This document shows, one piece after another, positions 1-64,000 of a stretch of DNA of 64,000 nucleotides. Positions within the stretch are counted from its first letter, which is position 1. Each line of letters opens with the position of its first letter. The notes under the pieces are model-generated. The model saw only the letters and a program-made list of their open reading frames with translations, searched no databases and had not been told where the DNA came from. Source of the stretch: Pantoea sp. CCBC3-3-1 (GTDB taxonomy: Bacteria; Pseudomonadota; Gammaproteobacteria; Enterobacterales; Enterobacteriaceae); NCBI RefSeq assembly GCF_007981265.1, contig NZ_CP034363.1, positions 1,922,001-1,986,000 of the forward strand, given 5' to 3'. The translations under genes were made by a program, and so were the position numbers.

Positions 1-557
1 TATGGCTGGACAACGTGTTGAAAACCCGCCAGGGAACCGCCGTCTCGCTGGGCATCATCTTCCTGCACATTGCCGAACAGCTGACCATCCCGCTGATGCC
101 GGTGATTTTCCCTACCCAGCTGATCCTCAGAGCCGACTGGATTGATGAAGAGATGTGGTTAATCAATCCTTTCAATGGCGATACGCTGGATGAGCACACG
201 CTGGAAGTCTGGTTGAAGGGCAATATTGGCCCGGTCGCGGAACTGTATGATGATGATTTACAGGAAGCCGAGCCGCAGCTGGTGCTGAATAAAATGCTGG
301 ATACGCTGAAAGCCGCGCTGATGGAAGAGAAACAAATGGAGCTGGCGCTTCAGGTCAGTCAGGTACTGGTAAATATGGATCCAGAAGATCCCTATGAAAT
401 CCGCGACCGTGGCCTGATTTTTGCCCAGCTGGATTGTGAACACGTGGCGCTGAGCGACCTGACCTATTTCGTTGAGCAGTGTCCGGAAGACCCGGTCAGC
501 GAAATGATCAAATTACAAATTCACTCGATTGAACAAAAACAGATCACGCTGCACTAA
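1..557 (+). CDS. sirB1: SirB1 family protein, 5' end cut by window edge
   Basis: The reading frame is open from base 3 and ends at the TAA at 555-557, so the gene begins outside the window. About 184 C-terminal residues are visible, against about 269 in E. coli SirB1. The start of the visible part (NVLKTRQGTAVSLGIIFL) is the typical SirB1 transglutaminase-like core and is followed by PVIFPTQLILR; the tail is a TPR-like helical region. The molecular role of SirB1 is not established. It sits directly before kdsA, as in E. coli (hemK-sirB2-sirB1-kdsA), and is probably in the same transcript, with 31 bp between the genes. Confidence 0.88.
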   Translation, partial: WLDNVLKTRQGTAVSLGIIFLHIAEQLTIPLMPVIFPTQLILRADWIDEEMWLINPFNGDTLDEHTLEVWLKGNIGPVAELYDDDLQEAEPQLVLNKMLDTLKAALMEEKQMELALQVSQVLVNMDPEDPYEIRDRGLIFAQLDCEHVALSDLTYFVEQCPEDPVSEMIKLQIHSIEQKQITLH

Positions 558-579
558 TCTGTAAACTCTGCATGAATAA

Positions 580-1443
<864 letters not shown>

Positions 1444-1460
1444 TCGCTGAGCGAGTAACA

Positions 1461-1489
1461 AAAAGAGCGCCTTCAGGCGCTCTTTTTTT
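1461..1489 (+). terminator. Rho-independent terminator of kdsA
   Basis: AGAGCGCC and GGCGCTCT pair around the short loop TTCA, with a run of T residues after the stem. It lies 20 bp past the kdsA stop. The A-rich left flank could also let it serve the convergent chaA gene, which ends at 1519. Confidence 0.9.
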
Positions 1490-1518
1490 ATTGGCGTAGT
1501 GCCAGCAGCGGTAAAAAT

Positions 1519-2610
1519 TTACAGCATAACCGTCATCAAATAGCCGGCGAACAGTGCAAGGTGCGCCGCGCCATTCAGCACGTTGGTGCGCCCGGTCGAG
1601 AAGGAGATTTGGCAAAGAAGCAGGGCGGCAATCATGATGACCATCTGCGGCGACTCCAGACCAAATATCAGCTGTTGTCCGGTCAGGGTGGCAATGATAG
1701 TGACGGTGGGAACCGTCAGTGAAATCGTCGCCAGCACCGAACCAAAAAACAGATTCATCGCGCGCTGTACCTGATTAGCCAGCACCGCTTTTATCGCTCC
1801 CAGACCTTCTGGTGACAGGATCAATAACGCGACCAGGAAGCCGGTAAACTGCTCGGGCGCATTCATCTCGGTCAGTAAGGATTCCAGCGTGTTGGCGTTC
1901 ATTTTAGTTACGGCAATCACAGCGATCAGATGAATCAGTAACCAGACGGTGTGCCAGAGGCTTGAATGGGCGGAAGGCCTGCCGTGATGCGGATCGTCGC
2001 CTTCGTCCTCATGCTCATACACAAACAGGCTCTGGTGGGTTTTGGTTTGAATCAGCAGGAAGACGCCGTACATTGCGGCTGAAATCGCCGAGATCAGCAG
2101 AGCCTGCCCGGAAGTAAAATTGCCGCCCGGTAGCGCATTAGGGAAAACCAATACCAAAATACCCAGCGGGAAAATAGCGATAAGGTACTGTTTGACCCCG
2201 GCCAGGTTAACATACTGCGTGGCAAATTTACGGCCGCCAAGCAACAAAGCAAAGCCAACCAGCCCACCGGTAACGATCATGATGATCGAATAGAGCGTAT
2301 CACGCATTAAGGCGGGGGCCGCGTCGCCTGTTGCCATCAGCGCGGAAATTAAACTGACTTCCAGAATCACTACCGACAGGCTGAGGATCAGGGAACCATA
2401 GGGTTCGCCAAGGCGGTGTGCCAGCACGTCAGCATGACGAACTACGCTGAATGCACTGCTCAGAATCGCCACCAGCGCCAGTAAATTGATCGCGATGATG
2501 ACCGGGAAGGACGTCGAATCACCCCAAAGCCAAAGTATGGCCAGGGCAATGAGCGGTAAGATGAGAAACGACTCTTTATGACGAGTTTTGACGCTTTCTT
2601 GCGTGCCCAT
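1519..2610 (-). CDS. chaA: Sodium-potassium/calcium:proton antiporter ChaA
   Basis: An inner-membrane antiporter that expels Na+, K+ or Ca2+ in exchange for protons at alkaline pH. From the ATG at 2610 the protein has 363 residues (E. coli 366). Hydrophobic helices run throughout, with the two inverted CaCA-type repeats visible as SLSVVILEVSLISALMATG in the first half and LLILSPEGLGAIKAV in the second. An acidic cytoplasmic loop (EHEDEGDDPHH) separates them, as in E. coli. A longer in-frame start at 2661 exists, but the first residues homologous to E. coli are MGTQESVKTRHKE, so 2610 was chosen. It is divergent from chaB. Confidence 0.96.
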   Translation of the reverse strand: MGTQESVKTRHKESFLILPLIALAILWLWGDSTSFPVIIAINLLALVAILSSAFSVVRHADVLAHRLGEPYGSLILSLSVVILEVSLISALMATGDAAPALMRDTLYSIIMIVTGGLVGFALLLGGRKFATQYVNLAGVKQYLIAIFPLGILVLVFPNALPGGNFTSGQALLISAISAAMYGVFLLIQTKTHQSLFVYEHEDEGDDPHHGRPSAHSSLWHTVWLLIHLIAVIAVTKMNANTLESLLTEMNAPEQFTGFLVALLILSPEGLGAIKAVLANQVQRAMNLFFGSVLATISLTVPTVTIIATLTGQQLIFGLESPQMVIMIAALLLCQISFSTGRTNVLNGAAHLALFAGYLMTVML

Positions 2611-3009
2611 AGGTAGCTTTTCCTTATCACTGACGATTAACCGGTAGACGCGGCGGCCCACCGGTAAAAAAATACCATTTGTTTCAACCTGGTTATTTTA
2701 CATACGCGGGCAGTGTAACGGCTAATGGGTTAAAAATGTGTAAAATTTACACTGATTTACGCATTAAAAGAGAAAAATCATAAACTTCCATTCTTTAAAA
2801 TTTATTCATTTATAACTTTATGAATTTTATGGATTAATAATTTTTATTTTCACGCTATTTGTGGTGATTAATGCGCATTTAAATCGCATCTGTATTGGCT
2901 AAATTAGCCTTACAGCCTGTTTTTTAATCCTGATGGCAATAACTGCATTGCTGGCGTGGTCGTTAATTTTGTTCCAGGCTTATATGGCCTAACCAGAGGA
3001 GGAAAACCG
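2611..3009. promoter_or_regulatory. Divergent chaA/chaB intergenic region
   Basis: This 399-bp AT-rich gap holds the promoters of both cha units. No gene was found in it. Its most visible element is a 15-bp perfect palindrome at 2738-2752 (listed separately). The stretch from about 2760 to 2880 is strongly AT-rich with many T/A runs, typical of promoter and nucleoid-protein binding DNA. No promoter could be assigned with confidence. Confidence 0.5.
2738..2752. promoter_or_regulatory. Perfect 15-bp palindrome upstream of chaA
   Basis: GTGTAAAATTTACAC reads GTGTAAA-A-TTTACAC, a perfect dyad centred 135 bp before the chaA start. The arms resemble TyrR half-sites (TGTAAA/TTTACA), but TyrR boxes have six bases between the arms, not one, so no regulator is assigned. 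Confidence 0.45.
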
Positions 3010-3240
3010 ATGCCATACAGTACAAGATCTTCACTGCCTGACAGCGTGAAGCATGTCCTGCCGGCTCATGCTCAGGACATCTACCAGAAAGCATTTAATA
3101 GCGCCTGGGATGAATACAAAGAGAAGAAAGATCGCCGCGGTGACGAGTCCCGCGAAGAGGTGGCTCACAAAGTTGCCTGGTCTGCGGTAAAGCATTCCTA
3201 TGAAAAAGGCGACGATGATAAGTGGCATAAAAAGCACTAG
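3010..3240 (+). CDS. chaB: ChaB, putative cation transport regulator
   Basis: A 76-residue soluble protein, the same size as E. coli ChaB. The N-terminus PYSTRSSLPDSVKHVLPAHAQ and the basic/acidic C-terminus with DDDKWHKKH are family hallmarks. It has been proposed to regulate ChaA, but the evidence is thin. The ATG at 3010 was chosen over an upstream in-frame codon at 2956 because AGAGGAGG lies just before it and family members begin here. It is divergent from chaA and followed by chaC in the same direction. Confidence 0.95.
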   Translation: MPYSTRSSLPDSVKHVLPAHAQDIYQKAFNSAWDEYKEKKDRRGDESREEVAHKVAWSAVKHSYEKGDDDKWHKKH

Positions 3241-3246
3241 CTTTCC

Positions 3247-3270
3247 GCAGGGCGGCAGCCGCTTCCCTGC
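3247..3270 (+). terminator. Hairpin after chaB
   Basis: GCAGGGCGG pairs with CCG-CTT-CCCTGC (three-base bulge) around CAG, starting 7 bp after the chaB stop. There is no strong T-run, so it could be a weak terminator or an mRNA 3'-end stabiliser. Confidence 0.45.
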
Positions 3271-3433
3271 AAAACGTTTCCGTACGGTCTCCCGCGTCAC
3301 GATCTCCGGCTGTTAACGGCCATCACACTTTTTGTCTGCCGGCCTTAAGTTTTTTCTTATGCGGCCGATGATAAACCTAAGTAAAATTTTTCGCTTTTGT
3401 GACAAAGTTCAAACTTGATTGCCAGGGACGAAA

Positions 3434-3446
3434 TGACATATTGTCA
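3434..3446. promoter_or_regulatory. TGACA dyad upstream of chaC
   Basis: TGACATATTGTCA is a 13-bp dyad 70 bp before the chaC start. A further GTGACA lies about 35 bp to its left, at about 3399. The arrangement suggests an operator, but no regulator is recognised. Confidence 0.3.
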
Positions 3447-3515
3447 CCTTTAACGCAAAACAATTTTCGGAATAAGTTAACTTGTCGCAAGCATGAGCAC
3501 GGGTAAGGGGGGTCA

Positions 3516-4193
3516 ATGTTAACAAGGGATTTCTTATTAAAAGCGGATTGTAAGACGGCTTTTGGTGCAATCGAGGAATCGCTGTTATGGACCTGCGAAC
3601 AGCGTGCTGCGTCGCTGAGCGCCACGCTTTCCTGTCGGCCTAATCACAGCCCGGTATGGATTTTCGGCTATGGTTCGCTAATGTGGAACCCTATATTCGA
3701 GTCCGATGAGGTGGCTGAAGGAACCTTAAAGGGCTGGCATCGGGCTTTCTGCCTGCGGCTTACGGCGGGACGGGGCACGGCTCAACAGCCCGGAAGAATG
3801 CTGGCACTGAAAGAGGGCGGCGAAACGACCGGGCTGGCTTTTCGCCTGCCGGAAGAAAAACTCCGTGAGGAGCTGGAGCTGCTGTGGAAGCGCGAAATGG
3901 TCACAGGCTGCTATCTCCCTACCTGGCGTGAGCTGGAGCTTTCAGACGGGCGTAGCGTGACGGCGCTGGCTTTCGTTATGGATCCGCGCCATGCGCTTTA
4001 CGAGGCCGATTCCTGCCCAAAAACCATTGCGCCGCTGATTGCTCAAGCCAGCGGTCCACTCGGCACTAACGCACAGTATCTTTACTCGCTGGAACAGGAG
4101 TTGAAGACGCGCGGTCTGTATGATGATTGCCTGACCGATCTGGTGCAGCGCGTGCGTGAATTACAGCAATGCCACGACCCTCTGGTCGGCTAA
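3516..4193 (+). CDS. chaC: Glutathione-specific gamma-glutamylcyclotransferase ChaC
   Basis: ChaC enzymes cleave glutathione to 5-oxoproline and Cys-Gly in the cytosol. The 225 residues align along the full length of E. coli ChaC (231 residues). The substrate loop GYGSLMW is at 51-57, followed by the conserved WHRAFCLRLTAGRGT at about 74-88. A Glu of LPEE near 113-114 corresponds to the family's catalytic Glu, and GPLGTNAQYL follows near the C-terminus. AAGGGGGG precedes the ATG. E. coli ychN, which follows chaC there, is absent here. Confidence 0.95.
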   Translation: MLTRDFLLKADCKTAFGAIEESLLWTCEQRAASLSATLSCRPNHSPVWIFGYGSLMWNPIFESDEVAEGTLKGWHRAFCLRLTAGRGTAQQPGRMLALKEGGETTGLAFRLPEEKLREELELLWKREMVTGCYLPTWRELELSDGRSVTALAFVMDPRHALYEADSCPKTIAPLIAQASGPLGTNAQYLYSLEQELKTRGLYDDCLTDLVQRVRELQQCHDPLVG

Positions 4194-4199
4194 GCCGGC

Positions 4200-5636
4200 T
4201 CAGCTTCCAGGATTGATCAGCCAGGTGCCTGCCTTGTTAATCGTCAGGCTCTGGCGGTGAACCGCGTTCGCAGAATGCACTTCAATATTGTAGTTACCGG
4301 ATGCCAGGTTCAGTGAGGCATAGCCGCTGTTGTTCGGCTTGACCTCGATCGGCGTGCCGTTGAGCAGCACGGTTTCGCCGCTGGCAAGCCGCAGGTAGAC
4401 GGTAGCCATCATCGGTTTAGTATTCACTGCCGCTCCACCCGAGACCGTGCGGGTCGGCGCTGTTTCCGATCCGGCTATCGCAGGTTGCTGGGTATCGGCA
4501 GAGGTGTCTTCCCGGCTGAGAGAGATGGCCAGCGCAACCGCAGCCAGCACAGCGACGCCGCCGAGGGCGATAAGCGGTTTAGACAGTCGGGTTTTGACGC
4601 CGGGTATTTCCCCGCCTGCTACCGGCGGAGGGGTATAGCTGACCGGCTCCGGCTCAGGGACCGGTTCAGGTTCCTGCTGCGCCTCTGGCACCTCTTCGGC
4701 CACAGCCGGTATGCTGGTCACCAACTCTTCTACAGAGCTTACGGGCAGGGCAATAAGCGCCGCTAATTCATCGATAGACTGCGGACGGTCCTGAGGTTTC
4801 ATTTCCAGCGCGCAGTCAATGGCGTTGAGCAGCGACAGCGAGAATCCTTCCGGGCGCAGCTGGGCGAGCGGCTGGTAGCGATCTTCAATACAGCGCACCA
4901 CGCTTACCGGTGGTGGGCTTCCGGTAACCAGCGTATGCAATACCGCGCCGAGGGCGTAGATATCCGTCCACGGCCCCTGGTCAATATCACTTTCTTCGCT
5001 GTACTGCTCAATAGGCGCATAGCCGGGTTTCAGCATAATCTCCGTTTCGTCGGAGAGGTTACCAATCGTTTTACGCGCTGAACCGAAATCCAGCAGCACC
5101 GGCAGCTGATTTTCCTGGATCTGAATGTTATCCAGCGAGATATCGCGATGCAGGTAGCCGCCACGGTGGATGGTATCAATCGCGCCAAAAAGGGGCGGAA
5201 GCAGCTGGCGGATCCATTCATCGGTGATCCTTTCCGGGTGGCCTAACTGCCACTCTTTCAGGGTCATACCGCTGTAATAGAGCGTGCCCATATAGGCCGT
5301 GCCGTTCTCCTCCCAGAACCGCAGCACGTGCAGCAAGCCCGGATGGTTGAAGCGGGCCAGCAGGCGGGCTTCCTGAATAAAGCTGCTAAGTCCTGCTGAA
5401 AACAGTTTATGATAGCGCTCGCCGCGCAGCACGATAGTCAGTTGTTCATCGCGGGAGGCGAGTGAAACCGGCAAATACTCTTTAATGGCGATGGTACGTT
5501 CAAGCAGGTGGTCCCAGGCACGATAAACAATGCCGAAGCCGCCACCGCCAATGACTTCTTTAATTTCAAATTCGTTAAAACGGTGGCCAGCCGGAAGGGC
5601 GTTGGGCACGTTCTTGACATTATCGTTTGCCGACAT
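4200..5636 (-). CDS. ppkA: T6SS-type membrane Ser/Thr protein kinase (PpkA-like)
   Basis: A eukaryotic-type kinase of the T6SS threonine-phosphorylation pathway, whose usual target is the FHA protein. From the ATG at 5636 (478 residues) all main motifs are present: glycine loop GGGGFG at 30-35, lysine in AIKEY (K52), HRDISLDN at 163-170, DFG at 183-185 and an APIE-type activation segment. A Pro/Glu-rich linker (about 310-335) leads to one membrane helix at about 354-374. The last 100 residues are outside the cytoplasm and PEGA-like (VYLRLASGETVLLNG, NYNIEVHS). A GTG three codons upstream is possible, but AGAGAG is better spaced for the ATG. It is last in the leftward block. Confidence 0.86.
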   Translation of the reverse strand: MSANDNVKNVPNALPAGHRFNEFEIKEVIGGGGFGIVYRAWDHLLERTIAIKEYLPVSLASRDEQLTIVLRGERYHKLFSAGLSSFIQEARLLARFNHPGLLHVLRFWEENGTAYMGTLYYSGMTLKEWQLGHPERITDEWIRQLLPPLFGAIDTIHRGGYLHRDISLDNIQIQENQLPVLLDFGSARKTIGNLSDETEIMLKPGYAPIEQYSEESDIDQGPWTDIYALGAVLHTLVTGSPPPVSVVRCIEDRYQPLAQLRPEGFSLSLLNAIDCALEMKPQDRPQSIDELAALIALPVSSVEELVTSIPAVAEEVPEAQQEPEPVPEPEPVSYTPPPVAGGEIPGVKTRLSKPLIALGGVAVLAAVALAISLSREDTSADTQQPAIAGSETAPTRTVSGGAAVNTKPMMATVYLRLASGETVLLNGTPIEVKPNNSGYASLNLASGNYNIEVHSANAVHRQSLTINKAGTWLINPGS

Positions 5637-5690
5637 AGTAAACACTCTCTGAATGCCAACTTCTCTGCTGCTCCCATCCGGGAGAGCCGG

Positions 5691-6638
5691 TCAGTTAACA
5701 GTGCGCCAGGCGCCAATAGCCGGATCGGCCAGGTCTGCATGCAGGTCATCCACCAGCAGCACATTAATTTTTACTTTTGAATCGACGACTTTGCTCCAGA
5801 CCTGACGCAGAGCATCTACGCGAGCCTTCAGGACGGCAGGGTCCGCCGCCTGGCTTTTGTCCATTTTTACCAGCAGTGCGCCATCAAATGACCAGACGTG
5901 CAAAGCAGGATTAAACGTCAGCACCAGCCAGCTGTTGGGGGCCGTCTTTTTACTGACGACCAGCCGTTGATTATTCGCCGCGACAACGTCCAGTTCTCCC
6001 GAAGCAGGATGGATATTGCGTAACGGAAATCCCTGGTAAAACTGGACGTCAACGGGCTGATCTTTCCCGTTAGAGGAAAGAGTCAACTGACTTTTCCCCT
6101 CCAGCCATCCTTCGGTAGAACAGCTGAGGTGACGATCGTCAGGGATAAACAGCGACTGGCCTTTTTCGTCCCACCAGGTGCGAAAATGACAGCCACCGGG
6201 CAGATCGAAATGCTGCAATGGTGCGCTATTGGCTGGCTGTGACAAATCCAGCGGTTCCGCATTGCTGGCATTCGCCGCCGTTGTCCCGTCCGCGATAACG
6301 ATTGGGCGCCAGTTCTGTTCTTTGGCTGCGGTACCGGCAGCCAGCACCGTTCCGGCAGCGTTGGTCATTTGCCATGGGAGTTCGGTAAGTTTGCCGCACT
6401 GGTTATTTAACAGCTTGCCGACACGCGGCAGAAAACTGGTCAGGGTGCTGGATTCTTTGCTTTTACCGGAAACGAGGCGCAAGTGGATAGTCTCCTGACA
6501 CCAGTCTCGCGGCGCATTACTTTCAACGTTGTCAATGAACACCTCCAGCGCCAGGCTTGGGGAATATACCACGCGGTAATCCTCAGCCTGAGCGGCAGTT
6601 GCAATCAACAAAGCAATAGCTGGCAACCCGTATTTCAT
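5691..6638 (-). CDS. Secreted protein of unknown function in the T6SS-type block
   Basis: 315 residues with a clear signal peptide (MKYGLPAIALLIATAAQA, cleavage about residue 18), so the mature protein is probably periplasmic. Four cysteines are visible in the mature part (in DWCQET, NNQCGKL, GGCHFRTWW and HLSCSTEG), which suggests two disulfides. No domain is recognised. AAGGAAC precedes the ATG. It lies between the PP2C phosphatase (15-bp gap) and the kinase (54-bp gap), so it is cotranscribed with both. Inference: it may act with the extracytoplasmic domain of the kinase as a signal-sensing or envelope component. The function is not known. Confidence 0.75.
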   Translation of the reverse strand: MKYGLPAIALLIATAAQAEDYRVVYSPSLALEVFIDNVESNAPRDWCQETIHLRLVSGKSKESSTLTSFLPRVGKLLNNQCGKLTELPWQMTNAAGTVLAAGTAAKEQNWRPIVIADGTTAANASNAEPLDLSQPANSAPLQHFDLPGGCHFRTWWDEKGQSLFIPDDRHLSCSTEGWLEGKSQLTLSSNGKDQPVDVQFYQGFPLRNIHPASGELDVVAANNQRLVVSKKTAPNSWLVLTFNPALHVWSFDGALLVKMDKSQAADPAVLKARVDALRQVWSKVVDSKVKINVLLVDDLHADLADPAIGAWRTVN

Positions 6639-6652
6639 AGTGTTCCTTGGTG

Positions 6653-7429
6653 TTAATCACGCGTCGGCAGGAAGCGTCCTGAGTCCGCTACGGATTGTAA
6701 GAGAGTGGTTTCCTGTGGCGAGCCAATCCAGACGGCTACGGCACTCAGGTTATCCTTCTGCTCGCTACGGTTGATGGCTTCCTGCATCAGCGCCAGCCAC
6801 TCATGAGGCGAGCTGACCATACGCAGCGCCTGTTGCATCTCTTCCGGCGTCAGGCTGCACCAGAAACCATCGGTACAGACTAAAAAGGCATCGCCATCTT
6901 CCAGCGGCATAACCTCACTGTAACTCACCGGCAATGTACCGCCCGCACCCAAAGCATTATAGAGTAAGTTGCTGTTAATGCCGGAATTATCTACACCAGC
7001 ATCCTTTAACTGCTGCGCCAGGCTATGATCGCGCGTGACCGCATGAATATACCCCCGGCGAAAGTGGTAAATCCTGCTGTCACCGGCATGCGCCCACCAT
7101 GCACGCTGAGAATCACGGTCAATAAATACCGCCGCCAGCGTAGTGCTCATCCGATCAAAATTCAGAATTTTACTCTGTGCCTGGCGAATCGCCTGCTCGG
7201 CCTTATCGATCCATTCCGCGGTATCTGCTGGCTGAATAGGCTTATCGACCATCAGCTCAGCCAGCAACGTATCGCGGGCGATTCTCGCTGCCGTTTCACC
7301 GCCTGCCGTGCCCGCTACCCCGTCACAGACTAAAAAACAGGCGCAGCGTTCGCCTATCAACGCGCCCGTTTCATCCTGATTACTTTCCCGGGCACCCGTT
7401 TGTGAGGTCAATGCATAGTTAATGTTCAT
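6653..7429 (-). CDS. pppA: PP2C-family protein phosphatase (PppA-like)
   Basis: A 258-residue metal-dependent Ser/Thr phosphatase that would reverse the partner kinase's phosphorylation of the FHA protein. PP2C metal-site motifs are intact: ESNQDE at 15-20, CDGVAGTAGGE at 35-45, GDSRIY in the centre, CTDGFW near 180 and KDNLSAVAVW near the C-terminus. No membrane segment is seen. The ATG is preceded by GGAAAAG and overlaps the 3' end of the FHA gene by 11 bp, so the two are probably translationally coupled. In Pseudomonas aeruginosa the PpkA/PppA pair switches the H1-T6SS on and off. Confidence 0.9.
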   Translation of the reverse strand: MNINYALTSQTGARESNQDETGALIGERCACFLVCDGVAGTAGGETAARIARDTLLAELMVDKPIQPADTAEWIDKAEQAIRQAQSKILNFDRMSTTLAAVFIDRDSQRAWWAHAGDSRIYHFRRGYIHAVTRDHSLAQQLKDAGVDNSGINSNLLYNALGAGGTLPVSYSEVMPLEDGDAFLVCTDGFWCSLTPEEMQQALRMVSSPHEWLALMQEAINRSEQKDNLSAVAVWIGSPQETTLLQSVADSGRFLPTRD

Positions 7430-8576
7430 TCTTTTCCGGTTTGAGCTGCGAGTCTTTATACTGATTCACTTCCATATCATAGGCTTGCAGAAATGCGTCG
7501 CCGAAGAGGGTATGGAAATCGTCCTCAATTTCGCCAGACGTGTTCTGGTAGTGACGCAAAAAATAGTCCCACAGGGCGGCTTTTTTTACCGCGCTTAACC
7601 CTATCCGTGGAACGTTGCCATCACGACGGGCGTAATCTTCCAGCCGTTGCGGATTGAAAGATTGCAGCATGGCGGCAATAATCGCGCGGATCCCGGCAAT
7701 CATCCCCAACTGATGCGCCTGCAAATCCACTAACGCATCACGCACTGCCTGCTCAGGCGGCATAAAGCCTGGCATCTGGCTCTGATATATCTGCATCAGG
7801 ACCGTCTTACCTGAAGGCAATATTTTGAACGGGTTGTTCGCTTCGTTCAGGATCATCGTCATTTCTGCCTTCACGCCGCGTTTCAGGATTGAACGTGATG
7901 AGAGCAGGGCGACGGTTCCCTGAGAAAAGAGGCTGAGCATTTTCCCCGTCGTGCGCATTTGGTCTTCTGTCAGCTGTGGCCTGCCCGCGCCATTATCCAG
8001 CCCCATGCCTTCCAGCAGAGCGGCGAGCAAGCGCTGCTCGTTGCCTTCATGTACAGCATTCTCAGCATGCGGCAGATCGCTGCGAACCGGGTCAATATCC
8101 AGCCGCGCATCGTTTTGCCGAACCTGACGAACGGCGGGCTGCTCGGGAGCAGGCACCACGACCGGTATCTGCTCGTTCAGGATACCCAGCGGATCGTTGG
8201 GCAATGTCTGGTCATGGCTGAATAATGCAAGGGGATCCACGTCGCTGAAAGCGGTATCCTGCTGGCGGTTGGGATCGCTTATCGTAATTTGATAATCGCC
8301 AATGCCCAGTATGTCGCCATGATGCAGAACAATTTGCCTGCCGCGATCGAGAGGGGCCTGATTATGCACCACCGCGATCACGCTACCGTGATTGGTCAGA
8401 CGACACTCGCCGTTGCTGGCGATCTGGACGACTGCCTGCAAGCGAGAAATGGCGCGCTCGGTATCCGGTAAAACCAGATCGTTATCAACGCTACGGCCTA
8501 TGGTGCCGCCTGGCGGCATAAAATCACAGGCGGTAACGGGCGCCTCGGTTCTGCTTTCAACAATGGTAAATCGCAT
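7419..8576 (-). CDS. tagH: T6SS-type FHA-domain protein (TagH/Fha)
   Basis: Phosphothreonine-binding scaffold of T6SS post-translational control. From the ATG at 8576 (385 residues) the first 100 residues form an FHA domain: the GGTIGRSVDNDLVLPD strand, ISRLQA, and NHGSVIAVVHNQAPL. A variable linker of about 90 residues follows, then the alpha-helical type VI FHA-associated C-terminal domain (about 185-375) with MGLDNGAG and FNPQRLE. AGGA sits 7 bp before this ATG; the in-frame codon at 8609 has no such site. It overlaps pppA. Confidence 0.9.
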   Translation of the reverse strand: MRFTIVESRTEAPVTACDFMPPGGTIGRSVDNDLVLPDTERAISRLQAVVQIASNGECRLTNHGSVIAVVHNQAPLDRGRQIVLHHGDILGIGDYQITISDPNRQQDTAFSDVDPLALFSHDQTLPNDPLGILNEQIPVVVPAPEQPAVRQVRQNDARLDIDPVRSDLPHAENAVHEGNEQRLLAALLEGMGLDNGAGRPQLTEDQMRTTGKMLSLFSQGTVALLSSRSILKRGVKAEMTMILNEANNPFKILPSGKTVLMQIYQSQMPGFMPPEQAVRDALVDLQAHQLGMIAGIRAIIAAMLQSFNPQRLEDYARRDGNVPRIGLSAVKKAALWDYFLRHYQNTSGEIEDDFHTLFGDAFLQAYDMEVNQYKDSQLKPEKNEH

Positions 8577-8615
8577 GCGCTTTTCCTGAAGCCAAAGCCA
8601 ACGGGCCAAATAACT

Positions 8616-9314
8616 CTATTCGAACATGGGTGGATAGAGTCCATGCCGACCCGGCTGTGCTACAGCGGCCGGATCGAATAACTGTGAGAATAGTTGTGCG
8701 GTAAGGTTGCCGCTGTGTTTATGGCTGGCCAGGGGATAACCATCGCTTTGATTTGTCCACCAGTAGCTGGTATAGCGCATGGGGTCAAAGCGGGTCGCCA
8801 CCTCGTGCCATGCCAGCGTGCAAGGCAGATCCTGATAGCCAATCACATCCATAATATCTGAACGGCCGGTATCGGGCAGCGACAGCGGCGGCAGCGTCAG
8901 TAGCCTTTGTTCAAGCCGCTCGGGGGTCGATTGCTGGCTGACGGCCTGATGCAGCGTTTCCCCCAACGTCTGAAACCAGTCGCCAGACACTGCCAGCTGC
9001 GCCGGATGCCAGAGACTGACCGGCACGCTTTGCAGCGCCAGCAAAGGCCAGGTTCGGCCTACGCGATCGCGCGAAGGGAGCAGACAGCCAATTTGTACAC
9101 GCTGTACACCGAGCGTAGCAGGGACGGCAAAATTCCACACCGGTGCGCGGCTAAAAAGCTCACCGTCACCCTCGCTCTGGTGATACCAGAGTGATAAACC
9201 CTGCTGAAACCAGTTAGACCAACTGGCGACAATCGCTTCCGGTAACCGACGCTGTAAAAAATCGCCGGTGCCGGGTAATTTCCCGTACCAACCCAGCATA
9301 TTTTTATCTGGCAT
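8616..9314 (-). CDS. tagF: T6SS-associated protein TagF
   Basis: TagF-family (ImpM/DUF2094) proteins repress T6SS assembly post-translationally in species that have the PpkA pathway. The N-terminal signature GWYGKLPGTGDFLQRRLP is complete, and IGCLLPSRDRVGRTWPL is typical of the core. The 232 residues are normal length for stand-alone TagF. Three in-frame starts cluster here (9323 GTG, 9320 ATG, 9314 ATG); 9314 gives the best spacing to GGAAGG. It begins 17 bp after tssM ends, so it belongs to the operon. Confidence 0.9.
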   Translation of the reverse strand: MPDKNMLGWYGKLPGTGDFLQRRLPEAIVASWSNWFQQGLSLWYHQSEGDGELFSRAPVWNFAVPATLGVQRVQIGCLLPSRDRVGRTWPLLALQSVPVSLWHPAQLAVSGDWFQTLGETLHQAVSQQSTPERLEQRLLTLPPLSLPDTGRSDIMDVIGYQDLPCTLAWHEVATRFDPMRYTSYWWTNQSDGYPLASHKHSGNLTAQLFSQLFDPAAVAQPGRHGLYPPMFE

Positions 9315-9331
9315 AGTCATCACCTTCCCGG

Positions 9332-11443
9332 CTAGTGAGGGGGGATAGCCTGAACCGGCGGAGCAATATTTGCCGCAGTGCTGCCAGACGGCCGTCCAGG
9401 ACTCTCAAGATTAAACGCCAATTTTCTCATCACCAGCGCATTATCACGCGCGAACGGTGAAGTCTGGATCTGCCGATCCAGTAACTGGCTCAGATGCCAG
9501 TCAAGCTGCTGAAGCTGACGCGTCGTCACGTTGGCAGGCAACGTACGCTGCAAATTTTGCATTACCCAGCCGCGTAAAAATTCGCCATCGTAGCTGCGGG
9601 GCTGATACAGCATTTGATAAGCGCGCAGTGCATTGCGGCTGAATTCGCTATCGTCGCCTTTATCATTACGTAAAGTTTGCGTGATGTTCTGTGCCACGCG
9701 CGGCAGCAGCAACGTTTTTAACGCGTTCTGATAAAAGCCCTGTGCGGCGGCGTTAATCTGATCGCCACGGTACAGGCCGCCGCGCATGCTCAAAGGCGGC
9801 TCGTCAAGCCGGAAGCTACTGCTTTGCGGCAGGGCCACCAGGCTATTTAAGAAGGGTAGCAGATCCAGGATATCTCCGTGGTTATTGCCGATCAGTTGCT
9901 GAGCCTGACGGTCCACCGGGGGAAGCCGTGCTTCAACCTGTTGCAGATACTGCTGATTTTTATAGTAACTGGTGGCCCAAAGCAGGGTGGCGAGGATCAG
10001 CGCCAGGCCAAGCGAAGCGTAGCCCGTCCAGTGCAGCAGGCGATTGCGGTGTTCCCATGACCGATCGCTGCCCGCCAGCTCGCTCTCCTGAAAGATCAGA
10101 TCGCTCATCAGCGCACGAATAAAGTAGCTCTGGCCTTTATTGGCAGGAATGGGCGCAATGCGGTTGACGCTGTTCCAGCTGGCGATAGGATGGCTGGAAG
10201 CCTGCGGCAGCTGAAGTTTGCGGGTCAGCTCTCCCATAATGCGATCGAAAGGCAGACCTTCCTGCGTGCCGCTGGTGAAAAACAGCCCGCGCGGCGCCCA
10301 GGGTATTTCACCCTCTTTCTCTGCGAAGACAATATCCAGATATTCCGCCAGTAGCGGACGCAGTGAAGCAAATTCCTGTGGGAAGAGAAAACAGTCGGCG
10401 CGCTGCGTCAGGTCGCTTTCCTTCGCCATTCTGCCAGCCAGCCCGGTTTGCAAACGCAGCGTCATGTCGTTGAACTGTTCAGTAAACAGTGACGTTAACG
10501 ATTGTCCAGCAGGTCGCTCGGCGCCCCATGGGAAACCAAAGCCCCAAATACGGTCGCGCTGCGTTTTATCCAGCGTACCGTAATAGCTCATAAAACCTTT
10601 CAGTAAATCGGTCTTGGTCACCATGATGTAGACCGGGAAGTGGATCCCGGTTTGCTGGTGCAGCTCCGCCATGCGGGTACGCAACGCCTGAGCCTGAAAA
10701 CGACGAGCCTCGGCGGAGTCGCTTAACAGATCCGCGACGCTGATCGCCATAATCACGCCGTTAATCGGCTGGCGCGTCCGGTAGCGCTTAAGCAGATTAA
10801 TAAAGGTCTGCCATTCGCTGGCATCTCTTGCCCGCTGGCTTTCCTGAAGCGTATAGCGTCCTGCGGTATCCAGCAGCACCGCTTCCTGAGTAAACCACCA
10901 GTCGCAATGGCGAGTACCGCCCACGCCCCGCAAGGCCGTTCTGCCGATGCTTTCGCCCAGAGGAAACTCAAGACCTGAGTTGATCAGCGCGGTAGTTTTT
11001 CCCGCTCCCGGTGCACCAACAATGATGTACCACGGCAGCTGATAGAGATATTGCGCATTGAAACGCTGAAGCCAGCCGCGTTTTTTCTTCTGCTGGGGGC
11101 CGGTGAAGTGGGTTTTCTTTAGCAGCGAAGCCGCTTCGCTGAAGAGCGCACCGAGCAGCTCTTCGGCGGCGGCCTGTTCGCTGTGATCGGCGCTGGAACG
11201 CTGCATATTGCTTAACAGCTTGCTGTTAAACCAGGCGCGGTAAAGCTGAGGGATCAGCTGGAAAAGGATCCACAGGAAATAGCACAGACCAATCGCTATC
11301 TGGCGATTAAGAGGGCTTTCCAGCCAGTGAGTATTATGGAACGACAGCTGCGGGCCGATCATCCAGATCAGCGCCGAAAGGGCGGTAATCCCTAAAAAGC
11401 TCCACAGCAGTCGGCTGAAAAAAAGCATAAACAAAGAAGGCAT
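9332..11443 (-). CDS. tssM: T6SS TssM/IcmF homologue, short form lacking most of the periplasmic domain
   Basis: TssM is the large inner-membrane protein of the T6SS membrane complex. Here it has only 703 residues, where full-length TssM usually has about 1100-1200. Two N-terminal helices (about 5-30, 46-71), a P-loop GAPGAGKT at 143-150, DTAGR at 192-196, a TKTD base motif at 277-280 and a third helix at about 470-493 are intact. Only about 210 residues remain beyond helix 3. The product ends in a Pro-rich tail after RKLAFNLES, and tagF starts 17 bp later, so the missing end is not next door in another frame. The ATG overlaps the tssL stop by one base. Confidence 0.92.
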   Translation of the reverse strand: MPSLFMLFFSRLLWSFLGITALSALIWMIGPQLSFHNTHWLESPLNRQIAIGLCYFLWILFQLIPQLYRAWFNSKLLSNMQRSSADHSEQAAAEELLGALFSEAASLLKKTHFTGPQQKKKRGWLQRFNAQYLYQLPWYIIVGAPGAGKTTALINSGLEFPLGESIGRTALRGVGGTRHCDWWFTQEAVLLDTAGRYTLQESQRARDASEWQTFINLLKRYRTRQPINGVIMAISVADLLSDSAEARRFQAQALRTRMAELHQQTGIHFPVYIMVTKTDLLKGFMSYYGTLDKTQRDRIWGFGFPWGAERPAGQSLTSLFTEQFNDMTLRLQTGLAGRMAKESDLTQRADCFLFPQEFASLRPLLAEYLDIVFAEKEGEIPWAPRGLFFTSGTQEGLPFDRIMGELTRKLQLPQASSHPIASWNSVNRIAPIPANKGQSYFIRALMSDLIFQESELAGSDRSWEHRNRLLHWTGYASLGLALILATLLWATSYYKNQQYLQQVEARLPPVDRQAQQLIGNNHGDILDLLPFLNSLVALPQSSSFRLDEPPLSMRGGLYRGDQINAAAQGFYQNALKTLLLPRVAQNITQTLRNDKGDDSEFSRNALRAYQMLYQPRSYDGEFLRGWVMQNLQRTLPANVTTRQLQQLDWHLSQLLDRQIQTSPFARDNALVMRKLAFNLESPGRPSGSTAANIAPPVQAIPPH

Positions 11444-12660
11444 CAGGATTTTCTCGCCTGGCTGGTTTTCACTTCTGGCGCTGGGAACAGAACAATTTCG
11501 ACCCGGCGGTTTTGCGCCCGGTTTTCGTCGCTATCATTAGGCAGCAACGGGCTGCTGTCGCCACGGCCTTCGCTGCGCAGTAAATGTTCCGGTTCCAGCA
11601 TCTGCTGGCGCATCTGCGCGCTAATCGAGCGCGCCTGCGCCAGGGAATATTCATAATTTGAGGCAAAGTGCGTTGAATGCACAGGCCGGTTATCGGTGTA
11701 AACGCTGATTAAAATCGTGCCTTTGATATTGTCCATCGCGGCAGAGACACGGGTGATAATCGCCCGGCCTTCCGGCGTAAGATCGCTGCCTGAAGGGCTA
11801 AACAGTTTGTCGGCGGCGATGATCACTTTGCTGCCATTAGTCCCGTCTGCCACGTCCAGCTGGCGAGCAGTAATCAAATCGTCCAGCCGCTGGCGCAGAT
11901 CTAATAGCGCCTGGCTCGAACTGTTGCGGGCAATTTCGTTCTGCGGCAGTGGCGTCTCCCAGATAGCCCGCAACAGCGGTTCAGCCGCATTGCCTAAACG
12001 CCAGTTGAGGCCTGAATAAATCATGCTGGCGATAAAAGCCGTCAGCGCAATACAGGCCCAGAGCGGTACCGGAGGACGCCATCGCGAATCACGACCGACC
12101 GGCTCCAGCGGTTGAGGCTCTGGCTGCGGCGGTAATTCACCTCGCGTATCGTTGATTAACTGCGCAAGGCGATTTCTTACCGCATCGCGTTGCAGCCTGC
12201 CTTGCTCAACCGCACGATAGCGTCCTTCATAGCCCAGCAGCAGGCAGTAGTGGATGACTTCCAGCAGCCATAAATGTTGCGCAGGCGTTTGAGAAATACG
12301 CGACAGCAGTTGAAACACTTTTTCGCCGCCCCAGCTCTCATTATGAAAAGTCACCAGCAAGCCGTTACCGGACCAGACGCCACGCGTTCCCCAGGGCGTT
12401 TGGGCCGCCGCTTCGTCCAGCACGCTGCAAAGGCAGTAGCGGGCGCCAATGATCATATCGAAAGGCAAACCGATGTTTTTGCTGCGCGCTTCAAACTGAC
12501 GAATCTCATCAACCAGCTGCTGGCGCAGGCCGGCAGGGTCATCATGCGTTGCCGCCAGGCGGATCTGTACGATTGCATTCAGCAACGGCGCTGCTGCTGC
12601 AAGTAATGGGTTTTCCTGACCGCTAAAAGTGCGGGTGTCAGCAGGGTGTTCCGGGGTCAT
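11443..12660 (-). CDS. tssL: T6SS TssL/DotU with C-terminal OmpA-type peptidoglycan-binding domain
   Basis: TssL is the second inner-membrane component of the T6SS envelope complex. Residues 15-170 form the DotU cytoplasmic bundle, with ARYCLCSVLDEA at 73-84 and HNESWGGEKVF at 106-116. One helix spans about 198-218, followed by a periplasmic OmpA-like domain (about 275-398) with the signature EGRGDSSPLLPND and NRAQNRRVEIVL, predicted to bind peptidoglycan. The 405 residues fit evolved, peptidoglycan-anchored TssL proteins. The gene shares one base with tssM. No strong ribosome site is seen before the ATG. Confidence 0.93.
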   Translation of the reverse strand: MTPEHPADTRTFSGQENPLLAAAAPLLNAIVQIRLAATHDDPAGLRQQLVDEIRQFEARSKNIGLPFDMIIGARYCLCSVLDEAAAQTPWGTRGVWSGNGLLVTFHNESWGGEKVFQLLSRISQTPAQHLWLLEVIHYCLLLGYEGRYRAVEQGRLQRDAVRNRLAQLINDTRGELPPQPEPQPLEPVGRDSRWRPPVPLWACIALTAFIASMIYSGLNWRLGNAAEPLLRAIWETPLPQNEIARNSSSQALLDLRQRLDDLITARQLDVADGTNGSKVIIAADKLFSPSGSDLTPEGRAIITRVSAAMDNIKGTILISVYTDNRPVHSTHFASNYEYSLAQARSISAQMRQQMLEPEHLLRSEGRGDSSPLLPNDSDENRAQNRRVEIVLFPAPEVKTSQARKS

Positions 12661-12761
12661 CAGGCTTTACTGTCTCAGCTGTTTGGCACCTGCAGCGCAG
12701 GCGCTATCCAATCTTATCAGACGGTGATACAGGGCCTTCCATGGCGCTGAGAATATCATGT

Positions 12762-13250
12762 CTATTCCAGAATCCAGGTGGCGGTATCGTTGTTACGGCA
12801 AGCCTTACTTTGCCCGCCAACGTCGACGCAAACTTGTTTGGCTTTGCGTGGGCGAGGGCGATCGCTGCGCAGCGTAGCGTCATACAGGTCGGTTTTGACG
12901 CCCGCTTTGTACGGCACGTAACCAATAAGCTCTTGCTGATCAGGTTCGGCTACGGCTAGCCAGTGATTTTCCACTTCGCCCAGCACGGTGAACGGCTTGC
13001 TGTTTTCCAGATAGCGCACCACCTTGCTGCCAAAGTCCGGGCCGCTCATCACCGACGCATTGTATAAAGCCCGGTAGGTTTCATTAACTGGCGTAAAGGT
13101 TTTTGGTGCATGAACGGCATGGCGATGCGTCAGCTTCACGCCATCGACTTCAGAAGTGACGAGCGTGTCGTCCGTCATCGGAGGAAGAGGAGCCTTGCAT
13201 GCAGACAGCGTCAGCACAGCCAGCAGGGTTAACGCGATGCTTATTTTCAC
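12762..13250 (-). CDS. SH3-like-domain lipoprotein upstream of tssL
   Basis: From the GTG at 13250 the product is 162 residues and begins with a lipoprotein signal, MKISIALTLLAVLTLSAC, whose Cys18 would be lipidated. Residues about 65-125 resemble a bacterial SH3 fold (ALYNASVMSGPD, FTVLGEVENHWLAV, ELIGYVPY). AGGA lies 5 bp before the GTG, which decides this start over ATG codons at 13271 and upstream. Two cysteines near the C-terminus (QVCVD, SKACRN) may pair. It lies 101 bp before tssL in the same direction. Its position suggests a T6SS-block component; the role is not known. Confidence 0.78.
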   Translation of the reverse strand: MKISIALTLLAVLTLSACKAPLPPMTDDTLVTSEVDGVKLTHRHAVHAPKTFTPVNETYRALYNASVMSGPDFGSKVVRYLENSKPFTVLGEVENHWLAVAEPDQQELIGYVPYKAGVKTDLYDATLRSDRPRPRKAKQVCVDVGGQSKACRNNDTATWILE

Positions 13251-13503
13251 AGCGATCCTCGTGAATATCATCAGTGAGTAGTAGTGTTCACAAACCCGTC
13301 TCACACGCTTCAGTCGTCTGGGCAGAAAAAAGGCCAGTCGGCTGAAAATTATTCTGTTTTACATAAAGATAAATCTGTATTCAGTTTACATGACACTTTT
13401 GAGAATGGGAACAATTGCAGTGCCCGGCCTGACATGTTATTGCAGCCAGACCAGGGCAATCCTTACTTTTAAAGAAAGCGATGTCAATTTGATAAGTTCA
13501 TTA

Positions 13504-13518
13504 GCGTGAAATTCACGC
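13504..13518. repeat. 15-bp palindrome downstream of the PEBP gene
   Basis: GCGTGAA-A-TTCACGC is a perfect dyad 24 bp past the stop of the leftward PEBP gene. It has no T-run, so it is either a weak terminator stem or a protein site. Confidence 0.3.
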
Positions 13519-13542
13519 AATGTAAGTAATCGGCAGCCTGTC

Positions 13543-14094
13543 TCAATGGTCGTTGCCGTAACGGCCGACCAGGCCAGCTGCGCCAAGCGCATGACCTTTT
13601 AATCGTTGCAATAATTCCTCACGCGTCAGCCCCTGTTCAAGTTCACTGGCGGGTAAATCGGTGGCGATGAGCGTGAAGTTGTAATGGTGCAGTCCCGTTC
13701 CGGCGGGTGGACAGGGACCATAATAGTGCAGCGTGCCGGGGCTGTTTTTACCCCCCGTGTAACCTTTGCCCTCGGTCAGCTCGCCCTGGGCAAAGCGGGT
13801 GCGCTGAGCAGGGATGTTGTAGCCAACAAAATGGTTTACGCCCAGGCCTTTCGCGCCGACCGGGTCGACAATCGTCAGGGCAAAACTTTTCGTCCCCTCC
13901 GGCGGGTTAGTCCAGCTTAACGCGGGCGAAACGTTTTCACCGGTACAGCTGATATTGCCTTTGGCCGCGCCAGCAAATTTCTTCTGAAGTACCGCGTTGT
14001 CATTAAAATCTGGCGAGCTGAGTGAAAAAAGGGGGGCAGCATAGGCGGCGTTGATGTTCGCCACCAGTGCCATCGCGAGTAAGGTTTTTTTCAT
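13543..14094 (-). CDS. Secreted YbhB/YbcL-family (PEBP-like) protein
   Basis: A 183-residue phosphatidylethanolamine-binding-protein-like protein. The ATG at 14094 follows AGGAAC and starts a signal peptide (MKKTLLAMALVANINAAYA), so it is probably periplasmic. Family motifs are clear: NISCTGENVSPALSWTNPP, FALTIVDP, VNHFVGYNIP, then GPCPPAGTGLHHYNFTLIATD near the C-terminus. E. coli YbcL is the secreted paralogue. The substrate is unknown. It is divergent from ychO, with a 207-bp gap that must contain both promoters, and is outside the T6SS-type operon by a 292-bp gap. Confidence 0.9.
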   Translation of the reverse strand: MKKTLLAMALVANINAAYAAPLFSLSSPDFNDNAVLQKKFAGAAKGNISCTGENVSPALSWTNPPEGTKSFALTIVDPVGAKGLGVNHFVGYNIPAQRTRFAQGELTEGKGYTGGKNSPGTLHYYGPCPPAGTGLHHYNFTLIATDLPASELEQGLTREELLQRLKGHALGAAGLVGRYGNDH

Positions 14095-14301
14095 CGTCAC
14101 GTTCCTGTTTGGCGGGTCTGCGCAAAGTCTGGTCGATAAATACACGATCTGCCAGTGGCTTAACCCGGCGTCCATGAATCAATTGCCGCAGAAGGTGCCG
14201 TTAGCGGGGCAAAAGTGTTAAGCTGGCATTTATCTGATTTTGTGAGCCATCTTCCATTTTCATCGATTAAATTAGCTTGCCAGATGGCAAATTTTGAAAT
14301 T

Positions 14302-15726
14302 ATGAAAAATTTTAACCATTGTTCCCTGCCGATCGCATCGCTACTTTTCTTTACGGCCGCCAGCCCGTTTGCGCAGGCGCTAACCACGGATACTCGCGTC
14401 GCCAGCGCGCCTTTTGCCGATCCCGCACGTTTTAGTGATTCGCTGCCTGATTTGGGCAGTGATAAAACGGGCGACACGGCGCTATCGAAGCGTGTCGCAG
14501 AAGCAATGAAAAGTATTGGCCAGGCCAGTATGAGCAGCGATGATGATAAATCGCTGGGCAGCGAAGCCGGGCAGTGGGCGTTTGAACATTTTCGTGATGA
14601 AGCGGCACGCCGGGCGGAAAGTGAAGGGAAAGAGCTGCTGTCGCCTTACGGTCGCGCGACGCTGTCGCTGATGGTCGACAGCAAAGGCAACTTTGATGGC
14701 ACCTCCGCGCAGCTGGTCACGCCCTGGCAGGATAATTATCAGTATCTCACCTTCAGCCAATTGGGTATTGAGCAAAGCGATTATGGCCTGGTAGGCAATG
14801 CCGGTCTGGGGCAGCGCTGGCTGCTCGGCAGCTGGCGTCTGGGTTATAACGCGTTTGTTGATGACCAGTTCGAATCCGATCTTCAGCGCGGCTCGCTGGG
14901 AGCAGAAGCCTGGAGCAATTTTCTGCGCTTTTCCGCCAATTACTATCAACCGCTTTCAAGCTGGCGGCAAAACGCGGCTGACTCGCAAATGCGTATGGCG
15001 CGCGGGTACGATATTACTACGCAGGGATATCTGCCGTTTTACCAGCAGCTTGGCCTGTCGGTAAGTTATGAGCGCTATCTGGGCAATAACGTCGATCTGT
15101 TTAACAGCGGCACCGTCAGCAGCAACCCTGCGGCCATTGAGCTGGGCGTCAGCTATACGCCGGTGCCGCTGTTTACGCTCACTGCCAGCCATAAAACGGC
15201 GGACACCGGCGAAACGCAGGATCAGCTGGGATTGAAGATGAACTACCAGATCGGCGTGGCTATCAGTAAGCAACTTTCGGCCGACAACGTTGCCGCAGCG
15301 CGTTCGCTAAGCGGCAGCCGCTATGATGTGGTAAGCCGCAACAATCTGCCCGTCATGGAGTTCCGCCAGCAGAAAACCCTGTCGGTGTTTTTAGCGACGC
15401 CGCCGTGGCAGGTGATGCCGGGTGAAACGCTGCCGTTGAAATTGCAGATCCGTCATAGCAACCCTGTCGCTGCGGTCAGCTGGCAAGGCGATACCCAGGC
15501 CCTCAGCCTGACGCCGCCAGCGGATAACACAGATCCTCAGGGCTGGAGTATTATTATTCCTGCCTGGGACAGCTCGCCGGAGGCCAGTAATGAATATCGC
15601 CTGTCGGTGACGGTTGAGGACAGCAAGCAGCAGCGCGTCACCTCTAACTGGATCACATTGAAATTGACGCCGCCGGTGACGTTGCAGGATCCTGATGCCA
15701 GCCACTTTGACCTGTTAGCGCCCTGA
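14302..15726 (+). CDS. ychO: YchO, inverse-autotransporter beta-barrel protein
   Basis: An outer-membrane protein of the intimin/invasin beta-barrel family. From the ATG at 14302 (474 residues) it begins with a signal peptide ending SPFAQA. The barrel follows (SPYGRATLSLMV, GQRWLLGSWRLGYNAFVDD, MARGYDITTQGYLPFYQQLG, VDLFNSGT), then one C-terminal Ig-like segment (about 370-465). It matches E. coli YchO/YchP throughout, including ETLPLKLQIR. Start choice is uncertain: an ATG at 14284 is also possible and neither has a good ribosome site. The protein has been linked to adhesion; its ligand is not known. Confidence 0.9.
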   Translation: MKNFNHCSLPIASLLFFTAASPFAQALTTDTRVASAPFADPARFSDSLPDLGSDKTGDTALSKRVAEAMKSIGQASMSSDDDKSLGSEAGQWAFEHFRDEAARRAESEGKELLSPYGRATLSLMVDSKGNFDGTSAQLVTPWQDNYQYLTFSQLGIEQSDYGLVGNAGLGQRWLLGSWRLGYNAFVDDQFESDLQRGSLGAEAWSNFLRFSANYYQPLSSWRQNAADSQMRMARGYDITTQGYLPFYQQLGLSVSYERYLGNNVDLFNSGTVSSNPAAIELGVSYTPVPLFTLTASHKTADTGETQDQLGLKMNYQIGVAISKQLSADNVAAARSLSGSRYDVVSRNNLPVMEFRQQKTLSVFLATPPWQVMPGETLPLKLQIRHSNPVAAVSWQGDTQALSLTPPADNTDPQGWSIIIPAWDSSPEASNEYRLSVTVEDSKQQRVTSNWITLKLTPPVTLQDPDASHFDLLAP

Positions 15727-15802
15727 TAATGGCAATGGATAAAACGTCCGACGCTATGACGGGAAGTTGTCAGCATTTACTTACTGCCTGAGCCTGTTCA
15801 CT

Positions 15803-16708
15803 ATGATTATTCGTCCGCATCGCAACTGGTTTCTCCGTCTCTTTTCCTGGCACGGCTCTGTGCTGCCCGATATTCTGTTTCGCCTGAGCCTGAATCTGCT
15901 GATGTCAGTCGTGGCCATTTTCAGCCTCGACTGGTATGAGACGCTGGGGGTGAAACTGACGCTGGCACCGTTCAGTCTGCTCGGCGTCTCCATCGCGATC
16001 TTCCTTGGTTTCCGTAACAGCGTTTGCTATGCACGCTACACCGAAGCCCGACTGCTGTGGGGCGGATTGCTGATCAACTGCCGTAACTTTCTGCGACTGG
16101 CACTTACGGTTGCGCCAGCTGATGGCCCGAGGATTGGCGCGTTGCTGATGGCGTTCAGCTATAGCCTGAAACACCAGCTGCGGCAGACCGATGCCAAAGC
16201 GGACATGTATCATTATCTGGGGGATGAAGCGGAAGACATTTTGCGGCGTCGCGCGCCAACCAATGCTATCGCGATGAAAATTTCGCAGTGGCTGGCTGAA
16301 CAGCGGCGCAGCGGTAACGTCTCTGATATCGTGTTTGCCCAGCTTGATAACAGTCTTAACCAGCTTTCTCAGGTATTGGGTGGCTGTGAACGCCTGGCGA
16401 GTATGCCGGTTCCCTTCGCTTATGGCCTGTTGCTGCACCGCACGGTTTATCTGTTTTGTACGCTGCTGCCTTTCGCGCTGGTGCCCGATTTACACTATAT
16501 GACGCCGCTGGTCTCGGTGTTTATCGCCTACAGTTTTCTGTCGCTGGATAAGCTGGCGGAAGAGCTGGAGATGCCGTTTGGTTATGCCAATAACCATTTG
16601 CCGATGGATGCCATGTGTACCAATATTGCCATTAACCTGATGGAAATGAATAACCAGCGCGAACTGCCGTCCGCGCCGGTTCCTGACGGGCGCTATCGTT
16701 TAACGTAA
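15803..16708 (+). CDS. yneE: Bestrophin-family ion channel YneE
   Basis: An inner-membrane bestrophin homologue of 301 residues (MIIRPHRNWFLRLFSWHGSVLP from the chosen ATG). Four hydrophobic helices are visible at about 24-42, 49-67, 205-230 and 235-250. The FSLLGVSIAIFLGFRN segment is the conserved pore-region motif, and ELEMPFGYANNHLPMDAMC near the C-terminus is diagnostic. Bacterial bestrophins form pentameric, mostly cation-selective channels; the physiological role is unclear. An upstream in-frame start at 15767 is less likely. Its stop codon abuts the stop of the convergent porin gene with no spacer. Confidence 0.92.
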   Translation: MIIRPHRNWFLRLFSWHGSVLPDILFRLSLNLLMSVVAIFSLDWYETLGVKLTLAPFSLLGVSIAIFLGFRNSVCYARYTEARLLWGGLLINCRNFLRLALTVAPADGPRIGALLMAFSYSLKHQLRQTDAKADMYHYLGDEAEDILRRRAPTNAIAMKISQWLAEQRRSGNVSDIVFAQLDNSLNQLSQVLGGCERLASMPVPFAYGLLLHRTVYLFCTLLPFALVPDLHYMTPLVSVFIAYSFLSLDKLAEELEMPFGYANNHLPMDAMCTNIAINLMEMNNQRELPSAPVPDGRYRLT

Positions 16709-17776
16709 TCAGAATTGATAAGTCAGCCCCACGCCGGTAATGTCGTCGGTTGCGGCACCAAGTGGATTATTGTCTTTTAGCAGGTTAATACGGTATTCCG
16801 CATAGGCCAGCATATTTTTATTAAAGTAATAGCTGGCACCGGCACTGATATATTTGTACAGATCCACGTTGCCGATGTTTTCAATATCCTTACCGCGTGA
16901 GGTAACAAAGGCCAGGGAAGGGCGCAAACCATTCAGGAACTGATATTGTGCGACCGCTTCAAAATTCTGAGCCTTATTGGCAAAGCCGCCGCTAACCGGC
17001 GTAGCGTTATGCGTTTCGCCATACATCGCCGCCAGATAAATCAAATTGGCATCGTATTTCACCGCCGTCGACCAAAGTTCGGCGCGATCGCCTTCGCCAC
17101 GCGCGGCCTGATTCTGGGCCGTTGTGCGGTCTACGCTGGCCCATGCCGCCGCCAGACCCAGCCCGAAATCAGCCGTCCAGGAAAGGGAGGCGGCGTAACC
17201 ATCGCCATTAGAGCGGCGTACGGCATCCGTTCCGCTGCGTTCATTTTTACCCTGATACTGTGCAGCAATATTCAGCCCCTCTACCAGCCCAAAAAAGTCG
17301 CTGTTGCGCCAGGTAGCAACGCCGCCTGCACGTCCGGCTAAAAAGCTGTCGCTATAACCTGAGTCGCCGCCAAACTTCGGCAGCATATCGGTATAGGAGA
17401 GGGCATCATAAACAAGACCGTAATTACGCCCATAGTCAAAAGAGCCATACTTGCCGAATTTCAGACCCGCGTAACCCAGACGAGTTTTATTTCCGGTTTG
17501 CGCATCGCTACCTTCCGAGTTATTGAGCTGAAACTGGTACTGCCACATGCCATAGCCCGTGAGCTGGTCATTGATTTGCGTTTCCCCTTTAAAACCCAAA
17601 CGAGCAAAAGAGACGTCACCATTATTGGCTTCATCTGAAGAAAAGAGATGCCCGGCATTCACTTTTCCTGCCAGATCCAGTTTGTTACCGTCCTTATTAT
17701 AAATTTCAGCGGCGTTAGCACTACCAAACGTTATTAGTGTCGGGATTGCCCATAGGATTACATTGCGCTTCATCAT
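16709..17776 (-). CDS. OmpC/OmpF-type general porin
   Basis: A 355-residue trimeric outer-membrane porin. The signal peptide ends SANA; mature [17 protein letters not shown] is the standard N-terminus, and the last residue is Phe (GLTYQF), needed for BAM insertion. [14 protein letters not shown] and [25 protein letters not shown] strands are typical. The constriction loop (L3) reads [20 protein letters not shown], where E. coli porins have PEFGGD, so the negative charge of PEF is replaced by Lys. Tandem ATGs lie at 17776 and 17773. The long AT-rich upstream region and an OmpR-like site suggest osmotic control. Confidence 0.95.
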
Positions 17777-17865
17777 TTTTTACCCTGTGAATTATTTATA
17801 TTTTTTGAGGTGTTAACTAGCATCGGGAAGAAAAATAACGGCTAACTATTTTTATCAGAATTCAT

Positions 17866-17885
17866 TACTTGTAACAAATTGTAAT
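17866..17885 (-). promoter_or_regulatory. OmpR-like binding site upstream of the porin gene
   Basis: Read on the porin strand the segment is ATTACAATTTGTTACAAGTA. It matches the remembered E. coli ompF F1 OmpR site at about 13 of 20 positions, including the TTAC...GTTACA core. It is 90-109 bp before the porin start, a suitable place for an activator site. Confidence 0.4.
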
Positions 17886-18242
17886 TTAAGATTGCGTGGG
17901 GGTTTTTATGGGCTTTTATAAACGGGGGATAATGGGGTTTATGTGGCAGGAATCTGTTAATATGATTTTTTGTTATAACAGTTAAATTATTATATTATTG
18001 ATTTTAAAGTGTTTTTTATATCTAAAGCCTGGGATTTTACCTTTCTTTCTCTCTTGCAAAATATTTTTTATTTGGCAGGGCGTTTATTTGCGACGTAACT
18101 AAATAAAAAGTGATTTTGTTATCCATAAAAATATTTTGCTTTTCTCTGCTTGCAATGTTTTCACGATGTTTCAATGAATTTCCGCCGGGTTTCATTTCCT
18201 CCACAAATGTCTTTCAAAGGTTCGCTGGAGCCAGACGTTCAG

Positions 18243-18259
18243 TGCGCAATCAGGGTGCA
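18243..18259 (+). promoter_or_regulatory. Candidate NtrC site upstream of astC
   Basis: TGCGCAATCAGGGTGCA compares with the NtrC pattern TGCACC-N5-GGTGCA: the right half is exact and the left half has two mismatches. It lies about 245 bp before the sigma-54 promoter, farther than usual but possible for an enhancer. A weaker half-site (AGTGCGC) follows 15 bp later. Confidence 0.4.
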
Positions 18260-18487
18260 GTAAGCCCCCTTTTAGTGCGCTAACTGCCTCATTTACGGGC
18301 TAAATCCTGGCAACGATCACAAAAACAATATTTTATTTTACGAATGCATAATTCCGCTCTTTTTTTATCTGCCAACCCGCTGCGGATTGAGGCGTATTCA
18401 CTATTTATTCATTAAATGTGAATAGTGAGCTTGCTTAACCTGTTGATTGTTGGTAACAGAAAACGATTTATGCATTTTTTTGCTGGC

Positions 18488-18503
18488 TGGCACAAAGCAT
18501 GCA
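18488..18503 (+). promoter_or_regulatory. Sigma-54 promoter of the ast operon
   Basis: TGGCACAAAGCATGCA carries GG at -24 and GC at -12, exactly 12 bp apart, and fits TGGCAC-N5-TTGCA with one mismatch. The predicted transcript starts near 18513, about 75 nt before the astC ATG. E. coli astC is transcribed from a sigma-54 promoter under NtrC, so placement and function agree. Confidence 0.85.
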
Positions 18504-18580
18504 ATTTACAGTGAGGCTCAGATGAAGCAATTCATTAACATTATTTAAACTAAAAATTTACCTGCATTTGGGCAGGATAA

Positions 18581-23632
<5,052 letters not shown>

Positions 23633-23644
23633 TCACGGACGAAC

Positions 23645-23674
23645 AGCGCGCGTCAGGCTATGCTAAGGCGCGCT
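23645..23674 (+). repeat. GC-rich hairpin between astB and astE
   Basis: AGCGCGC (23645-23651) pairs with GCGCGCT (23668-23674) across a 16-nt loop. It is the only gap in an otherwise overlapping operon. It may protect the upstream mRNA or lower astE expression. There is no T-run, so it is not an intrinsic terminator. Confidence 0.5.
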
Positions 23675-23717
23675 CTGCCACTGGATGAAGGAGCAGAATT
23701 TATAATAAGGAGAATGT

Positions 23718-24728
23718 ATGCAGGATTTTCTTAAGCAGACCCTGAGTGGAGAACCGCCTGCGCAGCTTTCAGGTCGTAACGATCGGCTGAGCTGGCAGTG
23801 GCTTGATGAAGGGATTCTGGAACTCACCCCAAACGGGCCGACATCGCAGGCTCTGGTGATTTCCGCCGGGATCCACGGCAACGAAACCGCCCCCATTGAA
23901 ATCTTGAATGCCCTCATTAACCCGCTGCTGGCCGGCATGAAGCGGCTGATCCCCCGATTACTGATTATTTATGGCAACCCGGATGCGATACGCCATAACA
24001 AACGCTATATGCGCTGCGACGTAAACCGGATGTTTGGCGGACGCTGGCAGCAGTATGACGACAATATGGAAGCCCGTCGCGCCTGGCGGCTGGAACAGGC
24101 GCTGGAAACCTTCTGGCAGGCCGGAATGAATGAAGAGGTTCGCTGGCATCTCGATTTGCATACCGCTATACGTGGCTCCTGGCACAGCCGTTTTGGCGTC
24201 ATGCCGCTGCGTGAGACGGACTGGCCGGACGACTTTCTGCACTGGCTGACGGCGGCAGGGCTGGAGGCACTGGTTTTCCATCGCGCGCCGGGCGGTACCT
24301 TTACGCACTACAGCTCACAGCATTTCAACGCCGCCAGCTGTACGCTGGAATTAGGCAAAGCGTTGCCGTTTGGCAGTAACGATCTGACGCAGTTTTCAGC
24401 GGCACGCGATGCGCTTGCCGCCATAATATTTGGTGAAACGCTGCCGGAAGTAAAAGCTCCGCCGCTTCGCTACCGTGTTTCTCAGCAAATCACTCGCCTG
24501 TCAGAAGCCTTCGTGCTGCATATGAACAAGGACACGCTGAATTTTACCGCTTTTCCGCAAGGCACCTTGCTGGCAGAGGATGGCGACAAGCGCTGTTACG
24601 TGCAGCAGGCGAGGGAATACGTAATGTTTCCTAACCCGGATGTGGCAATTGGCCAGCGTGCGGGACTGATGCTGGTGGAAGACAACGCGCACAATGAGAC
24701 TTCTGGCGCAGCAGACGCAGTGATTTAA
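23718..24728 (+). CDS. astE: Succinylglutamate desuccinylase
   Basis: Last AST enzyme: hydrolyses N-succinylglutamate to succinate and glutamate. A zinc carboxypeptidase-like (M14/AstE-AspA) protein of 336 residues. The zinc ligands are visible as GIHGNETAPIE (His53/Glu56) and LDLHTAIRGS (His about 148), with the catalytic Glu in SCTLELGKA. AAGGAGAATGT precedes the ATG, a stronger ribosome site than those of its overlapping upstream genes. E. coli has the same order, with spy following. Confidence 0.96.
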   Translation: MQDFLKQTLSGEPPAQLSGRNDRLSWQWLDEGILELTPNGPTSQALVISAGIHGNETAPIEILNALINPLLAGMKRLIPRLLIIYGNPDAIRHNKRYMRCDVNRMFGGRWQQYDDNMEARRAWRLEQALETFWQAGMNEEVRWHLDLHTAIRGSWHSRFGVMPLRETDWPDDFLHWLTAAGLEALVFHRAPGGTFTHYSSQHFNAASCTLELGKALPFGSNDLTQFSAARDALAAIIFGETLPEVKAPPLRYRVSQQITRLSEAFVLHMNKDTLNFTAFPQGTLLAEDGDKRCYVQQAREYVMFPNPDVAIGQRAGLMLVEDNAHNETSGAADAVI

Positions 24729-24741
24729 AACGGTTGTTAAT

Positions 24742-24766
24742 ACCGGCGAAAGTTTGTTTCGCCGGT
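24742..24766 (+). terminator. Hairpin at the end of the ast operon
   Basis: ACCGGCGAAA and TTTCGCCGGT form a perfect 10-bp stem around GTTTG, 13 bp after the astE stop. The T-run is missing, so termination may depend on Rho or the stem may define the mRNA 3' end. Confidence 0.6.
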
Positions 24767-24868
24767 CCGACCGGCATTTCATACGTATTCTGCTCAGAAA
24801 GAGTGAACGGGCGCTGAAGCAGACAATCCAGCTTACTTATTCCTTTCTCAATCCTGCCGCCTGTATTA

Positions 24869-24886
24869 CACTTCTCCATAATTTCT
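24869..24886 (+). promoter_or_regulatory. BaeR-type box 1 upstream of spy
   Basis: The core TTCTCCATAATT matches 12 consecutive positions of the BaeR motif remembered as TTTTTCTCCATDATTGGC. It lies 201-218 bp before the spy start. BaeR regulates spy in E. coli. Confidence 0.6.
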
Positions 24887-24941
24887 GCATTAATCAGTTT
24901 ATATTCATACTCTTTTGCAATTCCTCACGCGATCCTTCTTA

Positions 24942-24959
24942 TTCTCTCCATGATTGCCG
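24942..24959 (+). promoter_or_regulatory. BaeR-type box 2 upstream of spy
   Basis: ATTCTCTCCATGATTGCC matches the remembered BaeR motif at 15 of 18 positions. It begins exactly 73 bp after box 1, about seven helical turns, so both would face the same side of the DNA. The rest of the 358-bp astE-spy gap shows no gene. Confidence 0.7.
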
Positions 24960-25086
24960 CCTTTTTGTCTTTTATGCTTGCAGGGTTTTACCAACCCTCT
25001 GAGTACTTGACGTTCAGCGTATTAAGCTTGTTTCCGACATCGCGACATTGCTGTCGTCACAGAACTGAAAAGTAAGGATAAAAAAT

Positions 25087-25575
25087 ATGCGTAAATTAAC
25101 TTCTCTGGTAGTGGCTATGACTCTGGCTATGGGCGCGGCGAACATTGTTCACGCAGCGGCAGATAACGTGACGCCACCACCGGCAAGCGCAGACAAACCA
25201 ATGATGCACAAGCCACCTCGTCACGGCGGCCCGCACGAAATGTTTAAAGGTCTGAACCTGACTGAAGCTCAGAAAAAGCAGATGCACGAGATCATGAAAG
25301 ATGCCCATAAAGATATGCCGCGTCCTTCTCTCGACGATCGTCGTGCAATGCACAGCGTTATTGCTTCAGACAGCTTCGACCAGGCTAAAGCGGAAGCACA
25401 GGCAACTAAGATGAGCGCGGAAGGCAAAGATCGTGCGCTGAAAATGCTGGCCACGCAGAACAAAATGTATAACGTGCTGACGCCAGAACAGAAGAAACAG
25501 TTCAACGCTAACTTTGAAAAGCACCTGACTGAAAAACCGCACCATGGCGACAAAATGCCACCTGCGGGCGAATAA
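25087..25575 (+). CDS. spy: Periplasmic ATP-independent chaperone Spy
   Basis: Spy prevents aggregation of unfolded proteins in the periplasm and is strongly induced by envelope stress. It has 162 residues, with a signal peptide (MRKLTSLVVAMTLAMGAANIVHA) and the family LTXXQ motifs: LNLTEAQKKQMHEIMKDA and later LTPEQKKQFNANFEKH. The ends are rich in His/Pro/Lys. Order astE-spy-cho follows E. coli, except that ves, present between spy and cho there, is missing. AAGTAAGGAT precedes the ATG. Two BaeR-type boxes lie upstream. Confidence 0.95.
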   Translation: MRKLTSLVVAMTLAMGAANIVHAAADNVTPPPASADKPMMHKPPRHGGPHEMFKGLNLTEAQKKQMHEIMKDAHKDMPRPSLDDRRAMHSVIASDSFDQAKAEAQATKMSAEGKDRALKMLATQNKMYNVLTPEQKKQFNANFEKHLTEKPHHGDKMPPAGE

Positions 25576-25595
25576 GTTCTTAAGACTTGAGTAAG

Positions 25596-25649
25596 ACCGC
25601 CGACGTTGTTCACACTGCTTATATGCCGTGGACAGCGTCGGCGGTTTTT
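25596..25649 (+). terminator. Terminator between convergent spy and cho
   Basis: ACCGCCGACG (25596-25605) pairs perfectly with CGTCGGCGGT (25636-25645), followed by TTTTT. The loop is unusually long (30 nt). It lies 20 bp after spy. Confidence 0.7.
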
Positions 25650-25705
25650 CGTATCCACTATTTAGCGCTAACGGCTAACGGCTTTCACCGACGGGCAGTT
25701 CGTCC

Positions 25706-26569
25706 TTAATTCAGCGGAATAATCGGGAACTTCCCGCTAAGGACTGGCTTACAGAGGATCTTATAACCATCGCTGTCAAAACCCTGCGGCGTTGATGTCA
25801 GCTTGCCAGCCTCGGCAATATCTTCCACCGAACCCAAATAAAACCAGTTATTGATAATATGAATCTGCGTTTGCAGCGGGCCTTCTTCCACCACGGCGAC
25901 TGCGCCATTCCACGGCCAGCATTGCACGCGCACACGTTCCAGCGCGGCCAGCAATCGCTGGTGATGCGCTTCCAGCGTCTCTTTCCCACAGCAGGCTCCC
26001 GCACAGCGACCAAGGCTGGCACGAAAGCAGGCACGTCCTTTACTGACGTTTTCCAATCCCAACAGGCCCAGGCAAAGACGCTGTTCATCGGCAATTTTTT
26101 GCAGCGTTTCCAGCGCGGAGCGGCGGCTGGAATAGAGGCCGAACAGATCGGGCGTATGGGAAAAATCCACCTCTTTGGCATACACCACGCTGGGCTTGAG
26201 ATTGCTGATATGCAGGGAGCAGAGCTGGCGGTTTTTTCGCAGGCGCTTATTGAACAGCGGCTGCTGCATTTTGATCATCTGTGCTTCCAGCAGCAGCGCG
26301 CCCAGTTCACCAGCGGTAGTAATCCAGGTAACGTGGCGAGCCTGGCGAAGCATTTTCGCTTCATCGGGCGTGCGGAAGTGCGACATCACCCGGCTGCGTA
26401 GATTAATACTTTTACCGATGTAAAGCGGCATGGATTCGCTTTCGCCATGAAAAGTATATACGCCAGGTAGAGAGGGCAGCCCTTCGAGCGAAGGACGTAA
26501 ATGTTCGGGATATTGATAAATGGCCGCCGGCTCAAATGACAGGCGATGGCTTGCAGTACGTCTTACCAC
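25706..26569 (-). CDS. cho: Excinuclease Cho (UvrC-homologue endonuclease)
   Basis: Cho makes the 3' incision in nucleotide excision repair, at a site distinct from that of UvrC, acting with UvrA/UvrB. It has 287 residues and resembles the N-terminal half of UvrC. GIY-YIG nuclease motifs are GVY at 36-38 and YIG at 50-52, then NLRSRV and LEAQMIKMQQPLFNKRLR. A Cys-rich CFRASLGRCAGACCGKE follows. It starts at a GTG, preceded by GCGGAG. A LexA box overlaps the promoter region, so it is SOS-inducible as in E. coli. Confidence 0.95.
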   Translation of the reverse strand: MVRRTASHRLSFEPAAIYQYPEHLRPSLEGLPSLPGVYTFHGESESMPLYIGKSINLRSRVMSHFRTPDEAKMLRQARHVTWITTAGELGALLLEAQMIKMQQPLFNKRLRKNRQLCSLHISNLKPSVVYAKEVDFSHTPDLFGLYSSRRSALETLQKIADEQRLCLGLLGLENVSKGRACFRASLGRCAGACCGKETLEAHHQRLLAALERVRVQCWPWNGAVAVVEEGPLQTQIHIINNWFYLGSVEDIAEAGKLTSTPQGFDSDGYKILCKPVLSGKFPIIPLN

Positions 26570-26583
26570 TATTGCACTCCGCT

Positions 26584-26603
26584 TACTGGTTACTTATACA
26601 GTG
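26584..26603 (-). promoter_or_regulatory. LexA (SOS) box of cho
   Basis: TACTGGTTACTTATACAGTG fits the LexA pattern CTG-N10-CAG with both flanking TA/TG positions close to consensus. It lies 15 bp upstream of the cho GTG, so bound LexA would block transcription start or early elongation. Confidence 0.88.
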
Positions 26604-26776
26604 TAACAGCAGCGTAGTGGATAAAAAAGAGGCGTTTAAACCGGGGTTAACCGGAGATAACAGGATTTTATCGCTGGATACGCACCAGGGCATATTGGGG
26701 TAGGGTGAAAAAGGTTGTTATATCAGCAGGATCCGGGTCGTCCCTGACCCGTGTCGCTTACCGGACGGAAAAAATG

Positions 26777-27604
26777 TTATTTTTTCCAGAAATCATCAAA
26801 TACGGTAATCGGCGGGCGACGTTTATGTTCGGTCTTCAAATACCAGCCTTCGATGATTTTAGCAGCGGCTTCATCAATGGTTTTACCTTCCAGGTACTGG
26901 TCGATCATCTCATAAGTCACGCCCAGCGCGACCTCATCCTGAAGTCCGGGGCGGTCGTCTTCCAGATCGGCGGTAGGGTGCTTAAGGTAAAGATGTTCCG
27001 GGCAGCCTAACGCTTTCAGCAGCTGTTTGCCCTGACCTTTATGCAGCCGGAACAGCGGGTTAATATCCGTGCCGCCATCACCGTATTTGGTAAAGAAGCC
27101 CGTAACCGCCTCTGCTGCATGGTCAGTCCCCACAACCACGCCCGAGGTCATTCCGGCAATGCTGTACTGCGCCTTCATCCGTTCGCGCGCTTTTTCGTTA
27201 CCGCGCACAAAGTCAGAAACGGTAATGCCCGCATCGCGCAACGCTTTTTCACTTGCCTGAATAGCTTCTTTGATGTTCACCGTTAAAACGCGGTCAGGCT
27301 TGATGAAAGCGATCGCATCCTGACAATCTTGCTCATCTGCCTGCACGCCATGCGGCAAACGTACGGCAATAAATTGATAATCCTTATTGCCGGTCTCTTC
27401 GCGCAGTTCGTTGATCGCAGTCTGGCTCAGTTTTCCTGCCAGTGTAGAATCCTGACCGCCGCTGATGCCGAGCACCAGCGTTTTGATAAACGGATATGTC
27501 TTGAGATAAGACTTCAGAAAGTCGACGCTGGTGCGAATTTCCTGATTAACCTCAATAGTGGGCTTAACCCCCAGCGCTTCGATAATTTCCTGTTGCAGAG
27601 CCAT
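26777..27604 (-). CDS. nadE: NH3-dependent NAD+ synthetase
   Basis: Final step of NAD+ synthesis: amidates deamido-NAD+ using ammonia and ATP. It has 275 residues, as in E. coli NadE. The PP-loop of the ATP pyrophosphatase family is GISGGQDS at 46-53, followed by [15 protein letters not shown]. The loops that close over the active site read [17 protein letters not shown] and [34 protein letters not shown] precedes the ATG. A weak GGGTC/GACCC hairpin lies about 40 bp after the stop on this strand. Confidence 0.97.
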
Positions 27605-27725
27605 TCACCTCTCCTCAGATTCAGTGCCCGCCGAGCTGGGCAGTTGCGAAAACGTCTGTTTTAAAACTTAACGCGCCCGGCGGGAAACAACAAGGCAGAA
27701 TAAGGTTTTGCCGGTCTTTTGCTGA

Positions 27726-28919
27726 TTATTCAGGCTTTTCCGGCTTCTGCGCTAATAACAGGAACAGGGTGATTGCCAGCAGATAGCAGCCAAATATGGT
27801 GGCGGTCATGGTCAGCACCGACGTGCCGCCAATTCCCGTGACCGGCACGGCGATCCCACCCAACGTAAACATGGTGACGCCAAGAACGGCGGAGGCGCTG
27901 CCGGCACGATGTCCCTGGCTCTGCATGGCCAGCGAGGCGGCGGCAACACCGACCGCGCCGTTGCTGGCAACGCTAAAGAACAAGGCAACCAGAACAAAAG
28001 GCAGCGCGGCCCCGCTAAGGCCGGTAAGCAACAGGCTGGCGGAAGAGACAAACGCCAGCGTCAGGCCGCCTTTTAACACCCGATACTCCCCCCAAAGCGG
28101 ACTGAGACGAGCGCTGGTTTGTGAGGCAATAATCAGTCCAAATCCATTAGCGGCAAAGCAGAAGCTGAACGCCTGCGGCGACAGGCCATAAATCTGTTGC
28201 AGAACAAACGGCGACGCGCCGATGTAGGCAAACATGCCGGACATCATAAAGCCCTGCGTCAGGCAGAAGCCCATAAAAGGACGGTAGGTGATGACCTGGC
28301 CCAGCGCGGCCCAGGCGGAAAAAATGCTGCCCTGACTGCGCCGCTCTGGCATAAGCGTTTCGTGCAGCTTTACCCGCGCCAGAAACAGCAGCAATACGGC
28401 GATGGCTGCAATGACCATAAACAGGCCGCGCCAGCTGAATATGGCCATCATTGCGCCACCCATCACCGGCGCGGCAATAGGCGCAAAGCCGTTAACCAGC
28501 ATCAATAACGCAAAAAAGCGCGTCAGGTCATGGCCGCTGTACATATCACGCGCAATGGCGCGGGACAGCACCGCGCCACCCGCGCCGAAAATGCCCTGTA
28601 GCAGACGCGCTAACAGTAATTGATGAATATTCTGCGCCAGCGCACAGCCGACGGAAGCGATTGTCAACAGCAGCAGAGAAATCAGCAAAGGACGAACGCG
28701 GCCATATTTATCACTCATTGGGCCAAAAAGCAGCTGGCCAGCGCCCAGACCGATCAGGCCGGCGGTCAGGCTTAGCTGTGCAGTCGCGGTGGGCGAATTC
28801 AACTCGCGGGCGAGTGCGGGTAACGCAGGAAGGTAAAGATCGATACAAAGCGGCCCTAAAGCCGCCAGCAGGCCGAGCGTGATGGCGTAGCCAAAACGAT
28901 TGGAATGGGCAGGTGTCAT
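27726..28919 (-). CDS. Bcr/CflA-family multidrug efflux MFS transporter
   Basis: A 397-residue, 12-helix major facilitator of the drug:H+ antiporter-1 group. LGPLCIDLYLPALPALARELN at the N-terminus is the Bcr/CflA signature, followed by the MFS loop GPMSDKYGRVRPLL and the antiporter motif RLLQGIFGAGGAVLSRAIARD. Substrate is not predictable from sequence. Its ATG overlaps the stop of the TetR-type gene (ATGA at 28916-28919), so the two form one transcription unit. The pair is inserted between nadE and osmE, which are adjacent in E. coli. Confidence 0.92.
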   Translation of the reverse strand: MTPAHSNRFGYAITLGLLAALGPLCIDLYLPALPALARELNSPTATAQLSLTAGLIGLGAGQLLFGPMSDKYGRVRPLLISLLLLTIASVGCALAQNIHQLLLARLLQGIFGAGGAVLSRAIARDMYSGHDLTRFFALLMLVNGFAPIAAPVMGGAMMAIFSWRGLFMVIAAIAVLLLFLARVKLHETLMPERRSQGSIFSAWAALGQVITYRPFMGFCLTQGFMMSGMFAYIGASPFVLQQIYGLSPQAFSFCFAANGFGLIIASQTSARLSPLWGEYRVLKGGLTLAFVSSASLLLTGLSGAALPFVLVALFFSVASNGAVGVAAASLAMQSQGHRAGSASAVLGVTMFTLGGIAVPVTGIGGTSVLTMTATIFGCYLLAITLFLLLAQKPEKPE

Positions 28920-29497
28920 GAATCCTCTGTCTTGAAAAGTAGATCGTTGAATTGTTGGTATAAAGAGTACAGGCGTTCCGCTGAGGCTTTCTGAGGCGTC
29001 AGGCGTCGGCATGAGGTGCCTTCCGTCAGGACAGCCAGAACCTCCACGCAGGCGCGGATATGTTCATCGCTGAAGTGCGGATAGTCTCGTTTTACATTTC
29101 GGCAGGCATGCGTGAACATGCGGTTATCGGCGTCGCTTACCATTTGTGCAACAACCGGGTTACGCGTCGCTTCGGCTGCCACCTCCATCATCAGGGCTTC
29201 ATCATCTTCATTCAGCGCGTGACGCCACGCGAGCAGCCGCGGCAGATTGGTCGCCGCCGTCTCTTCCATGTGTTGCAGCCGCGTATCGATAATACGTTTC
29301 ACCATCTCTTCGATAATCGCGTCTTTATTGGTGAAATAGCGATAGATCTGACCGACGCTCAGGCGCGCCTCTGCGGCCAGCTGCGCCATACTGGCACCGT
29401 GAAAACCTGCCTGGCGAAAACAGCGACGGCCAGCAGCGATAATCTCGTCCTGGCGTTGGCGATGCCGTGCATCGCGTGCTTCAGATTGTGTACTCAT
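28916..29497 (-). CDS. TetR/AcrR-family transcriptional regulator
   Basis: A 193-residue repressor-type regulator. The helix-turn-helix is typical: IIAAGRRCFRQAGFHGASMAQLAAEARLSVGQIYRYFTNKDAI within residues about 18-62. The C-terminal ligand-binding half is variable, as usual for the family, so the inducer is not predictable. It is the first gene of a two-gene unit with the efflux pump, a standard arrangement for autoregulated drug efflux. A 20-bp imperfect palindrome 38 bp before the start is a candidate operator. A GTG one codon upstream is an alternative start. Confidence 0.92.
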   Translation of the reverse strand: MSTQSEARDARHRQRQDEIIAAGRRCFRQAGFHGASMAQLAAEARLSVGQIYRYFTNKDAIIEEMVKRIIDTRLQHMEETAATNLPRLLAWRHALNEDDEALMMEVAAEATRNPVVAQMVSDADNRMFTHACRNVKRDYPHFSDEHIRACVEVLAVLTEGTSCRRLTPQKASAERLYSLYQQFNDLLFKTEDS

Positions 29498-29534
29498 CAC
29501 GCTTTCCCGCTCTTTGTCGCTCGCCAGACTGTGC

Positions 29535-29554
29535 GAGAGCGAACGTTCATTCTC
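29535..29554. promoter_or_regulatory. Candidate TetR-type operator
   Basis: GAGAGCGAACGTTCATTCTC is symmetric at 16 of 20 positions around the 8-bp perfect core GAACGTTC. It lies 38-57 bp before the regulator ATG, where autorepression would be expected. Confidence 0.5.
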
Positions 29555-29678
29555 AAAAAGGCCATTATAGTCACCCTGTTGATAAGGATGTTAGCGTTTT
29601 TCTCTGCCAAAAAGTTGATAACTCTGCATTTCTGTTCCAGGCTTATGCTCACATGGAAAATAAATGAGGAATAAAAAC

Positions 29679-30014
29679 ATGAATAAAGTAACAGGATTTA
29701 TTGGTGCTGCCGTGGCTCTGGCTGTGTTGTCCGGTTGTACAGCTTATGACCGCGCCGAAAGTTTCGTAACCAAGCCCGTTGTTCAGGATGTTAAGAAAGG
29801 GATGACCCGTCAGCAGGTTCGCGATATCGCGGGACCACCTTCTACTGAAATCACCATGACGCATGCTCGCGGCACTTGTCAGACTTATGTGCTGGGCGAG
29901 CGTGATCATAAGCAGCAGACCTATTTCGTGAGCTACAGCGACACCGGCCGCGTGATGAATTATGGTTTCCAGAGCTGTAAAGAGTACGATACCGATCCGC
30001 AAGCGGGTCAGTAA
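29679..30014 (+). CDS. osmE: Osmotically inducible lipoprotein OsmE
   Basis: A 111-residue outer-membrane lipoprotein of the SmpA/OmlA (BamE-like) family, induced by osmolarity in E. coli. The signal ends VLSGC, with the lipidated Cys at 20, and the body carries [31 protein letters not shown] and CKEYDTDPQ, matching E. coli OsmE throughout. The ATG at 29679 is preferred to 29664 because GAGGAAT is well placed and the signal starts MNKVTGF. Two strong hairpins end the unit. Confidence 0.96.
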
Positions 30015-30023
30015 GCTGTTATA

Positions 30024-30051
30024 AAAACCGGTGACGGATGTGACCGGTTTT
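30024..30051 (+). terminator. First hairpin after osmE
   Basis: AAAACCGGT and ACCGGTTTT pair across 10 nt, 9 bp beyond the osmE stop. T-rich on both ends, so it can act on either strand. Confidence 0.75.
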
Positions 30052-30061
30052 AAACAATAAA

Positions 30062-30103
30062 AAAACACCCTGCCAGCGTACTGCGGCAGGGTGTTTTATT
30101 TTG
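30062..30103. terminator. Bidirectional terminator between osmE and the following leftward gene
   Basis: AAAACACCCTGCC (30062-30074) pairs with GGCAGGGTGTTTT (30085-30097) and is followed by ATTTTG on the plus strand and A/T tracts on the other. It serves both convergent genes. Confidence 0.9.
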
Positions 30104-30109
30104 TCCCGT

Positions 30110-30496
30110 TTACAGGCCTGGCGGGCGTGGCACTTCCAGGTAACGACCGTCAATATCCCGACGGTAGTAATGACCATCCTGCACGTAAAAACGCTCGCCG
30201 TTGTAGTCAAGCGCGTGCATATCACCGCTGAAGCGTTCCGCGGGTGGCTGTACAACAACATAGGTGTTGTCGTTCTGACGCTGATAGTAGTTGCCGTTTA
30301 GCGCGTAATAGGTCAGGCCGCCGATGATCACTGCTGCGGCGGCTTCCGGCAGAAAAGAGAGCCGTCCAGGGCCACCGCCACCATGGCCGTGACCATGATC
30401 CCAACCGGGTCCCGGGCCCCAGTCTCCGGGATGCGCAATGGCCAGCGTAGGGGCTAACAGCGTCAAGGCGAACAATGTACTTATCACCTTTTTCAT
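30110..30496 (-). CDS. Small secreted His/Gly-rich protein, function unknown
   Basis: A 128-residue protein with a signal peptide (MKKVISTLFALTLLAPTLAIA) that starts at an ATG preceded by GGAGATAC. The mature part begins with a Trp/His/Gly-rich stretch (HPGDWGPGPGWDHGHGHGGGG), then a hydrophobic segment AAAAVIIGGLTYYALNG and Tyr-rich repeats: NGNYYQRQND, NGERFYVQDGHYYRRD. These look like two copies of a short Tyr-rich beta motif known from uncharacterised periplasmic or outer-membrane proteins. The His clusters suggest metal affinity, but that is only inference. It ends at a terminator shared with osmE. Confidence 0.75.
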   Translation of the reverse strand: MKKVISTLFALTLLAPTLAIAHPGDWGPGPGWDHGHGHGGGGPGRLSFLPEAAAAVIIGGLTYYALNGNYYQRQNDNTYVVVQPPAERFSGDMHALDYNGERFYVQDGHYYRRDIDGRYLEVPRPPGL

Positions 30497-30556
30497 AAAG
30501 TATCTCCTGGTTCTGACTGAGGCTAACATTACTCCGGGCCAGTGAAAACGCAAGAG

Positions 30557-30581
30557 GCAACCCGCCGCTATTGCGGGTTGC
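30557..30581 (-). terminator. Hairpin between the MFS gene and the His/Gly-rich gene
   Basis: GCAACCCGC and GCGGGTTGC form a perfect 9-bp stem with a 7-nt loop, about 45 bp past the stop of the leftward MFS gene. No long T-run follows on the minus strand, so it may be only a partial terminator. Confidence 0.55.
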
Positions 30582-30625
30582 TTACAGTGCTTAACGTATT
30601 CTTAACTCTCTCTCCATGCTCTCTG

Positions 30626-31957
30626 TCAGATTGCTTCCTTACGCTGCGGATGGAAAACAGGGCCAGTCACCGTCAGCTTTTTCTCCGGCTGTAAAAACAG
30701 CATTGCCAGCATGCTGCCAAAGGCAATTGCCGCAGTGGCACTAAACATAGCATTGTAGCCATAATGCTGTGCCAGCCAGCCGCTAAGCATCGGAGAAATA
30801 ATCGAGGCAAGGTTTGCGATCGCCAGCGTCATTCCGCTGTAGGTGCCGACCGTCGATTTAGGCGTGACGTCAATAACCACCGACCAGTAGACGTTGTTCA
30901 CCAGCGCATTCAGCGCGTTGCCCAGCGTCATCATCAGAATAATAGCGGTTGCTGAAGGCATCCACGGGATGGCCATAAAGCAGAGTGCGGTAAGCATTAA
31001 AGTGACGGAGGCGAAGACATTGCGCGCCAGGCGCAGATTTTTGAAGCGTTTTAATAACGTGTCGGCAATTTTCCCGCCTAGCAGCACGGTCAAACAGGCG
31101 CCGCTCCAGGGGATCATGGCGACGTACCATAACGAGTGCAGATCATAATGGAAATTATCCTGCAGGTATTTGGGCCCCCATGTCACCAGGGTGAAAGTAA
31201 TATAGAGAAAAGAGAAATAGCCCAGCGCGTTGCAAACAAGGGTACGGCTGCTAAAAAAACGCCACCAGGGCAGGCGGGGGCCAGCGGCGCTTTCAGCCTG
31301 GCCGTGCAGGATCAAATTTCGTTCAGAGGCACTGACGCGCGGCTGCTGTTCCGGCGTGTCGGTAAATGCGCGGGCGAAAAGCAGCATGGCTGCCAGTGAA
31401 AAAATCCCCAACAAAATAAACATCACTCGCCAGTCATTCGTTAATAACAACAGGCCAACCGCGACAGGCGCAGTGAGTAAAGCGCCAACCTGAGTACTCA
31501 GCAAGCCAATACCCAGCGCAATTCCACGTTCATTGTCAGGTGCCCAATGCGCGATGGCTTTGTTCATCAGGGCGTACGCTGGCCCTTCCGCAACGCCAAA
31601 CATCACGCGCATTACCGCAAAGCCCATAATCGCCGAGCCGCCAAATAGCGCCATACCCAGCTCGCCAGCCCAGGCGGTAGCGATTTCCAGTAATGACCAG
31701 AGAACGCCAGCAAGGAGCCAGACCTTTTTCGTGCCTAAGCGATCGGCAAGAAAGCCGCCGCACAATGAGCCAAAAAGATAGCCAAAACCAAAATAGCTCA
31801 GCACCACACCAAGCTGGACTTTGCTGAAATGGAATTCGTCTGCAATCGCGTTAGCCGCAAAGGAGAGGGCGCCGCGATCGATGTAGTTGATTAGGGCGAT
31901 CAAAAACAGCATGGCAAAGATTCGATAGCGATAACGGGTGTCGGTAGCAGCTCTCAT
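30626..31957 (-). CDS. ACS-type MFS transporter (hexuronate/aldarate-like)
   Basis: A 443-residue, 12-helix MFS transporter. ALINYIDRGALSFAANAIADEF near the N-terminus is the signature of the anion:cation symporter group, which includes hexuronate, glucarate/galactarate and galactonate carriers. GGFLADRLGTKKVW is the loop 2-3 motif. AGGAGACAATCC precedes the ATG at 31957, which was preferred to one six codons upstream. A perfect 20-bp palindrome lies 55 bp before the start. A likely substrate is a sugar acid. The talarate/galactarate dehydratase gene 5 kb away makes aldarates a reasonable guess, but this is not shown. Confidence 0.9.
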   Translation of the reverse strand: MRAATDTRYRYRIFAMLFLIALINYIDRGALSFAANAIADEFHFSKVQLGVVLSYFGFGYLFGSLCGGFLADRLGTKKVWLLAGVLWSLLEIATAWAGELGMALFGGSAIMGFAVMRVMFGVAEGPAYALMNKAIAHWAPDNERGIALGIGLLSTQVGALLTAPVAVGLLLLTNDWRVMFILLGIFSLAAMLLFARAFTDTPEQQPRVSASERNLILHGQAESAAGPRLPWWRFFSSRTLVCNALGYFSFLYITFTLVTWGPKYLQDNFHYDLHSLWYVAMIPWSGACLTVLLGGKIADTLLKRFKNLRLARNVFASVTLMLTALCFMAIPWMPSATAIILMMTLGNALNALVNNVYWSVVIDVTPKSTVGTYSGMTLAIANLASIISPMLSGWLAQHYGYNAMFSATAAIAFGSMLAMLFLQPEKKLTVTGPVFHPQRKEAI

Positions 31958-32011
31958 GGATTGTCTCCTGAACAACGAGGGTATTCAGGAGAAGCAACTT
32001 TGATGCCACTG

Positions 32012-32031
32012 TTTTGACCGGCCGGTCAAAA
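32012..32031. promoter_or_regulatory. Perfect 20-bp palindrome upstream of the MFS gene
   Basis: TTTTGACCGGCCGGTCAAAA is a perfect dyad 55-74 bp before the MFS start, strongly suggesting an operator for a dimeric regulator. No regulator gene is adjacent, so the cognate protein is encoded elsewhere. Confidence 0.7.
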
Positions 32032-32120
32032 TGCAGAAGGTTGGGTATTTTAGTGCGGGATCCTGCTGGAAAGGGTGGGCAAAATAAGGCGAGGCTAAGC
32101 GCTTTGAGCCTGTCCAGAGC

Positions 32121-32144
32121 AAGGCGCAGCGTCGGCTGCACCTT
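32121..32144 (-). terminator. Hairpin downstream of katE
   Basis: AAGGCGCAGC and GCTGCACCTT pair with one C-A mismatch around GTCG, 35 bp past the leftward katE stop. There is no T-run on either side, so it may be a 3'-end stem rather than a full intrinsic terminator. Confidence 0.45.
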
Positions 32145-32178
32145 ACTGGAACGGCATCATGCCGCTTTACAGGGCAAA

Positions 32179-34443
32179 TTATGCCGGAACGCTTAACGCT
32201 TTCTGACTGCGCGACCAGATACGGTGCGCGGCCATCGCGGCAAGGAATTCGCTCATCAGCACGCCTTCCGCCTTGCTGTCTTCGATAATGCCTTCTTCCT
32301 GCTCGCTGTCGCCCAAGCCAAATTGTGATTTAAAGCGGCGTGCGGCACCGCTCAGGCCAATCACTTTCAGATGCTTATAGGCTTCCAGCAGGAAGTAGCG
32401 CGCGTCGCCACTGAGCAACAGCGCGTCGATATTACCATCCGGCACGATAACGGCATCGAACGTCAGTGACGGCAGGCCGCTAAAGGTCGCGTCAATCGGC
32501 AGTGAAGATCCATCATCAGCGCGCACCTGGCCCATATGTGGCGCAAGCAGTTTGGCATGCACGCCCTGGGCTTTCAGTTCCTGGAGGATCGCCAGCACGT
32601 CGGCCGCTATCACGCCGTCGCTGATCAGCAGCGCCACCTGGCGTCCCTTGATGCTTCCGCTCGGTACGGCATAGAGGCTCAGGCTGGCATCTTTTTTCAG
32701 GCCATTAACATCTTTTGGCGGTGCGGTGTGCATTTTTTCATCCGAGAGCGCGATACCCAGATTTTGCGCCACGCCATTGGCCAGCGATACGTCGATATGA
32801 ACCAGATGGTCGACAACGCGTTCACGGATATAGGGCCGCGCAACCTTACTTAGCTCAAATGAATAGGCGTCGATAATGTGCTGTTGCTCAACCGGCGTCT
32901 GACTGTTCCAGAACAGGCGTGGCTGAGAATAGTATTCACCGAAGGAAGGGCTGCGCTCGCGAACCTTATGGCCTTCAATGCGTTCCTGATAGCTTTCGAA
33001 ACCGCCGCGATGGGGGGACGGAGGCGTTTCACGCGGCCAGTTATCATTGATGGAGTTCGGCTCGTAGTTAGCCGGGTTGGTATCAATGTCCATGCGGTGC
33101 ATGCCCTGACGCTGGAAGTTGTGGTAAGGGCAAACGGGGCGGTTAATCGGAATTTCGTGGAAGTTCGGCCCGCCAAGGCGGCTGATTTGCGTATCGGTAT
33201 AGGAGAACAGACGTCCCTGAAGCAGCGGGTCGTTGGTAAAATCCATGCCGGGAACGATATGGCCGGGATGGAAGGCGACCTGCTCGGTTTCGGCAAAAAA
33301 GTTATCCGGATTGCGGTTCAGCACCATTTTACCGATAAGCTCAACCGGCACGAGTTCTTCCGGGATCAGCTTGGTCGCATCCAGCAGGTCAAAGTCGAAC
33401 TTAAATTCGTCTTCTTCCGGGATCAGCTGCACGCCCAGTTCATATTCCGGGTAATCGCCCGCTTCAATGGCTTCCCACAGATCGCGACGATGGAAATCCG
33501 GATCGCGCCCGGTCAGTTTTTGCGCCTCATCCCACAGTAGCGAGGCTTTACCGGCCACGGGCTTCCAGTGGAAGCGGACGAAGGTGGCTTTACCTTCTGC
33601 ATTAATAAAGCGGAAAGTATGAATGCCGAAACCTTCCATGGTGCGATAGCTGCGAGGAATACCGCGATCTGACATCGCCCAAATCACGTTGTGCAGGGTT
33701 TCAGGCTGAAGCGAGACGTAATCCCAAAACGTATCGTGCGCGCTCTGGCCCTGAGGAATTTCATTGTGCGGCTCAGGCTTCACGGCGTGAACAAAATCGG
33801 GGAACTTGTGCGCATCCTGAATAAAGAACACGGGCGTGTTGTTGCCAACCAGATCGAAGACGCCTTCCTCCGTATAAAACTTGGTGGCCCAGCCGCGGAT
33901 GTCGCGCACGGTGTCTGCTGAACCTGCGCCGCCCTGAACCGTAGAGAAACGAACAAAAACCGGCGTCTGCTGATTCGGGTCGCGTAAAAAATCAGCTTTC
34001 GTAATATCGCTCATATCGCGATAGGGCTGGAAGTAACCATGTGCTGCTGAACCACGCGCGTGAACGATACGTTCCGGAATGCGCTCGTGGTCGAAATGAG
34101 TGATTTTTTCTCGCAGGATAAAATCTTCCAGCAATGTTGGACCACGGGTGCCAGCACGCAGCGAGTTTTGGTCATCAGCAATGCGTGTGCCCTGATTGGT
34201 GGTCAGCGGGAAATTTTCACCGCCTTTGCGGAAGGTTTCCAGCGCGTCGAGCTTCGCGTTACTGGTCTCCGGCGCTTTCAGACTGCCTGGCGCCGTCGGC
34301 TGTTTTCCGGGAGGCGTTGGCTCGGACAGAGGCTTGTGTGAGCCGTCCGCGGGTGCCAGAGAATCCATGCCTGGCTTTGCCGAGTCGGGACCGGTTAGCG
34401 GGGCGTTATGGGTTATTTCCTTGTTATCGGTTTCTTTTGACAT
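32179..34443 (-). CDS. katE: Large-subunit monofunctional catalase HPII
   Basis: KatE dismutates hydrogen peroxide and is a stationary-phase (sigma-S) enzyme in E. coli. It has 754 residues against 753 in E. coli. A Pro/Lys-rich N-terminal extension is followed by the catalase core with catalytic His128 in [29 protein letters not shown] and the proximal Tyr region [20 protein letters not shown]-terminal class-I glutamine amidotransferase-like domain (about 600-754) contains VALLISDGV and [13 protein letters not shown] is 9 bp before the ATG at 34443, and a GTG two codons upstream is an alternative. Confidence 0.97.
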
Positions 34444-34644
34444 GCTCACTTGCTCCTGTTGTTGTCTTTTGGACTTCAGTAACTATAGAACAGTCAGGCG
34501 GATACGCATGAAAAGTACAGGGTTAAACATCTGAAACGCTGAAGGGAGAGCAGGGGCGCAATAAAAATGCCCCGCAAGCAGCAAACTTACGGGGCAGTAG
34601 CTCAGTAACGGCAGCGGGCCGTGACGGCATTTGTGGGTAGGGCG

Positions 34645-36042
34645 TTACCGGTGTGCCAGTTCGGCATCTTCCCTGGCGTCGGCATTTAGCAATGCGCGAT
34701 CGGTTTGCTTCAGCCACTGGCTGGTCAGCGTACCGGCCGTCATTGAGCCATTCACGTTGAGCGCCGTACGTCCCATATCGATTAATGGCTCAATGGAGAT
34801 CAGCAGCGCTACCAGCGTAACCGGCAGGCCAAGCGTAGGCAGGACGATCAGAGCAGCGAAAGTCGCACCGCCGCCAACGCCTGCCACGCCCGCAGAACTG
34901 AGCGTCACGATGCCAACCAGCGTTGCAATCCACATCGGTTCGAACGGATTAATGCCAACGGTAGGCGCGACCATCACCGCAAGCATCGTGGGGTACAAAC
35001 CCGCACAGCCATTCTGACCGATAGTTGCGCCGAAAGAGGCCGCAAAGCTGGCAATCGATTCAGGGATCCCCAGGCGGCGAGTTTGCGCCTCAATGCTCAG
35101 CGGGATACTTGCCGCACTGGAGCGGCTGGTAAAAGCAAAGGTAATAACTGGCCACACTTTGCGGAAGAACACTTTCGGGTTAACGCCGTTGACGGCCAGC
35201 AGCAGCGCATGGACCGCAAACATGATTGCCAGGCCCAGGTAGGACGCCACCACGAAGCCACCGAGTTTAATGATGTCGTTGAGATTTGAACTGGCAACAA
35301 CCTTCGTCATTAACGCCAGCACGCCGTATGGCGTCAGCTTCATAATCAGACGAACCAGTTTCATTACCCACGCCTGGAGCACATCAATCGCGGCCAGCAC
35401 GCGTTCGCCCTTAGGTTTATCATCACGTAATAAATGAAGCGCAGCGACACCGAGGAAGGCAGCGAAAATCACTACGCTGATAATCGACGTAGGATTAGCA
35501 CCGGTTAAATCGGCAAACGGATTTTTCGGTACAAAGGAGAGCAGCAGCTGTGGCGGCGAAAGATCGGCCACTTTTCCAACATAATTTGATTGCAGCGCGG
35601 CGAGACGAGCCGTTTCCTGTGCGCCCTGAACCAGCCCGTTAGCGTTCAGGCCAAACAGCCAGGTGACAAAGACGCCGACCAGCGCAGAAATAGCCGTGGT
35701 AAACAGCAGCACGCCAATAGTCAGAAAACTGATTTTACCTAATGAGGAGGCGTTATGCAGCCTGGCAACGGCGCTCAGTATGGACGCAAACACCAGCGGC
35801 ATAACAATCATCTGTAAAAGCTGAACGTAGCCGTTACCGACTAAATTAAACCAGCTAATCGACTCTTTCAGGACAGCACTGTCGGGCCCATAAATAGTGT
35901 GCAAAGCCAGTCCGAACAGCACACCCATTACCAGCCCGACGAGCACTTTTTTTGCCAGGCTCCACTGGGTTTTACCGCTTCTGGCCAGCAGCGCCAGGAG
36001 AGCAATAAATGCTACCAGGTTAAGTATCAAAGGAAGGTTCAT
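34645..36042 (-). CDS. tcyP: L-cystine symporter TcyP
   Basis: An inner-membrane dicarboxylate/amino acid:cation symporter-family carrier (formerly YdjN) that imports L-cystine. It has 465 residues (E. coli 463). Multiple helices are present, with the DAACS re-entrant-loop motif [22 protein letters not shown], the [14 protein letters not shown] segment and [21 protein letters not shown], all matching E. coli. It starts at MNLPLI, with GGAG 9 bp upstream; in-frame codons at 36123 and later were rejected. cedA and ydjO, which separate it from katE in E. coli, are absent. Confidence 0.97.
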
Positions 36043-36198
36043 CCCCAAATCTCCATTTATAGCGAGGGTTATACTGCCCTCTGGATATAATTCGTATCGC
36101 GTATTAAGTCCGCGGATCTGCAAATGGTAACAGTTCCGCGGATACGCACTATATATCCAAAATCAATAGCTTATAACTAAATGGAATTTAGGATGGCG

Positions 36199-36789
36199 TT
36201 ATTGCGCCAGCGAGTGGTTAAGGAAGCGGCTGATGCTGCTTTGCACCGCATTTATTGCCTGGGGAGGCCAGTCGGTCTTGCCAAATCCAGGCGAACCTTG
36301 CGGGAAAATAATGGCGTAACCCACCAGCGCCAGGCAAAGCATTCTTTCCATCTGGTTGCCATTCTGGCTTCTGAGCAGCGGCAGGCGAAAACGCCAGCGG
36401 CATGGCCAGAGCAGCGGTACGCCTGCGGGGGTTAACATATCCGCAACGATATGACTCAGATAACCCAGCACCAGTCCCTGAAATACATCGGCAGGCACTA
36501 CCCATTCGGCCGGGACCTGTAAATTAAACAGCGCTACGCCGCCCGCTACCGCCAGTAGACTGTGGGTGAAGCCCCGATGGCCGAACGCCCGTGCTATGGG
36601 ATGCGACAGCCAGCGGAATCGCTGCCCCAGAAACGAGCGCGGATGATCGATATCCGGCAGCAGGCAGGTCAGCAGCGTGGCGGGAACAATATGCCACCAG
36701 TCAGCGCTGGCCAGCACCGGGGTTAACTCGGCTCGCTTGGCAAAAATGGCGCTGGCAATGGCGAAAATGAGATGGCCTTCGGCCGTCAT
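36199..36789 (-). CDS. ydjM: LexA-regulated inner-membrane protein YdjM
   Basis: A YbcI/YdjM-type membrane-bound metal-dependent hydrolase-like protein of 196 residues. Conserved metal-ligand-like motifs are LLPDIDHPRSFLGQRF, GHRGFTHSLLAV and LSHIVADMLTPAGVPLLWPCRWRF-type segments, with three or four membrane helices. E. coli YdjM is SOS-induced, and its promoter carries two LexA sites, as here. The start MTAEGHL is identical to the E. coli N-terminus and is preceded by AGGTAA. No physiological substrate is known. Confidence 0.95.
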   Translation of the reverse strand: MTAEGHLIFAIASAIFAKRAELTPVLASADWWHIVPATLLTCLLPDIDHPRSFLGQRFRWLSHPIARAFGHRGFTHSLLAVAGGVALFNLQVPAEWVVPADVFQGLVLGYLSHIVADMLTPAGVPLLWPCRWRFRLPLLRSQNGNQMERMLCLALVGYAIIFPQGSPGFGKTDWPPQAINAVQSSISRFLNHSLAQ

Positions 36790-36807
36790 GGGATTACCTG
36801 GTAGTCG

Positions 36808-36827
36808 AACTGTCAATTCATCCAGTA
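36808..36827 (-). promoter_or_regulatory. LexA box 1 of ydjM
   Basis: AACTGTCAATTCATCCAGTA carries CTG-N10-CAG with consensus flanks and lies 19 bp before the ydjM ATG. Confidence 0.8.
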
Positions 36828-36845
36828 TAGGGGATATATACAGTA
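36826..36845 (-). promoter_or_regulatory. LexA box 2 of ydjM (degenerate)
   Basis: TATAGGGGATATATACAGTA has one perfect half (ATATATACAGTA) and one weak half (TATAG for TACTG). It overlaps box 1 by two bases, so the pair would support cooperative LexA binding, as at E. coli ydjM. Confidence 0.65.
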
Positions 36846-37024
36846 GAAGAAATATGTGACGCTGTAACGAAAGATAAATATTTCTGCCATAAGGTTAACA
36901 TTCCGGCTCGTTTCGTGATCGATTATCCAGTTATTAGCTTTGATGCTGGTCTCTGCTGAACGTATTACGCTAAATGTTGACGTATTCACCATCACCAGCC
37001 TTATGTTGAAGGAGATCCTGCCTT

Positions 37025-38221
37025 ATGAGCACCAGCGCTAATTCTCAGGCCGTAACCTATGCCCAGGCAACCGGTACAGCCACTGCGGCCGACACTGGGG
37101 ACCGAATCACCTGGGTAAAACTTTCTCTGGCTTTCCTTCCTTTAGCCACACCGGTTAGTGATGCTAAGGTCCTGACCGGTCGGCAAAAGCCCCTCACCGA
37201 AGTGGCCATTATTTTTGCTGAAATCCGCACCCGGGAAGGTTTTGAAGGCGTGGGATTCAGCTATTCAAAGCGAGCGGGTGGACAGGGCATTTATGCTCAT
37301 GCAAAAGAGATAGCCGATAATCTGCTCAACGAAGATCCTAACGACATTGATAAAATCTACAGCAAGCTGTTATGGGCCGGCGCTTCGGTTGGGCGAAGCG
37401 GCATGGCCGTGCAGGCGATTTCGCCGCTGGATATCGCCTTATGGGATCTCAAAGCGAAGCGTGCAGGATTACCGCTGGCCAAACTTTTAGGGGCGCATCG
37501 TGATTCTGTACAGTGTTACAACACCTCCGGTGGCTTCCTGCATACGCCGCTGGAGCAGGTGCTTAAAAACGTGGCGATTTCTCGTGAAAGCGGTATTGGC
37601 GGCATTAAGATTAAGGTCGGTCAGCCGGATACGGCAGAAGATATTCGACGACTCAGCGCCGTGCGTCATGCGCTTGGCGACGATTTTCCATTAATGGTGG
37701 ATGCCAATCAGCAGTGGGACAGAGACACGGCTATCCGCATGGGACGCAAAATGGAGGATTTTAATCTGGTCTGGATTGAAGAGCCGCTGGACGCGTGGGA
37801 TTTTGAAGGACATGCGCAGCTTGCCGCCGCGCTCGATACGCCTGTCGCCACAGGAGAGATGCTTACCAGCTTTCGCGAGCATGAGCAGTTGATTCTGAAC
37901 AACGCCTGCGATTTTGTGCAGCCTGATGCGCCAAGAGTGGGTGGCATTACGCCATTTCTGCAAATTATGGATTTAGCGGCAAGGCACCATAAAAAACTGG
38001 CACCGCATTTTGCGATGGAAGTGCATCTGCACCTGTCTGCTGCCTATCCACTGGAGCCGTGGCTGGAGCATTTTGAATGGCTGAATCCGCTGTTTAATGA
38101 ACAGCTGGAGCTGCGCGACGGAAGGATGTGGATTTCGGACCGGGCCGGTTTGGGCTTTACTATCAGCGAGCAAGCGCGTAAATGGACGGTGCTGGAGTGC
38201 GAGTTTGGCGAGCGGCCATAA
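37025..38221 (+). CDS. L-talarate/galactarate dehydratase (enolase superfamily)
   Basis: Dehydrates and epimerises L-talarate and galactarate to 5-keto-4-deoxy-D-glucarate in sugar-acid catabolism. The 398 residues follow Salmonella TalrD/GalrD closely. The mandelate-racemase-subgroup active site is complete: KIK at 195-197, metal ligands D226, E252 and E278, and the His/Asp pair near H328. N-terminal DRITWVKLSLAFLPLATPVSDAKVLTGRQ-type segments are diagnostic. AAGGAGAT precedes the ATG. It is inserted between ydjM and hxpB and has no pathway neighbours, except perhaps the MFS carrier at 30626-31957. Confidence 0.93.
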   Translation: MSTSANSQAVTYAQATGTATAADTGDRITWVKLSLAFLPLATPVSDAKVLTGRQKPLTEVAIIFAEIRTREGFEGVGFSYSKRAGGQGIYAHAKEIADNLLNEDPNDIDKIYSKLLWAGASVGRSGMAVQAISPLDIALWDLKAKRAGLPLAKLLGAHRDSVQCYNTSGGFLHTPLEQVLKNVAISRESGIGGIKIKVGQPDTAEDIRRLSAVRHALGDDFPLMVDANQQWDRDTAIRMGRKMEDFNLVWIEEPLDAWDFEGHAQLAAALDTPVATGEMLTSFREHEQLILNNACDFVQPDAPRVGGITPFLQIMDLAARHHKKLAPHFAMEVHLHLSAAYPLEPWLEHFEWLNPLFNEQLELRDGRMWISDRAGLGFTISEQARKWTVLECEFGERP

Positions 38222-38228
38222 TAGTCAA

Positions 38229-38266
38229 CGGAGCGGGGCGGAAGCAGCCTCGCTCCGCGGTTTTAT
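38229..38266 (+). terminator. Terminator between the dehydratase gene and hxpB
   Basis: CGGAGCG (38229-38235) and CGCTCCG (38251-38257) pair, followed by CGGTTTTATTT. It lies 8 bp after the dehydratase stop. The convergent hxpB stops at 38263, so the T-tract lies inside its last codons. Confidence 0.75.
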
Positions 38267-38934
38267 TTGCCGTGCAAATGGCGGCTGCTTAACTCAACAA
38301 GCGAAGAGAGTTTTACGTCAGCCAGCGCCCAGCGCGGATCGGCGGCATAGTCAGAATCAGGCACGACAATTGAACGCATGCGCGCGGCTTTAGTGGCGAT
38401 CATGCCATTAAATGAGTCTTCAAGCGTTACGCAGTTCAACGGATCGATGCCTAATTGCGTAGCGGCATCCAGGTAAACCTGCGGATGAGGTTTGCTGTAG
38501 GGCAGAGCTTCTGCCGACGCCAGCACGTCAAAGTAGTGACGCAGGTTAAACATCTCCAACACCTGCTTCAGCATATGCAGTGGCGAAGCGGATGCCAGCC
38601 CAATTTTTAACCCTTCGGCTTTGCACAGCTTCAGCGCCTGTTCCACGCCGGGTAACAGAGGGCGGGTCTCTTCAACCAGATCCAACGCGCGGGTAATAAT
38701 CCGCTGCGTTACTTCCTGCTGGCTCGGGCCGCTCCACGGCAGCGTTTCGTACCACATACGAACGACCTGATCGATGCGCAAACCAAGCGTATCCGGTAAC
38801 GCATCTCGCTTTGAAAGATCGACATCCAGCGTTTCAAAAACGTCCAGTTCGGCACGGTACCACAACGGCTCTGAATCGATCAGCAAGCCATCCATATCAA
38901 AAATTGCTGCAAGCACTGGGCGTGACCACGTCAT
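38263..38934 (-). CDS. hxpB: HAD-family sugar phosphatase HxpB (2-deoxyglucose-6-phosphatase)
   Basis: A 223-residue beta-phosphoglucomutase-like HAD phosphatase (formerly YniC) that dephosphorylates hexitol and hexose phosphates, including 2-deoxyglucose 6-phosphate. Motif I is FDMDGLLIDSEP (Asp13/Asp15), motif II IGLASASPL, motif III Lys in YSKPHPQVYL and motif IV LEDSFNGMIA. The four-helix cap lies between motifs I and II. GGAG precedes the ATG. It is in E. coli order (yniA-yniB-yniC-ydjM). Confidence 0.95.
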   Translation of the reverse strand: MTWSRPVLAAIFDMDGLLIDSEPLWYRAELDVFETLDVDLSKRDALPDTLGLRIDQVVRMWYETLPWSGPSQQEVTQRIITRALDLVEETRPLLPGVEQALKLCKAEGLKIGLASASPLHMLKQVLEMFNLRHYFDVLASAEALPYSKPHPQVYLDAATQLGIDPLNCVTLEDSFNGMIATKAARMRSIVVPDSDYAADPRWALADVKLSSLVELSSRHLHGK

Positions 38935-39105
38935 ATTACGGCTCCGTTATCCAATTTTCTTCACCTTATCATGAAGTATTGCTGGACGATATCTGCGCAT
39001 TCAGAGTGATAAGTCGCCATTTACGCTTGCTGCAACAAATTTTCAGGCACATTTAGCGGCGGGCGGGTAAACTTACAGCCTCACAGCTAAAGGACAGGAG
39101 AAAGC

Positions 39106-39645
39106 ATGACTTATCAACAGGCTGGGCGAGTCGCAGTCATTAAGCGTATCGCTGGCTGGATTATTTTTATTCCAGCGCTGATTTCCACGCTGATCTCGCT
39201 GATGGGGTTTCTGGAAAAAACCCGCGAAAAGCAGGAAGGGATTAATGCGGTAATGCAGGATTTTTCGCACGTGATGATCGATATGATCCGTTTCAACACC
39301 CATTTTCTCGATGCATTCTGGCAGAATTCCCCGATTCCTGATTTTAACCAGGGCAGCAATGTTTTGTTCTGGGTTATTTATATCGCCATTTTTGTGGGGC
39401 TTGCTTTACAGGCGAGCGGCGCCCGAATGTGGCGTCAGTCACGTCATCTGCGCGAGGGAATTGAAGATCAGATGATCCTCGAAAAGGCGAAAGGTGAAGA
39501 AGGGCGCAGCCGCCAACAGCTGGAAGAAAAAATTGTGGTGCCGCGCCATACAATTTTCCTGCAGTTTTTTCCGTTATATGTCCTGCCGGTTATCATTGCC
39601 GCCGCAGGCTATTTTGTGCTGAAACTCGCCGGGTTTATTCATTGA
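39106..39645 (+). CDS. yniB: Inner-membrane protein YniB
   Basis: A 179-residue protein of unknown function, matching E. coli YniB in length, start (MTYQQAGRVAVIKRIAGWIIFIPALISTLISLMGF) and ending. Three membrane helices are visible at about 15-35, 85-102 and 148-172, with a charged cytoplasmic segment between the second and third. AGGACAGGAG precedes the ATG. It converges with yniA, with 3 bp between the stops. Confidence 0.92.
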   Translation: MTYQQAGRVAVIKRIAGWIIFIPALISTLISLMGFLEKTREKQEGINAVMQDFSHVMIDMIRFNTHFLDAFWQNSPIPDFNQGSNVLFWVIYIAIFVGLALQASGARMWRQSRHLREGIEDQMILEKAKGEEGRSRQQLEEKIVVPRHTIFLQFFPLYVLPVIIAAAGYFVLKLAGFIH

Positions 39646-39648
39646 TTT

Positions 39649-40542
39649 TCAGGCTGGGCGGGCGTGCTGTCTGCTCAGTTCGTCCAGATCCAGCAGCGTG
39701 CCTACCGCTCGCTGCGCTTCTCCCAACCAGTGTCCGCCAAACACGTTTGCCCTGTTCAGTAAATAATAAAGCTGATAGACCGGCTGACGCAGCAGATAAT
39801 CGTCCGGCAGCGGCCAGACTGACTGATAGCCCTCGAAAATCTGACGTGGCAGCTCTGGAAACCAGGCGAGCATTGCCAGATCGCATTCTCGGTCACCCCA
39901 ATAGCAGGCAGGATCGAAAATCCATGGGCCCGCATCGCTGGCTCCACAGTTTGCCGGCCATAAATCGCCATGCAGCAAGGAAGGCTGAGGGTGATGAGCA
40001 GCCAATACGTTCTGCGCACAGCGGGTAATCAACTCTATATCGCCATACTGGATGCCCTTTTCTGCCGCCAGCTGTAGCTGCCAGCCAATCCGCTGTTCGG
40101 CAAAAAAAACAGACCAGCGTCGTAACCAGCTGTTTGGCTGAGGTGAGGTGGTAATGTTGTTATCAAAATCCAGACCAAACTGAGGCTGCTCGCTCCATTG
40201 ATGCAAATGAGCCAGCTGTTGGCCCAGCTGCCGGGCGCTGTGTTCATCCAGCGCGGTAAGAGGAATATATTCCAGCAGCAAAAAACTGACCTCACGGTCG
40301 CTCCCTACGCCGTAAACTGCCGGAACGCGAACGGTATTACTGCGGGAAAGGAGTTCAAGCTGATCGGCTTCCCATGTGAACAGATCCAGCATCTCCCGGG
40401 TGTTGCACTTGATAAAAACCTCGTGCTCACCGTAACGAATACGCCATGCCGGATGGACATCACCGCCCGGCAACTCTGTGCGCTGGCTGATTTCAGCCTC
40501 ACCTAACTGCTCACTCAACAGACGACCAATGGCTGACCACAT
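39649..40542 (-). CDS. yniA: Fructosamine kinase-family protein YniA
   Basis: A 297-residue fructosamine/ketosamine-3-kinase family member, proposed to phosphorylate ketosamines for deglycation of proteins. The aminoglycoside phosphotransferase-like catalytic motif LLHGDLWPANC (about 195-205), the metal-binding FDPACYWGDRECDLAML and LLLEYIPL of the N-lobe are intact. AGAGGAAACC precedes the ATG. E. coli has the same yniA-yniB convergence. Confidence 0.93.
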   Translation of the reverse strand: MWSAIGRLLSEQLGEAEISQRTELPGGDVHPAWRIRYGEHEVFIKCNTREMLDLFTWEADQLELLSRSNTVRVPAVYGVGSDREVSFLLLEYIPLTALDEHSARQLGQQLAHLHQWSEQPQFGLDFDNNITTSPQPNSWLRRWSVFFAEQRIGWQLQLAAEKGIQYGDIELITRCAQNVLAAHHPQPSLLHGDLWPANCGASDAGPWIFDPACYWGDRECDLAMLAWFPELPRQIFEGYQSVWPLPDDYLLRQPVYQLYYLLNRANVFGGHWLGEAQRAVGTLLDLDELSRQHARPA

Positions 40543-40648
40543 AGCGGTTTCCTCTTTCGCTGTGTCTTGCAGGACAGGATGATACTAACGCTTAAATAAT
40601 AATCAAAACCAGCGGTTGCGCACAGCATCGGGCATCTTTTACAAAACC

Positions 40649-40942
40649 TTAGGTTTTGCTGGCGGCCAGAAACTCGTCAAAACGTTGTATTTCAACCTCG
40701 GGTTTTTCTCCCAGTGCCATTTCACCCAGCCCCTCTGCCTGCTCACGGACTTTTTCTTCATCCAGTGCGCTAACGAGGCCAAAGCTGTTGGTTCCCAACT
40801 CAAAAGGATGGCCTTCTTTGTCATGAAGGCTGGTGGTAAATCCGCCATTGGTCAGAGCGCTGTTCAGCTCAAGCACATCAGAAAGTCCCTTTTCCTCGAA
40901 ACGGAAAGTGACAACATACTGTGTAACATCTGAATCACCCAT
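40649..40942 (-). CDS. ydiZ: Conserved small protein YdiZ
   Basis: A 97-residue soluble protein of unknown function. The assignment as YdiZ rests on size, on position next to yniA as in E. coli, and on the HPFELGTNSFGLVSALDEEKVR segment recalled from that family. It contains no signal peptide or membrane segment. AGGTGAATT precedes the ATG. In E. coli pfkB lies between ydiZ and ydiY; here it is absent and ydiY follows directly. Confidence 0.8.
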   Translation of the reverse strand: MGDSDVTQYVVTFRFEEKGLSDVLELNSALTNGGFTTSLHDKEGHPFELGTNSFGLVSALDEEKVREQAEGLGEMALGEKPEVEIQRFDEFLAASKT

Positions 40943-41186
40943 AATTCACCTCGTTGTTAAGCCATCGTTTTTTAGCATAGCTCACCTGGCCGCGTCCGAT
41001 CGGGCTATACTTTGCGCCGCCGGGGAAAGCGCTTCTCATTTCATTACTTTTTTTGCGGGTAACCAGGTGGAAAAATGCGATTTAATAAAATGTTACAACT
41101 CTTTCCATAAAAGGCATTGATCGTCTTTGAAAACTCTTCAGACTCACTCTTTTTTTCAACCTCAACAGCCGTATGGATCATATTTA

Positions 41187-41942
41187 ATGAAAGCGCTTAA
41201 TAAGTTGTCGGTCGTACTTTTACTTTCTGGCGGCGCCCTGTGCCATCAGGCTCTGGCGGATAACAATGTCTTCACGGTCATGGATGATCCTTCTACTGCC
41301 AAGAAAAATTTTGAAGGTAACGCTGCTGCGGGTTACCTCGCTCAAACCGGCAATACCACCAGTTCTTCACTAACTGCCAGCACCAATATGACCTGGTACC
41401 AGTCGCAGATGGCTTACAGCCTGTGGGGCAACGCCAGCAATACCTCTTCTAACGATGAGCGCTCTTCCGAAACCTATCAGGTGGGCGGTCGTTCGCGTTA
41501 TAACATCAACACGGCCGATTACCTGTTTGGTCAGGCAAGCTGGTTAAGCGATCGTTTCAATGGCTACGACGGACGTTCTATTCTGGCTGCCGGTTACGGT
41601 CGTCAGATCCTGAGCGGTCCGGTTCACTCACTGCGTCTGGAAGCCGGTCCTGGTGTGCGCTACGACGACTACCATGATGGCGGCCATGAAACGCAGGCAC
41701 TGGCTTATGGTGCGGCGAGCTACCAGTGGCAGCTGACCGATACCACTAAATTTATTCAGGGTGTTTCCGTGCTGGGCAGCGATGACACAACGGTAAACTC
41801 CGAAACCGGTTTACAGGTCGCGATCAACGCTCATTTCTCATTGAAGATGGCTTATAACGTTACCTGGAACCAGAATCCGCCGTCTTCTGCCCCGGATAAA
41901 ACCGATACCAAGACCACGATTCAGCTTTCTTACGCCATGTAA
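41187..41942 (+). CDS. ydiY: YdiY, DUF481 outer-membrane beta-barrel-like protein
   Basis: A 251-residue secreted protein of the YdiY/DUF481 family. The signal peptide MKALNKLSVVLLLSGGALCHQALA starts at 41187; an in-frame start at 41127 would bury this signal and was rejected. The mature protein alternates hydrophobic and polar residues (AGYLAQTGNTTSSSLTAS, LFGQASWLSDRFNGYDGRS) and ends in AM after strand TTIQLSY, as expected of a small barrel. E. coli ydiY is acid-inducible. Function unknown. Confidence 0.9.
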   Translation: MKALNKLSVVLLLSGGALCHQALADNNVFTVMDDPSTAKKNFEGNAAAGYLAQTGNTTSSSLTASTNMTWYQSQMAYSLWGNASNTSSNDERSSETYQVGGRSRYNINTADYLFGQASWLSDRFNGYDGRSILAAGYGRQILSGPVHSLRLEAGPGVRYDDYHDGGHETQALAYGAASYQWQLTDTTKFIQGVSVLGSDDTTVNSETGLQVAINAHFSLKMAYNVTWNQNPPSSAPDKTDTKTTIQLSYAM

Positions 41943-41988
41943 GAAAGCCTGTGGGTTATGCCAGGCATAACCCACACTCCTCCTGCCA

Positions 41989-42087
41989 TTATGCGCCCGG
42001 CATCCATGCGCCGCTGGCGATAAACCACACCAGCAGAGCAACACCCGTTATTCCCACTGCGGCGGGAAACAAATAACCAATTTTCAT
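41989..42087 (-). CDS. yoaK: YoaK-like 32-residue membrane micro-protein
   Basis: ATG at 42087 to the stop at 41989 encodes MKIGYLFPAAVGITGVALLVW and then FIASGAWMPGA. The product is one membrane helix with a short PGA tail. It resembles E. coli YoaK as remembered (starts MRIGIIFP, ends APGA, also 32 residues). A-rich AAAGAAAA precedes the ATG, a weak ribosome site. It is convergent with ydiY and divergent from thrS. Function unknown. Confidence 0.65.
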   Translation of the reverse strand: MKIGYLFPAAVGITGVALLVWFIASGAWMPGA

Positions 42088-42420
42088 TTTTTCTTTATCC
42101 GGAAGTGAGGGCCTCTGCGTAAGGACTCGTGCTGAGCGGAACGTTACCGGACAGCTTTTCAGCGAAACCGCAGATGACCACAAATAAGCCTTGTTAACTG
42201 ACAAATTTTTTTCGCGCCGTGCATTTGTTGGCCATGGCGTGTAAGATACTACTCCTTCAAAGGTTTTTGCTAAATGGCTGCTTTTGAATATGTGTATCAG
42301 GCTTGACACCGAATCAGCAAATGTGAGTTGATTTTAAGTGCCAGGTTGCTGGTATATAAGTAAATTTCAATTTTGTATGTAGCCTTGCGTATGGGTTACC
42401 ACTGCAAGTAAGGATGTATT
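42088..42420. promoter_or_regulatory. yoaK/thrS intergenic region with thrS leader
   Basis: A 333-bp gap without a protein gene. TAAGAT at 42242-42247 could be a -10 element of thrS, because it would give a leader of about 165 nt, close to that of E. coli thrS. No good -35 was seen. The 3' part contains the anticodon-like operator hairpin (listed separately). Confidence 0.45.
42379..42399 (+). promoter_or_regulatory. thrS translational operator, anticodon-mimic hairpin
   Basis: GUAGCC (42379-42384) pairs with GGUUAC (42394-42399). With one further U-G pair the loop is seven bases, UGCGUAU, carrying CGU exactly where tRNA-Thr has its anticodon. In E. coli ThrRS binds this leader domain and represses its own translation. 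It ends 21 bp before the thrS ATG, next to AAGGAU. Confidence 0.8.
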
Positions 42421-44349
42421 ATGCCTGTTATTACTCTTCCTGATGGAAGTCAGCGCTCTTTTGACCACGCCGTTAGCGTGATGGATATCGCCCAGGACAT
42501 CGGTCCGGGTCTGGCTAAAGCCTGTATCGCAGGCCGTGTGAATGGTGAACTGGTTGATGCTGTCGATCCCATCACCGAAGATGCACACGTTGCCATCATC
42601 ACTGCTAAAGATGAAGCAGGTCTGGAAATTATCCGCCACTCCTGCGCTCACCTGCTGGGTCATGCTATTAAGCAGCTGTGGCCAGATACTAAAATGGCGA
42701 TCGGTCCGGTTATCGACAACGGCTTCTACTATGACGTTGATATCGATCGTACTCTGACCCAGGAAGACATTGAGCAGCTGGAAAAGCGTATGCACCAGCT
42801 GGCTGAAACGAATTATGACGTCATCAAAAAGAAAGTGAGCTGGCAGGAAGCGCGTGACGCCTTCGCTGCTCGTGGCGAAACTTATAAGATGACCATTCTT
42901 GATGAAAACATCAGCCATGACGACCGTCCTGGCCTGTATCATCACGAAGAATATGTTGATATGTGCCGCGGGCCGCACGTGCCTAACATGCGCTTCTGCC
43001 ATCATTTTAAACTGCAGAAGATTTCCGGTGCTTACTGGCGTGGCGACAGCAACAACAAAATGCTACAGCGTATTTACGGTACGGCCTGGGCAGATAAAAA
43101 ACAGCTGGCAGCTTACCTGTTGCGTCTGGAAGAAGCGGCCAAGCGTGACCACCGTAAAATCGGCAAGCAGCTTGACCTGTACCATATGCAGGAAGAAGCG
43201 CCGGGCATGGTGTTCTGGCACAATGATGGCTGGACTATTTTCCGTGAGCTGGAAGTCTTTGTCCGTAGCAAACTGACTGAGTACGATTATCAGGAAGTGA
43301 AAGGTCCATTGATGATGGATCGCGTGCTGTGGGAAAAAACCGGTCACTGGGAAAACTATAAAGAAGCCATGTTCACGACCTCTTCTGAGAACCGTGAATA
43401 CTGCATTAAACCAATGAATTGCCCTGGACACGTGCAGATTTTCAATCAGGGTCTAAAATCATACCGCGACCTGCCTTTGCGTATGGCCGAGTTTGGTAGC
43501 TGCCACCGTAATGAACCTTCTGGTGCGCTGCATGGTCTGATGCGCGTGCGTGGCTTTACTCAGGACGATGCGCATATCTTCTGTACAGAAGAGCAGGTAC
43601 GTACTGAAGTAAACAGCTGCATCCGTATGGTTTACGACATGTACAGCACGTTCGGTTTTGAAAAAATCGTGGTGAAACTGTCTACCCGTCCGGTGAAGCG
43701 CATTGGTTCTGATGAGCAATGGGATCGTGCCGAGGCTGACCTGGCTGCCGCGCTGAAAGAGAACGATATTCCGTTCGAGTATCAGCCGGGCGAGGGCGCG
43801 TTTTATGGCCCTAAAATTGAATTTACCCTGCATGACTGCCTGGATCGCGCATGGCAGTGTGGTACCGTTCAGCTCGACTTCTCTCTGCCGGGCCGTTTGA
43901 GTGCTTCCTATGTAGGTGAAAATAATGAACGTCAGGTGCCGGTGATGATTCACCGTGCGATTCTGGGTTCAGTGGAGCGCTTTATCGGTATTTTGACCGA
44001 AGAGTATGCCGGTTTCTTCCCGACCTGGCTCGCTCCTGTACAAGTTGTGGTGATGAATATCACCGATGGCCAGTCCGAATATGTTGCAGAATTGACCCAA
44101 AAACTTCAGAATGCGGGCATTCGTGTAAAAGCGGACTTGAGAAACGAGAAGATTGGCTTTAAAATCCGCGAGCACACTTTACGTCGTGTCCCGTATATGT
44201 TGGTCTGTGGTGATAAAGAGGTGGAAGCAGGCAAAGTTGCCGTTCGCACCCGCCGTGGTAAAGACCTGGGCAGCATGGACGTAAACGAAGTGATCGCGAA
44301 GCTGCAGGAAGAAATACGCAGTCGCAATCTTCATCAACTGGAGGAATAA
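42421..44349 (+). CDS. thrS: Threonyl-tRNA synthetase
   Basis: Charges tRNA-Thr and hydrolyses mis-formed Ser-tRNA-Thr. It has 642 residues, equal to E. coli ThrRS. Domains in order: TGS (1-61), editing domain with [10 protein letters not shown] (His73/His77), class II core with [12 protein letters not shown] (zinc Cys), [30 protein letters not shown] (motif 2) and [14 protein letters not shown] (motif 3), and a C-terminal anticodon-binding domain from about 535. AAGGATGTATT precedes the ATG. It is first in thrS-infC-rpmI-rplT and controlled by its leader. Confidence 0.99.
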
Positions 44350-44904
<555 letters not shown>

Positions 44905-44923
44905 GCCATAAAGTGACCGCGAC

Positions 44924-44943
44924 CCGACGGTGTATGCCGTCGG
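44924..44943 (+). promoter_or_regulatory. Hairpin in the infC-rpmI spacer
   Basis: CCGACGG and CCGTCGG pair around TGTATG, about 55 bp before rpmI. In E. coli, L20 represses rpmI-rplT translation by binding structures in this part of the mRNA, so the stem is probably part of that operator. It could also attenuate transcription. Confidence 0.5.
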
Positions 44944-44998
44944 ATTGTTGTCCGCCTGTCTGTTTTATTTTATTAACAATGCGAAGTGGATGTTTTAA

Positions 44999-45196
<198 letters not shown>

Positions 45197-45237
45197 GTAA
45201 TTTTTTTTTAAATCAGAATATTAAACAGGAGAGCTAA

Positions 45238-45594
<357 letters not shown>

Positions 45595-45604
45595 GTCAGG
45601 TGAA

Positions 45605-45633
45605 AGAGGGAGCTGGTCTCCCTCTTTTATTTT
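45605..45633 (+). terminator. Terminator after rplT
   Basis: AGAGGGAG and CTCCCTCT form a perfect 8-bp stem around CTGGT, followed by TTTATTTT. It begins 11 bp after the rplT stop and ends the thrS-infC-rpmI-rplT unit. Confidence 0.93.
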
Positions 45634-45652
45634 GTGTAACTTAAGCAATTTG

Positions 45653-45681
45653 TTGACATTTTTATCCATGCGTTTTTCAAT
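45653..45681 (+). promoter_or_regulatory. Promoter of pheM-pheS-pheT-ihfA
   Basis: A consensus -35 TTGACA (45653-45658) is followed after 17 bp by TTCAAT (45676-45681). It lies just after the rplT terminator and 41 bp before pheM, the same layout as in E. coli. Confidence 0.7.
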
Positions 45682-45721
45682 AGGGCGCTGATACGGCAAA
45701 TGACAACAAGGTAATACAAGC

Positions 45722-45763
45722 ATGAACGCGAATTTTCGTTTCTTTTTTTACTTTAGCACCTGA
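45722..45763 (+). CDS. pheM: Phenylalanyl-tRNA synthetase operon leader peptide
   Basis: A 13-codon ORF encoding [13 protein letters not shown], against [14 protein letters not shown] in E. coli (one residue shorter). Five of the 13 codons are Phe (four clustered around Arg/Tyr). Translation of these codons senses charged tRNA-Phe and sets which RNA hairpin forms downstream. It is too short for standard gene calling. Confidence 0.95.
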   Translation: [13 protein letters not shown]

Positions 45764-45810
45764 ACATCGGGGGCTTTTGCGCAAAGAAAAGAAACGAAAA
45801 ATCGCGCTGA

Positions 45811-45838
45811 AAGCCTCCCTCGTGGAGGCTTTTTTATT
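45811..45838 (+). terminator. pheM attenuator terminator
   Basis: AAGCCTCC pairs with GGAGGCTT around CTCGT and is followed by TTTTTATTT. It lies 47 bp after pheM and 77 bp before pheS. Ribosome stalling at the Phe codons would favour an alternative pairing with upstream RNA and let transcription pass into pheST. Confidence 0.92.
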
Positions 45839-45875
45839 TCCGGCGTAGCAAATCCAGGACAGAGTCGTCCCATAA

Positions 45876-46898
<1,023 letters not shown>

Positions 46899-46913
46899 GG
46901 GCGGGTTATTCCA

Positions 46914-49301
46914 ATGAAATTCAGCGAACTCTGGTTACGTGAGTGGGTTAACCCGTCTGTTGACAGTGCAGCACTGAGTGAACAAATCACCATGGCCGGT
47001 CTGGAAGTGGACGGCGTGGATGCAGTAGCCGGTGCTTTTCACGGCGTAGTTGTGGGTGAAGTGGTAGAGTGCGGCCAGCATCCTAATGCAGACAAACTGC
47101 GCGTAACAAAAATCAACACAGGTGGCGATCGCCTGCTGGATATTGTTTGTGGCGCACCGAACTGCCGCCAGGGCTTAAAAGTGGCCGTCGCCACCGTCGG
47201 TGCCGTACTGCCGGGTGATTTCAAAATCAAAGCGGCTAAGCTGCGCGGTGAGCCTTCTGAAGGCATGCTGTGTTCCTTCTCCGAGCTGGGTATTTCTGAC
47301 GATCACAACGGGATTATTGAACTGCCGCTGGATGCGCCTGTCGGCACGGATATTCGTGAATATCTGAAGCTCGACGACAGCACGATTGAAATCAGCGTGA
47401 CGCCTAACCGGGCTGACTGTTTAGGCATTATTGGCGTTGCCCGCGACGTCGCCGTACTGAATAAAATGTCGCTGACCGAGCCACAAATTTCGCCGGTTGC
47501 CGCAACTATTCAGGATACTTTCCCAATCCGTGTCGATGCTGTCGATGCCTGCCCACGTTATCTGGGCCGCGTAATCAAAGGCGTTAACGTTAAGGCAGCA
47601 ACACCGCTGTGGATGCGTGAGAAGCTGCGTCGTTGCGGTATTCGCTCTATCGATCCGATCGTTGATATCACCAACTTCGTGCTGCTTGAGCTGGGCCAGC
47701 CGATGCACGCTTTCGATCTGGATCGCATTGACGGCGGCATTATCGTGCGGATGGCAGAAGAGGGCGAAACCCTGACGCTGCTGGACGGCACGGAAGCCAA
47801 ACTGAACGCCGATACGCTGGTTATCGCCGACCACCATAAAGCGCTGGCAATGGGCGGCATCTTTGGCGGCGAGCACTCTGGCGTCAATGAAGAAACCACC
47901 AACGTACTGTTTGAGTGCGCCTTCTTCAGCCCGCTGTCAATCACCGGCCGTGCTCGCCGTCATGGCCTGCATACCGATGCCTCTCATCGCTACGAGCGTG
48001 GTGTCGATCCACAGCTGCAGCTGAAAGCGATGGAGCGTGCTACACGCCTGCTGCTGGATATCTGTGGTGGTGAGGCAGGTCCGGTCATCGATCAGACTAA
48101 CCCGGCGTCATTGCCAGCACGCGCAACCATTACGCTGCGCCGTGAAAAATTGGATCGCCTGATCGGTCATGTTATTTCTGACAGCGAAGTGAGCGATATC
48201 CTGAATCGTTTAGGCTGTGAAGTCACGGAAGGGCAAGGCAGCTGGCAGGCAGTCGCGCCATCGTGGCGTTTCGATATGCAAATCGAAGAAGACCTGGTGG
48301 AAGAAGTTGCCCGTGTTTACGGCTACAACAATATTCCTGATGTGCCGGTTCAGGCTGGTCTGATTATGACCTCGCATCGTGAAGCCAATCTGTCGCTGAA
48401 GCGTGTGAAAGCGCTGCTGGTGGACAAAGGTTATCAGGAAGCGATCACCTACAGCTTTGTTGATCCTAAAGTTCAGGCGCTGCTGCATCCGGGCTTTGAT
48501 CCTCTGGTACTGCCCAGCCCAATCTCGGTTGAAATGTCGGCGATGCGCCTCTCTTTATGGACAGGCCTGCTTTCTGCCGTGGTTTACAATCAAAATCGCC
48601 AGCAAAGTCGCGTGCGTCTTTTTGAAAGCGGATTGCGCTTTGTCCCTGATACACAGGCAAACCTCGGTATCCGACAGGATGTTATGCTGGCGGGTGTGAT
48701 CAGCGGTACGCGATATGAAGAGCACTGGGATCTGGCGCGTGAGTCATTTGACTTCTATGATTTAAAAGGTGATTTAGAGTCCGTGCTCGATTTAACGGGT
48801 AAACTGGCTGACATTCAGTTCCGTGCTGAGGCTAATCCAGCCCTGCATCCGGGACAGAGCGCCGCCATTTATTTACACGATGAGCGCATAGGTTATCTGG
48901 GTGTTGTGCATCCGGAACTTGAACGGAAACTGGATCTTAACGGCCGTACCGTGGTGTTCGAACTGGAGTGGGATAAGGTGTCAGACCGCGTCCTGCCTGA
49001 TGCGAGCGAGATTTCACGTTTCCCGGCAAACCGTCGCGATATCGCCGTATTGGTGGCTGAAAACGTCCCTGCAGCAGATATCATCGCCGAGTGTAAGAAA
49101 GTTGGCGTAAATCAGGTAGTTGGCGTAAACTTGTTTGACGTGTACCGCGGTAAGGGTGTAAATGAAGGTTTTAAGAGCCTCGCTATCAGCCTGATTTTGC
49201 AAGATACCGGCCGGACACTCGAAGAAGAGGAGATCGCTGCAACCGTCGCCAAATGTGTTGCGGCGTTAAAAGAGCGATTCCAGGCAACCTTGAGGGATTG
49301 A
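46914..49301 (+). CDS. pheT: Phenylalanyl-tRNA synthetase beta subunit
   Basis: 795 residues, the same as E. coli PheT. In order: an N-terminal tRNA-binding/OB domain ([23 protein letters not shown]), a B3/4 editing domain with the [10 protein letters not shown] region, B5 domains and a C-terminal ferredoxin-like anticodon-binding domain ([33 protein letters not shown]). The subunit is needed for tRNA binding and hydrolysis of Tyr-tRNA-Phe. It is 15 bp after pheS and 4 bp before ihfA, in one transcript. Confidence 0.99.
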
Positions 49302-49305
49302 ACCT

Positions 49306-49605
49306 ATGGCGCTTACAAAAGCTGAGATGTCTGAATATCTGTTTGAGAAGCTGGGGCTTAGCAAACGGGATGCCAAAGAGCTGGTAGAGCTGTTTTTTGA
49401 AGAAGTGCGTCGTGCTTTGGAGAACGGTGAACAGGTGAAACTGTCAGGATTTGGCAACTTCGACCTTCGCGACAAAAATCAACGTCCGGGACGTAATCCT
49501 AAGACCGGCGAAGATATTCCGATTACGGCGCGTCGCGTGGTGACTTTCCGGCCTGGGCAGAAGCTCAAAAGCCGGGTAGAAAACGCTACGCCGAAAGAAG
49601 ACTGA
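49306..49605 (+). CDS. ihfA: Integration host factor subunit alpha
   Basis: 99 residues, the DNA-bending alpha subunit of IHF. It begins [28 protein letters not shown] and has the DNA-intercalating proline arm in [47 protein letters not shown] precedes the ATG, and the gene is 4 bp after pheT, as in E. coli. IHF assists sigma-54 promoters, so it may help the ast promoter in this window. Confidence 0.99.
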
Positions 49606-49614
49606 CGCATCTAT

Positions 49615-49640
49615 AAAAGGCCGCTTTTGCGGCCTTTTTT
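49615..49640 (+). terminator. Terminator after ihfA
   Basis: AAAAGGCCGC and GCGGCCTTTT pair perfectly around TTTT and are followed by TT. It lies 10 bp after the ihfA stop and ends the pheMST-ihfA unit. Confidence 0.93.
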
Positions 49641-49717
49641 ATCGACGGCCCAAACCCACTTTCTTTTTCAGCGTTTCCCTCTAAAATCAACCTACTGATT
49701 TCATTAAGAACTCGCGA

Positions 49718-50701
49718 ATGACTCTGCTTTCACAACAGATGAAACTGGCTCGTCGCCATCAGCGCCGGTGGCTGGCTGCTCTTGTGCTGTTCAGCGTGAC
49801 GATGGCGATCCTCAGTCTTTGTACCGGCGACCGCTGGTTACCGCCGAACGTCTGGTTTAGTGATGAAGCTCGGCTGTTTGTCTGGCAGCTGCGTCTGCCG
49901 CGCACGCTGGCTGTTCTGTTAGTTGGCGCATCGCTGGCCGTCTGTGGCGTGGTGATGCAGGCACTGTTTGAAAACGCACTTGCGGAGCCAGGCCTGCTGG
50001 GCGTGGCGAACGGGGCCGGCGTAGGACTTGTATTGAGTATTTTTGCCGGTGTACAGATGCTGTGGCAGCTGAGTTTATTTGCAATAGCAGGCGCGCTGTT
50101 AGTCACCTTTATCCTGCTGCATTTTTCGCGCCGGCATCTTTCCAGCAGTCGGCTGTTGCTGGCTGGCGTGGCGCTTGGCATTATTTGTAGCGCCATCATG
50201 ACCTGGATAGTCTATTTCAGTACCAATCTGGATCTGCGTCAGCTGATGTACTGGATGATGGGCGGCTTTAGCGGCACGGACTGGCGCTATAGCGGTTTAC
50301 TGTTGGCGCTGTTGCCGGTATTGATCTGGCTCAGTACCCGCTGGCGGGTACTGAATCTGCTTGCGCTGGGCGAGGTTTCTGCGCAACAGCTGGGTTTGCC
50401 ACTTCTACTGTGGCGAAACATACTGGTGCTTGCCACTGGCTGGCTGACAGGCGTAAGCGTGGCGCTGGCAGGCGCTATCGGCTTTATTGGTTTGGTTATC
50501 CCACATATTTTGCGCCTTAACGGCATTCACGATCACCGAATGCTGTTACCCGCCTGTGCGCTGGCAGGCGGCGGCGTATTGCTGGCTGCCGATATCCTGG
50601 CACGCATAGCGATTGTATCGGCAGAATTGCCCATTGGCGTGGTGACGGCGACGCTGGGCGCGCCGGTTTTTATCTGGTTACTGTTACGCAACCGGCCGTA
50701 G
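49718..50701 (+). CDS. btuC: Vitamin B12 ABC transporter permease BtuC
   Basis: Inner-membrane permease of the BtuCD-F cobalamin importer. It has 327 residues (E. coli 326) and ten helices of the FecCD family. Typical stretches are [48 protein letters not shown] (segments read separately), [12 protein letters not shown] and [16 protein letters not shown], the loop that contacts BtuD. No B12 riboswitch was seen upstream. It is followed by btuE and btuD. Confidence 0.97.
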
Positions 50702-50744
50702 TCTCTGGCCGGTTTACTTCTCCCTTCTGATACAGGAACAATCC

Positions 50745-51290
50745 ATGACTATTTTTGATACAGAACTGGTGACGCTGGATGGTGAACCGACCTCGCTGGC
50801 TAAATGGCAGGGCCAGGTGCTGCTGGTGGTCAACGTTGCGTCTAAATGCGGTTTGACCCCGCAGTATGAGCAGCTGGAGAACATTCACAAAGCCTGGCAC
50901 GATCGGGGTTTCTCGGTACTGGGTTTCCCGTGTAACGCCTTCCTTGGGCAGGAGCCGGGCAGCGCAGAAGAGATCAAAACCTTTTGTAGTAGCACCTACG
51001 GGGTGACTTTCCCGCTGTTTGAAAAAATTGAGGTTAATGGTCCACAGCGTCATCCACTCTATCGCCAGCTTGTTGCGGCAAAGCCGGAAGCCGTTTCGCC
51101 GGAAAGCAGCGGTTTTCTGGAAAAAATGGTTAGCAAAGGGCGCGGTCCAAAGGAGACGGGCGATATCCTGTGGAACTTTGAAAAATTCCTGATTGGACGT
51201 GACGGCACGGTGATTCAGCGTTTCTCACCTGACATGACGCCGGAAGACCCTATCGTGATGGAAAGTATCAAAGCGGCGCTGGCGAAATAA
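50745..51290 (+). CDS. btuE: Glutathione peroxidase-family protein BtuE
   Basis: A 181-residue thiol peroxidase of the GPx family; E. coli BtuE is a thioredoxin/glutathione-dependent peroxidase and is not needed for B12 uptake despite its name. The peroxidatic Cys35 lies in VASKCGLTPQYEQLE; GFPCNAFLGQEPG and WNFEKFLIGRDG (active-site Trp/Asn) are intact. It is 43 bp after btuC and directly abuts btuD. Confidence 0.96.
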   Translation: MTIFDTELVTLDGEPTSLAKWQGQVLLVVNVASKCGLTPQYEQLENIHKAWHDRGFSVLGFPCNAFLGQEPGSAEEIKTFCSSTYGVTFPLFEKIEVNGPQRHPLYRQLVAAKPEAVSPESSGFLEKMVSKGRGPKETGDILWNFEKFLIGRDGTVIQRFSPDMTPEDPIVMESIKAALAK

Positions 51291-52022
51291 ATGCTGCTGC
51301 AATGCGAAGGCGTTGCGGTAGCGCAACGCCTGAGTTCCTTTAGCGTGCAGGTCAGGAAAGGGCAGCTGATTCACCTGCTGGGACCGAACGGGGCCGGAAA
51401 GAGTTCGTTGCTCGCCTGTCTTGCGGGTTTATTACCGGCGTCCGGCAAAATAGAATTTTTGGGGCAGCCGCTGAATCGCTGGTCAGGCTATGCGCTGGCC
51501 CGGCATCGCGCCTGGCTTACGCAACAGCAGATCCCTTCGGGGACTATGCCGGTTTGGCATTATCTTCAGATGCATCAGATCGGCGCTGATGACCGTACGT
51601 TAATGGCGCTGTGTGAAAGCTTCCAGCTGGATAATAAACTGACGCGTTCTCTGGATAAGCTTTCGGGCGGGGAGTGGCAGCGGGTGCGTCTGGTGGCGGT
51701 CTTCTGTCAGATGGCTCAGCCGCAGGGGCAGTTACTGTTGCTGGATGAGCCGCTTACCGGCCTGGATCTTGCCCAACAGGCCGCTTTCGATCGTTATATT
51801 AATGCGCAGGTGAACGCCGGGTTGACGGTCATCATGAGCGGGCACGATCTTAATCACAGCCTGCATCATGCACAACGTGTCTGGCTATTAAAAAACGGCG
51901 CGCTGGTACAACAGGGCAGCGCCGGGGAGGTTCTGCAACCGGCAACCCTGTCAGCGGTTTATGAGGTTCCTTTTAAGCGCCTGTGCATTGAAGGACAACA
52001 AATCCTGACGACATTCCTTTGA
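51291..52022 (+). CDS. btuD: Vitamin B12 ABC transporter ATPase BtuD
   Basis: 243-residue ATPase of the BtuCD importer, bound to the cytoplasmic face of BtuC. Walker A is GPNGAGKSS (31-39), the signature LSGGEWQRVRL, Walker B LLLLDEPLTGLD, and the switch His in IMSGHDLNHS. The ATG follows the btuE stop with no gap, so translation is probably coupled. E. coli BtuD has 249 residues. Confidence 0.97.
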   Translation: MLLQCEGVAVAQRLSSFSVQVRKGQLIHLLGPNGAGKSSLLACLAGLLPASGKIEFLGQPLNRWSGYALARHRAWLTQQQIPSGTMPVWHYLQMHQIGADDRTLMALCESFQLDNKLTRSLDKLSGGEWQRVRLVAVFCQMAQPQGQLLLLDEPLTGLDLAQQAAFDRYINAQVNAGLTVIMSGHDLNHSLHHAQRVWLLKNGALVQQGSAGEVLQPATLSAVYEVPFKRLCIEGQQILTTFL

Positions 52023-52091
52023 AAGCATGACGTATATTGTCGGCAGGCCTTTTCGTCAGTAAAGTAGTCACAACTTATGAGGGATCCTGTT

Positions 52092-52550
52092 ATGCGCTGC
52101 TGGTTTCTGTTTATTGCTTTCGTGCTCGCGGGTTGCAGCAGTCATGCGCCGCCGCCAAACGCGCGACTGTCTAACTCCATCACCGTTATCGCTCAACTGG
52201 ACGATCAGCTTAGCCAGTGGCATGGCACGCCTTATCGCTATGGCGGTATGGGACATGGTGGGGTGGACTGCTCCGGTTTTGTCTATCTGACTTTCCGCGA
52301 TCGTTTTGACTTACAATTACCGCGCACGACGTCTGCACAGACAGAAATTGGAACGCGAATTGCCAAAAAAGAGTTATTGCCCGGGGATTTAGTCTTTTTT
52401 AAAACGGGTGCGGGAGAAAATGGTCTGCATGTCGGCATTTACGATACCGACGATCGGTTTATTCATGCCTCGACCAGCCAGGGCGTTATCCGTTCTTCAT
52501 TAAATAATGTCTACTGGAAAAAAGTTTTCTGGCAGGCAAGGCGGATTTAG
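52092..52550 (+). CDS. nlpC: NlpC/P60-family lipoprotein NlpC
   Basis: A 152-residue lipoprotein with a cell-wall peptidase fold, presumed to cleave D-iGlu-mDAP stem-peptide bonds. The lipobox is VLAGC (Cys15). The catalytic triad is visible: Cys60 in GVDCSGF, His in GLHVGIY, and His in FIHAST. PGDLVFFKTG is also conserved. The ATG at 52092 follows AGGG and gives a proper signal; the ATG at 52077 has no ribosome site. It continues btuCED as in E. coli. Confidence 0.95.
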   Translation: MRCWFLFIAFVLAGCSSHAPPPNARLSNSITVIAQLDDQLSQWHGTPYRYGGMGHGGVDCSGFVYLTFRDRFDLQLPRTTSAQTEIGTRIAKKELLPGDLVFFKTGAGENGLHVGIYDTDDRFIHASTSQGVIRSSLNNVYWKKVFWQARRI

Positions 52551-52931
52551 TTATTGCTAATTAATAGCCTGCTAACCGTTTAAGAAAAAGCTTATTTATC
52601 CGGCATTTGATTTATGAAAATATTACCAGCGCTGCCTGATTTTTTAATCGGTAAAGAAACCTGTTGTGGTTAAAGTGACAGGGAAAATCGACTTATGTCA
52701 GATTTTTGTAAAGTGCCGTTAAAGCGAACAATGTTATGCTTCAAAAGTGCAAAAATATGATTTAATAGTTAAGCATCTTTCATGCAGGAAATGTGATAGC
52801 TTAGGGCTTTTAGCACAGGCCGATCCTTTATCCTGGCAATCCTGCCGCAGCTGAATTTAATAATGGTCCTGTCAGACCCTTGTTGCTGAGTCAGTCTGCG
52901 CAGTTTGCGACTTCATCATGGCTGAATAAAA
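52551..52931. other. nlpC-rflP gap without recognised gene
   Basis: This 381-bp AT-rich stretch holds no credible ORF. It probably carries the rflP promoter; no terminator with a T-run or regulator site could be assigned. Confidence 0.4.
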
Positions 52932-53675
52932 ATGAAAATCCATTTGGAAGCGGATTATAAAAGTTACACAGCATTCAACCCTGTCTACAGTTTTGATGGG
53001 CATCTTCTCTCTGTCGAACTGCTGACCCATTTCTCGCACAGCACGGCCAATGTGGCGATCCCGCAAGAGCTCCTGCTCCCGCAGTTGAGCTGTGAGCAAC
53101 GGATGACCTTGCTGCAAAGCCAAATTAACAGTATTCAAAAACATCATGCCTTTTTTAGCGAGCAGGGTGTGAAAGTGACGTTGAAAATAGACGAGATTTC
53201 CACAAAGGCCATTCTTGAAAGTGATTTTCTGAAATATAAACTGGACGGATTGTCTTGGCTTGAACTGGAAATAAACGAAAGCTTTCCGGATTTAAAACTG
53301 GGCAAGGATCACCCGGGGCTGATGGCGTTAAGCGAGCGCTTTGATTTAAGTCTGGCGAACTACGGTTCGGGCAAAGCGCCTTCCAAAGCCGTCTACGACG
53401 ATCTCTTTTTCCGCATCAAACTGGATAAAGGCTTTATTCAGCATCATATTAACCGCCTGACTTTCAGACCACTAATTAGTACAGTGCTGGACCATATTAA
53501 GCCTCATTGTCAGCAGATTATCGTACAAGGTATTGATGATATTAGCGGACTGGAAAAAATCAGCGATTATGCTTTTGACGGTATTCAGAGTGCGCTGTTT
53601 TCCCCGGTAACGGAAGAAGCCCTTCCTTCGCTTATCCATCCTCCTAAAGTGCTTACTGGCGAACTGGTGCAATAA
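52932..53675 (+). CDS. rflP: RflP (YdiV), degenerate EAL-domain anti-FlhDC factor
   Basis: An EAL-like protein that does not act on c-di-GMP but binds FlhD and directs FlhDC to ClpXP, repressing flagellar genes. It has 247 residues (E. coli 237). The EAL motif is ELL at 29-31 (VELLTHF), where E. coli has VELITHF, so catalytic residues are missing as expected. Matching segments are LLINEN-like ELEINESFPDLKLGKDHPGLMALS, KAVYDDLFFRIKLDKGFIQ and GIDDIS. Position between nlpC and selO is as in E. coli. The start has only a weak A-rich ribosome site. Confidence 0.92.
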   Translation: MKIHLEADYKSYTAFNPVYSFDGHLLSVELLTHFSHSTANVAIPQELLLPQLSCEQRMTLLQSQINSIQKHHAFFSEQGVKVTLKIDEISTKAILESDFLKYKLDGLSWLELEINESFPDLKLGKDHPGLMALSERFDLSLANYGSGKAPSKAVYDDLFFRIKLDKGFIQHHINRLTFRPLISTVLDHIKPHCQQIIVQGIDDISGLEKISDYAFDGIQSALFSPVTEEALPSLIHPPKVLTGELVQ

Positions 53676-53776
53676 CCCTGTAGTAAGTCCGTGTTTACTA
53701 CGTCGCTGACGGTTTACACTTAGACGATTAACTGACGTCAAATCCTGGCGACGTCCGGAAATCATAAGGGGACGTC

Positions 53777-55210
53777 ATGCAATTCAATAATACCTGGCAC
53801 AACGAGCTGGCCGGCTTTTACACCGCGCTGATGCCGACACCGCTTAAAAATCCACGATTACTTTATCACAGTCCTTCGCTGGCTCAGGAGCTGGGCATCG
53901 ACGAGAGCCTGTTCAGCACCGCCGCGCCATGGAGTGGTGAATCTTTGTTGCCGGGCATGCAGCCTCTGGCACAGGTTTACAGTGGACATCAGTTTGGCGT
54001 ATGGGCCGGTCAGCTTGGCGATGGACGAGGTCTGTTACTTGGCGAGCAGCAGCTTCCCGACGGGCGAAAAATGGACTGGCATCTGAAAGGTGCCGGACTG
54101 ACGCCATACTCACGTATGGGAGATGGCCGCGCGGTTCTGCGCTCGTCGCTACGCGAATTTCTGGCCTCGGAAGCGATGCATCATCTTGGGGTGCCCACCT
54201 CCCGTGCACTCACCGTCGTAACCAGCGATGAGCCGGTATACAGGGAGACGACAGAGCGTGGCGCAATGTTGCTGCGCGTGGCTGAAAGCCATCTACGCTT
54301 TGGCCATTTTGAACATTTCTTCTATGGCGGCCAGCCCGAGAAAGTGCGCGAGCTGGCTGACTATGCGATTCGTCATCACTGGCCGCAATATCAGGATGAG
54401 CAGGATCGCTACCTGCTGTGGTTCAGCGATGTGGTCAAACGCACGGCCCGTCTGATCGCTTACTGGCAAAGTATCGGTTTTGCGCATGGCGTGATGAATA
54501 CCGATAACATGTCGATTTTGGGCATTACGCTGGACTACGGCCCTTACGGCTTCCTTGATGATTACAAACCTGACTTTATCTGCAACCACTCCGATTATCA
54601 GGGGCGTTACAGCTTTGACAATCAGCCGGTAGTGGGATTATGGAATCTCAACCGGCTGGCTCACGCGCTTTCCAGTTTACTGGATGCAACCCAGTTGAAG
54701 CAGGCGCTATCTGGCTACGAGACTGAGCTGATGCGCTGTTGGGGAGAGAAAATGCGGGCGAAGCTGGGGCTGTTGACCCCCCATCGCGATGATAATGATA
54801 TCCTGACGGGTTTACTGTCATTGATGACCAAAGAGAGTAGCGATTATACCCTGACGTTCCGCAAGCTGTGTGATACCGAGCAGCAGCAATCCCGCTCGCC
54901 GTTGCGCGATGAATTTATCGATCGTGAAGCCTTCGACAGCTGGTATAACGTTTATCGTCAGCGTTTACTCCAGGAAGCGCGACAGGATGAGCAACGGCAG
55001 CAGGAAATGAAGCAGGTAAATCCGGCCATTATCCTGAGAAATTATCTCGCTCAGCAGGCGATTGAGCAGGCAGAGAAAGATGATATCAGCGTGCTGGCCC
55101 GGCTGCATCAGGCGTTGAGCCGTCCCTTTGATGACGCGCCGGAGTTTGCAGATTTAACGCGCCGCCCACCGGACTGGGGCAAAACGCTTGAGGTAAGCTG
55201 TTCAAGCTAA
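53777..55210 (+). CDS. selO: Protein adenylyltransferase SelO
   Basis: A pseudokinase-fold enzyme that transfers AMP from ATP to Ser/Thr/Tyr residues of target proteins and affects redox proteins. It has 477 residues (E. coli YdiU 478). [46 protein letters not shown] core segments, [21 protein letters not shown] (metal ligands) and a C-terminal CSS, the Cys at the site of selenocysteine in animal SelO, are all present. AAGGGGACGTC precedes the ATG. Confidence 0.97.
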
Positions 55211-55280
55211 AAATGGGTGGGGGGCTTTGCCGGAAGAGCGGGTTGCAGCACAAATTCGCCGTAGATCCGCCCTCCAGGCT

Positions 55281-55306
55281 CGTGACGCGCGTCCCTGCGC
55301 GTCACG
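55281..55306. repeat. Perfect 10-bp-stem hairpin between selO and aroH
   Basis: CGTGACGCGC and GCGCGTCACG pair perfectly around GTCCCT in the 243-bp gap between convergent selO and aroH. There is no T-run on either strand. It could be a Rho-assisted end, an mRNA-stabilising stem or a copy of a dispersed repeat. Confidence 0.6.
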
Positions 55307-55453
55307 GTTCGCTTCTCCGGTCAGCTATTTCTGCCCTAAGCCACGCTATTGCTGGTAGCCTCGCATGGGGATCCACGTAAGACTGAGTTAGCGAGGCGCA
55401 ACCGCTTGTTGCCGCCAGCTTTCACCCGCTGCCGCGTTAACCTTACCTCGCCC

Positions 55454-56500
55454 TTAAAACCGTGTCTCAACAGCCTCAGCCAGCAACGCCAATACCTCTT
55501 CGCTGTCATCCCATCCCAGACAGGGATCGGTAATTGACTGGCCGTAAACCAGCGGCTTACCGCTCTCAACCTTTTGCGTGCCTTCCTGTAAGAAACTCTC
55601 AATCATTACGCCAGCGATCGCCTGCGTGCCTTCCCGGATCTGCTGAGCAACGGAAGCGGCAACGTCTTTCTGGCGGCGATGTTGTTTGAGACAGTTAGCA
55701 TGGCTGAAATCGACCACCAGACGCTCCGGCAGCTTAAACTCACGCAGGCTGGCAGCGGCAGCGGCAATATCTTCCGCATGATAGTTCGGCTGTTTACCGC
55801 CGCGCATAATCACGTGTCCGGACGGGTTGCCGCTGGTCTGGTAAATGGTCATCTGACCATTTTTATCCGGCGATAAGAACATGTGGCTGGCTCGGGCCGC
55901 GCGTATCGCATCCACCGCAATCTGAATATTACCATCCGTACCGTTTTTAAAACCTACCGGGCAGGAGAGCGCCGAGGCCATTTCGCGATGGATCTGGCTT
56001 TCGGTCGTTCGTGCACCAATCGCACCCCAGCTAATCAAATCGGCAATAAATTGCCCCGTCACCATATCTAAAAATTCAGTCGCCGTCGGCATCCCGAGCG
56101 CATTGATATCCAGTAACAGCTTACGAGCGACGTCTAATCCGTGGTTAACACGAAAGCTGCCGTCGAGATCCGGATCGGAAATCAGTCCTTTCCAGCCGAT
56201 TACCGTACGGGGCTTTTCGAAATAGGTACGCATAACGATTTCAAGGCGCGACTGATGCTGCTCTCGCAGTAGGTTAAGCCTGGATGCATAATCAACGGCG
56301 GCAGCAGGATCGTGCAGCGAGCAGGGACCGATCACCACCAGCAGGCGAGGATCGTCACCGGAAAGGATACGGGCAATACGCTTGCGGGAAGCGGTAACAT
56401 TTGCCACAACAGCGGGCGTGATCGGATGCCGTTTCGCCAGTTCATCAGGCGTAACCAGGCTCTCGATGCGCGCGGTCCGCAGTTCATCTGTTTTGTTCAT
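55454..56500 (-). CDS. aroH: 3-deoxy-7-phosphoheptulonate (DAHP) synthase, AroH type
   Basis: First step of the shikimate pathway: PEP plus erythrose 4-phosphate to DAHP. The 348 residues follow E. coli AroH (Trp-sensitive isozyme), including MNKTDELRTARIESLVTP, VVIGPCSLHD, RTYFEKPRTVIGWKGLISDP, GARTTESQIHREMASALSCPVGFKNGTDG-type and DFSHANCLKQHRRQ segments. Assignment to the AroH isozyme rests on similarity and on the aroH-ppsR neighbourhood. The start is the ATG at 56500, where AroH homologues begin. No TrpR-like CTAG operator was seen upstream. Confidence 0.93.
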   Translation of the reverse strand: MNKTDELRTARIESLVTPDELAKRHPITPAVVANVTASRKRIARILSGDDPRLLVVIGPCSLHDPAAAVDYASRLNLLREQHQSRLEIVMRTYFEKPRTVIGWKGLISDPDLDGSFRVNHGLDVARKLLLDINALGMPTATEFLDMVTGQFIADLISWGAIGARTTESQIHREMASALSCPVGFKNGTDGNIQIAVDAIRAARASHMFLSPDKNGQMTIYQTSGNPSGHVIMRGGKQPNYHAEDIAAAAASLREFKLPERLVVDFSHANCLKQHRRQKDVAASVAQQIREGTQAIAGVMIESFLQEGTQKVESGKPLVYGQSITDPCLGWDDSEEVLALLAEAVETRF

Positions 56501-56558
56501 AGCGATCTCAAAAATTTTGTCTTCGCAGCGGCAGGAGTGCCGGGAAGTGATGGCGATC

Positions 56559-56588
56559 ACAATAGCCTTGACCCGAGGATGATTTCAA
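56559..56588 (-). promoter_or_regulatory. Candidate promoter of aroH
   Basis: On the minus strand TTGAAA (56588-56583) and TATTGT (56564-56559) are 18 bp apart, about 60 bp before the aroH ATG. Confidence 0.4.
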
Positions 56589-56655
56589 CCCTAAACGCCC
56601 GTCGCACGAGCGTATCGGGAGAAATATCACTTTTTGACGCGATAGGTATTGCCGA

Positions 56656-57483
56656 TCAATACATGCGGCGGTTAAGTCCCATAATATCGAGGATTTTTGT
56701 GGCGATTTCTTCAACGGAATAGTTGGTGCTGTTGAGGTAACGAATTTGATGGGTGCGGAAAAGGGCTTCGACTTCACCCACTTCAAGGCGGCACTGGCGC
56801 ATAGAAGCGTAGCGGGTATTTTCAGCGCGCTCCTGACGAATGGCGGCCAGACGTTCCGGGTCGATGGTCAAACCGAACAGTTTATGTTGAAAAGGTCTCA
56901 GGGCTGGGGGCAGTTTCAGGTTGTCCATATCGTCGGCGATAAACGGATAGTTAGCGGCCCGGATGCCAAATTGCATAGCGAGATAAAGGCTGGTTGGCGT
57001 TTTCCCGCAGCGTGACACACCCAGCAATATCACCTGGGCATCTTCCAGTCCACGCAGTGAAATGCCGTCATCATGCGCGAGCGTGTAATCGATGGCGGCA
57101 ATGCGCGCGTCGTATTTGCCAAGATTATTTGCCGTCAGGCCATGCGTCCGGTTCGCTACCGGTGCCGGAGCAAGGCCTAATTCCTGTTGCAGCGGGGCAA
57201 CCAGCGACTGCACAATATCCTGACAAAATCCGTCGCTTTGCAGGATGATCTCGCGAATTTCAGGCGTGACGATTGAGATAAAAACCAGCGGGCGCACGCC
57301 GCTTTTCACATACAGCGCATTGATTTGTGCCTTAACTGCCTGTGCCCGCTGCACATTTTCCACAAAGGGCAGCGTGACGCTGTTGATGCCAACAGGAAAC
57401 TGTGACAACACCGCATGACCCAGTACCTCGGCGGTGATTGCCGTCCCGTCAGAAATATAAAACACGCTTCTTTCAGTTTCCAT
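56656..57483 (-). CDS. ppsR: PEP synthetase regulatory kinase/pyrophosphorylase
   Basis: PpsR (YdiA, DUF299 family) inactivates PEP synthase by ADP-dependent phosphorylation of a Thr next to the active His, and reactivates it by phosphate-dependent removal. It has 275 residues. The N-terminus [25 protein letters not shown] and the P-loop [15 protein letters not shown] (155-169) are diagnostic. AGGATGAG precedes the ATG. It is divergent from its target ppsA, 475 bp apart, and upstream of aroH on the same strand, as in E. coli. Confidence 0.96.
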
Positions 57484-57958
57484 TTTCTCATCCTGTAGCG
57501 AATTTAACGCAGACTAAAATAATTTACTGCTGTAAAGCAAATCCCGACGGCGACTACACTATAAGATTGATACCTTAAAACAGAATAAAGTAAATCTGTT
57601 ATTTCCCTTGCGTGCCCCAGAACGGAATAAACATCGAATAATGAAATAACGTTTTCTTTTACTATTCATAAAAACAGGTGTAATCAAGAAAATCATTCTT
57701 AATGTTCATCATTATCGAATGAGGGTTAAATTCGACACAGAGACAAGCGTGTCATTTTTTAACTGCATGATAATTAAGTTTTTTATATTTAATTTCATCT
57801 CGGGCGTGCAGGGTTTATTGTGCGGAATTTTCTTAAAAGCCATTTTTAAACCCGCTTGAACGATTCAACAGTTTCTTTCTGCATTAAGAATGTGCCAGGC
57901 TCAAAAACGTATAACTCTGTCCTCAATCAGTTAGTTAAATCATAAAAGGATTTCTTCA
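57484..57958. promoter_or_regulatory. Divergent ppsR/ppsA control region
   Basis: A 475-bp, very AT-rich gap with no credible ORF. It contains a good Cra site at 57854-57869. The 200 bp to its left are dominated by A/T runs. Exact promoters could not be fixed by eye. Confidence 0.5.
57854..57869 (-). promoter_or_regulatory. Cra (FruR) binding site of ppsA
   Basis: Read on the minus strand the sequence is GTTGAATCGTTCAAGC. It differs by one base from the E. coli ppsA Cra operator as remembered (GGTGAATCGTTCAAGC). Cra activates ppsA during gluconeogenic growth. The site is 90-105 bp before the ppsA ATG. Confidence 0.8.
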
Positions 57959-60337
57959 ATGTCCAATAAAGACCTGTCGCTCGTGCTCTGGTATAACCAG
58001 CTTGGCATGAACGATGTTGATCGGGTGGGAGGCAAAAATGCCTCTCTGGGTGAAATGATTACTAATTTGTCCTCGCTTGGCGTTAGCGTGCCGAACGGTT
58101 TTGCGACAACTTCTGAAGCTTTCAATCAGTTTCTCGATCAGAGCGGCGTCAATCAGCGTATTTACGAACTGCTGGATAAAACTGATATTGAAGATGTGGA
58201 TGAACTGGCAAAAGCAGGTAAGCAGATCCGCCAGTGGATTGTCGAAACCCCTTTCCAGCCCGCGCTGGAACAGGCGATTCGTGAAGCCTATCATCAGCTC
58301 TCCGCGGATGATGATGAAGCCTCTTTCGCTGTACGTTCATCGGCAACGGCCGAAGACATGCCGGATGCCTCTTTCGCCGGACAGCAGGAAACCTTCTTAA
58401 ACGTTCAGGGCTTTGACGCCGTGCTGATTGCGGTAAAACACGTTTACGCCTCGCTGTTTAACGACCGCGCTATTTCTTATCGGGTACATCAGGGATACGA
58501 TCACCGCGGCGTGGCCTTATCGGCTGGCGTACAGCGAATGGTACGCTCAGATGTAGGCGCTGCTGGCGTAATGTTCACAATCGATACAGAATCGGGCTTT
58601 GATCAGGTGGTCTTTATCACCGCCGCGTTTGGCCTTGGCGAAATGGTTGTGCAGGGGGCCGTAAACCCGGACGAATTTTACGTACATAAGCCAACGCTGG
58701 CGGCCGGGCGTCCGGCCATTGTTCGCCGCACGATGGGCTCAAAAAAAATTCGTATGGTCTATGCCGATTCGCAGGAGCATGGCGAGCAGGTCAGAATCGA
58801 AGATGTGCCAGAGGCGGAGCGCGATCGGTTCTGCCTCAGCAGTGAAGAAGTGGAGGCGCTGGCCGCACAGGCAGTACAGATCGAAAAACATTATCAGCGA
58901 CCCATGGATATTGAGTGGGCCAAAGATGGCCACACCGGTAAACTCTTCATCGTGCAGGCACGCCCGGAAACCGTGCGTTCAAGCGGCCAGGTAATGGAAC
59001 GCTACACCTTACAGGGTAAAAGCAAAGTGGTGGTGGAAGGGCGCGCCATTGGCCATCGCATTGGGGCCGGTGAAGTCAAGGTGATCCATGACATCAGCGA
59101 AATGAACCGCATTCAGAAAGGCGACGTGCTGGTTACGGATATGACCGATCCCGACTGGGAGCCGATCATGAAAAAAGCCTCGGCCATCGTGACCAATCGT
59201 GGTGGGCGAACTTGTCATGCGGCTATCATTGCCCGCGAGTTGGGTATACCGGCAGTGGTAGGCTGCGGCGACGCCACCGATCGATTAAAGGATGGTCATA
59301 AAGTCACCGTCTCCTGCGCCGAGGGCGATACGGGCTACGTCTACGACGATTTGCTGGATTTTGAGGTGAAAAGCTCGCAGGTAGATGAAATGCCTTCGCT
59401 GCCGCTGAAAATCATGATGAACGTCGGCAACCCGGATCGCGCTTTCGACTTTGCCTGTTTACCGAATGAAGGCGTGGGTCTGGCGCGTCTGGAATTTATC
59501 ATTAACCGCATGATTGGCGTGCATCCTAAAGCGCTGCTTGAGTTTGATCGGCAGACGCCGGAAATACAGCAGCAAATCCGTAGCATGATGAAAGGATTTG
59601 ACGATCCGGTTGAGTTCTATGTTGCTCGCCTGACCGAAGGGATCGCGACCCTGGGCGCGGCCTTTGCGCCTAAGCGCGTTATCGTTCGGCTGTCGGATTT
59701 TAAAACCAACGAGTATGCCAACCTGGTGGGCGGAGAACGCTACGAGCCGGAAGAAGAAAACCCCATGCTGGGCTTCCGTGGGGCAGGTCGTTACGTAGCA
59801 GACAGCTTCCGTGACTGCTTCGCGCTGGAATGTGCGGCAGTTAAGCGCGTCCGCAACGAAATGGGACTGACCAACGTCGAGATCATGGTGCCGTTTGTTC
59901 GCACGGTAGCTCAGGCAAAAGCGGTCGTGGAAGAGTTAGAACGTCAGGGGCTGAAGCGCGGCGAAAATGGGCTTTCTATCATTATGATGTGCGAAATACC
60001 CTCTAATGCGCTGCTGGCCGACCAGTTCCTGCAATATTTCGACGGCTTCTCAATTGGCTCAAACGATATGACGCAGCTGGCACTTGGACTGGACAGAGAC
60101 TCTGGGGTGGTCTCTGAACTCTTTGATGAGCGTAATGATGCGGTAAAAGCGCTGCTTTCCATGGCTATCCGCTCGGCGAAAAAAGCCGGTAAATATGTAG
60201 GCATTTGTGGTCAGGGACCCTCTGACCATGAAGATTTTGCCGCCTGGCTGATGGAGGAGGGCATTGACAGCCTTTCACTCAATCCCGATACGGTGGTGCA
60301 GACCTGGCTGAGTTTGGCGGAATTACCGAAAAAATAG
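57959..60337 (+). CDS. ppsA: Phosphoenolpyruvate synthase
   Basis: Converts pyruvate, ATP and water to PEP, AMP and phosphate, needed for growth on three-carbon substrates. It has 792 residues (E. coli 792). An N-terminal ATP-binding domain carries [22 protein letters not shown]; the swivelling domain has the phospho-His in [17 protein letters not shown], where the preceding Thr is the PpsR target. A C-terminal PEP/pyruvate TIM barrel shows [21 protein letters not shown] and [33 protein letters not shown] precedes the ATG. Confidence 0.99.
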
Positions 60338-60360
60338 CATAAGGCACTAAAATAGTGAGC

Positions 60361-60388
60361 AAAGGCCAGATTTCTGGCCTTTTCTTTT
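60361..60388 (+). terminator. Terminator after ppsA
   Basis: AAAGGCCAGA and TCTGGCCTTT pair around TT and are followed by TCTTTT. It begins 24 bp after the ppsA stop. Confidence 0.9.
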
Positions 60389-60397
60389 GGATCGTAC

Positions 60398-60505
60398 AAA
60401 AAAAAAGCCCATCACATGGGATGGGCAAAGACTACACACAGCAATTCGTTACGTTATTCGGGGAAAAAAGGTTGTTTATAAATCAACATGTTGATTGTAA
60501 AACAT
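60398..60505 (-). ncRNA. rprA: RprA small regulatory RNA
   Basis: On the minus strand a block of about 108 nt closely follows E. coli RprA. It has the 5' stem ATCAACATGTTGAT, a central CGAATTGCTGTGTGTAG block followed by TCTTTGCCCATC, and a GC-rich terminator stem GCCCATC/GATGGGC with a run of nine T. RprA is an Hfq-dependent RNA that pairs with the rpoS leader and raises RpoS translation; it is activated by RcsB. Position next to ydiK matches E. coli (ydiK-rprA). The 5' end at 60505 is estimated from alignment to the remembered E. coli RNA. Confidence 0.9.
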
Positions 60506-60541
60506 AGGGTTTATACTATTCTGCCGGACAGAGTGAGTCAT

Positions 60542-60555
60542 TAAGAATCCTCTTA
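60542..60555 (-). promoter_or_regulatory. RcsB-type box upstream of rprA
   Basis: TAAGAATCCTCTTA resembles the RcsB/RcsAB box (TAAGAAT...TCCTA type) and has near-dyad ends TAAGA/TCTTA. It lies about 37-50 bp upstream of the estimated RprA start, where RcsB activation would be expected. Confidence 0.55.
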
Positions 60556-60761
60556 TTAGTTTAAGTTCCGTAACCTTTTATTTGGGAAACTAATTGTTTT
60601 AATGCGCTAATCTGTACGAAAGGTAAACATTTGCCCTTAAGTTAGATGGCGTTGCGCCAAAAGTGCGCTTTACAGGTAAAAGTTGCTAATGAAATGAAAC
60701 ATTACAGGGAAGGGAAAGCTTTCTGAAAGAGGCGGCCAGCAGGCTGACCGCCTTCAAAGGA

Positions 60762-61880
60762 CTATTTAGTGATGTTTTCTTGTTCTATTTCAGCAAGTTC
60801 TTCTACGACGTCCAGCGGATCGTCCAGTGGGGCAGGCGCCTCATGCATCCAGACGGAAAGCAGGCGATAAGAAACAGCCAGCACGACCGGTCCAATAAAC
60901 AGTCCGATCATCCCAAAAGCCACCAGGCCGCCAATGACGCCGGACAGTATCAGAATCATGGGCAAATCGGCCCCCATACGGATCAGCATTGGGCGAAGAA
61001 CGTTATCCAGCGTGCCAACCACACAGCTCCACACCAGCAATACCGTGCCCCAGGTCGTGTCTCCGCTCCAGTACAGCCAGATAATCGCCGGGATCAATAC
61101 TACCAGCGGACCAAGCTGCACCAGACAGGAGAAAATCATCAGCACCGTCAAAATGGTTGCATAAGGAATACCTGAGATAGCAAGACCGATCCCACCCAGC
61201 ACGCCCTGAACCAGCGCGGTGACGACCACGCCAAGCGCAACGGCACGAATTGCCTGTCCGGCCAGTAAAACCGCCGCGTCGCCGCGACGAGAGGCTAAAC
61301 GGAAAGCAAAGTGACGAATACCGTGGCCTACCTGTTCACCGCGCCAGAAAAGCAGCACGCTGAACAGCAACATCAGCCCGAGATGTAGCATAATGCGGCC
61401 AAAATGTCCGGCCTGCGCAAACAGGAAACCGCTGGTACGCCCGATGTAAGGCTGCACCTTGGCCATAATCGCGCTGCCGCCGCCAGCCACCATATTGTGA
61501 TAAACGGCATAAAGTTTTTTGCCGCCCAGCGGAATACTCCTCAGCCAATGCATCTCCGGCATTTGTAAATGACCTGCCGTCGCCCAGGCGACCACCGGCC
61601 CGCTGTTTTCAATCAGGCTGTTAACCAGAAGCGCAATCGGGACGATAAACAGCAAAATCAGGATGATGGTCATGGCGATGACCGCCAGCGAACGTCTTCC
61701 CCACAGCCAGCCCTGAATTTTAATCATCAGCGGCCAGGTGGCAATCACCACCATGCTGGCCCAGGCAAAGCCCAGCACGAACGGCTGAACAATCCAAAAA
61801 CTGGCCACAATCAGTAGAATGATAAACAGCAAAGAAAACACGATTTGCGGCATATCCCATTCTTTATGCGCGTTCTTCAT
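60762..61880 (-). CDS. ydiK: AI-2E family transporter YdiK
   Basis: A 372-residue inner-membrane protein of the AI-2 exporter (TqsA/YhhT) superfamily with about eight helices. It matches E. coli YdiK along its length, including WIVQPFVLGFAWASMVVIATWP, LLFWRGEQVGHGIRHFA, LGGIGLAISGIPYATILTVLM and DNVLRPMLIRMGADLPMILILSGVIGG-type segments. The substrate is unknown. GAGGTAA lies 11 bp before the ATG. The leftward rprA lies downstream of it. Confidence 0.95.
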   Translation of the reverse strand: MKNAHKEWDMPQIVFSLLFIILLIVASFWIVQPFVLGFAWASMVVIATWPLMIKIQGWLWGRRSLAVIAMTIILILLFIVPIALLVNSLIENSGPVVAWATAGHLQMPEMHWLRSIPLGGKKLYAVYHNMVAGGGSAIMAKVQPYIGRTSGFLFAQAGHFGRIMLHLGLMLLFSVLLFWRGEQVGHGIRHFAFRLASRRGDAAVLLAGQAIRAVALGVVVTALVQGVLGGIGLAISGIPYATILTVLMIFSCLVQLGPLVVLIPAIIWLYWSGDTTWGTVLLVWSCVVGTLDNVLRPMLIRMGADLPMILILSGVIGGLVAFGMIGLFIGPVVLAVSYRLLSVWMHEAPAPLDDPLDVVEELAEIEQENITK

Positions 61881-62096
61881 TTATGAACATTTACCTCAAT
61901 ATAAGAGCAATAAAGGGAGCCCTGGCCTGAAGCTGCGTTGGACGGGCCTCCTGATAAGGCTATTAAACGCATTTTCGACTGAAACGGCACGTTATTCTTT
62001 TATCTGCTTTTTTTGAAACCGCGACAGGTCATAAAAAAATGTGATAAAACCATGACAAAGCACAAACGTCATACACAACATTTTGGTCTCTCTATA

Positions 62097-64000
62097 ATGA
62101 TCCCACAGATTTCTCAGGCGCCGGGCCTCGTTCAACTGGTGCTGAATTTTTTGCAGGCGTTAGAGCAGCAGGGTTTTACTGGTGATACCGCGACCAGCTA
62201 TGCCGACCGCCTTTTAATGTCCACCGACAACAGCATCTACCAGCTGTTACCCGACGCGGTGATTTTTCCCCGTTCGACAGCCGACGTGGCGCTGGTGGCC
62301 CGCCTGGCTGGCGAAGCGCGTTTCAGCAGCCTGACGTTTGCGCCGCGCGGCGGCGGCACTGGCACTAACGGTCAGTCGCTGAATCAGGGGATCGTAGTGG
62401 ATATGTCCCGCCATATGAACCGCATCCTGGACATCAACGTTGAACAGGGCTGGGTCAAAGTTGAAGCGGGCGTGATTAAAGATCAGCTCAATGCCTTTCT
62501 CAAGCCCCTCGGCTATTTCTTCTCTCCCGAACTTTCTACCAGTAACCGTGCAACACTGGGCGGAATGATCAATACCGATGCATCCGGTCAGGGATCGCTG
62601 GTTTACGGTAAAACGTCCGATCACGTTTTGGGGCTGCGGGCGGTGCTGCTCGGCGGTGATATTCTGGATACACGAAGCGTACCGGTGGCAGTGGCTGAAA
62701 CGCTGGCCCGGGAAGCCACGCCGGAAGGCGTTATTTATCGTACGGTGCTGGAACGCTGTCGCGATCGCCGTCAGCTGATAATCGATAAGTTTCCCCGGCT
62801 CAACCGCTTCCTGACGGGCTACGATCTGCGGCACGTCATCAGCGATGACCTGCAAAAAGTCGATCTGACCCGACTGCTATGTGGTGCAGAAGGCACTTTA
62901 GCGTTCATTACCGAAAGCCGGTTGAACATTACGCCCATTCCTGCAGTCCGCCGCCTGGTCAATATTAAGTATGACTCTTTTGATTCTGCCCTGCGCAGCG
63001 CGCCGTTTATGGTAGAAGCGCAGGCGTTGTCAGTCGAAACTGTCGATTCCAAAGTGTTAAATCTGGCGCGGGAAGATATCGTCTGGCACTCGGTGAGTGA
63101 ACTTATTGCAGACGTCCCCAATCGCGATATGCAGGGCCTGAACATTGTAGAATTCGCTGGAGATGATAAGGCGCTGATCGACGCTCAGCTGGCCTCTTTG
63201 TGCCAGCGTCTGGACGAATTAATGGCTTCGGGGCAGGCTGGCGTCATTGGCTATCAGCTGTGTGACGATATCAGCGGCATTGAGCGCATTTATGCCATGC
63301 GTAAAAAAGCGGTGGGATTGCTTGGCAATGCGAAAGGTCGGGCCAAACCTATCCCGTTTGTGGAGGATACCTGCGTGCCGCCGCAGCACCTGGCGGACTA
63401 TATAGTCGAGTTCCGCAAGCTGCTTGATGGGCATAACCTCAGCTACGGCATGTTTGGTCACGTTGACGCGGGTGTTTTACATGTGCGCCCGGCGCTGGAT
63501 ATGTGCGATCCGCAGCAGGAAATGCTGATGAAGCAGATTTCTGATGAAGTGGTGGCACTGACAGCACGCTATGGCGGTTTGCTGTGGGGAGAGCATGGCA
63601 AAGGCTTCCGTGCTGAATACAGTCCGGCCTTTTTTGGTGAAGAGCTGTTTAATGATTTACGCCGCATCAAAGCGGCTTTTGACCCGGAAAACCGGCTGAA
63701 TCCGGGTAAAATCTGTGCGCCTTATGGTGTGAATGAGCCAATGATGCAGGTCGATGCGGTCAAACGTGGCACCTTCGATCGCCAGATCCCGGTTAACGTT
63801 CGCACCAACTGGCGTGGCGCGATGGAATGTAATGGCAACGGCCTGTGCTTCAACTTTGATGTCCGCAGCCCGATGTGCCCGTCAATGAAAATCACCAGTA
63901 ACCGAATCCACTCTCCTAAAGGCCGCGCCACGCTGACGCGAGAATGGCTGCGCTTGTTAGCAGAGCAGGGGGTGGATCCGCTGGAGCTGGAGAGACGTCT
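62097..64000 (+). CDS. ydiJ: FAD/Fe-S D-2-hydroxyacid dehydrogenase YdiJ, 3' end cut by window edge
   Basis: The frame opens at the ATG at 62097 and runs to the window end without a stop: 634 of about 1018 residues. It matches E. coli YdiJ (MIPQISQAPGLVQLVLNFLQ start). An FAD-binding type 4 domain (PDAVIFPRSTADVALVARLA, PRGGGTGTNGQ, GTLGGMINTDASGQ-like), the C-terminal FAD-oxidase segment with GHVDAGVLHVRPALDM and GGLLWGEHGKGFRAEY, and the start of the ferredoxin part (MECNGNGLCFNF, CPSMKIT) are visible. The 4Fe-4S and cysteine-rich domains lie outside. Related enzymes oxidise D-2-hydroxyglutarate or D-lactate. Confidence 0.95.
   Translation, partial: MIPQISQAPGLVQLVLNFLQALEQQGFTGDTATSYADRLLMSTDNSIYQLLPDAVIFPRSTADVALVARLAGEARFSSLTFAPRGGGTGTNGQSLNQGIVVDMSRHMNRILDINVEQGWVKVEAGVIKDQLNAFLKPLGYFFSPELSTSNRATLGGMINTDASGQGSLVYGKTSDHVLGLRAVLLGGDILDTRSVPVAVAETLAREATPEGVIYRTVLERCRDRRQLIIDKFPRLNRFLTGYDLRHVISDDLQKVDLTRLLCGAEGTLAFITESRLNITPIPAVRRLVNIKYDSFDSALRSAPFMVEAQALSVETVDSKVLNLAREDIVWHSVSELIADVPNRDMQGLNIVEFAGDDKALIDAQLASLCQRLDELMASGQAGVIGYQLCDDISGIERIYAMRKKAVGLLGNAKGRAKPIPFVEDTCVPPQHLADYIVEFRKLLDGHNLSYGMFGHVDAGVLHVRPALDMCDPQQEMLMKQISDEVVALTARYGGLLWGEHGKGFRAEYSPAFFGEELFNDLRRIKAAFDPENRLNPGKICAPYGVNEPMMQVDAVKRGTFDRQIPVNVRTNWRGAMECNGNGLCFNFDVRSPMCPSMKITSNRIHSPKGRATLTREWLRLLAEQGVDPLELERR

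Follow-up and report, generated by a model that had tools for sequence, protein, structure and literature searches.

The locus occupies positions 4200-13304 on the minus strand of the window, by which we mean the whole 64 kb stretch of Pantoea DNA that was analysed, and consists of eight open genes, tagV, tssL, tssM (C-terminally truncated), tagF, fha, pppA, rtkS and ppkA (Table 1). The window holds only tssL and part of tssM out of the 13 core genes tssA-M, which falls short of a complete T6SS, and the locus has no genes for a sheath, tube or baseplate, nor for TssJ, TssK or ClpV. A sequence-only reading of the same DNA had described a block of tssL, tssM, tagF, tagH, pppA, a secreted unknown and ppkA together with a lipoprotein gene, the remaining tss genes being absent, and the gene calls agreed with this. 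Motif alignments bore out its statement that all frames are open with intact kinase, phosphatase, FHA and P-loop motifs. By sequence likeness, its lipoprotein and secreted protein are TagV and RtkS, and the locus therefore encodes a full Serratia-type threonine-phosphorylation circuit and a cut-down inner-membrane pair. The module that was thought to keep only an anchor and a phospho-switch is real, but it comprises an entire circuit of sensor, kinase, phosphatase, Fha and TagF, and its tssM is truncated.

Table 1. Genes of the locus and the flanking chaC gene (window positions)
Gene	Position	Strand	Features
tagV	12762..13304	-	outer-membrane-type lipoprotein (lipobox Cys 36) with SH3b domain; likely start ATG 13271
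tssL	11443..12660	-	DotU domain, transmembrane segment near 198-216, OmpA-like domain; peptidoglycan-motif Arg replaced
tssM	9332..11443	-	truncated past ~residue 700; N-terminal membrane segments and P-loop present
tagF	8616..9323	-	TagF_N
fha/tagH	7419..8609	-	FHA domain and T6SS_FHA_C, short linker; likely start ATG 8576
pppA	6653..7429	-	PP2C-type phosphatase, metal-site Asp residues all present
rtkS	5691..6638	-	homologue of periplasmic PpkA activator
ppkA	4200..5645	-	Ser/Thr kinase domain; single strong transmembrane segment; periplasmic domain of RtkS-binding type; likely start ATG 5636
chaC	3516..4193	+	convergent flanking gene, outside the system; marks the locus in other genera

Small incomplete T6SS loci have been described in Pantoea and Erwinia, and this locus is itself already published. 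It corresponds to 'T6SS-2' of De Maayer 2011, described as eight syntenic genes including icmF and dotU with most core genes absent (PMC3235180), and to 'PA T6SS-3' of P. ananatis of Shyntum 2014, for which nine genes were counted (PMC3942780); here too the icmF, dotU, FHA, kinase and phosphatase genes are syntenic and no other core genes are present. According to the available parts of these surveys, T6SS-2 is conserved in Pantoea and E. billingiae with four genes left in E. amylovora and E. pyrifoliae, and both papers regarded the locus as a partial, potentially non-functional T6SS (PMC3235180, PMC3942780).

In a profile search the tssM product matched TIGR03348 with 628 bits over positions 1-632, which is the N-terminal IcmF-related region, and across the genus this match stops by position 655 of 1168. 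TssM is 670-713 aa long with a conserved P-loop in 34/34 genus members. The IcmF_C region (PF06744), which we take to be the TssJ-binding half, is missing, as is most of the periplasmic part; PF06744 matched only the two other TssM proteins of the genome. The truncated TssM matched no solved structure by sequence at E 0.001. In-frame stops in the tssM of five congeners (G203, G205, G217, G221, G224) were considered as gene breakage and were counted instead as shorter C-termini, because they fall beyond the profile-covered part or at its last residues. The Asp and Arg of the OmpA-like motif serve peptidoglycan binding, and in TssL of the genus the Asp was found in 35/35 and the Arg was replaced in 33/35. 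In a wider sample the Arg was present in 3 of 12 orphans and in all 22 TssL proteins from T6SSs.

Genus alignments of the regulators revealed an invariant Gly loop, Lys, HRD and DFG in the PpkA kinase (30/30; 30 of 31 ppkA genes were scored, that of G220 having failed the coverage filter), the PppA metal Asp residues in 31/31, the FHA G-R-S and S-R motifs in 33/33, the four Cys of RtkS in 31/31, and the lipobox Cys, Trp 115 and Cys 159/169 of TagV in 31/31. Judged by these motifs the kinase, phosphatase and FHA protein look active, as the threonine-phosphorylation pathway requires. In that pathway PpkA phosphorylates a single Thr of Fha; here Thr 251 of Fha was conserved in 36/36 and Thr 232 in 35/36, and the published Thr438 has no certain counterpart. 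The module RtkS matches the solved RtkS in fold and sequence, and the periplasmic domain of PpkA, which matches 9k1u_D (E 9.4e-16), is a putative RtkS-binding domain by its likeness to the solved complex 9k1u. TagV matched NF041850 at E 5.3e-57 with 192 bits, below the curated 300-bit cut-off that only 9/392 genomes pass, and shares 61% identity with the T6SS-1 TagV. In a set of 392 genomes TagV and RtkS were found together in 103, with one exception each way (phi 0.987).

The module was present in 35/37 congeners, with a tssM frame that is open and similarly short in 34 of the 35 carriers. Relatives were taken as the best 80 of 141 matches, and 49 of 52 named orphan-type loci have all eight genes; the exceptions are L195, which ends at a contig edge, L198, with no tagV match, and L196 (Candidatus Pantoea haifensis), with shortened frames. 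Two loci that end before tssM at contig edges (L187, L194) stand outside the 52, and L155 and L192 are both from E. aphidicola. The locus of P. ananatis LMG 2665 (L185) has the same gene order. The missing tss genes had been considered as possible members of the same operon in close relatives, and no other core T6SS gene was seen in the operon in the 34 other genus loci or in the 52 named orphan-type loci. An hcp gene lies beyond chaC, on its far side, in three loci from two genomes (G225, G226).

A search for complete T6SS clusters elsewhere in the genome, as had been advised, located two, at about C1:653-680 kb (read as far as 680 kb) and at 181-201 kb, both of which include TssC, TssF, TssJ and a full-length TssM. 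The sequence-only reading had suggested that the block could supply regulators to such a complete T6SS. On a reading of this kind the module might act in trans on a T6SS of its own cell, with its kinase or phosphatase, TagF or truncated TssM exchanging with those of T6SS-1 or another T6SS and tuning or inhibiting its firing, and with the core-less TssM as a dominant-negative brake. T6SS-1 TssM is indeed present in 24 of the 35 genus carriers and some TssC in 34, the module proteins are 50-61% identical to their T6SS-1 counterparts (RtkS, 36%), and the parts kept are those which, in the available text on the RtkS-PpkA-PppA-Fha-TagF pathway of Serratia marcescens, act on membrane-complex assembly (PMC6082577). 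All but one of the 11 species that lack T6SS-1 have another TssC, so that a role for another T6SS can be envisaged there. Against such a role, the module is intact in these 11 species and equally constrained (omega 0.085-0.143, 10 species for ppkA, vs 0.084-0.162 in 17 species with T6SS-1), its ancestry lies with Serratia-type T6SS and not with the resident T6SS-1, and it is found in G215, the sole TssC-less carrier among the 35, which also has no TssF. We consider this explanation unlikely, though worth keeping in view.

Outside the genus, G019 and G246 have neither TssC nor TssF; C. arupi (G233) and G321, listed as T6SS-free on the absence of TssC, were dropped when TssF was found, as was G396. 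A split system, in which the module lends TssL and TssM to a machine that has none of its own, was raised because the species without other TssM matches, except G215, had a third TssC class. It was rejected since this class, in G203, G205, G210 and G219, belongs to Klebsiella-type T6SS clusters in which TssK, a TssL-like gene and ClpV are already present, and the genomes have their own distant TssM of ~1150-1200 aa, found by a full-length profile.

The 2011 and 2014 surveys would suggest a slowly decaying, functionless T6SS remnant. One clade (G199, G213, G216, G229) has lost tagV, rtkS, pppA and ppkA, two of its members also lack fha, and the tssM of G216 is frameshifted; omega in this clade was.172 for tssL,.198 for tagF and.151 for tssM (three members and G212, the frameshifted G216 tssM being left out of all tssM sets). 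The short frames of Candidatus Pantoea haifensis and the replaced TssL Arg point the same way. The relaxed selection or frameshifts that had been named as evidence for decay were seen in this clade. Elsewhere module omega was 0.08-0.16 vs 0.06-0.08 for the flanking chaC, catalytic residues are invariant, and tssM and the eight-gene set are kept as described above. Omega was calculated from 17 of the 20 T6SS-1 carriers outside the reduced clade (16 for chaC), omitting G119, G202 (a near-copy of G230) and G200 (10% contamination). Module omega was 1.4 to 2.3 times that of T6SS-1 counterparts (tssL.129 vs.057, tssM.103 vs.075, tagF.125 vs.085). The earlier argument against simple decay holds, and decay, already disfavoured, is in our judgement improbable.

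A first TssM tree with a very distant outgroup placed the module with Erwinia T6SS-1 (97/99). Because the branches leading to this outgroup measured 5.5 and 3.5 changes per site, the trees were rebuilt with intermediate T6SSs, which reversed the result. The module was then sister to Serratia-type T6SS in 6/6 single-gene trees with G099 as the root (SH-like support 0.947-1.0) and lay beside it in the concatenated tree and the PpkA tree (both 100/100); in the rtkS tree the orphan clade itself had a support of only 0.608. Neo-functionalisation of a partial T6SS-1 duplicate, the origin that De Maayer et al. 2011 drew, in the text available, from an IcmF tree and 52% average identity (PMC3235180) and with which our first TssM tree agreed, is very improbable given that, with intermediate outgroups, PpkA and each of the six genes fall with Serratia-type T6SS and that the locus adjoins chaC, like a reduced Serratia-related locus in Chimaeribacter.

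Operons of tagV, rtkS and ppkA without a T6SS were found in seven other enterobacterial genera among the matches listed, which reach E about 4e-128. The absence of T6SS genes nearby was determined from 15 contexts that were read and from G076, and ten further loci were judged by coordinates alone. All of the three-gene-operon kinases read (16/16) are without catalytic residues, and omega for these operons was about 0.1. A DNA search with one operon found none in E. coli genomes. That a smaller version, whose kinase lacks catalytic residues, is kept under selection suggests an independent function for the sensor. The envelope-sensing role offered by the sequence-only reading is favoured by these operons, the function staying putative. 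To our knowledge pseudokinase receptors have rarely been documented in bacteria, and no report of T6SS-free rtkS or tagV operons or of a PpkA pseudokinase was found in the open-licence literature.

On balance we lean towards the locus being the remnant of an old Serratia-type T6SS beside chaC whose regulatory and inner-membrane part was kept for a non-secretory function, as an envelope sensor and phospho-switch. Its evolutionary part, that the module is selected, is not a duplicate of T6SS-1 and has kept its catalytic motifs, is demonstrated computationally. The signal chain we infer from the Serratia marcescens work, and the non-secretory output is putative. The injection machine would have been lost earlier than the split of the Erwiniaceae genera. 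Outer-membrane TagV and periplasmic RtkS would sense the state of the envelope, RtkS would stabilise or activate PpkA through its periplasmic domain, and Fha would be phosphorylated by PpkA and dephosphorylated by PppA. Clustering of the TssL-TssM(delta-C) inner-membrane pair would be restrained by TagF and promoted by phospho-Fha, and this pair would be unable to join TssJ or build a T6SS periplasmic core. We have to admit that hcp just past chaC in G225 and G226, omega above that of T6SS-1 counterparts and four species with half the genes lost count against this explanation.

More tentatively, we propose that TagV-RtkS-PpkA is a self-contained envelope sensor used by T6SSs which became detached from secretion. 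The plant-associated Erwiniaceae would keep it together with Fha, PppA, TagF and the TssL-TssM(delta-C) platform, its kinase looking active, and in the seven other genera it would have shrunk to the three-gene operon, PpkA being a conserved transmembrane pseudokinase that retains an RtkS-binding type domain. TagV would act by way of RtkS-PpkA, and this would account for the failure to find a TagV contact with TssL or TssM; how TagV promotes T6SS firing without such a contact becomes testable, with RtkS-PpkA as the predicted route. If true, T6SS regulators are more than weapon switches and can outlast the weapon across genera of one bacterial family, and one branch of them has turned into a pseudokinase receptor.

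Compared with known systems, the available text of the T6SS-2 and PA T6SS-3 papers does not name TagV or RtkS, and neither a truncated TssM nor any test of selection is mentioned there (PMC3235180, PMC3942780). T6SS-2 was derived from T6SS-1 in 2011 (PMC3235180, as far as available), whereas our trees place the locus with Serratia-type T6SS, and this counts against the origin published for a locus common to Erwinia and Pantoea. With the TssJLM membrane complex the module shares TssL and the P-loop-bearing N-terminal half of TssM, but it is without TssJ, its TssM is without IcmF_C and its TssL peptidoglycan motif is mostly altered. It shares with the S. marcescens threonine-phosphorylation pathway, as the accessible text describes it, all five regulators, motifs included, and its RtkS and the periplasmic domain of its PpkA match 9k1u; unlike the S. 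marcescens T6SS, it is without injection-machine genes and its TssM is without the periplasmic C-terminal half (PMC6082577). The lipobox, SH3b-type match, conserved Trp and Cys pair are those of the TagV accessory protein, which the part of the source available describes inside T6SS clusters (PMC7614798), whereas here it also stands beside RtkS in T6SS-free operons.

The orphan locus is real, conserved and under selection. The locus itself has already been published (as T6SS-2 or PA T6SS-3); new here, as far as the literature searched goes, are the identities of TagV and RtkS within it, the common truncation of TssM, an origin other than duplication, the coupling of TagV with RtkS and a set of pseudokinase operons. 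Named loci were retrieved with PpkA, and 52 of the 80 (the best 80 of 141 relatives) were of the orphan type, defined by a tssM frame below 800 aa; by record title most belong to Erwinia, Pantoea, Mixta and Winslowiella. All eight genes were present in 49 of the 52, and 48 of these 49 kept a common gene order on a single strand, convergent chaC lying no more than 1.5 kb away. The sequence-only reading had described a module lacking its secretion machine, and this description stands: no other core T6SS gene was found in the orphan operon of the 52 named loci or of 34 other loci of the source genome's genus. At three loci, which belong to two genomes (G225, G226), an hcp gene lies beyond chaC, on the far side from the module.

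The orphan TssM has 703 residues and its match to the TssM profile stops at position 632 of 1168; by profile search the IcmF_C domain is confined to the other two TssM proteins of the source genome. The half absent here contains the TssJ-binding and core-forming part. The short TssM is common to 35 of 37 genomes of the genus, with the frame open in 34 of the 35 carriers (trimmed lengths 670-713 aa) and split by a frameshift in one, G216; among the named loci, the 49 complete ones have tssM frames of 608 to 749 aa. The OmpA-like motif Arg of TssL, kept in 22/22 T6SS TssL, was replaced in 33 of 35 orphans of the genus and retained by 3 of 12 in a wider sample. The source genome's third T6SS cluster, of Klebsiella type and outside the window, has whole tssB and tssC, then TssK cut to ~177 aa, a TagL/OmpA remnant, Hcp and a VgrG end; from its sequence it looks damaged.

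Omega was obtained from a codon model in 17 species with T6SS-1, another T6SS of the genus, and in 11 without it. Divergence this deep brings synonymous sites close to saturation, so the values serve for comparison rather than as exact figures. T6SS-1 counterparts were more constrained. Within the genus the catalytic motifs of the module enzymes were invariant.

Omega of module genes, flanking chaC and T6SS-1 counterparts
Gene	17 species with T6SS-1	11 species without T6SS-1	T6SS-1 counterpart	Reduced clade
tagV	.084	.085		
tssL	.129	.123	.057	.172
tssM	.103	.090	.075 (N-half)	.151 (G212 as fourth sequence)
tagF	.125	.108	.085	.198
fha	.113	.137		
pppA	.130	.113		
rtkS	.162	.143		
ppkA	.122	.097 (n=10)		
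chaC	.079	.059		

Relaxed selection or frameshifts in relatives, raised earlier as a point against the reading, do occur in one reduced clade of four related genomes (G199, G213, G216, G229), with omega.151-.198 and the G216 frameshift; in the 17 and 11 species omega was.084-.162. All four members have lost the genes tagV, rtkS, pppA and ppkA, and fha is missing as well from two. With the sensor-kinase half lost, tssL and tagF remain open in 4/4 and tssM in 3/4. The loss resembles the reduction described for E. amylovora and relatives in the excerpted text of De Maayer et al. 2011 (PMC3235180). In Candidatus Pantoea haifensis tagV and tssL are half-length and fha and ppkA shortened, and its locus seems to be decaying.

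The chief rival reading is crosstalk between the module and a resident T6SS. The 11 species were classed as lacking T6SS-1 because no full-length T6SS-1-type TssM was found in them; another TssC occurs in 10, which would leave a partner for crosstalk, and G215 alone has none, neither TssC nor TssF being found there.

In the family sample of 392 genomes RtkS was found by profile search in 104 and TagV in 104, with 103 shared (phi 0.987, versus 0.455 for RtkS and TssC; 131 of the 231 genomes with TssC are without RtkS). RtkS occurred without TagV only in G350, a genome 73% complete, and TagV without RtkS only in G174, by a match of 22 residues (E 9.6e-4). The two genes are distant within T6SS clusters (~16 kb in G170) and remain paired where other T6SS genes are gone. 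According to the excerpted TagV paper (PMC7614798), the S. marcescens protein promotes T6SS firing, and contact with TssL or TssM was not found. The co-inheritance of TagV and RtkS suggests that TagV may take RtkS-PpkA as its route.

Operons of tagV-rtkS-ppkA without surrounding T6SS genes were read at 16 loci in seven genera (g77, g72, g140, g66, g122, g20, g42), and tagV-fha-rtkS-ppkA operons, again without T6SS genes around, at three (G043, G099, G246). Another ten three-gene loci in the seven genera, taken from coordinates alone, bring the RtkS places of stand-alone type to 26; TagV adjoins RtkS in all 26, and chaC lies ~25-77 kb off in the 19 with chaC on the same contig. In the 16 loci read, PpkA has lost the VAIK Lys and catalytic Asn (16/16) and the DFG Asp (14/16; the other two read DVA), and the Gly loop is degraded in all 15 aligned kinases. 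In the midpoint-rooted PpkA tree a branch with 100/100 support separates these 15 from the remaining kinases. TagV is present in 15/15 loci, RtkS keeps its four Cys in 15/15, and omega was.107 for the pseudokinase domain and.111 for RtkS. One pseudokinase, L259, was compared with solved structures and retains an RtkS-binding type domain (E 1.3e-14). In fha-bearing loci the PpkA catalytic Lys, Asp and Asn are kept (30/30 in the genus), with intact motifs in Chimaeribacter californicus and G043 and HLD and DPG variants in G099 and G246; the exception is G017, with intact kinase motifs and no fha in its locus. Several of the three-gene operons are followed by genes for a trehalase and a TonB receptor, and an Escherichia albertii plasmid carries an RtkS relative 57% identical to a stand-alone RtkS.

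Coordinates of features outside the module
Feature	Locus or genome	Coordinates
hcp beyond chaC	L095	158-628
hcp beyond chaC	L096	131-601
hcp beyond chaC	L152	12711-13181
Klebsiella-type T6SS cluster	L118/L119 (source genome)	C1:3503307-3515136
TagV in T6SS cluster	G170	C1:1346689
RtkS in T6SS cluster	G170	1363152
tagV-rtkS-ppkA, pseudokinase PpkA	L247-L260, L262, L052	
tagV-tssJ-rtkS-tagJ-ppkA	L265 (G017)	4687-9812
RtkS relative, E. albertii plasmid	NZ_CP117576.1	32334-33263
Reduced locus, C. californicus	L208	5575-11434

De Maayer et al., in the excerpted text (PMC3235180), give T6SS-1 as the source of the orphan locus, and an initial TssM tree, whose outgroup was very distant, gave the same answer. 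Single-gene trees of tssL, tssM, tagF, fha, pppA and rtkS, rooted on G099 in the context of 23 T6SS clusters (22 for tssL), placed the orphan clade beside Serratia-type T6SSs in 6/6 (SH-like support 0.947-1.0), as did the concatenated and PpkA trees (both 100/100), and all of these argue against T6SS-1. At the same chaC-chaA site C. californicus has a reduced locus of tagV, a Tai4-like amidase-immunity gene (score just under the Pfam cut-off), fha, pppA, rtkS and ppkA, without tssL, tssM and tagF, and its PpkA clusters with Serratia. We infer that the ancestor was probably a complete Serratia-type T6SS near chaC, reduced before the Erwiniaceae radiated.

In S. marcescens, according to the excerpted text of PMC6082577, RtkS binds and stabilises PpkA, which phosphorylates one Fha Thr; PppA undoes this, and TagF keeps the membrane complex from assembling until phospho-Fha lifts the block. 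RtkS, PpkA, Fha, PppA and TagF, with their motifs, all lie here in one selected operon, and by analogy the RtkS-PpkA-Fha/PppA-TagF chain would act on the TssL-TssM(delta-C) pair. Since this pair would be unable to build a secretion channel, the outcome may be a signal-dependent membrane cluster instead of secretion.
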